NCBI GenBank assembly: GCA_001796355.1
Contig: MGMG01000026.1
Span: forward strand, 1-33,299
Direction of reading: 5' to 3'
Source of the DNA: Chloroflexi bacterium GWB2_54_36
Lineage (GTDB): Bacteria > Chloroflexota > Anaerolineae > Anaerolineales > Anaerolineaceae
Length of the DNA stretch: 33,299 bases
Shown here: in pieces, positions 1-33,299 of the stretch
Layout of the letters: each line of letters starts with the position of its first letter
How positions within the stretch are numbered: the first letter of the stretch is position 1
Program-made: the position numbers and the translations under genes
Notes under the pieces: model-generated
Told to the model about the DNA's origin: nothing
Seen by the model: the letters and a program-made list of their open reading frames with translations, nothing else
Databases searched by the model: none

Positions 1-48
1 CAGTAAAGCGGCAATCACTACATTCCAGATACGAAGCGATGGTTTCAT
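1..48 (-). CDS. N-terminus of an exported protein, runs off left edge
   Basis: An ATG on the minus strand (46-48) opens a frame that stays open to the window edge and encodes a short basic start (MKPSLR) followed by hydrophobic residues, as in a signal peptide or membrane anchor. A Shine-Dalgarno-like AGGAGGG lies roughly 10 to 16 nt upstream, with a second AGGA closer to the start. Only 16 codons are visible, so the function cannot be told. The gene is divergent from lepB, and the ~215 nt between them must hold both promoters. Confidence 0.5.
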   Translation of the reverse strand, partial: MKPSLRIWNVVIAALL

Positions 49-263
49 TATTTCCTACCCTCCTGGTTATGAAAGACGCGGTTATTAAGTTGGATCGCCC
101 CCCGGTGCAGATTTGCCGGCATTGCCCCATAGGCAATTCTGCGAAACGATAACCTCCCTACTTGGTAATTTATTGTAGCATGTTTGAGTCATCATTTCAT
201 TACTTATAGCCATCCAATTGTTCAGCTACTCAGTACTCGCCATCCGGTCTAATTTGTGATAAG

Positions 264-881
264 ATGCGCCTTACTATGATGGAAGACTACCCCGAGATCA
301 AACCCACTGCGATTGAAACAGTTGAACAACCTGAAACGGCTCCGAAAAACACTTTTAGCGAACTGCTTTCCGAAGCCATTAAGACCATCCTGTTGGCGTT
401 TGTGTTGTACTTTGCCATCAGCGCGGTGACCGACCGGGTGCGGGTTGAAAATATCAGTATGCAGCCCACCTTATATGAAGGCGAACTGTTGGTAGTCTAT
501 AAACTGGCGTATCAATTTGACGAACCCCACCGGGGCGACATCATTGTTTTTCACCATAACACCGAGCCGCCCGAAGATTACATTAAACGCGTGATCGGGT
601 TGCCGGGCGATACTGTAACCATTCAATCCGGTCGGGTGACCATTAACGATCAGGTGATCAACGAACCCTATCTTGCTTCCCTGCCGGCCTATGATGGGTC
701 GTGGCAGGTTCCTCAGGATATGTTGTTCGTGCTGGGCGACAACCGCAACCGGTCGTCTGATTCCCATGTCTGGGGTTTTGTGCCGCAGGAGTCAGTAGTT
801 GGGCGAGCGGTGGTTATCTATTGGCCACTGAGCAGCATTCGCCTTCTCAGCCACGACGATATCGTTCAGGCCGCCCCCTGA
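264..881 (+). CDS. lepB: Signal peptidase I
   Basis: Type I signal peptidase, the membrane serine protease that removes Sec and Tat signal peptides on the outer face of the membrane. One N-terminal membrane helix lies at about residues 36-56. It is followed by the catalytic serine motif NISMQPT (Ser65), the lysine motif YIKRVIGLPGD (general base Lys108) and the GDNRNRSSDSH box (158-168) characteristic of the S26 family. At 205 aa it has the usual compact length. The start at 264 lacks a clear ribosome site, and Met5 or Met6 are alternatives that do not affect the domain. The first ~30 residues are an acidic, Pro-rich cytoplasmic tail. The next gene follows after about 70 nt on the same strand. 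Confidence 0.95.
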   Translation: MRLTMMEDYPEIKPTAIETVEQPETAPKNTFSELLSEAIKTILLAFVLYFAISAVTDRVRVENISMQPTLYEGELLVVYKLAYQFDEPHRGDIIVFHHNTEPPEDYIKRVIGLPGDTVTIQSGRVTINDQVINEPYLASLPAYDGSWQVPQDMLFVLGDNRNRSSDSHVWGFVPQESVVGRAVVIYWPLSSIRLLSHDDIVQAAP

Positions 882-950
882 CCTTGCAGGTTTCAACCGC
901 AAAATACCTTTGCCCTTGTCAGGGCAGTGAAATATGGATCGAGTCTTGTG

Positions 951-2225
951 ATGAAATATAGTTCTGCTTATCGCGCCAAAAAACGATGGCGAATCCTTGT
1001 CCCGATTTTAGTTGTCTTATTGGTGGTCGCCGGATTGCTGGCTGCCCAGATTCCAGGCATTAAGTCGCGCCTGGCCTGGCGGGTCGAAATCGCCGAAGCC
1101 TACCTCCGCGGCATCGTCAATCCGGTGGAATCCATGCCTGCTCCGCGCGGAGTACAGGCTGCTGCGGATGCTGCTACGCCTACCCCGCTCCCCACGGAAA
1201 CCCCGGACCCGGCTACTCCAACGGCAACGCCGGAAATATCACCCACCCCCACGCTGACGCCAACCCCGCTGCCGGCGACTGCCAAACTGGTGTCCCCGAC
1301 CTATGAGAAGCAGGATATGAACAATTGCGGCCCGGCTACGCTGACCATGTTCTTGCGCATGTACGGCTGGGAAGGCGACCAGTACGTTATATCCGACCAG
1401 ATCAAACCTATTCCACAGGATCGCAATGTCAACATTGACGAACTGTTTGCCTTTACCCTGCAAAATGTAAACTGGCTGACCACCGGCTTTCGGGTTGGCG
1501 GTACGGGCGAGACTCTCAAAGCTTTCATCGCTGCCGGCCTGCCGGTGATGATCGAAGAAGGTTTTACCATGGCTGAGAGCTATTGGCCAAATGACGACCG
1601 CTGGTCTGGGCATTATTTGCTGATCACCGCTTACGATGACAGCCGGCAGGTCTTTACCACCCAGGACTCGTTTGCTGGCCAGGACCTGGTGGTCAGTTAT
1701 GCCGACCTGGATAAGCGCTGGCAGATATTCAACCGGGTGTTCTTTTACGCCTACAAACCCGAGCAGGAACAGGCCATCCGCTCCATTCTAGGTGAAAACT
1801 GGGATGAAGCAGCCAACCGCCGCCAGGCGCTCGAAACAGCCCGCCAGGAGACTGAAAAGGATCCAAGAAATCCGTTTTCCTGGTTCAACCTTGGCTCGAA
1901 CCTGGTGTATTTTGACCGCTATGCCGAAGCTGCCCAGGCGTATGACGAGGCTCGCTCGCGCGGACTGCCGCAGCGCATGCTGCGCTACCAGTTTGGCCCG
2001 TTTTTTGCATATTTCAACACCAACCGCACTGAAGACTTGCTGGAGCTCACTGAGTATGCGTTGAAAATAACGCCTAATTCGGAGGAAGCCTTACTCTGGC
2101 ACGGTTGGGCACTTTACCGCTCCGGCGATAAATTGAAAGCCGCTGAAGATTTTCTGGCAGCACTCGAGGCGCATCCGGGTTACTTCGACGCCCAATACGC
2201 GTTGGACTTCGTCCGCTCGAATTGA
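951..2225 (+). CDS. Membrane-anchored C39-like cysteine peptidase with TPR tail
   Basis: Residue numbers use the ATG at 951 (424 aa). Residues about 14-33 form an uncleaved signal anchor. A low-complexity Thr/Pro linker (about 75-110) acts as a spacer. The peptidase_C39_2-type domain has its catalytic Cys in NNCGPA (Cys126), a His in GHYLLITAYDD (His221) and an acidic residue in TTQDSF (Asp239). The C-terminal ~130 residues read as two or three TPR-like helical pairs (NPFSWFNLGSNLVYFDRYAEAAQAYDEA and a copy near the end). C39 domains in bacteriocin exporters cut double-glycine leaders, but no transporter or leader peptide lies nearby, so the substrate is unknown. A GTG at 927 in the same frame is an alternative start; neither has a convincing ribosome site. 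Confidence 0.8.
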   Translation: MKYSSAYRAKKRWRILVPILVVLLVVAGLLAAQIPGIKSRLAWRVEIAEAYLRGIVNPVESMPAPRGVQAAADAATPTPLPTETPDPATPTATPEISPTPTLTPTPLPATAKLVSPTYEKQDMNNCGPATLTMFLRMYGWEGDQYVISDQIKPIPQDRNVNIDELFAFTLQNVNWLTTGFRVGGTGETLKAFIAAGLPVMIEEGFTMAESYWPNDDRWSGHYLLITAYDDSRQVFTTQDSFAGQDLVVSYADLDKRWQIFNRVFFYAYKPEQEQAIRSILGENWDEAANRRQALETARQETEKDPRNPFSWFNLGSNLVYFDRYAEAAQAYDEARSRGLPQRMLRYQFGPFFAYFNTNRTEDLLELTEYALKITPNSEEALLWHGWALYRSGDKLKAAEDFLAALEAHPGYFDAQYALDFVRSN

Positions 2226-2232
2226 TTGGGCA

Positions 2233-2256
2233 GTAGGACAAACTTTAATTTGTCCA
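2233..2256 (+). repeat. Short palindromic repeat, copy 1
   Basis: A 24-nt near-palindrome, GTAGGACAAACTTTAATTTG followed by TCCA, in which GGACAAA pairs with TTTGTCC. It lies just after the stop codon of the C39 peptidase gene. Closely related copies occur about 30 kb away at 32420-32443 and 32545-32568, with a more diverged copy at 32483-32508 in the opposite orientation. It could fold in RNA as an end-of-transcript hairpin. Confidence 0.6.
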
Positions 2257-2708
2257 GCGCCACGCTAATAGTACCTTTGCCAGAGACCGACCTGTAAAGT
2301 TGGTTTAACCTGCAAGGCAATTAGCGAGCGTGTGACCACACCGAAAAATAATCTGGCATCGATGTTGGTGCGTTCGAGCCAAAACGATAAGGCCGAGTAC
2401 CCATTGTTCGCAAATGAAATATTCTTATTCGCGTGTTTTTGCGCCATAACGGCGCAAAAACACGCGAAATTCATTAAACCCCCTCTCCCGAATGGTTTCG
2501 TCAGCTGCGAAAATCGAATCCCTTCCGGGGAGCGGGGGTAGGGGGTGAGGGGCAAAACTGCATCGGCCACCCTGGTAATGGGCGCTTCCCGTAATGCTAT
2601 AGGTTTCCCTCAAGCCGGTATTTACACCGGCACTAAGGTGCATCACACGGAAACGAACTTCGCGGGCTAAATTGTGGTTTAATTGTCCAATATGGAACCC
2701 CCTAAAAA
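2257..2708. other. 450-nt gene-free stretch with strong inverted repeats
   Basis: No convincing gene is seen; the short open frames here overlap each other and have no family character. The stretch holds a perfect 18-bp hairpin (2428-2468, listed separately). It also has an imperfect GC-rich inverted pair, C-rich at 2479-2490 and G-rich at 2526-2550. The promoter of the metallopeptidase gene starting at 2709 must lie in the last part, but no good -35/-10 pair could be picked out. Confidence 0.5.
2428..2468. repeat. Perfect 18-bp inverted repeat (hairpin)
   Basis: The left arm TTCGCGTGTTTTTGCGCC (2428-2445) and right arm GGCGCAAAAACACGCGAA (2451-2468) are exact reverse complements around a 5-nt loop, ATAAC. 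No T-tract follows on either strand, so it is not a classical intrinsic terminator. It could be a REP/MITE-type repeat unit or a bidirectional transcript end. Confidence 0.75.
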
Positions 2709-4175
2709 ATGAATAACAATCGCATCGTCCTCTCTGTTGCCATTATCCTGGCGGTAGCCTGTTTGTGCCTGGCAGTTATTCTGGCTGTATCCGGCGGTGT
2801 ATTTCTCCTGGCCAGTGACAGTCTGAATAGCCTTTTCCTCACTGCCACGCCCACCTCCTCCCCGCCGACGGTGACCTTTACACCGGAACCACCCACCGAA
2901 ATTCCGAGCCCAGTGGTGAGTACGCCCACCCCCAGAGGACAAGGCGAGAAGGAACTGCCGGCGGGCATTGCCCGCCAGATGGACCGGATTCAGGAACAGG
3001 TTGCCAGCATACGTTCGCTGGAGCTTCCCCCAACCATCAACCGCGCGCTGTTGACCGTTGACCAACTGCGCCAGCAGGTGGAATCGGATTTCTTCAAAGA
3101 TTACGATCAGCAAGAGGTCGAGGACGATGTTCGGGTTCTGGCGGCGTTTGGGCTGCTCGAACCGGATTTCGACCTATACTCGCTTTACCTCGACTTGTAC
3201 ACCGAACAGATAGCCGGTTATTACGACCTGGAAACGGATGAGATGTTCGTTGTGCTCGACAAAGGCTTCAGCGGACCGCAGCGCTCGACATACTCTCACG
3301 AATTCACGCATGCCCTGCAGGATTACAACCATGACGTACGCAACGGCATGAATTACAACGAGGATTATTGCGAAACAGACAGCGAGTATTGCGCAGCCAT
3401 CCAGGCGTTGATCGAAGGCGATGCCTCGCTTACCGAGCAATCCTGGCTGTACCTGTACGGCACCGATCAGGATCGTAAAGAGATCGACGAATATTATCAG
3501 AACAATGACTTGTCGGTCTTTGACACCGCGCCGGCCTTTTTGCAGGAAGACTTTATCTTCCCATACCGCCAGGGCGTCGATTTTGTGCTGGCGCTGTTCG
3601 AGGAAGGTGGTTTTGCCCGCATCGATGAGGCCTACGGCGACCCACCGGTATCGACCGAACAAATCCTGCACCCCGAGCGCTATCCGGATGACCGCCCGAT
3701 CCCGGTGGACCTGCCCGATTTGACCAACACGCTCGGGCGTGAACTGCGCGAAATGGACCGCGGCGTGATGGGGGAATGGTACACCTATTTGATCCTGGCG
3801 CGCGGTATCCAGCAAGCAGCCCAGATCCCCGATGACCAGGCAGCGTTGGCTGCGGAGGGTTGGGGCGGCGATGCGTATGCAGTTTACTGGGATGAAGCCG
3901 TGGGAGAGCCGGTCGTGATCCTTTCCACAGTCTGGGATTCGGAGAGCGAGTCGCTGGAATTCTACGACGCCTTCAAGGCTTATGGAACGGCAAGCTGGGG
4001 CAATCCCGCCCAAACCTCTGGCACAGACGAATTGAACTGGGATTCAGCCGGTGACGGCGCATCCGTCTTCATTCGTTTGGGCGCAGAAACCCTCTGGGTC
4101 ATTGCGCCTACCGGCGCGGACGTCCAATTGCTGGTGCAGGCGCTGTTAGCCTCCGATTCCGTCGGAGCGCGCTAA
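2709..4175 (+). CDS. Anchored HExxH zinc metallopeptidase-like protein
   Basis: An exported or anchored protein of 488 aa. Residues 7-35 are a long hydrophobic segment, followed by a Thr/Pro/Ser-rich linker (45-76) and a globular domain. The zinc-peptidase motif SHEFTHALQDYNHD puts His197, Glu198 and His201 in place, and Glu236 in ALIEGDASL is a likely third ligand, as in gluzincins. A preceding segment IAGYYDLETDEMFVV is typical of uncharacterised HEFTHALQD proteins. The C-terminal ~100 residues, after the active site, look like a beta-rich domain (VYWDEAVGEPVVIL, VWDSESESLEFYDAF). The substrate is unknown. The HAD gene starts one base after this stop codon, so the two are probably translated together. 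Confidence 0.8.
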   Translation: MNNNRIVLSVAIILAVACLCLAVILAVSGGVFLLASDSLNSLFLTATPTSSPPTVTFTPEPPTEIPSPVVSTPTPRGQGEKELPAGIARQMDRIQEQVASIRSLELPPTINRALLTVDQLRQQVESDFFKDYDQQEVEDDVRVLAAFGLLEPDFDLYSLYLDLYTEQIAGYYDLETDEMFVVLDKGFSGPQRSTYSHEFTHALQDYNHDVRNGMNYNEDYCETDSEYCAAIQALIEGDASLTEQSWLYLYGTDQDRKEIDEYYQNNDLSVFDTAPAFLQEDFIFPYRQGVDFVLALFEEGGFARIDEAYGDPPVSTEQILHPERYPDDRPIPVDLPDLTNTLGRELREMDRGVMGEWYTYLILARGIQQAAQIPDDQAALAAEGWGGDAYAVYWDEAVGEPVVILSTVWDSESESLEFYDAFKAYGTASWGNPAQTSGTDELNWDSAGDGASVFIRLGAETLWVIAPTGADVQLLVQALLASDSVGAR

Positions 4176-4176
4176 A

Positions 4177-4860
4177 GTGGCGCTGGATATCCCCCGCATC
4201 GCTGCCATCTGCTTCGATGTGGATGGCACGTTGAGCGACACCGATGAGCTGTGGGTGCATCGGTTGCAGCGCATTTTAATCCCCCTGCGCTTTATGTTGC
4301 CGGGCAAACAAACCCGGCGCACAGCGCGTTGGCTGGTAATGGGACTGGAGACGCCGGGCAACTGGGGTTACGAACTGCTCGACCGCCTGCGTCTGGACGA
4401 TGAAGCCGGGCGGTTGATCAATGCCGTGGCTCGCCGCAAGGATGAAAAAGCAAAACCCCTGCCGGTTATCCCTGGCATCCCGCGCATGGTAGCGACCCTG
4501 CAGGAACGCTACCCCCTGGCGATCGTCAGCGCCCGCGGCGAGCGGACCACCCTGCAGTTTCTTGAACAGCACAACCTGGGTACCTCGTTTGGGGCGGTTG
4601 CTACTGCCCTGACCAGCGCTCACACCAAACCGTTCCCTGACCCCGTTTATTGGGCGGCCGGTCAGTTGGGGGTGCCGGCTGAACGCTGTTTAATGGTCGG
4701 GGATACCACGGTGGATATTCGCGCAGGCAAGGCGGCTGGCGCGCAGACCGTGGGCGTACTATGCGGTTTTGGTTCGGAGCGCGAACTGCGCCGGGCGGGC
4801 GCCGACTTGATCCTGCCAACCACCGCCCAGTTGGATGAAATTTTACTGTCAGTCCATTAA
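4177..4860 (+). CDS. HAD-superfamily phosphatase (phosphoglycolate phosphatase-like)
   Basis: A cytoplasmic HAD hydrolase of 227 aa. Motif I is CFDVDGTLSD (nucleophile Asp at residue 13 and acid Asp at 15). A helical cap follows, then motif II IVSARGE, the motif III lysine near TSAHTKPFPDPVYW, and motif IV VGDTTVDIRAGKAAGA. Together these form the complete catalytic set of a Mg-dependent phosphatase of the Gph/PGMB type. The substrate cannot be assigned. The start is GTG, one base after the metallopeptidase stop, with no room for its own promoter, which implies translational coupling with the upstream gene. Confidence 0.85.
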   Translation: MALDIPRIAAICFDVDGTLSDTDELWVHRLQRILIPLRFMLPGKQTRRTARWLVMGLETPGNWGYELLDRLRLDDEAGRLINAVARRKDEKAKPLPVIPGIPRMVATLQERYPLAIVSARGERTTLQFLEQHNLGTSFGAVATALTSAHTKPFPDPVYWAAGQLGVPAERCLMVGDTTVDIRAGKAAGAQTVGVLCGFGSERELRRAGADLILPTTAQLDEILLSVH

Positions 4861-4890
4861 ATCGTAGTCCAATACCCAAAGAGGCATGCG

Positions 4891-5778
4891 TTGAAACGGT
4901 CTAACCTTGGCGTCATCGTGAAAATCCTTCTGGCGGTGATCTTCTGGGGCGCTTCATTCGTTGGAACCAAGATCGCGCTGCGCGATGCCCAACCCGTAAC
5001 GGTTGTCTGGGTGCGTTTTGGCATTGGCGTGTTGGTATTGGGCGCTGCGGTTATCCGGCGCCGGCAATTCAAGCTGCCGCCGGCCCGCGACCTGGGCTAT
5101 TTTGCCTTGATCGGCGCGCTGGGCATCACCTGGCACCAGTGGCTGCAATCTACCGGCCTGTTAACAGCGCAAGCCACCACTTCGGCCTGGATTGTGGCTT
5201 CGACGCCTATCTTTATGGCGCTGCTGGGCTGGATATTCTTCAAGGAGACGCTGAGCCTGCTGCGGGTGGCGGGTATATTCATCGCCGCCTTCGGGGTGCT
5301 GATGGTGGTGACCAAAGGCGACCTGCGATCCCTGTCACTGGGTCAATTTGGCACCCGCGGCGATCTGTTGATGCTGATCAGTTCGCCGAACTGGGCAGTT
5401 TTCTCTGCCTTATCGCGCAATGGACTGCGGCGCTACCCGGCGGCGTTGATGATGCTGTATGTCATGGCGTTCGGCTGGCTGTTCACCACCGGGCTGTTTG
5501 TCACCGGCCCGGGCTTTACTGACCTGGCCAACCTGACGGTCAACGGCTGGGCGGCGGTGGCTTATCTGGGCATCGCCTGTTCCGGTCTGGCTTACATTTT
5601 CTGGTACGACGCACTCCAGGTGTTGCCATCGGCGCATGTTGGCGTTTTCCTTTATATCGAACCGTTGGTAACCGTGGTGGTGGCTGGATTTTTATTGGCC
5701 GAACCAGTTTACCTGGCGGCCCTGGCCGGCGGTGCGATTATTCTGCTTGGAGTATGGCTGGTAAATCGACGGGCGTAG
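4891..5778 (+). CDS. EamA/DMT-family membrane transporter
   Basis: An integral membrane protein of 295 aa with about ten hydrophobic helices arranged as two EamA repeats. The first repeat includes IFWGASFVGTKIALRDAQPV near the start and ALLGWIFFKETLSLLRVAGI. The second includes YLGIACSGLAYIFWYDALQV and IEPLVTVVVAGFLLAEPV. Family members export metabolites or amino acids, and the substrate here is unknown. The start is TTG, with an AGAGG ribosome site about 7 nt upstream. An ATG five bases upstream is out of frame and hits a stop at once. The 3' end overlaps the end of holB, which converges from the other strand, by 41 bp. Confidence 0.88.
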   Translation: MKRSNLGVIVKILLAVIFWGASFVGTKIALRDAQPVTVVWVRFGIGVLVLGAAVIRRRQFKLPPARDLGYFALIGALGITWHQWLQSTGLLTAQATTSAWIVASTPIFMALLGWIFFKETLSLLRVAGIFIAAFGVLMVVTKGDLRSLSLGQFGTRGDLLMLISSPNWAVFSALSRNGLRRYPAALMMLYVMAFGWLFTTGLFVTGPGFTDLANLTVNGWAAVAYLGIACSGLAYIFWYDALQVLPSAHVGVFLYIEPLVTVVVAGFLLAEPVYLAALAGGAIILLGVWLVNRRA

Positions 5779-6760
5779 TTCTTGGCCAGTCCAGCAGCGT
5801 CACCTCGAGCAGCAGACGCGGGTTTACATTTAAATCGATATCTTCCAGCGCTTCTTCCAAAGCTGCCGCGGCGCGACGGGCGGTATCAAAATCAATTTGC
5901 GCGGCAACAGCTTCCAGCGGTTCTGCGAAGTCCAGGTTGGTCAGGGGAGCGTCGGCGCGGGCGGTCACCAGCATCAGGTCGCGCCAGTAAGTCAGCCAGG
6001 TACGCATCCCGGCCCGCAGCTGATTTTTATCTTTTGTCAGACGCTCAGCCAGGTTGAAACGTTCAATAATCCCCCCACTCAAGGCAGCGTGCAGGTGTTC
6101 CAGCCAGTGAGTCCGGTCCTTGGCGGTTTCATGATCGTCGATCAGATTGAGCGCAAATCCCGGGCGCCCCGCTGCGATATGCGCCAGCAGGGTTGCTTCC
6201 TGAGCCGGCACGTGTTTATTGGAGATCAAGGAATCCGCCAGCCGTTCGACCTTCATTGGGCGTAGGCGCAGTATTTCGCAGCGAGAGGTGATGGTTGGCA
6301 GCAGGTTATCCGGCGAGTCAGCTATGAGCAGCAGAACGGCTTTTTCCGGGGCTTCTTCCAGCGTTTTGAGCAGCGCATTTTGCGCGCCGGTCGTGGCTTT
6401 TTCAAAGCTCAATAAAAGGGCAGTGCGGTAACGCGCCTGGTAGGGCGACAATGCCAGCAAACGCTGCAGTTCACGCACCTGTTCGATTTTGATGGTTTGG
6501 GCGTCCTCGGCGATCTGGATGATGTGCAGATCAGGCTGCTGCTGGCGCCAGGTCTGCTCGCACATGCGGCATACACCACATGCCTGGCCGGGCGCCGGCG
6601 GCTGCAGGCAGTTTAACGCCTGCACGAAACGCAGCGCCAGGGTGCGCCGCCCAACACCGGGCGGGCCGCAGAACAGGTAGGCGTGCCGCACGCTGCCGTG
6701 CGCAATATGGTTCGCCAGCAGGTCGGCTGCCCATTCGTGTCCAAGAATTGACCAGGTCAT
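5738..6760 (-). CDS. holB: DNA polymerase III delta' subunit (clamp-loader)
   Basis: A clamp-loader subunit of 340 aa, AAA+ fold. The N-terminus SILGHEWAADLLANHI is typical of DnaX/HolB proteins. The P-loop position reads GPPGVGRRT, with Arg where Walker A has Lys, which fits a delta' that does not hydrolyse ATP. Four zinc-binding cysteines come next (one before ACGVCRMC, then that cluster). The helix NALLKTLEEAP and the SRC sensor motif TITSRCEILRL follow. The C-terminal ~130 residues form the helical collar. The gene converges on the EamA gene and shares its last 41 bp with it. Confidence 0.93.
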   Translation of the reverse strand: MTWSILGHEWAADLLANHIAHGSVRHAYLFCGPPGVGRRTLALRFVQALNCLQPPAPGQACGVCRMCEQTWRQQQPDLHIIQIAEDAQTIKIEQVRELQRLLALSPYQARYRTALLLSFEKATTGAQNALLKTLEEAPEKAVLLLIADSPDNLLPTITSRCEILRLRPMKVERLADSLISNKHVPAQEATLLAHIAAGRPGFALNLIDDHETAKDRTHWLEHLHAALSGGIIERFNLAERLTKDKNQLRAGMRTWLTYWRDLMLVTARADAPLTNLDFAEPLEAVAAQIDFDTARRAAAALEEALEDIDLNVNPRLLLEVTLLDWPRTTPVDLPAILQAE

Positions 6761-7069
6761 CGCAGCTATTGTAGCCTATTTCAACGAAAAAATTTCGCAG
6801 GGAGAAAAATCTTTAACCACGGAGCCAAGGAGAAAATTTTCTGCCTTAAAATATCAACCGCCGGGGTGAGGGGGGCACCCAGGCGATTGATGGAGCAATG
6901 ATAGCACGGATTCCGTAAATTTTCCATTAAAAAATTATAAGAAAATTTTGGGAGATTTTCGCATTTTAAGCCTTCTTGCCGTATTGAAAATCAACTCAAA
7001 GGACTGATCCCGGCTGAAGTATAATCACAGCGACCTCCCCCGGGGGAAATTCTTTCACCGACCACGCCC
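6761..7069. other. Gene-free 309-nt stretch between divergent genes
   Basis: This stretch separates holB (leftward) from the lactate permease gene (rightward) and is more AT-rich than the genes around it. No RNA gene or strong hairpin is seen. A TATAAT at 7020-7025 lies 45 nt before the permease start and could be a -10 box, but no matching -35 is found at normal spacing. Confidence 0.4.
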
Positions 7070-8650
7070 ATGCAACTGACCTTCTTCACCTGGATCCTCG
7101 CCTTCCTGCCCGTACTGACCGTACTGGCGCTGATGCTTGGACTGCGCTGGGGCGGCAGCCGCGCCGGAGCGGTCGGCTGGTTTACCGCGTTGATCGTGGC
7201 GGCGGTCTTTTTCGGCGCAGGCCCGCAGTTGCTGACGTATGCCCAGGTCAAAGCCGTGCTGCTCAGCCTGGATGTGCTCTACATCATCTGGACGGCGCTG
7301 CTGCTGTTCCATACGGCGGCGGAGGCCGGCGCATTGACCAGCATTGGCCGGGCATTAACCGCGTTGACGCCCGACCGCATGATGCAAGGCTTGCTGCTGG
7401 GCTGGCTGTTTGCCTCCTTTTTGCAGGGTATGGGCGGTTTTGGCGTGCCGGTTGCCGTCGCAGCCCCGCTGCTGGTCAGCCTGGGTTTCAGCCCGATACC
7501 CGCGGTGGTAATGGCCCTGGTAGGTCACGGCTGGGCGGTCAATTTTGGCTCGCTGGCGACCTCGTTCCAGACGCTGCTGGCGGTGACCAACCTGCCCGGC
7601 GAGCTGCTCGCGTCGGATTCGGCCATCCTCCTCGGTATTTCCAGCTATTTTTGCGGCGCAATCGTGGCTTTTCTGGCTGACGGCTGGAAAGGACTGCTGC
7701 GCGGTTTGCCAGCCGTGTTAATCCTGGGCACCGTGATGAGCGTCAGCCAGTACCTGCTGGTCACCAACGGCATTTGGACGCTTGGCGCCACCGGTGGGGC
7801 GATGGTCGGCCTGCTGGTCGGGCTGGGATTGGCGCGCCTGCCGTTTTACCGCCGCGCCGCAGCGCAAAATGAACCAGCGACTGAAATGAGCCGAGAAAAT
7901 GGCAGGTCACCGCGTTCGCTGCTGCTGGCGGTCTCGGGCTACTTAATCCTGGTCGTGCTGGCATTCGGCATCAATCTGATTCCACCGTTGTCGCGCATCA
8001 TGAGCTCGGTGCAGCTTAACCTTGATTTCCCGGAGCTTGCGACCCGCACGGGCTGGGTCACGGCAGCCGGTCCTGGCCGGCCAATCGACATCTTTGGGCA
8101 CCCGGGCGCGATCCTGCTGTACGCGTCAGTACTGGCTTATCTGATCTATAAGAAAAGCGGCTCGTACACCCCGGGGGCTGAAGCACGCATTTGGAGCAAG
8201 GTGGCGCGCGGGGCGGTCAACTCCAGCCTGGGCATTTTAGCGATGGTCGGCATGGCGGTGATGATGACTCACGCCGGCATGACCAACCTGTTGGCTCAGG
8301 GACTCAGCCTGGCGTTTGGCCCGGTCTATCCGCTGATCAGCCCGTTCATTGGGGCGTTGGGCGCCTTTATTACCGGGTCGAATAACAACTCGAACGTGCT
8401 GTTTGCCGTGCTGCAAATGAACACCGCCCAACTGCTTGGGCTGCCTGTGCCGTTGATCCTGGGCGCGCAGACGGCCGGCGGGTCGCTTGGCAGCATCATG
8501 GCGCCGGCCAAGGTGATCGTCGGCTGCAGCACGGTCGGGTTGAGCCATGAGGAAGGGCGCGTGGTCGGCAAGGTGATTGCTTACGGCATGCTGCCGGTGG
8601 CGGTGGTGGCCGTTGCAGTGCTGGTGATGGCCGGATTGGGCCGTCCTTGA
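7070..8650 (+). CDS. L-lactate permease family transporter (LctP)
   Basis: A 526-aa integral membrane protein with about 13 hydrophobic helices. It is recognised by LctP-family stretches such as FLQGMGGFGVPVAVAAPLLV, VALVGHGWAVNFGSLATSFQ, FIGALGAFITGSNNNSNVLF and QTAGGSLGSIMAPAKVIVG. The family imports lactate or glycolate with protons. No lactate dehydrogenase or lutABC gene lies nearby, so the physiological substrate is not fixed by context. The length is normal for the family. The ATG at 7070 has no clear ribosome site. The stop codon lies inside the -35 box of the tRNA-Asn promoter. Confidence 0.92.
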   Translation: MQLTFFTWILAFLPVLTVLALMLGLRWGGSRAGAVGWFTALIVAAVFFGAGPQLLTYAQVKAVLLSLDVLYIIWTALLLFHTAAEAGALTSIGRALTALTPDRMMQGLLLGWLFASFLQGMGGFGVPVAVAAPLLVSLGFSPIPAVVMALVGHGWAVNFGSLATSFQTLLAVTNLPGELLASDSAILLGISSYFCGAIVAFLADGWKGLLRGLPAVLILGTVMSVSQYLLVTNGIWTLGATGGAMVGLLVGLGLARLPFYRRAAAQNEPATEMSRENGRSPRSLLLAVSGYLILVVLAFGINLIPPLSRIMSSVQLNLDFPELATRTGWVTAAGPGRPIDIFGHPGAILLYASVLAYLIYKKSGSYTPGAEARIWSKVARGAVNSSLGILAMVGMAVMMTHAGMTNLLAQGLSLAFGPVYPLISPFIGALGAFITGSNNNSNVLFAVLQMNTAQLLGLPVPLILGAQTAGGSLGSIMAPAKVIVGCSTVGLSHEEGRVVGKVIAYGMLPVAVVAVAVLVMAGLGRP

Positions 8651-8674
8651 CAAATAAGAGCCCGCGATTATAAT
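8647..8674 (+). promoter_or_regulatory. Consensus sigma-70 promoter of tRNA-Asn
   Basis: TTGACA (8647-8652) and TATAAT (8669-8674) are both perfect hexamers, separated by 16 nt. The -10 box ends 10 nt before the first base of the mature tRNA. The -35 box overlaps the stop codon of the lactate permease gene. Confidence 0.85.
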
Positions 8675-8684
8675 ATGCAAGCCT

Positions 8685-8756
8685 TCCTCGTTAGCTCAAT
8701 GGCAGAGCGGGCGGCTGTTAACCGCTAGGTTCGAGGTTCGAGTCCTCGACGAGGAG
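8685..8756 (+). tRNA. tRNA-Asn (anticodon GTT)
   Basis: A complete cloverleaf of 72 nt. The acceptor arm TCCTCGT pairs with ACGAGGA and the discriminator base is G. The D stem is GCTC/GAGC. The anticodon stem GGCGG/CCGCT encloses the loop CTGTTAA with anticodon GTT at 8717-8719. The T arm is CGAGG-TTCGAGT-CCTCG. No CCA is encoded. The 3' half from 8734 is duplicated at 14297-14321, which marks the attachment site of the element to the right. Confidence 0.95.
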
Positions 8757-8758
8757 CT
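8734..8758 (+). repeat. attL: left attachment repeat inside tRNA-Asn
   Basis: A 25-nt sequence beginning AGGTTCGAGTCCTCGACGAG and covering the T arm and 3' acceptor strand of tRNA-Asn. It is identical to 14297-14321. Integration into this sequence leaves the tRNA gene intact. The base before (G versus T) and after (T versus A) differ between the copies, so the repeat is exactly delimited. Confidence 0.92.
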
Positions 8759-8771
8759 TTTTGCCAAAAAT

Positions 8772-8802
8772 GACATGTGTCTACTCGACCATGTCTTTTT
8801 TT
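8772..8802 (+). terminator. Intrinsic terminator after tRNA-Asn
   Basis: GACATG (8772-8777) pairs with CATGTC (8790-8795) around a 12-nt loop and is followed by seven T residues. It lies 16 nt past the tRNA end and just inside the integrated element, so the element supplies the terminator for the host tRNA. It shares the GACATG stem with the terminator at 8941-8982. Confidence 0.65.
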
Positions 8803-8847
8803 AAATATTCAAATATAATAATCTTGCTGTGCATTTTGCACGGTTGT

Positions 8848-8933
8848 CGAGAGGTGGCCGAGTGGCTTAAGGCGCCATATTGATAATATGGTTAGACTAC
8901 AAGGTCTCGCGGGTTCGAATCCCGCCCTCTAAA
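8848..8933 (+). tRNA. Ser-type class II tRNA-like gene with GAT (Ile) anticodon, acceptor end degraded
   Basis: The body is that of a bacterial tRNA-Ser. The D region is GGCCGAGTGGCTTAAGGC, there is a long variable arm with its own stem (AGAC-TACAAG-GTCT), and the T arm GCGGG-TTCGAAT-CCCGC is perfect. The anticodon stem CCATA/TATGG holds the 7-nt loop TTGATAA, giving anticodon GAT (8882-8884), which reads Ile codons rather than Ser. In the acceptor stem only AGAGG/CCTCT pairs: positions 1-72 (C/A) and 2-71 (G/A) do not, and base 73 is A rather than the G common in tRNA-Ser. It lies inside the integrated element. It may be a pseudo-tRNA or a non-canonical tRNA. Confidence 0.6.
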
Positions 8934-8940
8934 ACACAAT

Positions 8941-8982
8941 AAGATGACATGGACTTATCACTCATGTTGTCTTATTTTTTTT
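8941..8982 (+). terminator. Intrinsic terminator after the tRNA-like gene
   Basis: AAGATGACATG (8941-8951) pairs with CATGTTGTCTT (8963-8973) through 11 bp including two G-T wobbles, followed by ATTTTTTTT. It overlaps the last codons of the integrase, which comes from the other strand. It probably ends the tRNA-like transcript. The reverse direction lacks a good T-tract. Confidence 0.65.
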
Positions 8983-10023
8983 CCAGGCTTGAAATTCGAG
9001 AAATTCTCGATATTCAGCCGAGAAATTTTGATCAAATTCCGGATTCCCAAACATTGAATCGATCCGATTTCTTTTTTCGTTGTCATCAATATTTGAGTAA
9101 AACTGGTCCGTAATCCCCGTGGTCGAATGCATCACATTTTGACTAACCGCCTTGTAATCTTCCTGGGTCCTTGAATGCGCTTGCCCATAATGAACGTGCC
9201 CATGGCGGAACTTATGGGGGGAGTGATAAGTTAACCCATTCTTCTTCATCCAGGTAGCCAAATTCTTTCGAGCCAGATGAACCCGGTTGTCATTCGGGAA
9301 AATATTATTTACATCAATCTCGCCAGTTAATGGAGATAATGGAGCGAACCAAAAACCATTTTCAGGGAGAACTTTCCTAACTTCTTGATCCCATTCCTTG
9401 ACGACCTGGAGTAATTCTGGAATTGGAAAAAGAACAGTCTTCGCACTCTTGTTATTCTTGGTATGGACACCCAGGTTAGGATACTGGTACACAAACCGAT
9501 TTTCTAAATCTATCGCTTTGATCGGCAGCGTAACGAATGCGCCGATTCGAATTCCAGAAAGATACATGAATATCGCAGCAGCCCGAATTCTTCGCTCTAA
9601 AACGCTCTCAGCAGGCGCACGAGCAATTTTTAATATCTCCTCTACGTTAACATATTCTTTTGATTGTGGAACCTCAGACAATCGCCTTACTTTAATTTTG
9701 TCGATCCACGCCAGCTTAAGAGATCGATATTCTTTGTCGTGCTCAATTAGCCACATGAAGAAACGCCTTGCTGCAGCAAGTATCTTTTTTATATGAGTAG
9801 GTGATAATGGTTCGTCTTTACCATCCAACCGAGCCAATCGAATATATTCAGGGAAGGTTGGAGATATAGAAGGAGCTTTTGAAAAAGGTGTACTATCCGC
9901 CCATTCCAGAAGATAACGGAGATACGTTTCCTCGACCTTCAAAGAAGATTTAGAAATTTGATCGACATGCAATCGATCATTAAGATATACCTTCCATAAT
10001 CTCCAATTTGCTTTATTGATCAT
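8962..10023 (-). CDS. Tyrosine recombinase / phage-type integrase
   Basis: A site-specific recombinase of 353 aa. Residues 1-100 form the SAM-like core-binding domain (EETYLRYLLEWADSTPF, THIKKILAAARRFFMWLIE). The catalytic domain has Arg159 in YLSGIRIGAF, a probable Lys in the TKNNKSAKTVLFP hairpin, His270-x-x-Arg273 in SPHKFRHGHVH, His299 in NVMHSTTGITDQFYS and the nucleophile Tyr309. The full R-K-H-R-H-Y set is therefore present and the protein should be active. The 3' end faces the tRNA, the usual arrangement for integrases that target tRNA genes. The start overlaps the upstream excisionase-like gene by 11 bp, so they are co-translated. Confidence 0.93.
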   Translation of the reverse strand: MINKANWRLWKVYLNDRLHVDQISKSSLKVEETYLRYLLEWADSTPFSKAPSISPTFPEYIRLARLDGKDEPLSPTHIKKILAAARRFFMWLIEHDKEYRSLKLAWIDKIKVRRLSEVPQSKEYVNVEEILKIARAPAESVLERRIRAAAIFMYLSGIRIGAFVTLPIKAIDLENRFVYQYPNLGVHTKNNKSAKTVLFPIPELLQVVKEWDQEVRKVLPENGFWFAPLSPLTGEIDVNNIFPNDNRVHLARKNLATWMKKNGLTYHSPHKFRHGHVHYGQAHSRTQEDYKAVSQNVMHSTTGITDQFYSNIDDNEKRNRIDSMFGNPEFDQNFSAEYREFLEFQAWKKNKTT

Positions 10024-10417
10024 TCTTTTTCCGTTTGCAATCGTTAAAGCGAGTAACCTTCTTCCCGCAATGAGGACAATAACTGATCAGATAACTATTT
10101 TTCCCGTCCTTGATCCTCTCAGGATTGACTATCGCAACAGCCTGTTTGCATGAAACACAATACGCTTGATTCTTTTCAAGTTTCCGCTTCTTATAATTTT
10201 CTTCGTACCAAGTCTTGAATTCCTTGCCATTGATGGATATTCGCCCTCGATGATCTTTAGAATGAGGACAGCCAGCAGGAATATATACTCTGTAAACCTG
10301 GTCCAAGTTAATCCCGATCTCCTCGGATAACTCTTTTGGAGTGTAGAGCATATGCAGCAGCCCTTTTACTTTGTTCCTCTGTGATCCGTTCAATCTTCCT
10401 TGACGTGTAAAATCCAT
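10013..10417 (-). CDS. Small HTH plus zinc-ribbon protein, excisionase-like
   Basis: The ATG at 10415-10417 is chosen because GGGGG sits 4 nt upstream; an in-frame ATG 21 nt earlier has no such site. The product is 134 aa. After about 20 residues comes a MerR/Xis-like helix-turn-helix (LYTPKELSEEIGINLDQVYRVYIPAGCPHS) with a wing (DHRGRISINGKEFKTWYEE). The C-terminal zinc ribbon has the pairs CVSC and CPHC about 25 residues apart. Overlap with the integrase gene suggests it serves as recombination directionality factor, but the zinc ribbon is unusual for a classical Xis and a transcription-regulator role is possible. Confidence 0.65.
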   Translation of the reverse strand: MDFTRQGRLNGSQRNKVKGLLHMLYTPKELSEEIGINLDQVYRVYIPAGCPHSKDHRGRISINGKEFKTWYEENYKKRKLEKNQAYCVSCKQAVAIVNPERIKDGKNSYLISYCPHCGKKVTRFNDCKRKKNDQ

Positions 10418-10437
10418 TTTTCCCCCGTAAATTTTCA

Positions 10438-10494
10438 ATTCAATTTGCGGTGCCTTTTCCCACTCATGTGGGAGCCCTTATCCGCAAATTGAAT
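10438..10494. repeat. Nested inverted repeat upstream of the xis-int genes
   Basis: The outer arms ATTCAATTTGCGG (10438-10450) and CCGCAAATTGAAT (10482-10494) are perfect 13-bp complements. Inside them TCCCAC (10458-10463) pairs with GTGGGA (10468-10473) around TCAT. The structure sits between the excisionase-like start and the second inverted repeat at 10513. It may be an operator, a replication nick or assembly site, or a transcript end for the rep gene. Confidence 0.7.
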
Positions 10495-10512
10495 AATGGG
10501 TAAAGTAAAAAG

Positions 10513-10551
10513 GCACACCTCGAGTGTCAAGTCATAGCTCTCGAGGTGTGC
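10513..10551. repeat. Perfect 12-bp inverted repeat downstream of rep
   Basis: GCACACCTCGAG (10513-10524) and CTCGAGGTGTGC (10540-10551) are exact complements around a 15-nt loop. It lies about 70 nt beyond the stop of the HUH initiator gene. The minus-strand transcript of rep would read a hairpin here followed by TTTTTACTTTA, so an intrinsic terminator for the rep operon is the simplest explanation. Confidence 0.7.
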
Positions 10552-10619
10552 TATGTCCTGGTGTAAAGCATTATTAAATTCCATATATCCTAGCCTTTGC
10601 CTGCAATATATGGTCAGTG

Positions 10620-11201
10620 CTAAATAATCTCAACTGGCGAATCTTTCCACCAGATTGGATACTGTTTAGGGACGTACAATTTTTTGGCGCGATATACTTT
10701 AATATCGCCTTCTTTGATTGCGTACTTAGTGATATATCGAATAGCGGAGTAGCTATTTATGATCTTCCTTGTGTGTGCAAATCCAGCCCATTTATTCCAT
10801 AAGGAATGGGTCAGAGAATAATCAAAGGGTCGATCAATCAAAACATGAAAATGAAGAACATCGCGTTCCTGGTATTCTGTGCACCTGACATAAGAGAAAT
10901 ACGAATGCTTAACGATCCTGGTGTATCTCTCTCCAAATAAATCGCGATTTAATACCTGGATAAGCCGATTGAATTTACTTAATGCTGGATCAAATGCAAT
11001 CGGGTCACGGAATGTTAAGGTTAATAATGTCGACCAATCCGCAACTCCTAATAGCCAATCTGTATATTCAAGATGCAGGAGAGCCTTAGACGTGTTTGAA
11101 TCCCAGGCATCGAAAGGGCAATCATAGTTTTCAAATAAGCTCTCGAATTCTCTTTTTTTCTTTTGATGAAAATCCTCATGAGGTTCGGAAACAAAGGTCA
11201 T
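10620..11201 (-). CDS. HUH-superfamily replication initiator (rolling-circle Rep)
   Basis: A 193-aa protein with the three rolling-circle motifs in order. Motif 1 is LLTLTFRDP (59-67). Motif 2, the metal-binding HUH, is VLHFHVLIDRPF (His117 and His119), preceded by the acidic CTEYQERD. Motif 3 is YITKYAIKEGD, with catalytic Tyr156 (or Tyr160) and Lys159. The layout resembles Rep proteins of microviruses, filamentous phages and small plasmids more than conjugative relaxases, and no helicase domain follows. It would nick the element to start rolling-circle replication after excision. The ATG directly follows the TAA of the ribbon-helix-helix gene, so translation is coupled. Confidence 0.85.
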   Translation of the reverse strand: MTFVSEPHEDFHQKKKREFESLFENYDCPFDAWDSNTSKALLHLEYTDWLLGVADWSTLLTLTFRDPIAFDPALSKFNRLIQVLNRDLFGERYTRIVKHSYFSYVRCTEYQERDVLHFHVLIDRPFDYSLTHSLWNKWAGFAHTRKIINSYSAIRYITKYAIKEGDIKVYRAKKLYVPKQYPIWWKDSPVEII

Positions 11202-11426
11202 TTACTGTATCCCCTCTTTATTGATTTCATAATTTTCATCAAGCTTTTTTGCGTTGACCGACTCAGCCAATAGTTTTACACCTATCATCAACGCCACACG
11301 GAAGAATTCAGCCCTACCCATGCCAGACTTTCTACCCCATAGAAGCATGATTTCCTTGACAGGCATGAGGACAGTTATGCGGATATGGCCATATGAACCT
11401 TTTTTCGTTGTTATCACTTCTTCCAT
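11202..11426 (-). CDS. Ribbon-helix-helix DNA-binding protein (copy control or Rep accessory)
   Basis: The ATG at 11424-11426 is chosen because GGAGAGGG lies about 7 nt upstream. The in-frame extension further upstream runs through a large inverted repeat and looks non-coding. The 74-aa product has a strand (GHIRITVLMPV) followed by two helices (KEIMLLWGRKSG and RAEFFRVALMIGVKLLAESVN), the pattern of Arc/CopG-type ribbon-helix-helix dimers. Its stop abuts the start of the HUH initiator, which suggests it represses or assists replication, probably by binding the repeat-rich DNA just upstream. Confidence 0.65.
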   Translation of the reverse strand: MEEVITTKKGSYGHIRITVLMPVKEIMLLWGRKSGMGRAEFFRVALMIGVKLLAESVNAKKLDENYEINKEGIQ

Positions 11427-11446
11427 GTGGTTTCCCTCTCCATCCT

Positions 11447-11594
11447 CGCCGTCCGTCCATTCGCAGCCTATCTCGCTCTCACTCATCGTCAAGGCTTCCT
11501 GGCTTGTGCCGCTTCGCTCACCAGCCTTGACAATGAGCCTCGGAGAGCGAGATAAATCGGCTGCGGACGAACCGCTTAGGATTGACGGACGGCG
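11447..11594. repeat. Large interrupted inverted repeat, 45 paired bases in four blocks
   Basis: Four arm pairs are collinear and nested. CGCCGTCCGTC (11447-11457) pairs with 11584-11594. CGCAGCC (11462-11468) pairs with 11559-11565. TATCTCGCTCTC (11469-11480) pairs with 11543-11554. CTCATCGTCAAGGCT (11482-11496) pairs with 11523-11537, with one mismatch that becomes G-U in minus-strand RNA. Unpaired bulges lie almost entirely in the right arm, so the structure is asymmetric, and the apical loop is about 26 nt. It is GC-rich within AT-rich DNA. Confidence 0.8.
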
Positions 11595-11665
11595 AAAAAT
11601 TAACTTGCGTTGATCAAGATACGGATGTAAGATATAAGCATCTGAATGCAGTATCAATCCGTTGT

Positions 11666-11695
11666 ACGTATCATCATATACGATAAACGTATCAT
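11666..11695. promoter_or_regulatory. Paired direct repeats, putative operator
   Basis: ACGTATCAT occurs at 11666-11674 and again at 11687-11695, exactly 21 bp (two helical turns) apart. A related inverted element, ATACGATA, lies between them. The pair sits 21 nt upstream of the XRE gene and probably binds the XRE or ribbon-helix-helix regulator. Confidence 0.5.
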
Positions 11696-11715
11696 TGTCA
11701 ATCCCCTAATTTCAA

Positions 11716-12108
11716 ATGTTTCGAGACACTTTACTCGATGAATTAACTGGAAATAACACACGTCCCAATAAATTTACAATTGGGATGGGTAAGTTGATTA
11801 GGGCTGCTCGCGAAGAGACCGGATATAGTCAAAGGGAGTTGGCGGAATTAATTTATCGCCGCCAGGCTGCTCTCTCGGACATTGAAAATGGCAAAATGGA
11901 ACCAGATTCATCAACGTTATTATTGTTATCTCATTATCTTGAGAAACCTATTGGGTATTTTTTTCCACCACCGTGGAAACCAAGTATTGACACGTCTCTA
12001 AGTGATTTAGAAGATGAAGCATTACTACTAATAAAAAAACTCGATGAAGATGATTTAAGGAGATTATTAGCCCAAATTCGTGCATTGGTTACTCTTAAGC
12101 CGAAATGA
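11716..12108 (+). CDS. XRE-family transcriptional regulator
   Basis: A 130-aa cytoplasmic DNA-binding protein. The Cro/CI-type helix-turn-helix spans about residues 25-80 (KLIRAAREETGYSQRELAEL, RRQAALSDIENGKMEPDSSTLLLLSHYLEKPIGYFF). An acidic helical C-terminus (DLEDEALLLIKKLDEDDLRRLLAQIRALV) may mediate dimerisation. The ATG at 11716 has no ribosome site, and Met23 at 11782 is an alternative. It heads a two-gene unit with the 272-aa unknown protein 9 nt downstream, and is divergent from the rep operon, so it may act as the element's main switch. Confidence 0.85.
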   Translation: MFRDTLLDELTGNNTRPNKFTIGMGKLIRAAREETGYSQRELAELIYRRQAALSDIENGKMEPDSSTLLLLSHYLEKPIGYFFPPPWKPSIDTSLSDLEDEALLLIKKLDEDDLRRLLAQIRALVTLKPK

Positions 12109-12117
12109 GCAAAACAC

Positions 12118-12936
12118 ATGAATAATATTGTTAAATTTCGCGAGCTCTTTGCTCAAACGACTGATTACCACAACAATCTAGTAAATTTAACAAGAGCAAT
12201 ATCTAAGATACAAGATTTATTTTCATTCATTATTCTATGTATTGACTTTGCAGAGAAATATATTCCTAAAGAGAATCTAACAAAATGGTCAGAGACTAAC
12301 GAATCAATACCATTACTATTCGATAGAATGGAGAATCTAATTACTTTGCCCCCACTAGACGCACTTACAAGGTCAGTTACTGTTATAAACACGTCTGGTT
12401 CAGCCTCATCAGATTCTTTTGCATTCTTATTAGATAATTATCCATATCTCGAAACTGAAAAAGAGAGAACTGAATTTAGAGATTTGACACAAAAGTATAA
12501 AAATTTATTGCTAGCAGATGAAAATCGCGGGGAAGTTATTAATTATCTTTCTTCACTTAACCAGGTTGCCGCGTATAAATTTACTGCTGGATCCAACCAA
12601 TTACATTCATTAGGCCCTGATGAAGATGCAGAAGGACCACTTATGATGCTAAGGTCTGCATTAGATTTAGCAGTTAATAGTTTGATTGAGAAAATTGGAT
12701 TAACAAATAAAGAGATAGCAGAAATAAAAAGAGCGGAAGTAATACCATTACTTGCAAACCATTTAGCAAAAGATGAGTCTTCAAAAATCGATCTTATTTT
12801 GATGAATAAGGCATATACAGATTTATATCCAAAACTCTCAGCCGCGAAAAACAATATTGTGGATCGGGATCGCGCAATAGGGCTAGCACTTGAAGTAACA
12901 GCGATATTAAACCTGATTTCTCGGACGCTAAGATAA
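12118..12936 (+). CDS. Unknown protein paired with XRE regulator
   Basis: I do not recognise this 272-aa protein. It is predicted soluble and almost entirely helical, with no signal peptide, membrane helix or cysteine-rich motif. Notable stretches are VINTSGSASSDSFAFLLDNY (about 83-102), which breaks the helical pattern, and LMMLRSALDLAVNSLIEKIG (about 175-195), reminiscent of helical bundles in HEPN-like proteins, although no clear R-x4-6-H motif is present. It starts 9 nt after the XRE gene, so the two are probably co-transcribed. Codon use and base composition are AT-rich, as in the rest of the element. A toxin or abortive-infection effector under XRE control is one possibility, without direct evidence. 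Confidence 0.7.
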   Translation: MNNIVKFRELFAQTTDYHNNLVNLTRAISKIQDLFSFIILCIDFAEKYIPKENLTKWSETNESIPLLFDRMENLITLPPLDALTRSVTVINTSGSASSDSFAFLLDNYPYLETEKERTEFRDLTQKYKNLLLADENRGEVINYLSSLNQVAAYKFTAGSNQLHSLGPDEDAEGPLMMLRSALDLAVNSLIEKIGLTNKEIAEIKRAEVIPLLANHLAKDESSKIDLILMNKAYTDLYPKLSAAKNNIVDRDRAIGLALEVTAILNLISRTLR

Positions 12937-13084
12937 TATATTGAGATTATGTATGACCCAGGCCTAAAGACTTATTCCTCCTGGAGTAAAATTTCCCTTG
13001 CATAAGATTCTGAATATGAAACCTAAGGCAGGAAATTCACAACCAAATCTAATCTAACATTTGCAAAAAAAGTATTGGAGACAT

Positions 13085-13534
13085 ATGCCAACAGATAAAC
13101 AAATACTTGGTCATAAAGGAGAATGGCTCGTTATTAAGAGCTGCATTTGCCCTAAGTGTAAAAAAGAAAAAACGTTAAAGCTTTTACGCCAAAATTTTAA
13201 GTGCGCTGACATAATATGCGACTTTTGTGGTTATTTAGCCCAAGTCAAATCCAAAACATCAAAATCCATTGATAAGCTACCCAATACTATTATTGGAGCT
13301 GCTTGGGGAGTACAAAAAGACAGACTAGAGTCTGGTATCTTTATGCCTTTGTTTATTGTCCTTTATAAATCAGACACTGAATACGGAATATATTACCTAT
13401 CAGCGGATCTTCAAGTACCAGGTATGTTTATTCCCAGGAATCCTTTACGTGATACTGCTCAGAGACATGGTTGGCAAGGATTTATTTATGATATAACGAA
13501 ATTAAGACCAGGTTCTATTGTCAGATTAATATAA
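13085..13534 (+). CDS. Stand-alone DpnI-type restriction endonuclease domain
   Basis: The start at 13085 is set by GGAG 4 nt upstream. The 149-aa product matches the N-terminal catalytic domain of DpnI. It has a zinc ribbon (CPKC at 22-25 and CDFC at 45-48), the PD-(D/E)xK core with Asp42 in CADIICDFC and Lys55 in AQVKSK, and the conserved tail PRNPLRDTAQRHGWQGFIYDI. The glutamate expected two residues before the lysine is Gln53, giving D-QxK as in some Mrr-type nucleases. DpnI is about 254 aa, and its C-terminal winged-helix domain, which reads methylated GATC, is absent here. It probably cleaves DNA, but its specificity is unknown. It lies between the unknown protein and the SieB-like gene. 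Confidence 0.8.
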   Translation: MPTDKQILGHKGEWLVIKSCICPKCKKEKTLKLLRQNFKCADIICDFCGYLAQVKSKTSKSIDKLPNTIIGAAWGVQKDRLESGIFMPLFIVLYKSDTEYGIYYLSADLQVPGMFIPRNPLRDTAQRHGWQGFIYDITKLRPGSIVRLI

Positions 13535-13560
13535 GTGAATTTGCCTACGGGCAAGATTTT

Positions 13561-13578
13561 AATTCCATTCCACTAGGT
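13561..13578 (+). repeat. attR-like 18-nt repeat, internal copy
   Basis: AATTCCATTCCACTAGGT matches 14283-14300 at 17 of 18 positions. The second copy overlaps the start of the right attachment repeat. The two copies flank the SieB-like gene, about 720 bp apart. Confidence 0.55.
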
Positions 13579-13684
13579 GGCGATAATATTGCTTATAAAA
13601 ACCTTAAGAAATAGTCCTCACCAGAAAAGTAAAGCAAACTACCGTTTTGTTAAATCAGTATTATGAATGCAGAAAGAAGGCAGT

Positions 13685-14224
13685 ATGGATTTTAGCAAAT
13701 TACTCGATTGGATAAAACTATCACCAAAATATTTAATTCCAATCTCATTAGTTAGTGGATTATTGGTGTTTTCTACTGAAAACTTGCTATTGAAATTTGG
13801 TCTGAATGAGTTTGTCAATAAAGCAAGACCCATAATAGGTGTTATATTTTTGTTGTCAACAGCATTAATTTTGTCGGATATCCTTTATTCGATCTTTTCA
13901 CTGACGAACAAAAGCATTAGTCATATAATCACTACCCAAAGACTATATTCCAGATTAAAAAAGCTCACCCCAGAAGAAAAAGATATTCTTTATGGGTACC
14001 TTTATTACAACAGTCGTACACAACACTTTTCCATAACGGATGGGAGGTTGGTGGAATTAATAGCTTTTAATCTAATATATAAAGCAAGCAATATCGGCGA
14101 TTTAAATAATTGGCCTTACAATATACAACCATGGGCATGGGATTATTTACAAAAACACAAATCCGAAATATTTACAGAAGAAGACATCAAACGTTTTGGA
14201 AGCAAATACGGAATTGATCATTAA
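13685..14224 (+). CDS. SieB-like superinfection exclusion membrane protein
   Basis: ATG at 13685 is preferred because GAAGG lies 4 nt upstream; an in-frame ATG at 13667 lacks such a site. The 179-aa product has two membrane helices near the N-terminus (about 14-34 and 50-68) with the family-like opening WIKLSPKYLIPISLVSGLL. A cytoplasmic domain follows with LTPEEKDILYGYL and NIQPWAWDYLQKH, both close to my recollection of the SieB family (phage P22 and lambda SieB). Those proteins abort infection by certain superinfecting phages. No prophage structural genes accompany it. It is the last gene before the right attachment site and is flanked by an 18-nt repeat. Confidence 0.8.
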   Translation: MDFSKLLDWIKLSPKYLIPISLVSGLLVFSTENLLLKFGLNEFVNKARPIIGVIFLLSTALILSDILYSIFSLTNKSISHIITTQRLYSRLKKLTPEEKDILYGYLYYNSRTQHFSITDGRLVELIAFNLIYKASNIGDLNNWPYNIQPWAWDYLQKHKSEIFTEEDIKRFGSKYGIDH

Positions 14225-14282
14225 TCTATTTTTCTTTTGTTAAATAATTATCAATCAGGAAAATGTACACGAATAGGACTTG

Positions 14283-14300
14283 AATTCCATTCCGCTAGGT
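14283..14300 (+). repeat. 18-nt repeat at the right attachment site
   Basis: AATTCCATTCCGCTAGGT is the partner of 13561-13578. Its last four bases overlap the right 25-bp attachment repeat. CCGCTAGGT also matches the tRNA-Asn anticodon-stem end at 8722-8730. Confidence 0.55.
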
Positions 14301-14321
14301 TCGAGTCCTCGACGAGGAGCT
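14297..14321 (+). repeat. attR: right attachment repeat
   Basis: An exact 25-nt copy of the 3' end of tRNA-Asn (8734-8758). It marks the right boundary of the element; GC-rich host-like DNA resumes just beyond. Similarity extends leftwards: 14292-14321 equals tRNA positions 8722-8758 if one unit of the tandem 7-mer GGTTCGA in the tRNA is removed. Confidence 0.92.
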
Positions 14322-14343
14322 ATTTTATTTAAACCCACCTGCT

Positions 14344-14363
14344 CCCTGAGCCTGTCGAAGGGG
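14344..14363 (+). repeat. CCCTGAGCCTGTCGAAGGGG repeat-like motif
   Basis: This 20-nt sequence closely resembles a short motif (CTTCGACAGGCTCAG on the other strand) that I recall as widely dispersed in many bacterial genomes. Only one copy is seen in this window, so repetition cannot be shown here. It lies in the gene-free stretch between attR and the sugar operon promoter. Confidence 0.35.
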
Positions 14364-14516
14364 CAGGGGGGACCCTGACCGATGTATAGCGGATATTCGG
14401 CAGCGCCAGGGAAAACCACTTGCTTCCAAGCATACTAAGTTGCACCTTACTGGTCCAACTATATCGGTCTTGTGGTGTAATTTACTCTATCCAACTCCCT
14501 TTTTTGAATTCCCCTA

Positions 14517-14545
14517 TTGACTCTCCGTTTGATTTGTCCTATACT
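14517..14545 (+). promoter_or_regulatory. Promoter of the alpha-glucan operon
   Basis: TTGACT (14517-14522) and TATACT (14540-14545) are separated by exactly 17 nt. The operator begins at the end of the -10 box, so a bound repressor would cover the transcription start. Confidence 0.8.
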
Positions 14546-14572
14546 TAAACCGGTTTACTAAACCGGTTTAAG
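14544..14572. promoter_or_regulatory. Double LacI-type operator (perfect 29-nt palindrome)
   Basis: Two identical 12-bp palindromes TAAACCGGTTTA lie at 14546-14557 and 14559-14570, centres 13 bp apart. The flanks CT and AG make the whole 29 nt symmetric around C14558. A-rich half sites around a central CG are typical of LacI-family operators. It directly follows the -10 box and precedes the binding-protein gene, so the LacI regulator encoded at the operon end is the likely ligand. Confidence 0.85.
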
Positions 14573-14604
14573 TCCAATCTCTCAACAACCGTAAGGAGAA
14601 TATT

Positions 14605-15945
14605 ATGAGAATCCCCAAGTTACTCCCGCTGCTTGCTGTCTTTGCCATGCTGGCGGGCGTTCTCGCTGCCTGCGCGCCTTCGGCCACCCCGACGGCCGCG
14701 CCGGTCGAGCCAACCGCAGTTTCTGAAGCCACACAAGCTCCGGTCGCAGAACAACCAACCGCTGTCCCACCTGCCGAGCCCGTTAAACTGACTTTCTGGT
14801 TTAACTGGGAAGGCACCAATGCCGATGTGATGAAGGATCTGGTCAACCGCTTCAACGAACAGAACCCTGATATCGTTGTCGAACCGGTATTCCAGCCTTA
14901 TGCCGACATCATGACCCTCTACCAGACCGCTATCGTCGGCGGCACCACCCCCGACGTGGCTGCGCTGGATCTGATCCTCATCCCGCAGTTGGTTGAAACC
15001 GGCGCCATCGCCCCGCTGGATGATTTCGTCGCCGCGGACGCCGAAATCAAGGTGGATGATTTCTACCCGTTGTTGGCCAACTATGACATTATGGGCGGCA
15101 AGCGCTATGCCCTGCCGGTGAGCACCAACAACATGCAGGTCATCTGGAATAAGGACCTCTTTACCAAGGCTGGCCTCGATCCTGAAAAGGCTCCCACCAC
15201 CTGGGATGAAATGCAGTCCATGGCCGAGCAGTGCCAGGATCCCGCCAACGGCGTGGTCGGCTTTGAATACTACACCCAGCCTACCGGCGAGGGCATAACC
15301 TGGCAGTTCCAGGTCTGGCTGTGGGCTGCTGGCGGCGAGTTCCTCAACGGAGATAACACCGCGGCTGCCTTCAATACACCAGAAGGCCTCACCGCTCTGA
15401 CCTACGTCTCCGACATGCTGCAGGGTAAGGGTTCGCAACCTGGTCCGTGGGGCCTGTTTGGCGACCAGAAGGCTTGCATGCAGCTTGACGGCTCCTGGTT
15501 GTTCGGCTACCGCAAGGATGCGCCTTTCCAGTGGGGCATTGCCCCGGTGCCTGCGCCTGAGGGCGGCGCAACTGCCAGCAATGTGGGCGGCGAGCACATC
15601 TTCATGTTCGACGCTACTCCCAACAAGGATGCAGCCTGGAAGTTCATCAAGTACCTGACCAGCACAGAGGTCCAATTGGAATGGGATAAGCTGACGGGTT
15701 TCCTGCCGGTGCGCCAAACAGTGGCTGAAAACGCTGATTACCTCACCTGGATCAACGAGACCGAACCGCGCATGCTGCCCTTTGTCGAGGGCATGGCCAG
15801 CGCACACGCCCGCCCTGCCACCCCCAAGTATTTCGCCGTCTCCGACGCCTTCTCGCGCGAAATTCAGAAAGCTCTCCTGGGAGAGGCTACCCCTGCTGAT
15901 GCGCTCGTAGCCGCCGAAGCGGCCGTGAATGAAGCGCTGAAGTAG
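14605..15945 (+). CDS. Sugar ABC transporter substrate-binding lipoprotein (MalE-like)
   Basis: An extracellular solute-binding protein, family 1, 446 aa. The signal peptide ends in the lipobox LAAC (Cys at about residue 23), so it is lipid-anchored, followed by a Thr/Pro/Ala-rich linker to about residue 53. The mature domain starts VKLTFWFNWEGTNADVMKDL and contains the family blocks FNEQNPDIVVEPVF, YALPVSTNNMQVIWNKDLF and AWKFIKYLTS. The ribosome site AAGGAG is well placed. The neighbouring amylase suggests it binds maltodextrins or related alpha-glucosides. A stable hairpin follows the stop codon, as commonly seen after highly expressed binding-protein genes. Confidence 0.92.
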   Translation: MRIPKLLPLLAVFAMLAGVLAACAPSATPTAAPVEPTAVSEATQAPVAEQPTAVPPAEPVKLTFWFNWEGTNADVMKDLVNRFNEQNPDIVVEPVFQPYADIMTLYQTAIVGGTTPDVAALDLILIPQLVETGAIAPLDDFVAADAEIKVDDFYPLLANYDIMGGKRYALPVSTNNMQVIWNKDLFTKAGLDPEKAPTTWDEMQSMAEQCQDPANGVVGFEYYTQPTGEGITWQFQVWLWAAGGEFLNGDNTAAAFNTPEGLTALTYVSDMLQGKGSQPGPWGLFGDQKACMQLDGSWLFGYRKDAPFQWGIAPVPAPEGGATASNVGGEHIFMFDATPNKDAAWKFIKYLTSTEVQLEWDKLTGFLPVRQTVAENADYLTWINETEPRMLPFVEGMASAHARPATPKYFAVSDAFSREIQKALLGEATPADALVAAEAAVNEALK

Positions 15946-15970
15946 GCATCTGGTACTTACACTTTTTCTG

Positions 15971-15996
15971 GGGCGGCGGCTCCCCAGCCGCCGCCC
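15971..15996 (+). terminator. GC-rich intercistronic hairpin after the binding-protein gene
   Basis: GGGCGGCGGCT (15971-15981) pairs perfectly with AGCCGCCGCCC (15986-15996) around CCCC. No T-tract follows, so it is more likely a transcript-stabilising or partial-termination hairpin. It would keep binding-protein mRNA more abundant than the permease mRNA downstream. Confidence 0.6.
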
Positions 15997-16081
15997 TAAC
16001 CATTTAATGCCAGCAATATCATTTATCAAACAGCGCCATTTAATGACAGATCGTTTAAACTAATAACAGGGCAACATACTC

Positions 16082-17005
16082 ATGCAGGTTCGTTCCGCAG
16101 GCTTCCATAACTGGTTCACCCGGCTGTGCCGCAGCGATATTTCTACCGCGCTGTTGTTCCTACTGCCGTCGCTGGTGATCTTGGGAGTCTTCAATTTTTA
16201 CCCCATCGCCGGGATCTTCCGCCTGAGCTTCTTCAAGTGGGATAACCTTGCACCAGTCAAGACCTTCATTGGCCTGGATAATTTCATCAGGCTGTTTCAG
16301 AGCGAGCGCTTTTGGAATTCATTGAAGGTCACTGCCGAATATACGCTTGTGGTGACGGCGGTGAGCCTCCTCCTCGGGCTGGTGCTGGCCGTTTTTCTCA
16401 ATAACCGCATGCTGCTTGGCAAGTCTTTCTGGCGCAGCATGTTTTTTCTGCCGGTGGTCACGCCCACCGTGGCGGCTGCCATGGTGTGGATTCTGCTGTT
16501 CAACCCCGGCTTTGGCCTGGTCAATGTGGTACTGCGCGCCCTAGGCCTCGATGGGCTAAACTGGCTGGCGGATAAGACCTGGGCGCTGCCAACCGTGATG
16601 TCGCTGGGTATTTGGCGGCGGTTGGGCTTTACGCTCATCCTCTACCTGGCGGCCCTGCAGTCGTTATCCAAAGAATATTACGAGAGCGCTGAAATCGATG
16701 GCGCGAACGCGTTGCAGCGCTTTTTGCACATCACTGTGCCGCTGCTGCGCTCCACCACCATCATGCTGATCATTCTGGGTGTGATCGATTCGTTCCTGGT
16801 ATTTGACCAGGTGATGGTGCTCACCCGCGGCGGCCCGGACGACGCCACCGAAGTGATTGGTATGTTCATGTATTTGAATTCATTCTCATTATTCAAGCTT
16901 GGCTACGGCGCGGCCATTTCGGTGGTGATGTTTGTGGTGGTGGCGATATTCACGCTCATGCAATGGCGTTTTGTTGGCTTTGGCTCGGCTGAGGAGGCGG
17001 AATGA
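16082..17005 (+). CDS. Sugar ABC transporter permease (MalF-like)
   Basis: A binding-protein-dependent permease of 307 aa with about six membrane helices. An N-terminal helix (STALLFLLPSLVILGVFNFYP) and the ATPase-docking EAA loop (YYESAEIDGANALQRFLHIT, followed by VPLL) are clear. The length is that of short CUT1 MalF/UgpA-type permeases. The gene begins after a 136-nt gap holding the intercistronic hairpin and ends with a 4-bp ATGA overlap with the second permease, so the two are co-translated and form the heterodimeric channel. Confidence 0.93.
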   Translation: MQVRSAGFHNWFTRLCRSDISTALLFLLPSLVILGVFNFYPIAGIFRLSFFKWDNLAPVKTFIGLDNFIRLFQSERFWNSLKVTAEYTLVVTAVSLLLGLVLAVFLNNRMLLGKSFWRSMFFLPVVTPTVAAAMVWILLFNPGFGLVNVVLRALGLDGLNWLADKTWALPTVMSLGIWRRLGFTLILYLAALQSLSKEYYESAEIDGANALQRFLHITVPLLRSTTIMLIILGVIDSFLVFDQVMVLTRGGPDDATEVIGMFMYLNSFSLFKLGYGAAISVVMFVVVAIFTLMQWRFVGFGSAEEAE

Positions 17006-17859
17006 ACCTCTTACGCAGGCTTGGGGCCGAACCAGTCACCTCGCGTAAAGCGCGCACCACCCTGATCCTGGCGCTCATTCTGATTCCGGCGGCGTTTGTG
17101 GTGCTGGTACCCTATTTATGGATGTTCACCACATCGCTGAAGGTGCGCGGCACCACTGGCCTGCCGCCTTTCCTCTTTCCCAACGCATTCGAGTTTGGTA
17201 ATTACTTAAAGGCCTGGCAAGCGGCGCCTTTCCTGCGTTATTACCTCAACACCACCATCGTGGCCGTCGCCATTATTGCCTCGCGCGTGGTATTGGCCAG
17301 CCTGGCCGCCTATGCTTTCGCTTTTTTGCGTTTTCCTGGCCGTAACCTGCTCTTTCTGCTCTTCCTTGGGACGATGATGATCCCCTTCCAGGCGACTATC
17401 ATCCCTTCTTACCTGATCATCCGTGACCTGCAATGGTTCAACACCTTCCAGGCGTTGATTGTGCCGCGCATGGTGGATGCCTTTTCGATCTTCCTGCTGC
17501 GTCAGGCCTTCATCTCGATCCCGCGCGACTACCTCGATGCTGCCCGGCTGGATGGCTGCTCGCATTGGCAGGCGCTGTGGAAGGTTGTGGTGCCGCTCAA
17601 CAGTTCGTCAGTGGTAACGATGGGTCTGTTTGCCTTCCTGTTTGCCTGGAACGATTATCTCTGGCCGCTGCTGGTGGCCAACAGCGAGCAGATGCGCACC
17701 ATTCAACTTGGGCTGCAGGTTTTTGCCGGGCGTTACCAGACCGAATGGACTTACATGATGGCCGGCACCGTCACCGCTACGCTGCTGCCGCTGATCCTCT
17801 TTCTGGCAGCGCAGCGCAGTTTCATTTCCGGCCTCACTCGTTCCGGGTTGAAAGGATAA
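17002..17859 (+). CDS. Sugar ABC transporter permease (MalG-like)
   Basis: The second permease, 285 aa with about six membrane helices. The EAA motif reads DYLDAARLDGCSHWQALWKV followed by VPLN, and the N-terminal segment VVLVPYLWMFTTSLK is typical of MalG/UgpE proteins. It overlaps the first permease by 4 bp and is followed after 8 nt by the amylase gene. No ATPase gene is present in the operon. In CUT1 systems of this type a shared MsiK/UgpC-like ATPase is usually encoded elsewhere. Confidence 0.93.
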   Translation: MNLLRRLGAEPVTSRKARTTLILALILIPAAFVVLVPYLWMFTTSLKVRGTTGLPPFLFPNAFEFGNYLKAWQAAPFLRYYLNTTIVAVAIIASRVVLASLAAYAFAFLRFPGRNLLFLLFLGTMMIPFQATIIPSYLIIRDLQWFNTFQALIVPRMVDAFSIFLLRQAFISIPRDYLDAARLDGCSHWQALWKVVVPLNSSSVVTMGLFAFLFAWNDYLWPLLVANSEQMRTIQLGLQVFAGRYQTEWTYMMAGTVTATLLPLILFLAAQRSFISGLTRSGLKG

Positions 17860-17867
17860 CCGCTCTC

Positions 17868-19262
17868 ATGATCGAACGTTTCGACACTCCTGAATGGGTA
17901 CAGGACGCAGTTTTTTACCAGATCTTCCCCGAGCGCTTTGCCAACGGTGACCCAAGCAATGATCCCGCCTGGGTGCTGCCGTGGGGCACGCCGCCTACCC
18001 CGTTAACCTTCATGGGAGGCGACCTGCAAGGCATCCTGGATCACTTGCCTTACCTGCGCGAGCTGGGTATCAATGCCATTTACACAACGCCCATCTTCGC
18101 AGCGCGCTCCAACCACAAGTATGACACCAGCGATTACTTCAAGGTCGATCCGGCCTTTGGCGACCTGGAGTTGCTCAAGCGCCTGGTGAAGGTTGCGCAC
18201 GCGAACGGCATACGCGTCGTCCTTGACGCGGTTTTCAATCACTGCGGCGATGGTTTCTGGGCCTTTCAGGATGTGATGGGGAAGGGTAGTGCTTCACAAT
18301 ATCGCGATTGGTTTATTCTGGGTGACCTGCCCATTGAGCAGAACCCGCCTAATTACCAGACCTGCGGCGGGGCCGGCTTTTTACCTAAACTTAACCTTGC
18401 CAACCCTGCCGTGCGCCGCCACCTGTTGGATGCAGCCGCTTACTGGCTCAAGGAAACTGGCATGGACGGCTGGCGACTGGATGTTCCCTGGAAGGTGCCG
18501 CTGGATTTCTGGCGCGAGTTTCGTCAGGTTGTCAAAGGCATCCGTCCAGATGCCTACATTGTTGCCGAGACCTGGCGCGACCCGCTTTACTGGCTGCAGG
18601 GCGATACCTGCGACGCGGTGATGAATTATCCCTTCCGCGATTATGTTCTGGATTACTGCGCGCGCGACGCGATGGATGCCGAGGATTTCGACCATTATGT
18701 CCGGCGTCTGCAAGCGGAGTACGGCGCCGCTGCACCAGCCCAGTTAAACCTGCTGGGCAGTCATGATACCGCCCGTCTGCTGACACTGTGCCGCGAGAAT
18801 CCCGCCCGCGCAGTTTTGGCCTATATCTGCCAGTTCACCGGCATAGGTGCGCCGATGATCTATTACGGCGACGAAAACGGCATGAGCGGCGAAAATGATC
18901 CCGACTGCCGCCGCTGCATGGAGTGGGAGCAGGGCAACTGGAATGGTACCATCCGCGCTGCGCTGCAAAAGTTGATTGCGCTGCGTCACACTCACCCCGC
19001 GCTGCGCCGCGGTAGCTATGAACCCTTGCTGACCTTTAATGGCGTGTATGCCTACCGACGCAGGCTGGGAGATGATCAGGTTATTGTCGTCACCAACCCG
19101 CGCGATGCACGCAGCGGGCTGCACATTTCGCTGCCCAATGAGGCCGACCACGAGTGGGTCGACGTGCTCAGCGAACAGCACTTTTCCAGCAGAGCCGGGC
19201 AGCTTGTATTGCCTGAATTGGGAGCGCAGCAGGGTTTGGTGCTCATCCCATTAGAGCGTTAA
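17868..19262 (+). CDS. GH13 alpha-amylase family enzyme (cyclomaltodextrinase/neopullulanase-like)
   Basis: An intracellular glycoside hydrolase of 464 aa with no signal peptide. The GH13 regions are in order: DAVFNHCG (120-127), GWRLDVPWKVP with nucleophile Asp205, YIVAETW with acid/base Glu234, and LLGSHDTAR with Asp300. FYQIFPERFANGDPSND near the start is typical of the cyclomaltodextrinase/neopullulanase group. It lacks the N-terminal ~120-residue CBM34-type domain those enzymes usually carry. It probably hydrolyses imported maltodextrins. The ATG at 17868 follows AAAGGA. The same frame is open for 145 further codons upstream, but that part only shadows the permease gene. Confidence 0.88.
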   Translation: MIERFDTPEWVQDAVFYQIFPERFANGDPSNDPAWVLPWGTPPTPLTFMGGDLQGILDHLPYLRELGINAIYTTPIFAARSNHKYDTSDYFKVDPAFGDLELLKRLVKVAHANGIRVVLDAVFNHCGDGFWAFQDVMGKGSASQYRDWFILGDLPIEQNPPNYQTCGGAGFLPKLNLANPAVRRHLLDAAAYWLKETGMDGWRLDVPWKVPLDFWREFRQVVKGIRPDAYIVAETWRDPLYWLQGDTCDAVMNYPFRDYVLDYCARDAMDAEDFDHYVRRLQAEYGAAAPAQLNLLGSHDTARLLTLCRENPARAVLAYICQFTGIGAPMIYYGDENGMSGENDPDCRRCMEWEQGNWNGTIRAALQKLIALRHTHPALRRGSYEPLLTFNGVYAYRRRLGDDQVIVVTNPRDARSGLHISLPNEADHEWVDVLSEQHFSSRAGQLVLPELGAQQGLVLIPLER

Positions 19263-19276
19263 TATATAATCAGTCT

Positions 19277-20320
19277 ATGGCCAGGGTTAATATTAAGGAC
19301 ATCGCTCAAAAAGCCGGCGTTTCCAAAACCGCAGTATCTTTTGCTTTTAACAACCCCAGCCGTTTGTCCGAATCTACCGCCCAACAGATTCTAACCATCG
19401 CAGAGGAAATGGGCTACTCGCCTGATCCGGTGGCGCGCAGCATGTCCACTGGCCATACCGGCACCATTGGCCTCTTGCTGCCGCAGCCTCTACCAGAAAT
19501 TGTGCGCAACCCTTTCTTTCCGGAATTCGTCGAAGGCATCGGCGAGGTATGCACCCATTCGGGACTTTCCCTGATGCTGGTGTCGCCGTTGAAGGGCAGC
19601 ATGCGCCGTGCTATCGTCAATGCAGCAGTGGACGGCTTCCTCACGCTTGGACTGGAGGAATACAAGGCCACCATGGTGGTGCTGCGCCAGCGCGGCGTTC
19701 CCTTCGTCACGGTCGACAGCGACCCTATTGAAGGGGTACCGGCTATCAATGTCGACGACGCGGGTGGAGCCTGCCAGGCCATGCACCACGTGCTGGCCAT
19801 TGGGCACCGCCAGATCGCCATCCTGGCAATTCGCTCGGGCAAACAGGGCCACTATCAAGAATATGTAGGCACACTCGGGGCGCGCATGCATGGCTACTTG
19901 CAGGCGCTGCAACAGTTTGGATTGAGCATTAACGGCCGCTCAGTGCGCTTGCTGGAATGCACCAGCACCGAAAACGGCGGCATGGAGGGCTTTCAGGCGT
20001 TGTGGAAACTGCGCCGTCACCCGACGGCAATCGTCGCGATGAGCGACATCATCGCTATCGGCGTGATCAAGGCGGCCACTGCTGCCGGGGTGCAAGTGCC
20101 GCAGGACCTTTCGGTGGTCGGCTTCGACGATATCACTCTTGCCAGCCTGATTCACCCGGCTCTGACCACGGTGGCACAACCATCGCGTGAAAAGGGGCAA
20201 ATTGCCGCCAGCCAACTGGTGAAGTTGATCGAATCCAGCCTAGAACCGGTTCACCAGGTGCTGCCCACCCGCCTGATTGAACGTGCTTCAGTTTGCCCGC
20301 CGAAAAAAGAGGAAAATTAA
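19277..20320 (+). CDS. LacI-family transcriptional regulator of the alpha-glucan operon
   Basis: A repressor of 347 aa. The N-terminal HTH and hinge (VNIKDIAQKAGVSKTAVSFA, VARSMSTGHTGTIGLLL) are classical, followed by a periplasmic-binding-protein-like sensor domain (ITLASLIHPALTTVAQPSRE). It starts 14 nt after the amylase stop, so it is likely the last gene of the operon and controls its own expression through the double operator at 14544-14572. The ligand is inferred to be a maltodextrin breakdown product, from the neighbouring genes. Confidence 0.92.
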   Translation: MARVNIKDIAQKAGVSKTAVSFAFNNPSRLSESTAQQILTIAEEMGYSPDPVARSMSTGHTGTIGLLLPQPLPEIVRNPFFPEFVEGIGEVCTHSGLSLMLVSPLKGSMRRAIVNAAVDGFLTLGLEEYKATMVVLRQRGVPFVTVDSDPIEGVPAINVDDAGGACQAMHHVLAIGHRQIAILAIRSGKQGHYQEYVGTLGARMHGYLQALQQFGLSINGRSVRLLECTSTENGGMEGFQALWKLRRHPTAIVAMSDIIAIGVIKAATAAGVQVPQDLSVVGFDDITLASLIHPALTTVAQPSREKGQIAASQLVKLIESSLEPVHQVLPTRLIERASVCPPKKEEN

Positions 20321-20436
20321 CCTGCTTCAACAGTTGATTGAGCATGGGGTGAAACGACACGGGGGTGTTGTATGGGAGACGCTGGATGTAAGCCGGAACG
20401 ACACGCCCACAGGGCGCACAAATCGCAAAGTCATTC

Positions 20437-21234
20437 CTATTTCCCAAATACCAAATATAACCCACCGCTAAAGGTATTCCCATTGCTATCGACACATTCC
20501 GGGGCGGACAACCCGTTCAAGGTCGCGCCGCCGTCGCCCACCCGCAGGCTGTAGGAAACTCCCGGCGTCATTTGAAAGTCGGCATAGCCCGCGCTGATCG
20601 CCGGTTTTAAGCCGGTGAAGAACGTGTCCAGCCCGCCGTCCCAGGCCACATTGATCTGGATGCCGGGCACGGGCGTACCGTTGCTGTCGCGCACTTCGAT
20701 TTGCAGCAGGCCGGGCGTTTGCGCAGCGTCGCACACTTGCTGTCGGTCGACGATCACAAACGGTCCATCCGTTGGGGGGCTCGGGCTGGCAGCCGCTTCC
20801 GGTGTGACGGTCGCGCCCGGGGCTGTGCCCGGAGTGCTGCTCGCTGCCGGGGTGGATGCGGGCGGTTTCGCGCTCAGGTCGCTCAAAGCAGAAGCCAGGC
20901 TCGCCAGCGCGCGCGCGGCCTGCTCATTGCCGGCAGACAGAGCCTGCTGCGCCTGAGCCGCCAGGGATTCCACCGGTGCGGCATCCTGCAGCAGCGCGAT
21001 GCGCTGGCTCGCGCGCTCGATGTCCAGGTTGGCCTGGTAGACCCGGGCAATGCTCAAGCGGTAATCGGCTTTATATTCTTCCGCCAGCGCTGCGGGAGCG
21101 GTGTCTTTATAGGTCACCGGGCTGATGACCAGTGAAATCAGCAAGCCCAACCCCAGGCCAAGCAGCAAACCGGTCAGCAGGTACCAGGGCGGCTGACGGC
21201 GGCGCTCGTCGCGTTCCAGATAGTCGTCTTCCAT
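20437..21234 (-). CDS. Membrane-anchored protein with Thr/Pro/Ala linker and C-terminal beta domain
   Basis: An unrecognised protein of 265 aa. A charged cytoplasmic start (MEDDYLERDERRRQPPW) is followed by one membrane helix (about 18-42), a helical segment (AEEYKADYRLSIARVYQANL, about 52-120), a low-complexity Ala/Pro/Ser/Thr linker (about 124-155) and a beta-rich domain that could be Ig-like (LLQIEVRDSNGTPVPGIQIN and VAWDGGLDTFF). It starts within the stop codon of the gene before it (TAATG), so both are co-translated. Topology suggests the C-terminal domain is outside the membrane. Function is unknown. Confidence 0.7.
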   Translation of the reverse strand: MEDDYLERDERRRQPPWYLLTGLLLGLGLGLLISLVISPVTYKDTAPAALAEEYKADYRLSIARVYQANLDIERASQRIALLQDAAPVESLAAQAQQALSAGNEQAARALASLASALSDLSAKPPASTPAASSTPGTAPGATVTPEAAASPSPPTDGPFVIVDRQQVCDAAQTPGLLQIEVRDSNGTPVPGIQINVAWDGGLDTFFTGLKPAISAGYADFQMTPGVSYSLRVGDGGATLNGLSAPECVDSNGNTFSGGLYLVFGK

Positions 21235-21596
21235 TACGGCGTCGGCTCCGGGGGAACAGGTGTGTAGCGCTGCAAGCCGGTGAACAGGCGCGCCAGCAGT
21301 TGCATGTCCGCCTGTTCGTAGCCCAGCTCCTGGCCAGTGATGATCGCCTGTTGCATGGCCTGGAGCGAATCTTGTGCTCCCAACGGACGCAAACGGGCAT
21401 CGGCGACTGCCAGGTCGCCGTCCTGGCTATAAATTTCGGCGGTCATCAGCACGAAATCACCTTTGTAATCTGCGCGCAGGCTCTGAGGCTCGGCCGCTTG
21501 AGCTGCCGGTGGGGAGAGCAACCAGCCCGCCAGCAAACCGGCTGCCAGGCCGAGGGCAATTGCCAGCACGAACCCTAAAATTCGCCAGCTACGCAT
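21234..21596 (-). CDS. Small membrane-anchored protein, unknown function
   Basis: A 120-aa protein with an N-terminal membrane helix (about 7-28, LGFVLAIALGLAAGLLAGWL) and an extracytoplasmic helical region containing SLRADYKGDFVLMTAEIYSQ, ending in Pro-rich VPPEPTP. Its ADYKGDFVLMTAEIYSQDGD stretch resembles EEYKADYRLSIARVYQANLD in the following gene, so the two may be related and interact. It starts 6 nt after the hutU stop codon and shares one base with the next start, implying a three-gene operon. No family was recognised. Confidence 0.7.
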   Translation of the reverse strand: MRSWRILGFVLAIALGLAAGLLAGWLLSPPAAQAAEPQSLRADYKGDFVLMTAEIYSQDGDLAVADARLRPLGAQDSLQAMQQAIITGQELGYEQADMQLLARLFTGLQRYTPVPPEPTP

Positions 21597-21602
21597 TACC
21601 GG

Positions 21603-23258
21603 TTAATCCTTCAGCATCGGCATGTGGATGCCGCGCTCGCGAGCTGTTTTGATCGCTTCCGGGTAGCCTGCGTCCGCGTGACGCACCACCCCCATGCCGG
21701 GGTCGCTGGTGAGCACCCGTTCCAGACGGCGGGCTGCCGCCGGGGTGCCGTCTGCCACGATGACCATACCGGCATGTTGGCTGTAACCGATGCCCACCCC
21801 GCCGCCGTGGTGGAACGACACCCAGGTCGCGCCGCCAGCGGTGTTGATCAGCGCGTTCAAAATCGGCCAGTCCGAAACCGCATCGGTGCCGTCGCGCATG
21901 GCTTCGGTCTCGCGATTGGGAGAGGCCACCGATCCCGAGTCCAGATGGTCGCGCCCGATCACGATCGGGGCTTTGACGATCCCCTTTGCAACCATTTCGT
22001 TGAATTTGAGCCCGGCTTTGACGCGCTCGCCGTAGCCCAGCCAGCAAATGCGCGAAGGCAGCCCCTGGAAAGGCACCCGTTCGCGCGCCAGCTTCAGCCA
22101 GCGCTGCAGGTGCACATCCTCGGGGAACAGCTCTGCCACGGCTTCATCGGTGCGGTAGATATCCTCGGGGTCGCCGGAGAGTGCCACCCAGCGGAAGGGG
22201 CCTTTGCCCTCGCAGAACAGCGGCCGAATGTAGGCCGGGACGAAGCCGGGGAAGTTGAAGGCATCCTTGACGCCAGTATCGTAAGCCCGCTGACGCAAAT
22301 TGTTGCCATAATCGAACACCTCGGCACCGCGACGTTGGAACTCCAGCATGGCTTCCACATGCCGCGCCATGGATTGTAGCGAGCGGCGCTCGTATTCCTG
22401 AGCATCCTGCTTGCGTAGCGCATCCGCCTCAGCCACGCTCAAGCCGCTGGGGACATAAAACAAGACATCGTGTGCCGGGGTCTGGTCGGTGACCACATCC
22501 GGCGTCACGCCGCGCAGCACCAGCTCCGGGTAGATATCGGCTGCATTGGCAACCAGCCCGATCGAACGCGGTATCCCGCGCTGCGTGTAATCCTCGACCA
22601 GGGTCATGGCTTCTTCCAGCGTATCGACCACGTCATCGATGTAGCCGATTTCCTGGCGGCGGCGGGCGCGGGCGGGGTCAACCTCCACCACCAGGCCGAC
22701 GCCTTCGTTCATCGTCACCGCCAGAGGTTGAGCGCCGCCCATGCCGCCCAGCCCGGCGGTGAGCACAAATTTGCCTTTGAGCGATGGCCAGCCCTGTTGC
22801 GCTGCCAGGGCTGCCAGGGTTTCGTAGGTGCCCTGCAAAATGCCCTGTGTGCCAATGTAAATCCAGGATCCGGCGGTCATTTGACCGTACATCATCAGTC
22901 CGCGCGCGGCCAGGTCGTCAAAATGCTGCTGGGTGGCCCAGTGCGGCACCAGATTGGAGTTGGCAATCAGCACACGCGGGGCATCCGGGTGTGACTTGAA
23001 AACCGCCACCGGCTTGCCGGACTGTACCAGCAAAGTCTCGTCATCCTCCAAATTGCGCAGCGTATCCAGGATGGCGTCAAACGCCTCCCAACTGCGGGCA
23101 GCCTGACCGCGTCCCCCATACACCACCAGGTCCAACGGGCGTTCGGCCACCTCGGGATCCAGGTTGTTTTGAATCATGCGGTAGGGGGCTTCGGTCAGCC
23201 AGGATTTACAGGTAAGCTGCGTACCGCGGGGTGCGCGAACGGTGCGGGGACCAGACAT
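21603..23258 (-). CDS. hutU: Urocanate hydratase
   Basis: The second enzyme of histidine degradation: it converts urocanate to 4-imidazolone-5-propionate, using tightly bound NAD+ as an electrophile. At 551 aa it has the normal length. Diagnostic stretches include [37 protein letters not shown], the NAD-binding [15 protein letters not shown], and [11 protein letters not shown], whose Cys405 corresponds to the active-site cysteine of known enzymes. The ribosome site GGAGGT is 7 nt upstream. No hutH, hutI or hutG lies beside it; instead two small membrane proteins follow in the same operon. Assignment is secure. Confidence 0.97.
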
Positions 23259-23344
23259 AAAACTACCTCCGGTAGAAATGTCGTGCGATTGGAATGAATA
23301 ATTTTACTCCAGATCAGTTATCCATATCCGGCGGCAAGTTGGAA

Positions 23345-23386
23345 TTAAAAATCAGACATGAACCGGCAGCCGGTCATGTCTGATTT
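23345..23386 (-). terminator. Intrinsic terminator of the CBS-domain gene
   Basis: On the minus strand AAATCAGACATGACCGG pairs with CCGGTTCATGTCTGATTT, with one bulged base and a 3-nt loop, and is followed by TTTTTAATT. It begins 20 nt past the stop of the CBS gene, which separates that gene from hutU. Confidence 0.85.
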
Positions 23387-23405
23387 ATCGAATTCGTTTT
23401 CAGGG

Positions 23406-23903
23406 TTACTTATCTACCGGTTTTTTGCCCCACCCGGCAAACCGCGGCACTGCCGGTTCGATCACCTCTGGTATCTTGCCGCGCACCTTGTCTTCCATTT
23501 CGCTAATCATCTGCCGCTGGCGGTAGATGATGTTCTTAAGCACATCGCCGATGGAAATCACGCCGATCAATTTGTCGTTTTCAATAACGGGGAGGTGGCG
23601 CACGCGTTTGTCGGTCATCAATTCCATGCATTCCTCGATGGTTTGGTCGGGATGGATGGTGAAAACCTGCGAAGTCATGATCTCCTTCACCAGAGTGTCG
23701 CGGGAAGTACGACCTTTCAAGATGACCTTGCGGGCATAATCGCGCTCGCTGATGATGCCGACCATTTTTTCGTCCTTGGTCACAACCAGTGCCCCGACCC
23801 CTTTAGTCGCCATCAGGCGCAGGGCTTCAAAAACGGTGTCGTCGGGCGAGATCGTCCAAATATAGTCGCCTTTGAGTTGCAGAATATGCCGGACCTGGTG
23901 CAT
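23406..23903 (-). CDS. CBS-domain pair protein
   Basis: A 165-aa cytoplasmic protein made of two CBS motifs (ISPDDTVFEALRLMATKGVG and LVVTKDEKMVGIISERDYAR; then IHPDQTIEECMELMTDKRVR and HLPVIENDKLIGVISIGDVL). CBS pairs bind adenosine nucleotides and often act as energy sensors. Here there is no attached enzyme domain, only a short C-terminal tail (about 140-165). Of two adjacent ATG codons the second is preferred, as it places AGGAGG 5 nt away rather than 2 nt. The gene appears monocistronic, with its own terminator. Confidence 0.92.
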   Translation of the reverse strand: MHQVRHILQLKGDYIWTISPDDTVFEALRLMATKGVGALVVTKDEKMVGIISERDYARKVILKGRTSRDTLVKEIMTSQVFTIHPDQTIEECMELMTDKRVRHLPVIENDKLIGVISIGDVLKNIIYRQRQMISEMEDKVRGKIPEVIEPAVPRFAGWGKKPVDK

Positions 23904-24048
23904 CATTGCCTCCTTGTTGGTTTATTCCTGTAACGTTGTTTTCTTAATTTATAACACTTTTAAATAGCATTTGACACTATCGTATCATAATATTTTATGA
24001 ATTGGATAGAAATTGATAGCTTATTTTTGCCAGATAAGCCGCTTTTTA

Positions 24049-25944
<1,896 letters not shown>

Positions 25945-26309
25945 GATCGCGGAAGAGTCGAGGATGCGCAGAATGAGCCGGAGATTTTCTGGTTTTCCCC
26001 CGGCGATGTGCAGTATACCACAGCCCCTCAGATCGTCAGCCGCTGCCGGTTGCGGCGCTCGCGCAGGGTTTTAGAGTTCGATCTTGATCTTGATCCGGGT
26101 GCATTGCACTTGAAAAGTGCGTTGCACCTGTTCTTGAACGCTCGCTCTCACAGGCCAGGGGCAGCGTTGCTTTTCTGCGGACGAAGGGCAATCGTCCTAA
26201 CCTGTGTATGACGCCCCGCCGGATTCCGGCATGAATGCCCCTGACCTCCATCTGGCGTGTATAGTATACTCAGCGGGTGGCTTTCTCACCTTTCTTGAAA
26301 GGACATCAC
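25945..26309. other. Gene-free divergent region with one hairpin
   Basis: This stretch lies between the leftward ABC-F gene and the rightward oligopeptidase gene and must hold both promoters. An imperfect hairpin at 26098-26128 pairs GGTGCA/TGCACC and GCACTT/AAGTGC around a 2-nt internal mismatch. It has no T-tract. No other gene is seen. Confidence 0.45.
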
Positions 26310-28112
26310 ATGCCTGAAATCACCCCTCCCCGCTGGGACCTTTCCAATGTGTATCCAGGTCTGGCGTCACCTGAGTTCGCCGCTGCCACCGAACGCCGGC
26401 AGCAGATGCTGGGCGAAATGGAAAAATTGGTGGCTTCTCTGGAGGCCCTCGATGCCAGCAGCGATGCGGATCTGGTCGCCAGCCGTATCAATCAAATGCT
26501 CACCGAGTTCGACAAGCTGCTGCTGCTTGACAACACGATGGGTGCATTCATCCACTCGTTTGTTTCGACGGATTCCTTCAATAAAGACGCCATGCGCAAA
26601 TTATCGGAATTTGAGCAGGTTTCGGTGCGCATGGACAAATTAAAAACGCGCTTGCGAGCCTGGATCGGTAAAATTGCTTCCCTGCTGCCGCAGCTCACCG
26701 CTGCTCCTGGCCCGGCGCAGGATCATGCTTTCTGGCTGAAGGAAGTTGCTGAACAAAGCCGTTACCTGATGAGCCAGCCGGAGGAAGCCCTGGCAGCAGA
26801 GCTCAACTTGAGTGGCGCGAATGCCTGGCAAAAGCTGCAGGGGACGATCACTTCGCAAATGACGGTTGACTTCGAACTGGACGGGAAGGTCCAAGCCCTT
26901 TCGATGCCAGCCTTGATCAACCTGCGTTCGCACCCGGATGAAAATGTGCGCCGACGCGCCTACGAGGCCGAAAACCAGGCCTGGTACACTACCCGCGAGC
27001 CGCTGGCAGCCGCGCTAAACGGGGTTAAAGGCACGGCGGTCACGCTCAACCAGCGCCGCGGGCGCACAGACGCGCTGCACTCCGCTTTGGACATCAACCG
27101 CATCGACCGCCAGACCCTGGATGCCATGCTGACCGCTATGCGCGAGTCGCTGCCCATTTTCAGACAATATTTTCAGGCGAAAGCGCGCAAGCTAGGCAAG
27201 GACAAGCTGCCCTGGTGGGACATTTTCGCCCCTGGTGGTAAAAACACCCGGGCTTACACCTACGCTGAGGCGCGCGCATTTGTGCAGGACAACTTTGCCA
27301 AATTCTCGCCGGACTTGTCCAATTTCGCTCGCCGTGCTTTTGACGGCAACTGGATCGACGCGGAACAACGCAGCGGTAAACGCGGCGGGGCCTTCTGCAT
27401 GTCGGTGCCGGGGGTAAAGGAATCGCGGGTTTTACTCAGCTTCGACGGCTCGCTGGACGTGGTCAACACCCTGGCGCATGAACTGGGACACGGCTTCCAC
27501 AACGACTGTATGTTCAAAGCAGGGCGCACCGAGTTGCAGCGCACTTCGCCCATGACCATGGCGGAAACCGCATCCATCATGTGCGAGACGATTGTGATGG
27601 AGGCGGTGTTGGAGCAGGCCAAGGACCCCGAAGAAGTTTTGACGATCCTTGAAAACATGCTGACCGGTGATTCGCAAGTAATCGTCGATATCTACTCACG
27701 CTTCCTGTTCGAGACCGAGGTTTTCAAACGCCGCGAACAGGCCGAATTATCGGCGGACGAGTTCTGCGAGATCATGGAATGGGCGCAGAAGGAAGCCTAC
27801 GGCGATGGTCTGGACGAACGCTACCTGCAAAAATGGATGTGGACCTGGAAACCGCATTATTACAGTTCCGGCCTGGCTTTCTACAACTTCCCGTATGCCT
27901 TCGGGCTGTTATTTGGCACCGGTCTATACGCCATCTACCAGCAGCGCGGCGCGAGTTTCGTACCCGAGTACAAAGCGCTGCTTTCGTCCACCGGCATGGG
28001 CGACGCTGCCACCCTGGCAGCGCGCTTCGGCATTGACATCCGCCAGCCGGAATTTTGGCGCGGCAGCCTGGCCATCATTGGCAAGCGGGTGGAGCGTTAC
28101 ATCGCGTTGTAA
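26310..28112 (+). CDS. pepF: Oligoendopeptidase F-type M3 metallopeptidase
   Basis: A cytoplasmic zinc peptidase of 600 aa that trims short peptides. The active site is LAHELGHGFHNDCM, with His390, Glu391 and His394, and Glu419 in MTMAETASIMCET is the likely third ligand. The N-terminal part (PPRWDLSNVYPGLASPEF) and the C-terminal WMWTWKPHYYSSGLAFYNFP are typical of M3B peptidases. The ATG at 26310 has AAAGGA about 7 nt upstream. An in-frame GTG at 26277 would add 11 residues before the family start. A strong hairpin lies 55 nt after the stop codon. Confidence 0.93.
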   Translation: MPEITPPRWDLSNVYPGLASPEFAAATERRQQMLGEMEKLVASLEALDASSDADLVASRINQMLTEFDKLLLLDNTMGAFIHSFVSTDSFNKDAMRKLSEFEQVSVRMDKLKTRLRAWIGKIASLLPQLTAAPGPAQDHAFWLKEVAEQSRYLMSQPEEALAAELNLSGANAWQKLQGTITSQMTVDFELDGKVQALSMPALINLRSHPDENVRRRAYEAENQAWYTTREPLAAALNGVKGTAVTLNQRRGRTDALHSALDINRIDRQTLDAMLTAMRESLPIFRQYFQAKARKLGKDKLPWWDIFAPGGKNTRAYTYAEARAFVQDNFAKFSPDLSNFARRAFDGNWIDAEQRSGKRGGAFCMSVPGVKESRVLLSFDGSLDVVNTLAHELGHGFHNDCMFKAGRTELQRTSPMTMAETASIMCETIVMEAVLEQAKDPEEVLTILENMLTGDSQVIVDIYSRFLFETEVFKRREQAELSADEFCEIMEWAQKEAYGDGLDERYLQKWMWTWKPHYYSSGLAFYNFPYAFGLLFGTGLYAIYQQRGASFVPEYKALLSSTGMGDAATLAARFGIDIRQPEFWRGSLAIIGKRVERYIAL

Positions 28113-28166
28113 TTCGAATGATTTACGCCGTCCAGCGATTAAGATAACAAACTTAATGATGAATGA

Positions 28167-28196
28167 ACCAGGAGCGACCGACCGGTCGCTCCTGGT
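28167..28196 (+). terminator. Strong hairpin after pepF, probable terminator
   Basis: ACCAGGAGCGACC (28167-28179) pairs perfectly with GGTCGCTCCTGGT (28184-28196) around a 4-nt loop. The following sequence GGTAATTCTTTG is only weakly T-rich, so termination may be partial. Confidence 0.65.
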
Positions 28197-28256
28197 GGTA
28201 ATTCTTTGTATTTGTTTAGAATCTGCGAAAACGAACCATATTTATTACTAAGTTGG

Positions 28257-28284
28257 TTGACAAAATTCAATCCGCTGCTAAACT
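28257..28284 (+). promoter_or_regulatory. Promoter of the secreted beta-helix protein gene, with long leader
   Basis: TTGACA (28257-28262) and TAAACT (28279-28284) are 16 nt apart. Transcription from here gives a leader of about 165 nt before the start at 28458. The leader can form hairpins: GGTTGT/ACAACC near 28298-28317, and CCCG-AATG/CATTCGGG (one bulged G) near 28414-28436. No known riboswitch family was recognised in it. Confidence 0.55.
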
Positions 28285-28457
28285 TAAAAGTCAGAGGGTT
28301 GTCTTTTCCTACAACCGAATCATAATCCGGGGCATGTTATTTCTATTAGCCGGGTTGGGGGAATAGACGGCGAACCTTTTTTGGGATCTATTATTCTTTA
28401 TTCTAGCTGCCGCCCGGAATGTACGATCCATTCGGGAGGTGTAACTGGAGGGAAATC

Positions 28458-31223
28458 ATGAATACGCGTGTATTAAGGTGGCTCTATCGATTATCGAATT
28501 TGGGCTTAATTTTTGTGCTGGTTGCCGGGCTGGCGCTTGGCAGCGCCCGGCCGGTGGAAGCCGTCAGCCCAATCTATGTGGATGATGGTTGGACTGGGGT
28601 CACCCCTGGTGCCGACCCGGATGGCCTTGGCCCGGCTACCACTTTTGGAACGGATTCGTTTGCCACGATCCAGGCTGGCGTGGACGCGGCTGATGCCGGC
28701 GGCACGGTGCAAGTTTACGCCGGCACATACACAGCGCAAATATCCATTAATAAAAACCTGACGCTTACAGGCGAGGACAAGCTGACCACCATTATTGAAG
28801 CGCCAGCGGTTCTGAACGAGGCTTGCAATACATCCGTGACGCTTCTCAACCGGCCCATTCTGTGTGTGACCGGTGGCGCCATTGCTACCATTCAGGGTTT
28901 CACGTTTGACGGTTTATCGCTTGGTAGCACAAATTTGCGGCTGACGGGTGTCGCTTTCCGTAACGCAGGTGGCGTGTTTCAAGATAACATCATTCGAAAT
29001 GTTAGATTTAGCAGTATAAGCTCTGCCCAGGAAGGCGTTGGGTTCTATCTTTTCAATTCCGACCTGTCCCCCGCTCAGGATATTCAGATTCTGAATAATA
29101 CAATTCAGAATTTTAATAAAAATGGTATAACGCTAACTTCCCATGAATATTGGAGTCCAGTTACTTTCACAATTCAAGGAAATACGATTTCAGGTATAAC
29201 TCCCAACTCTACAATTGCCCAAAACGGCATTCAAGTTGAGTTGGTAAATGGTGTCGGTACTATCTCTGGGAATACCATTTCGAGTGTTGCCTTAAACAAT
29301 ACAGGGAACTTGACCTTAGTCGCCAACAGTATCTATGTTAGCAATACACCCGCAACCACCACTGGAAATACTATCACCGGTGCGCAAAGCGGAATTTACT
29401 ATTTCGATGGTGTGGGCTTGATCAGTGATAATACTATTTCGGTGGTTAAGCCAGGCGTAAACGCTTATGGGATTGTGGCAACTGACCCGCCCTGGGCGGT
29501 TCCCTCGCCTTATGACAGTGCTTATATCTCTGGAGAAGCGGCCACAAATGGGTTTGGCATTGCTGTACTTCCTCCGCCGCTCAGCGTGGAAGTCGCCGGC
29601 AATACGATTTCCTTCAGCGGAGCAGATAATTCCAATACGGCAGGTATTACATCCGAAGCCGGGGTCGGTGCGAATCAGCTGGACCTGAATGTCCACGATA
29701 ACACGGTCAGCGGTTTTGAGGACGGTGTTGAGTTCCACCAATGCGAGCCCACACTCGAAGCCTGCTCTTACGGGTACTTTTCCTCGATCCGCGCAGTGAG
29801 CAATAACCTCTTTAGCAATGTTAATGGGCTCACCTTCTTCGGAGCGATTGACGATCTCATTACCCCCATCGTGGTTCATCACAATCGTCTATTTGGTAAT
29901 ACCACAGGCTTGAGTAATGAAACATATGGGGGTGATATGACCACCCCAGTTCTCATTGTTGCAGAGAACAACTGGTGGGGGTGCAATGCCGGCCCTGGCG
30001 ATGTTGACTGCGATTCTTTCGTTGCAAATGACCTACTCAAGGTGGATGCGAATCCCTGGCTGGTGATGACCGCCGCTGCGATTTCGGGTCCCATCAATCT
30101 GAGCGGTACTGCACCCTTTACGGTCGATCTGAATCACAACTCTGACCTGGCATTGCTAACCCCCGGCGACACCGTGCCGGCTACCGTTCCGGTATCATTT
30201 TCCGTGACGACCCTTGGCTCGGTTTTACCCACTGCCGGCTTCTATACCAGCGGCGAGGCAACTACCACCTTTTCGGCCCCGCCCACTGCTGGAACTTATG
30301 AGGTCTGCGGGACAACCGATAACCAATCCGTGTGCTCCAATGTCTCCGTTGAGGACTTCAATGACCCGCCGGTTATTACCGGGCAGTCCTCTCTCTCCAC
30401 TCCTGAGGAAACTCCGCTAACCATCACTCTGGCTGATTTAACAGTAGCCGATCCAGATAACACCTATCCAACCGATTTCAGTCTGACCGTGCAGCCAGGC
30501 ACGAATTATTCACTGTTGGGGAACCAAATTACCCCGGCCAGCAATTTCAATGGCAGTTTGACTGTACCGGTAATCGTAAATGATGGCCAGGCTCCTAGCA
30601 ACACCTTTAATCTGAGTGTAACCGTGACCTCGCTGAATGATGCCCCGGTGATCATCGGACAAGCGACGCTGACAACTCCCGAGGAAACAGCATTGGAGAT
30701 CACCCTGGCTAATCTAACGGTAACGGATCCAGATAACACCTACCCAACCGATTTCAACCTGACCGTGCAGGCAGGCACAAATTACTCGCTGTTGGGGAAT
30801 ACGATTACCCCGGCGGTAGATTTCGTTGGCGATCTGACCGTCAACGTGGCCGTCAGTGACGGTGAGGCCGATAGCGCAGTATACGGGTTATTGGTGACCG
30901 TGACCGCAGTCAACGACGCGCCAGTAGCCGATAACCAATCGGTTAGCACACCATACCAGACTGATTTGGACATCACTCTTACCATGTCGGATGTTGACGG
31001 CGGGAGTCCGGTGACATGGACCATTGTGGATTCGCCGCAGCATGGCAGTTTGACCGGCACTGGTCCCAATCTGACCTACACGCCAAGTGCTGGATACAGC
31101 GGCAGCGATAGTTTCACCTTCAAGGTAAACGACGGTGGCGCCGATTCCAATATCGCCACAGTGACGATCACCGTCGCATCACAGATTACGTATACCATCT
31201 TATTGCCGGTCATTCTTAAATAG
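28458..31223 (+). CDS. Secreted beta-helix protein with three cadherin-like domains and YLPLV-type tail
   Basis: The start at 28458 follows GGAGGG; 13 extra codons upstream lack support. The 921-aa product has a signal peptide (about 1-35, ending near RPVEA). A parallel beta-helix, pectate-lyase-like region follows (about 40-540) with repeated turns such as ILNNTIQNFNKNGITL, IQGNTISGITPN and ISGNTISSVALN. Three Ig/cadherin-like repeats come next (about 635-915). The first two are near-identical (PEETPLTITLADLTVADPDN and PEETALEITLANLTVTDPDN); the third is diverged. The protein ends TYTILLPVILK, a hydrophobic tail with a basic last residue. It is probably a surface polysaccharide-binding or adhesion protein. 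Catalytic residues of a lyase were not identified. Confidence 0.85.
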   Translation: MNTRVLRWLYRLSNLGLIFVLVAGLALGSARPVEAVSPIYVDDGWTGVTPGADPDGLGPATTFGTDSFATIQAGVDAADAGGTVQVYAGTYTAQISINKNLTLTGEDKLTTIIEAPAVLNEACNTSVTLLNRPILCVTGGAIATIQGFTFDGLSLGSTNLRLTGVAFRNAGGVFQDNIIRNVRFSSISSAQEGVGFYLFNSDLSPAQDIQILNNTIQNFNKNGITLTSHEYWSPVTFTIQGNTISGITPNSTIAQNGIQVELVNGVGTISGNTISSVALNNTGNLTLVANSIYVSNTPATTTGNTITGAQSGIYYFDGVGLISDNTISVVKPGVNAYGIVATDPPWAVPSPYDSAYISGEAATNGFGIAVLPPPLSVEVAGNTISFSGADNSNTAGITSEAGVGANQLDLNVHDNTVSGFEDGVEFHQCEPTLEACSYGYFSSIRAVSNNLFSNVNGLTFFGAIDDLITPIVVHHNRLFGNTTGLSNETYGGDMTTPVLIVAENNWWGCNAGPGDVDCDSFVANDLLKVDANPWLVMTAAAISGPINLSGTAPFTVDLNHNSDLALLTPGDTVPATVPVSFSVTTLGSVLPTAGFYTSGEATTTFSAPPTAGTYEVCGTTDNQSVCSNVSVEDFNDPPVITGQSSLSTPEETPLTITLADLTVADPDNTYPTDFSLTVQPGTNYSLLGNQITPASNFNGSLTVPVIVNDGQAPSNTFNLSVTVTSLNDAPVIIGQATLTTPEETALEITLANLTVTDPDNTYPTDFNLTVQAGTNYSLLGNTITPAVDFVGDLTVNVAVSDGEADSAVYGLLVTVTAVNDAPVADNQSVSTPYQTDLDITLTMSDVDGGSPVTWTIVDSPQHGSLTGTGPNLTYTPSAGYSGSDSFTFKVNDGGADSNIATVTITVASQITYTILLPVILK

Positions 31224-31239
31224 GCGTATTTTGTTCGTA

Positions 31240-31298
31240 AAACAAGCGCGGCTGCCGTACGCAGGTAGTTGCGCTTGTTTGTTCGTTCGCTATTTTTT
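31240..31298 (+). terminator. Terminator-like hairpin after the secreted protein gene
   Basis: AAACAAGCGC (31240-31249) pairs perfectly with GCGCTTGTTT (31271-31280) around a 21-nt loop. A run of seven T residues (31292-31298) follows 11 nt later. The spacing is longer than ideal, so efficiency is uncertain. Confidence 0.55.
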
Positions 31299-31422
31299 TG
31301 TTCTTCTGGAATAGGATTGCCGTCCCTCCGGCGGCGCCAACCTGGTAGATTTTATTGACCCGGCGCAATCCAATCCCACCCCATTTATCGTAGAATGAGT
31401 TAAACCTGTTTCTGAGGTTAAA

Positions 31423-31842
31423 ATGCCCTTATTAACCCGCTTATGGATCAAGACTGCCCTGGTTTACTTTGTCCTTGGGCTGCTGCTTGGCATTCTACTG
31501 GCCGGGCAGAGCGCCGGTATCATCCGCCTGCCCGTACAGGGTTTATTTCCATCTTATATCCATTTCCTGGCAGTCGGCTGGATTTCTCAACTGATCATCG
31601 GCGTGGTCTTTTGGATGTTCCCCAAATACACTCAGCAAAAACCGCGCCGCAGTGACGCACTGGGCTGGCTGACTTATCTCTCGCTCAACCTTGGGTTGGC
31701 GCTGCGGTTGGTGGGCGAGCCACTGCATTCCACCACCAACGCAGCCTGGGCAGGCTGGTTGATGGCGGGTTCCGCCCTGTTGCTGCTGGCAGCCGGGGTG
31801 GCCTTCGTTGTCAATACCTGGGGCCGGGTCAAGGAGAAGTAA
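31423..31842 (+). CDS. Four-helix membrane protein, first of a tandem paralogous pair
   Basis: A 139-aa protein with four membrane helices, at about 8-30, 42-66, 78-98 and 108-130. The signature YIHFLAVGWISQLIIGVVFW, followed by MFPKYT, places a His inside the second helix. It resembles the heme-ligand helix of heme-copper-oxidase-like and NnrS-type proteins (H...GW...G..yW..P), but the protein is far too short to be an oxidase. The next gene encodes a clear paralogue. GAGG lies 5 nt before the ATG. Its function is unknown; a haem- or quinone-binding membrane module is a guess. Confidence 0.75.
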   Translation: MPLLTRLWIKTALVYFVLGLLLGILLAGQSAGIIRLPVQGLFPSYIHFLAVGWISQLIIGVVFWMFPKYTQQKPRRSDALGWLTYLSLNLGLALRLVGEPLHSTTNAAWAGWLMAGSALLLLAAGVAFVVNTWGRVKEK

Positions 31843-31843
31843 G

Positions 31844-32245
31844 ATGCCACGGTTAAGCGTCTGGTTCATCCGTGCCTCGCTGATATATTTGCTGGCCGGG
31901 TTTATGCTGGGGGCATTGCTGCTGGCCAACAACGGGATCGAGTTCATGCCATCCGCCTGGGAGCTGCTGCCGGCTCACGTTGAGTTTTTGCTGGCCGGCT
32001 GGGTTGTGCAACTTGCGCTTGGCACGGCGTACTGGATCCTGCCGCGCCATACTCGCGGGCTGGCGCGCGGTTCGACAGAGTTGGGGTGGCTTTCTTTTAG
32101 CCTGTTTAACCTTGGCGTGCTGCTGACCGCCAGCAGCGGGTTGCTGCCCGGCGCTTTTCAGTTTGCCGGCAGAGTATTGGAGGTGCTGGCGGCTGGTTTA
32201 TTTCTGGTGCTTATTTGGCCGCGCATTAAGGCTTACGGCGCATAA
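31844..32245 (+). CDS. Four-helix membrane protein, second of a tandem paralogous pair
   Basis: The ATG at 31844 has GGAGAAG just upstream, overlapping the end of the first gene; the stop (TAA, 31840-31842) and this start are one base apart. The 133-aa product has four membrane helices and the same block as its neighbour: HVEFLLAGWVVQLALGTAYW followed by ILPRHT, compared with HFLAVGWISQLIIGVVFWMF in the first. The opening LIYLLAGFMLGALLLANNGI is matched by LVYFVLGLLLGILLAGQSAG. The pair arose by tandem duplication and probably forms a heterodimer. Function is unknown. Confidence 0.75.
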   Translation: MPRLSVWFIRASLIYLLAGFMLGALLLANNGIEFMPSAWELLPAHVEFLLAGWVVQLALGTAYWILPRHTRGLARGSTELGWLSFSLFNLGVLLTASSGLLPGAFQFAGRVLEVLAAGLFLVLIWPRIKAYGA

Positions 32246-32419
32246 TCCGCTCCTGACGATCCACTTCGTGCAACTTTTGGTGTTAGGGGCTGTCCAAAAA
32301 GGTATCATTCGTCATTTTTCACCCCATATATAGGGGACTGGGTGGAACCCGTCCGCGAAGGTTCTGCACGGAACGGGCAAGTTGCGTTCCCTGCAATGAT
32401 TTTTCAGGCGCAGAAATTT

Positions 32420-32443
32420 GTAGGATAAGCTTTAGCTTGTCCA
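32420..32443 (+). repeat. Short palindromic repeat, copy 2
   Basis: GTAGGATAAGCTTTAGCTTG then TCCA is a near-palindrome (GGATAAGCT against AGCTTGTCC). It matches copy 1 at 2233-2256 and copy 4 at 32545-32568. The upstream AAATTT is shared with copy 4. Confidence 0.65.
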
Positions 32444-32482
32444 GAAATCTCCAACTGCTGGCTCAAATGAGGCCTTCGGCCT

Positions 32483-32508
32483 GCGCAAGCTAAAAGCTTA
32501 CGCTACCA
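32483..32508 (-). repeat. Short palindromic repeat, copy 3, reversed and diverged
   Basis: On the minus strand this reads TGGTAGCGTAAGCTTTTAGC followed by TTGCGC. It is related to the other copies (GTAGgataAGCTTTAGCTTG) with substitutions and an extra T. It lies in opposite orientation between copies 2 and 4. Confidence 0.45.
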
Positions 32509-32544
32509 TAAGTGCCCTTCGACAATCCCAATTAGAAGAAATTT

Positions 32545-32568
32545 GTAGGATGAGCTTTAGTTTGTCCA
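32545..32568 (+). repeat. Short palindromic repeat, copy 4
   Basis: GTAGGATGAGCTTTAGTTTG then TCCA, preceded by AAATTT as in copy 2. It differs from copy 2 at two positions and lies 29 nt before the stop codon of the convergent secreted-protein gene. Confidence 0.65.
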
Positions 32569-32596
32569 TCGGCTGTGTCCTTTGTAGCTATTATGC

Positions 32597-33299
32597 TCAG
32601 CGATTCACCAACGGCAGGTATACCGGATACACAACGCCTACCGTTGCCTGGACGGACTCGCTCAGGTCGGATTCAAAACCATCCTCGGCAAAAGCTGCTA
32701 CCCGATACTGATATGTCAGGCCCATGACTCCTGATAGATCGACAAACCCGGGGATAAAAGTGCTGCCGACCGGTACATAATCTCGCCCGTCGCTTGACCG
32801 GTACACGCGGTAACCCTTTACAGAGCTATGCTCAACCGGCAGCCAATCCAGAAAAACGGACGAGTCGCCGGGCTGGGCAGCGCCTGCCAGACCTTGGGGA
32901 GCCGGCAGCCCGCCCAAGTTCACCGTAAATAGATTGTTTTCGTAATTGCTCTCTGGTAAGATCTGGTCAGAATTGACCTGGACATACAGGGTGTGCGGCA
33001 GGTGAGGGAAGGCTGGCGCAAGCAATGTTCCAATTCCCGGGTCGGAAGAAAATTCTAATCCTGTTAATGCTCCTGCGTTGATAAAGGGGATTTCCATTTC
33101 ACCTGCAGGGGTCCCCAGGCCAACCGGTGCATCCCAGGCCAGTTTCACTACCAGATTGCCGCTTCGGCCGCTGGAAAATTCTGGGCCATTATTAAGCACG
33201 GAAACAACAACTACCAGCGGTTCGCCGTCGGGCTGCGGATAAGGCGTGCTCAGCATCACATCGGACACCGAAAAGTCGGGGACTGCGCTGGAAACTGAG
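32597..33299 (-). CDS. Secreted CARDB / fibronectin-III protein, C-terminal part, YLPLV tail
   Basis: The frame is open to the right edge of the window, so the N-terminus is missing; the GTG at 33266-33268 is only an internal candidate. The visible 234 residues start with a CARDB-like Ig domain (PDFSVSDVMLSTPYPQPDGE, VVVVSVLNNGPEF, TLYVQVNSDQILPESNYENN). A fibronectin type III domain follows (GDSSVFLDWLPVEHSSVKGY, RVYRSSDGRDYVPVGS). The protein ends VVYPVYLPLVNR, the same type of tail as the large secreted protein at 28458-31223. It is probably a cell-surface or extracellular protein; its main domain lies outside the window. Confidence 0.8.
   Translation of the reverse strand, partial: SVSSAVPDFSVSDVMLSTPYPQPDGEPLVVVVSVLNNGPEFSSGRSGNLVVKLAWDAPVGLGTPAGEMEIPFINAGALTGLEFSSDPGIGTLLAPAFPHLPHTLYVQVNSDQILPESNYENNLFTVNLGGLPAPQGLAGAAQPGDSSVFLDWLPVEHSSVKGYRVYRSSDGRDYVPVGSTFIPGFVDLSGVMGLTYQYRVAAFAEDGFESDLSESVQATVGVVYPVYLPLVNR

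Follow-up and report, generated by a model that had tools for sequence, protein, structure and literature searches.

Several described groups of tRNAs come close to the one considered here. Allo-tRNAs share with it a serine-like body, a long variable arm and a non-serine anticodon; their anticodons are many, and their 12-bp branch is divided as 8/4 or 9/3 (PMC7609411). Some have destabilised stems beside transposon genes, and the destabilised allo-tRNA(UAU) of Acidobacteria, found near transposon genes and inactive in E. coli, carries an isoleucine anticodon too (PMC7609411). The dual-identity tRNA-Pro of Streptomyces likewise occurs naturally and combines a body and an anticodon that belong to different amino acids (PMC10365949, PMC11415595), and mistranslating tRNAs are known from bacteria (PMC10365949). 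Phage tRNAs required for lysogeny resemble the present case in their setting, a tRNA gene beside a tyrosine integrase in an element lodged in a tRNA gene (PMC10865867). The bacterial identity determinants are G73, C72, G2-C71, R4-Y69, C11-G24 and a large variable region for serine, and A73, C4-G69, U12-A23, C29-G41 and the anticodon loop for isoleucine (PMC9976931). Insertion of serine at isoleucine codons is reported to be strongly inhibitory to cell division (Geslain 2010, cited by PMC4814463). In the literature searched, which included few subscription papers, no description of serine-bodied GAU tRNAs with open ends was found.

The window, i.e. the whole 33,299-nt stretch of DNA analysed, contains a gene that an earlier note had read as a serine-type class II tRNA with an isoleucine anticodon in a 7-nt loop. 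This assignment was confirmed. The layout is CGAGAGG-TG-GCCGAGTGGCTTAAGGC-G-CCATA-TTGATAA-TATGG-TTAGACTACAAGGTCTC-GCGGG-TTCGAAT-CCCGC-CCTCTAA-A; ARAGORN called tRNA-Ile(gat) at 8847-8935, and the D arm is of the serine type, with 19 of 20 bases identical to the host tRNA-Ser(tga). The note had also described two acceptor mispairs and A73 and had proposed scoring the gene against a tRNA model. In the acceptor CGAGAGG/CCTCTAA, C1·A72 and G2·A71 are indeed unpaired and the discriminator is A73, and the Rfam tRNA match (46 bits, E 6.6e-07) flagged as mispairs the same two outer acceptor pairs. The anticodon arm is CCATA-TTGATAA-TATGG and the T arm is GCGGG-TTCGAAT-CCCGC with a 5-bp stem, which gives a 7/5 geometry. 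Folding yielded z = -2.1 against shuffled sequences. The gene does not encode CCA, as is the case for many other tRNAs in the same genome, and the host genome also has a normal tRNA-Ile(gat).

The long variable arm is the main SerRS recognition feature, and it is retained in the window tRNA as a paired arm of 17 nt together with C11-G24 and G4-C69 (R4-Y69). The serine determinants lost are G2-C71 (now G2·A71), C72 (A72) and G73 (A73, where all three host tRNA-Ser, gct, tga and cga, have G73), and the anticodon is GAT instead of a serine anticodon. The earlier note's expectation of serine insertion at AUC/AUU codons is weakened by these losses. The isoleucine features present are G34, A35, U36, A37 and A38 of the loop TTGATAA and A73; in place of C4-G69, U12-A23 and C29-G41 the window tRNA has G4-C69, C12-G23 and A29-U41. 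The note's comparison with allo-tRNAs was not supported. The variable arm and a non-serine anticodon are there, G2-C71, C72 and G73 are absent, and the arm geometry, being neither 8/4 nor 9/3, is not that of an allo-tRNA.

The gene is a separate unit, with a TATAAT whose last base lies 29 nt before the 5' end of the tRNA and, directly downstream, a strong hairpin with a T8 run. A promoter search called no full sigma-70 promoter upstream of the tRNA. Expression of the window tRNA is thus plausible at most.

Table. Features of the window around the GAT tRNA, the acceptor-open GAT tRNAs, and serine-like bodies with other anticodons
Feature	Position	Strand	Host or context	Basis
Serine-bodied class II tRNA, GAT (isoleucine) anticodon, pairs 1-72 and 2-71 open, A73	8848..8933	+	Window	Sequence, ARAGORN, Rfam, class II tRNA extraction
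Anticodon GAT in 7-nt loop TTGATAA (loop 8880-8886)	8882..8884	+	Window	Sequence, ARAGORN
Long paired 17-nt variable arm TTAGACTACAAGGTCTC	8892..8908	+	Window	Class II tRNA extraction, folding
Candidate -10 box (TATAAT) for the tRNA, without consensus -35	8814..8819	+	Window	Sequence
Leader hairpin GTGCA-TTT-TGCAC ahead of the tRNA	8829..8841	+	Window	Sequence only
Terminator-like hairpin (about -14 kcal/mol) and T8 run, shared with the convergent end of the integrase gene	8938..8982	+	Window	Sequence, folding
tRNA-Asn(gtt), integration target, restored intact at attL	8685..8756	+	Window	ARAGORN, Rfam, repeat search
attL repeat (3' part of tRNA-Asn)	8734..8762	+	Window	Repeat search
attR repeat, 28/29 bases identical to attL	14297..14325	+	Window	Repeat search
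Tyrosine integrase of the element	8962..10023	-	Window	
Rolling-circle-type replication protein (REP_ORF2-G2P)	10620..11201	-	Window	
HTH (XRE-like) regulator	11716..12108	+	Window	
DpnI-like methyl-directed restriction enzyme	13061..13534	+	Window	
SieB-like superinfection exclusion protein	13667..14224	+	Window	
Open GAT tRNA, window			Chloroflexota host; integrative element	
Open GAT tRNA L044			Acidobacteria; locus, mobile or resident	
Open GAT tRNA L045			Bacteroidetes; locus, mobile or resident	
Open GAT tRNA L046			Gemmatimonas; locus, mobile or resident	
Open GAT tRNA L050			Schwartzia; locus, mobile or resident	
Open GAT tRNA L052			Eisenbacteria; locus, mobile or resident	
Open GAT tRNA L053/L058			Cohnella; prophage	
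Open GAT tRNA L054			Betaproteobacterium; locus, mobile or resident	
Open GAT tRNA L055/L057			Agrobacterium rosae; prophage	
Open GAT tRNAs L059, L060, L063, L089 (with identical copies of L089)			IMG/VR contigs	
Open GAT tRNAs L345, L371			Arthrobacter and Brachybacterium; plasmids	
Serine-like bodies, anticodon GTT			L102-L124, L103, L108, L120	
Serine-like bodies, anticodon GCA			L125-L222	
Serine-like bodies, anticodon CCA			L350, L363, L369	
Serine-like body, anticodon TCC			L359	
Serine-like body, anticodon TGT			L358	

The location inside a mobile element, also claimed in the earlier note, was borne out by the att repeats of a 5.6-kb element integrated in tRNA-Asn(gtt), with a GC content of 0.32-0.46 versus about 0.6. 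The GAT tRNA lies between attL and the integrase, a position that would suit a leftover of integration or a replacement for a disrupted host tRNA, as in tRNA-dependent lysogeny. An attachment-site origin was nevertheless rejected and is regarded as very improbable. The attachment site is a tRNA-Asn that is rebuilt intact, and, unlike in the lysogeny phage tRNAs, the isoleucine anticodon does not match the isotype of the target. Furthermore, the most closely related integrase (54% identity, L066) belongs to an element, likewise at a tRNA-Asn, in which no further tRNA lies between att and int, and family members are also carried by plasmids and by a Mu-like phage. Since the L066 element has no such gene, the GAT tRNA was deduced to be cargo of the element. 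The DpnI-like and SieB-like genes (13061-14224) adjoin attR and are likely phage-defence cargo of the same element.

Relatives were sought with a pattern of Ser D arm plus TGATAA loop in 84,980 GTDB genomes and IMG/VR, the pattern being relaxed afterwards, and true class II tRNAs were taken from the matches by script. TGATAA was fixed in the search patterns, which also required a GCC/GGC D stem, and the filter demanded at least 4 of 5 anticodon-stem pairs; the D-stem requirement by itself entails C12-G23 in place of U12-A23. BLAST of plasmids and phages, with no anticodon imposed, supplied additional copies, two of them acceptor-open GAT tRNAs on actinobacterial plasmids. The IMG/VR and GTDB scans and the plasmid BLAST gave 20 distinct class II GAT tRNAs. 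The earlier note had proposed checking the GAT loop and the acceptor mismatches in relatives, and the acceptor top was found to be open in 15 of these 20. The 15 come from about eight phyla, where they sit on phages, prophages and plasmids or at chromosomal loci. The tRNA is usually the only one on its carrier, and a hairpin terminator often lies behind it. A BLAST search of phages with the window tRNA found no match, strict homologs among 396 genomes of the class were limited to the window copy, and PADLOC and Pfam applied to neighbour genes gave no recurrent protein partner of the GAT tRNAs.

The near-constant break is at 2-71, which is mispaired in 14 of the 15 open GAT tRNAs (C·C in 7, G·A in 4 and G·G in 3) through differing substitutions on the 5' or 3' side. 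The remaining one, L345 from Arthrobacter, keeps G2-C71 and is open at 1-72 only. Since 2-71 is the usual break and 1-72 is mispaired in 10 of the 15 but paired in 5, mimicry of initiator tRNA, to which C1·A72 might point, was set aside. The controls covered the neighbour anticodons GNU, GCN and NAU and a class with C at position 2 (C2), the latter obtained by scanning for Ser-type D arms with any anticodon. Only 2 of 133 controls with other anticodons were open at 1-72 or 2-71, compared with 15/20 for GAT (Fisher p 9e-15, nominal since related sequences are not independent), and 2-71 was G-C in all 83 Ser(GCU) controls. In the C2 scan, in which G2 members are invisible, G71 compensated in all 34 distinct non-GAT tRNAs, while C·C stood at 2-71 in all 7 GAT tRNAs. 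A search of IMG/VR for AAT, CAT and TAT with the same body gave one match, which was not a class II tRNA.

The rest of the molecule behaves differently. Pairs 4-7 and all anticodon-stem and T-stem pairs are formed in 15/15 (within the filter on the anticodon stem given above), with compensatory changes that give as many as five kinds of pair at one position, e.g. TA, GC, AT, TG and CG at 29-41, from which the fold was deduced to be maintained. We show here from these comparisons that a rare family of predicted tRNA-like RNAs exists, mostly on mobile elements, that the predicted opening of its acceptor end is specific to GAU, and that the remainder of the predicted cloverleaf is under pairing constraint. 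In common with bacterial tRNA-Ser (GCU) the family has the D arm, the variable arm, the 7/5 geometry, R4-Y69 and C11-G24; it differs in the GAU anticodon, in the broken 2-71 pair, in the loss of C72 and G73 in about half of its members, and in A31-U39, found in 12/15 versus 2/83 for Ser(GCU) and not imposed by the first patterns. It departs from the allo-tRNAs in its 7/5 geometry, in being confined to GAU among the anticodons examined, and in a loss that singles out pairs 1-72 and 2-71.

These data bear on whether the GAT tRNAs are neutral pseudo-tRNAs, captured tRNA-Ser genes that mutated to GAT and are now decaying. The mispairs and the loss of G73 would agree with this, as would the fact that GAU is one change away from serine GCU, and one plasmid copy is decaying. 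In this copy (L372, Arthrobacter alpinus plasmid, about 4990-5085), an ortholog of L345 with 79% identity and conserved flanks, the acceptor and variable arms are lost and GAT is retained; a GAT tRNA gene can therefore be dispensable. Decay, however, would strike all arms and all anticodons, whereas the other stems are kept in 15/15 and the open end is nearly absent from the controls. When the anticodon and acceptor pairs 1-3 were masked, the nearest relative was still another open GAT tRNA in 14/15. Random decay would hardly produce this result, A31-U39 and the open-end pattern, which fit a family of shared ancestry or shared constraint. The earlier note had stated that random decay of the arms in relatives would make the gene a plain pseudo-tRNA, and L372 was the only copy of that kind. 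A decayed gene was thus abandoned as the general explanation and is considered improbable; the note was right to list a decoy or non-canonical tRNA as an option. Rather than a single damaged gene, the GAT family seems to represent a genuine class of tRNA mimic.

With the serine body kept, G2-C71 broken, the isoleucine body missing and serine-for-isoleucine insertion reportedly inhibitory, a GAU tRNA unfit for charging is the most economical reading of the sequences. As G2-C71 counts among the published determinants for bacterial SerRS, opening of 2-71 would strike serine charging, and the absent isoleucine body determinants would keep IleRS off. The RNA would then receive little or no amino acid and would put no serine at isoleucine codons, so that elements obliged to live with their host could carry a GAU tRNA and avoid a known toxic error. 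Our leading proposal, tentative and somewhat more apt to be wrong than right, is therefore worded as follows: the family would comprise GAU mimics with a serine body, whose acceptor is held open, especially at 2-71, and which are poorly or not charged and act as non-translating decoys. Less surely, the target might be a host factor that reads the anticodon loop of tRNA-Ile(GAU), such as an anticodon nuclease or a different enzyme directed against elements. That these form a dedicated, horizontally spread family of non-chargeable mimics, with which phages, plasmids and integrative elements offer an isoleucine anticodon as bait to a widespread host defence or toxin recognising tRNA-Ile(GAU), is a possibility we hold to be rather unlikely. 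If uncharged, they would be a new kind of RNA decoy on mobile elements and would point to a host factor targeting tRNA-Ile(GAU). Against the decoy proposal count L345 with its intact G2-C71, the decaying L372 and the lack of a recurrent protein partner. In addition, G73 is kept in 8/15 and CCA is encoded in several, as if the acceptor end perhaps still mattered.

Residual serylation is possible, and counts against the decoy as well, because SerRS relies chiefly on the variable arm and the GAT tRNAs retain this arm intact. The GAT tRNAs could accordingly be attenuated mistranslators, charged by SerRS via this arm and inserting serine at a low level at AUU/AUC; charging or binding to EF-Tu would be held back by the open end, and the element would gain through stress, toxicity or protein diversification. 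This is supported by the retained variable arm, C11-G24 and R4-Y69, by the bacterial mistranslating tRNAs cited at the outset, and by the existence of an intact form, three phage GAT tRNAs with full serine identity (L061/62/64, L092 and L094). It would be odd for this purpose, however, that a charging determinant is broken in 15 of 20 lineages, and any non-serine anticodon should serve, yet the open end occurs with GAT only; we therefore consider it unlikely, though not remote. The Streptomyces tRNA-Pro are reportedly charged by a ProRS and mistranslate, whereas the GAT tRNA has no synthetase gene nearby and its charging end is damaged. If charged with serine, the GAT tRNAs would be natural tRNAs rewriting isoleucine codons as serine; ARAGORN, for one, labels such genes plain tRNA-Ile.

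The serine-identity phage tRNAs themselves (L061:921-1021, L092:2985-3068 and L094:1813-1898) have G1-C72, G2-C71 and G73, and would be expected to be natural candidates for serine insertion at isoleucine codons. Two further class II GAT phage tRNAs, L088 and L101, are isoleucine-like (A73, C29-G41) with closed acceptor stems and would resemble the form expected of an isoleucine-charged class II tRNA. They weigh against the proposal that the open GAT tRNAs are true isoleucine tRNAs in a borrowed serine body, charged by IleRS via the anticodon, with the open 2-71 as a device against SerRS and a foreign body that might resist nucleases attacking the host tRNA-Ile. In favour of it, nothing is missing from the isoleucine anticodon loop, which has GAU, A37 and A38, the window copy has A73, and phages use class II bodies for Asn, Cys, Trp and Gly. 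The determinants outside the loop, however, are mostly missing from the open family (A73 2/15, C29-G41 1/15, C4-G69 0/15), and charging by IleRS is judged a distinctly doubtful account.

A few observations were made beside these. On both actinobacterial plasmids the GAT tRNA is just upstream of a serine recombinase gene (neighbourhoods at L345:3070-3918 and 4269-4856, and L371:5201-5800), and in L345 it also adjoins an AbiJ_NTD4/PDC-S32 candidate defence gene. A tRNA-like sequence at L376:555-608, with a TGATAATC loop and a GGGTTCGAATCCC T arm, matches the anticodon-arm/T-arm pattern but was rejected as a member, since the D-arm side lacks Ser character and no tRNA was called there by ARAGORN. 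Lastly, Ser-like D arms and long variable arms were found with Asn, Cys, Trp, Gly or Thr anticodons on phage contigs, many of them >100 kb. Their acceptors are closed and their discriminators mostly match the anticodon (G73 for Asn and Trp, T73 for Cys and Gly), and serine-like bodies seem to be widely reused for other amino acids in phages.
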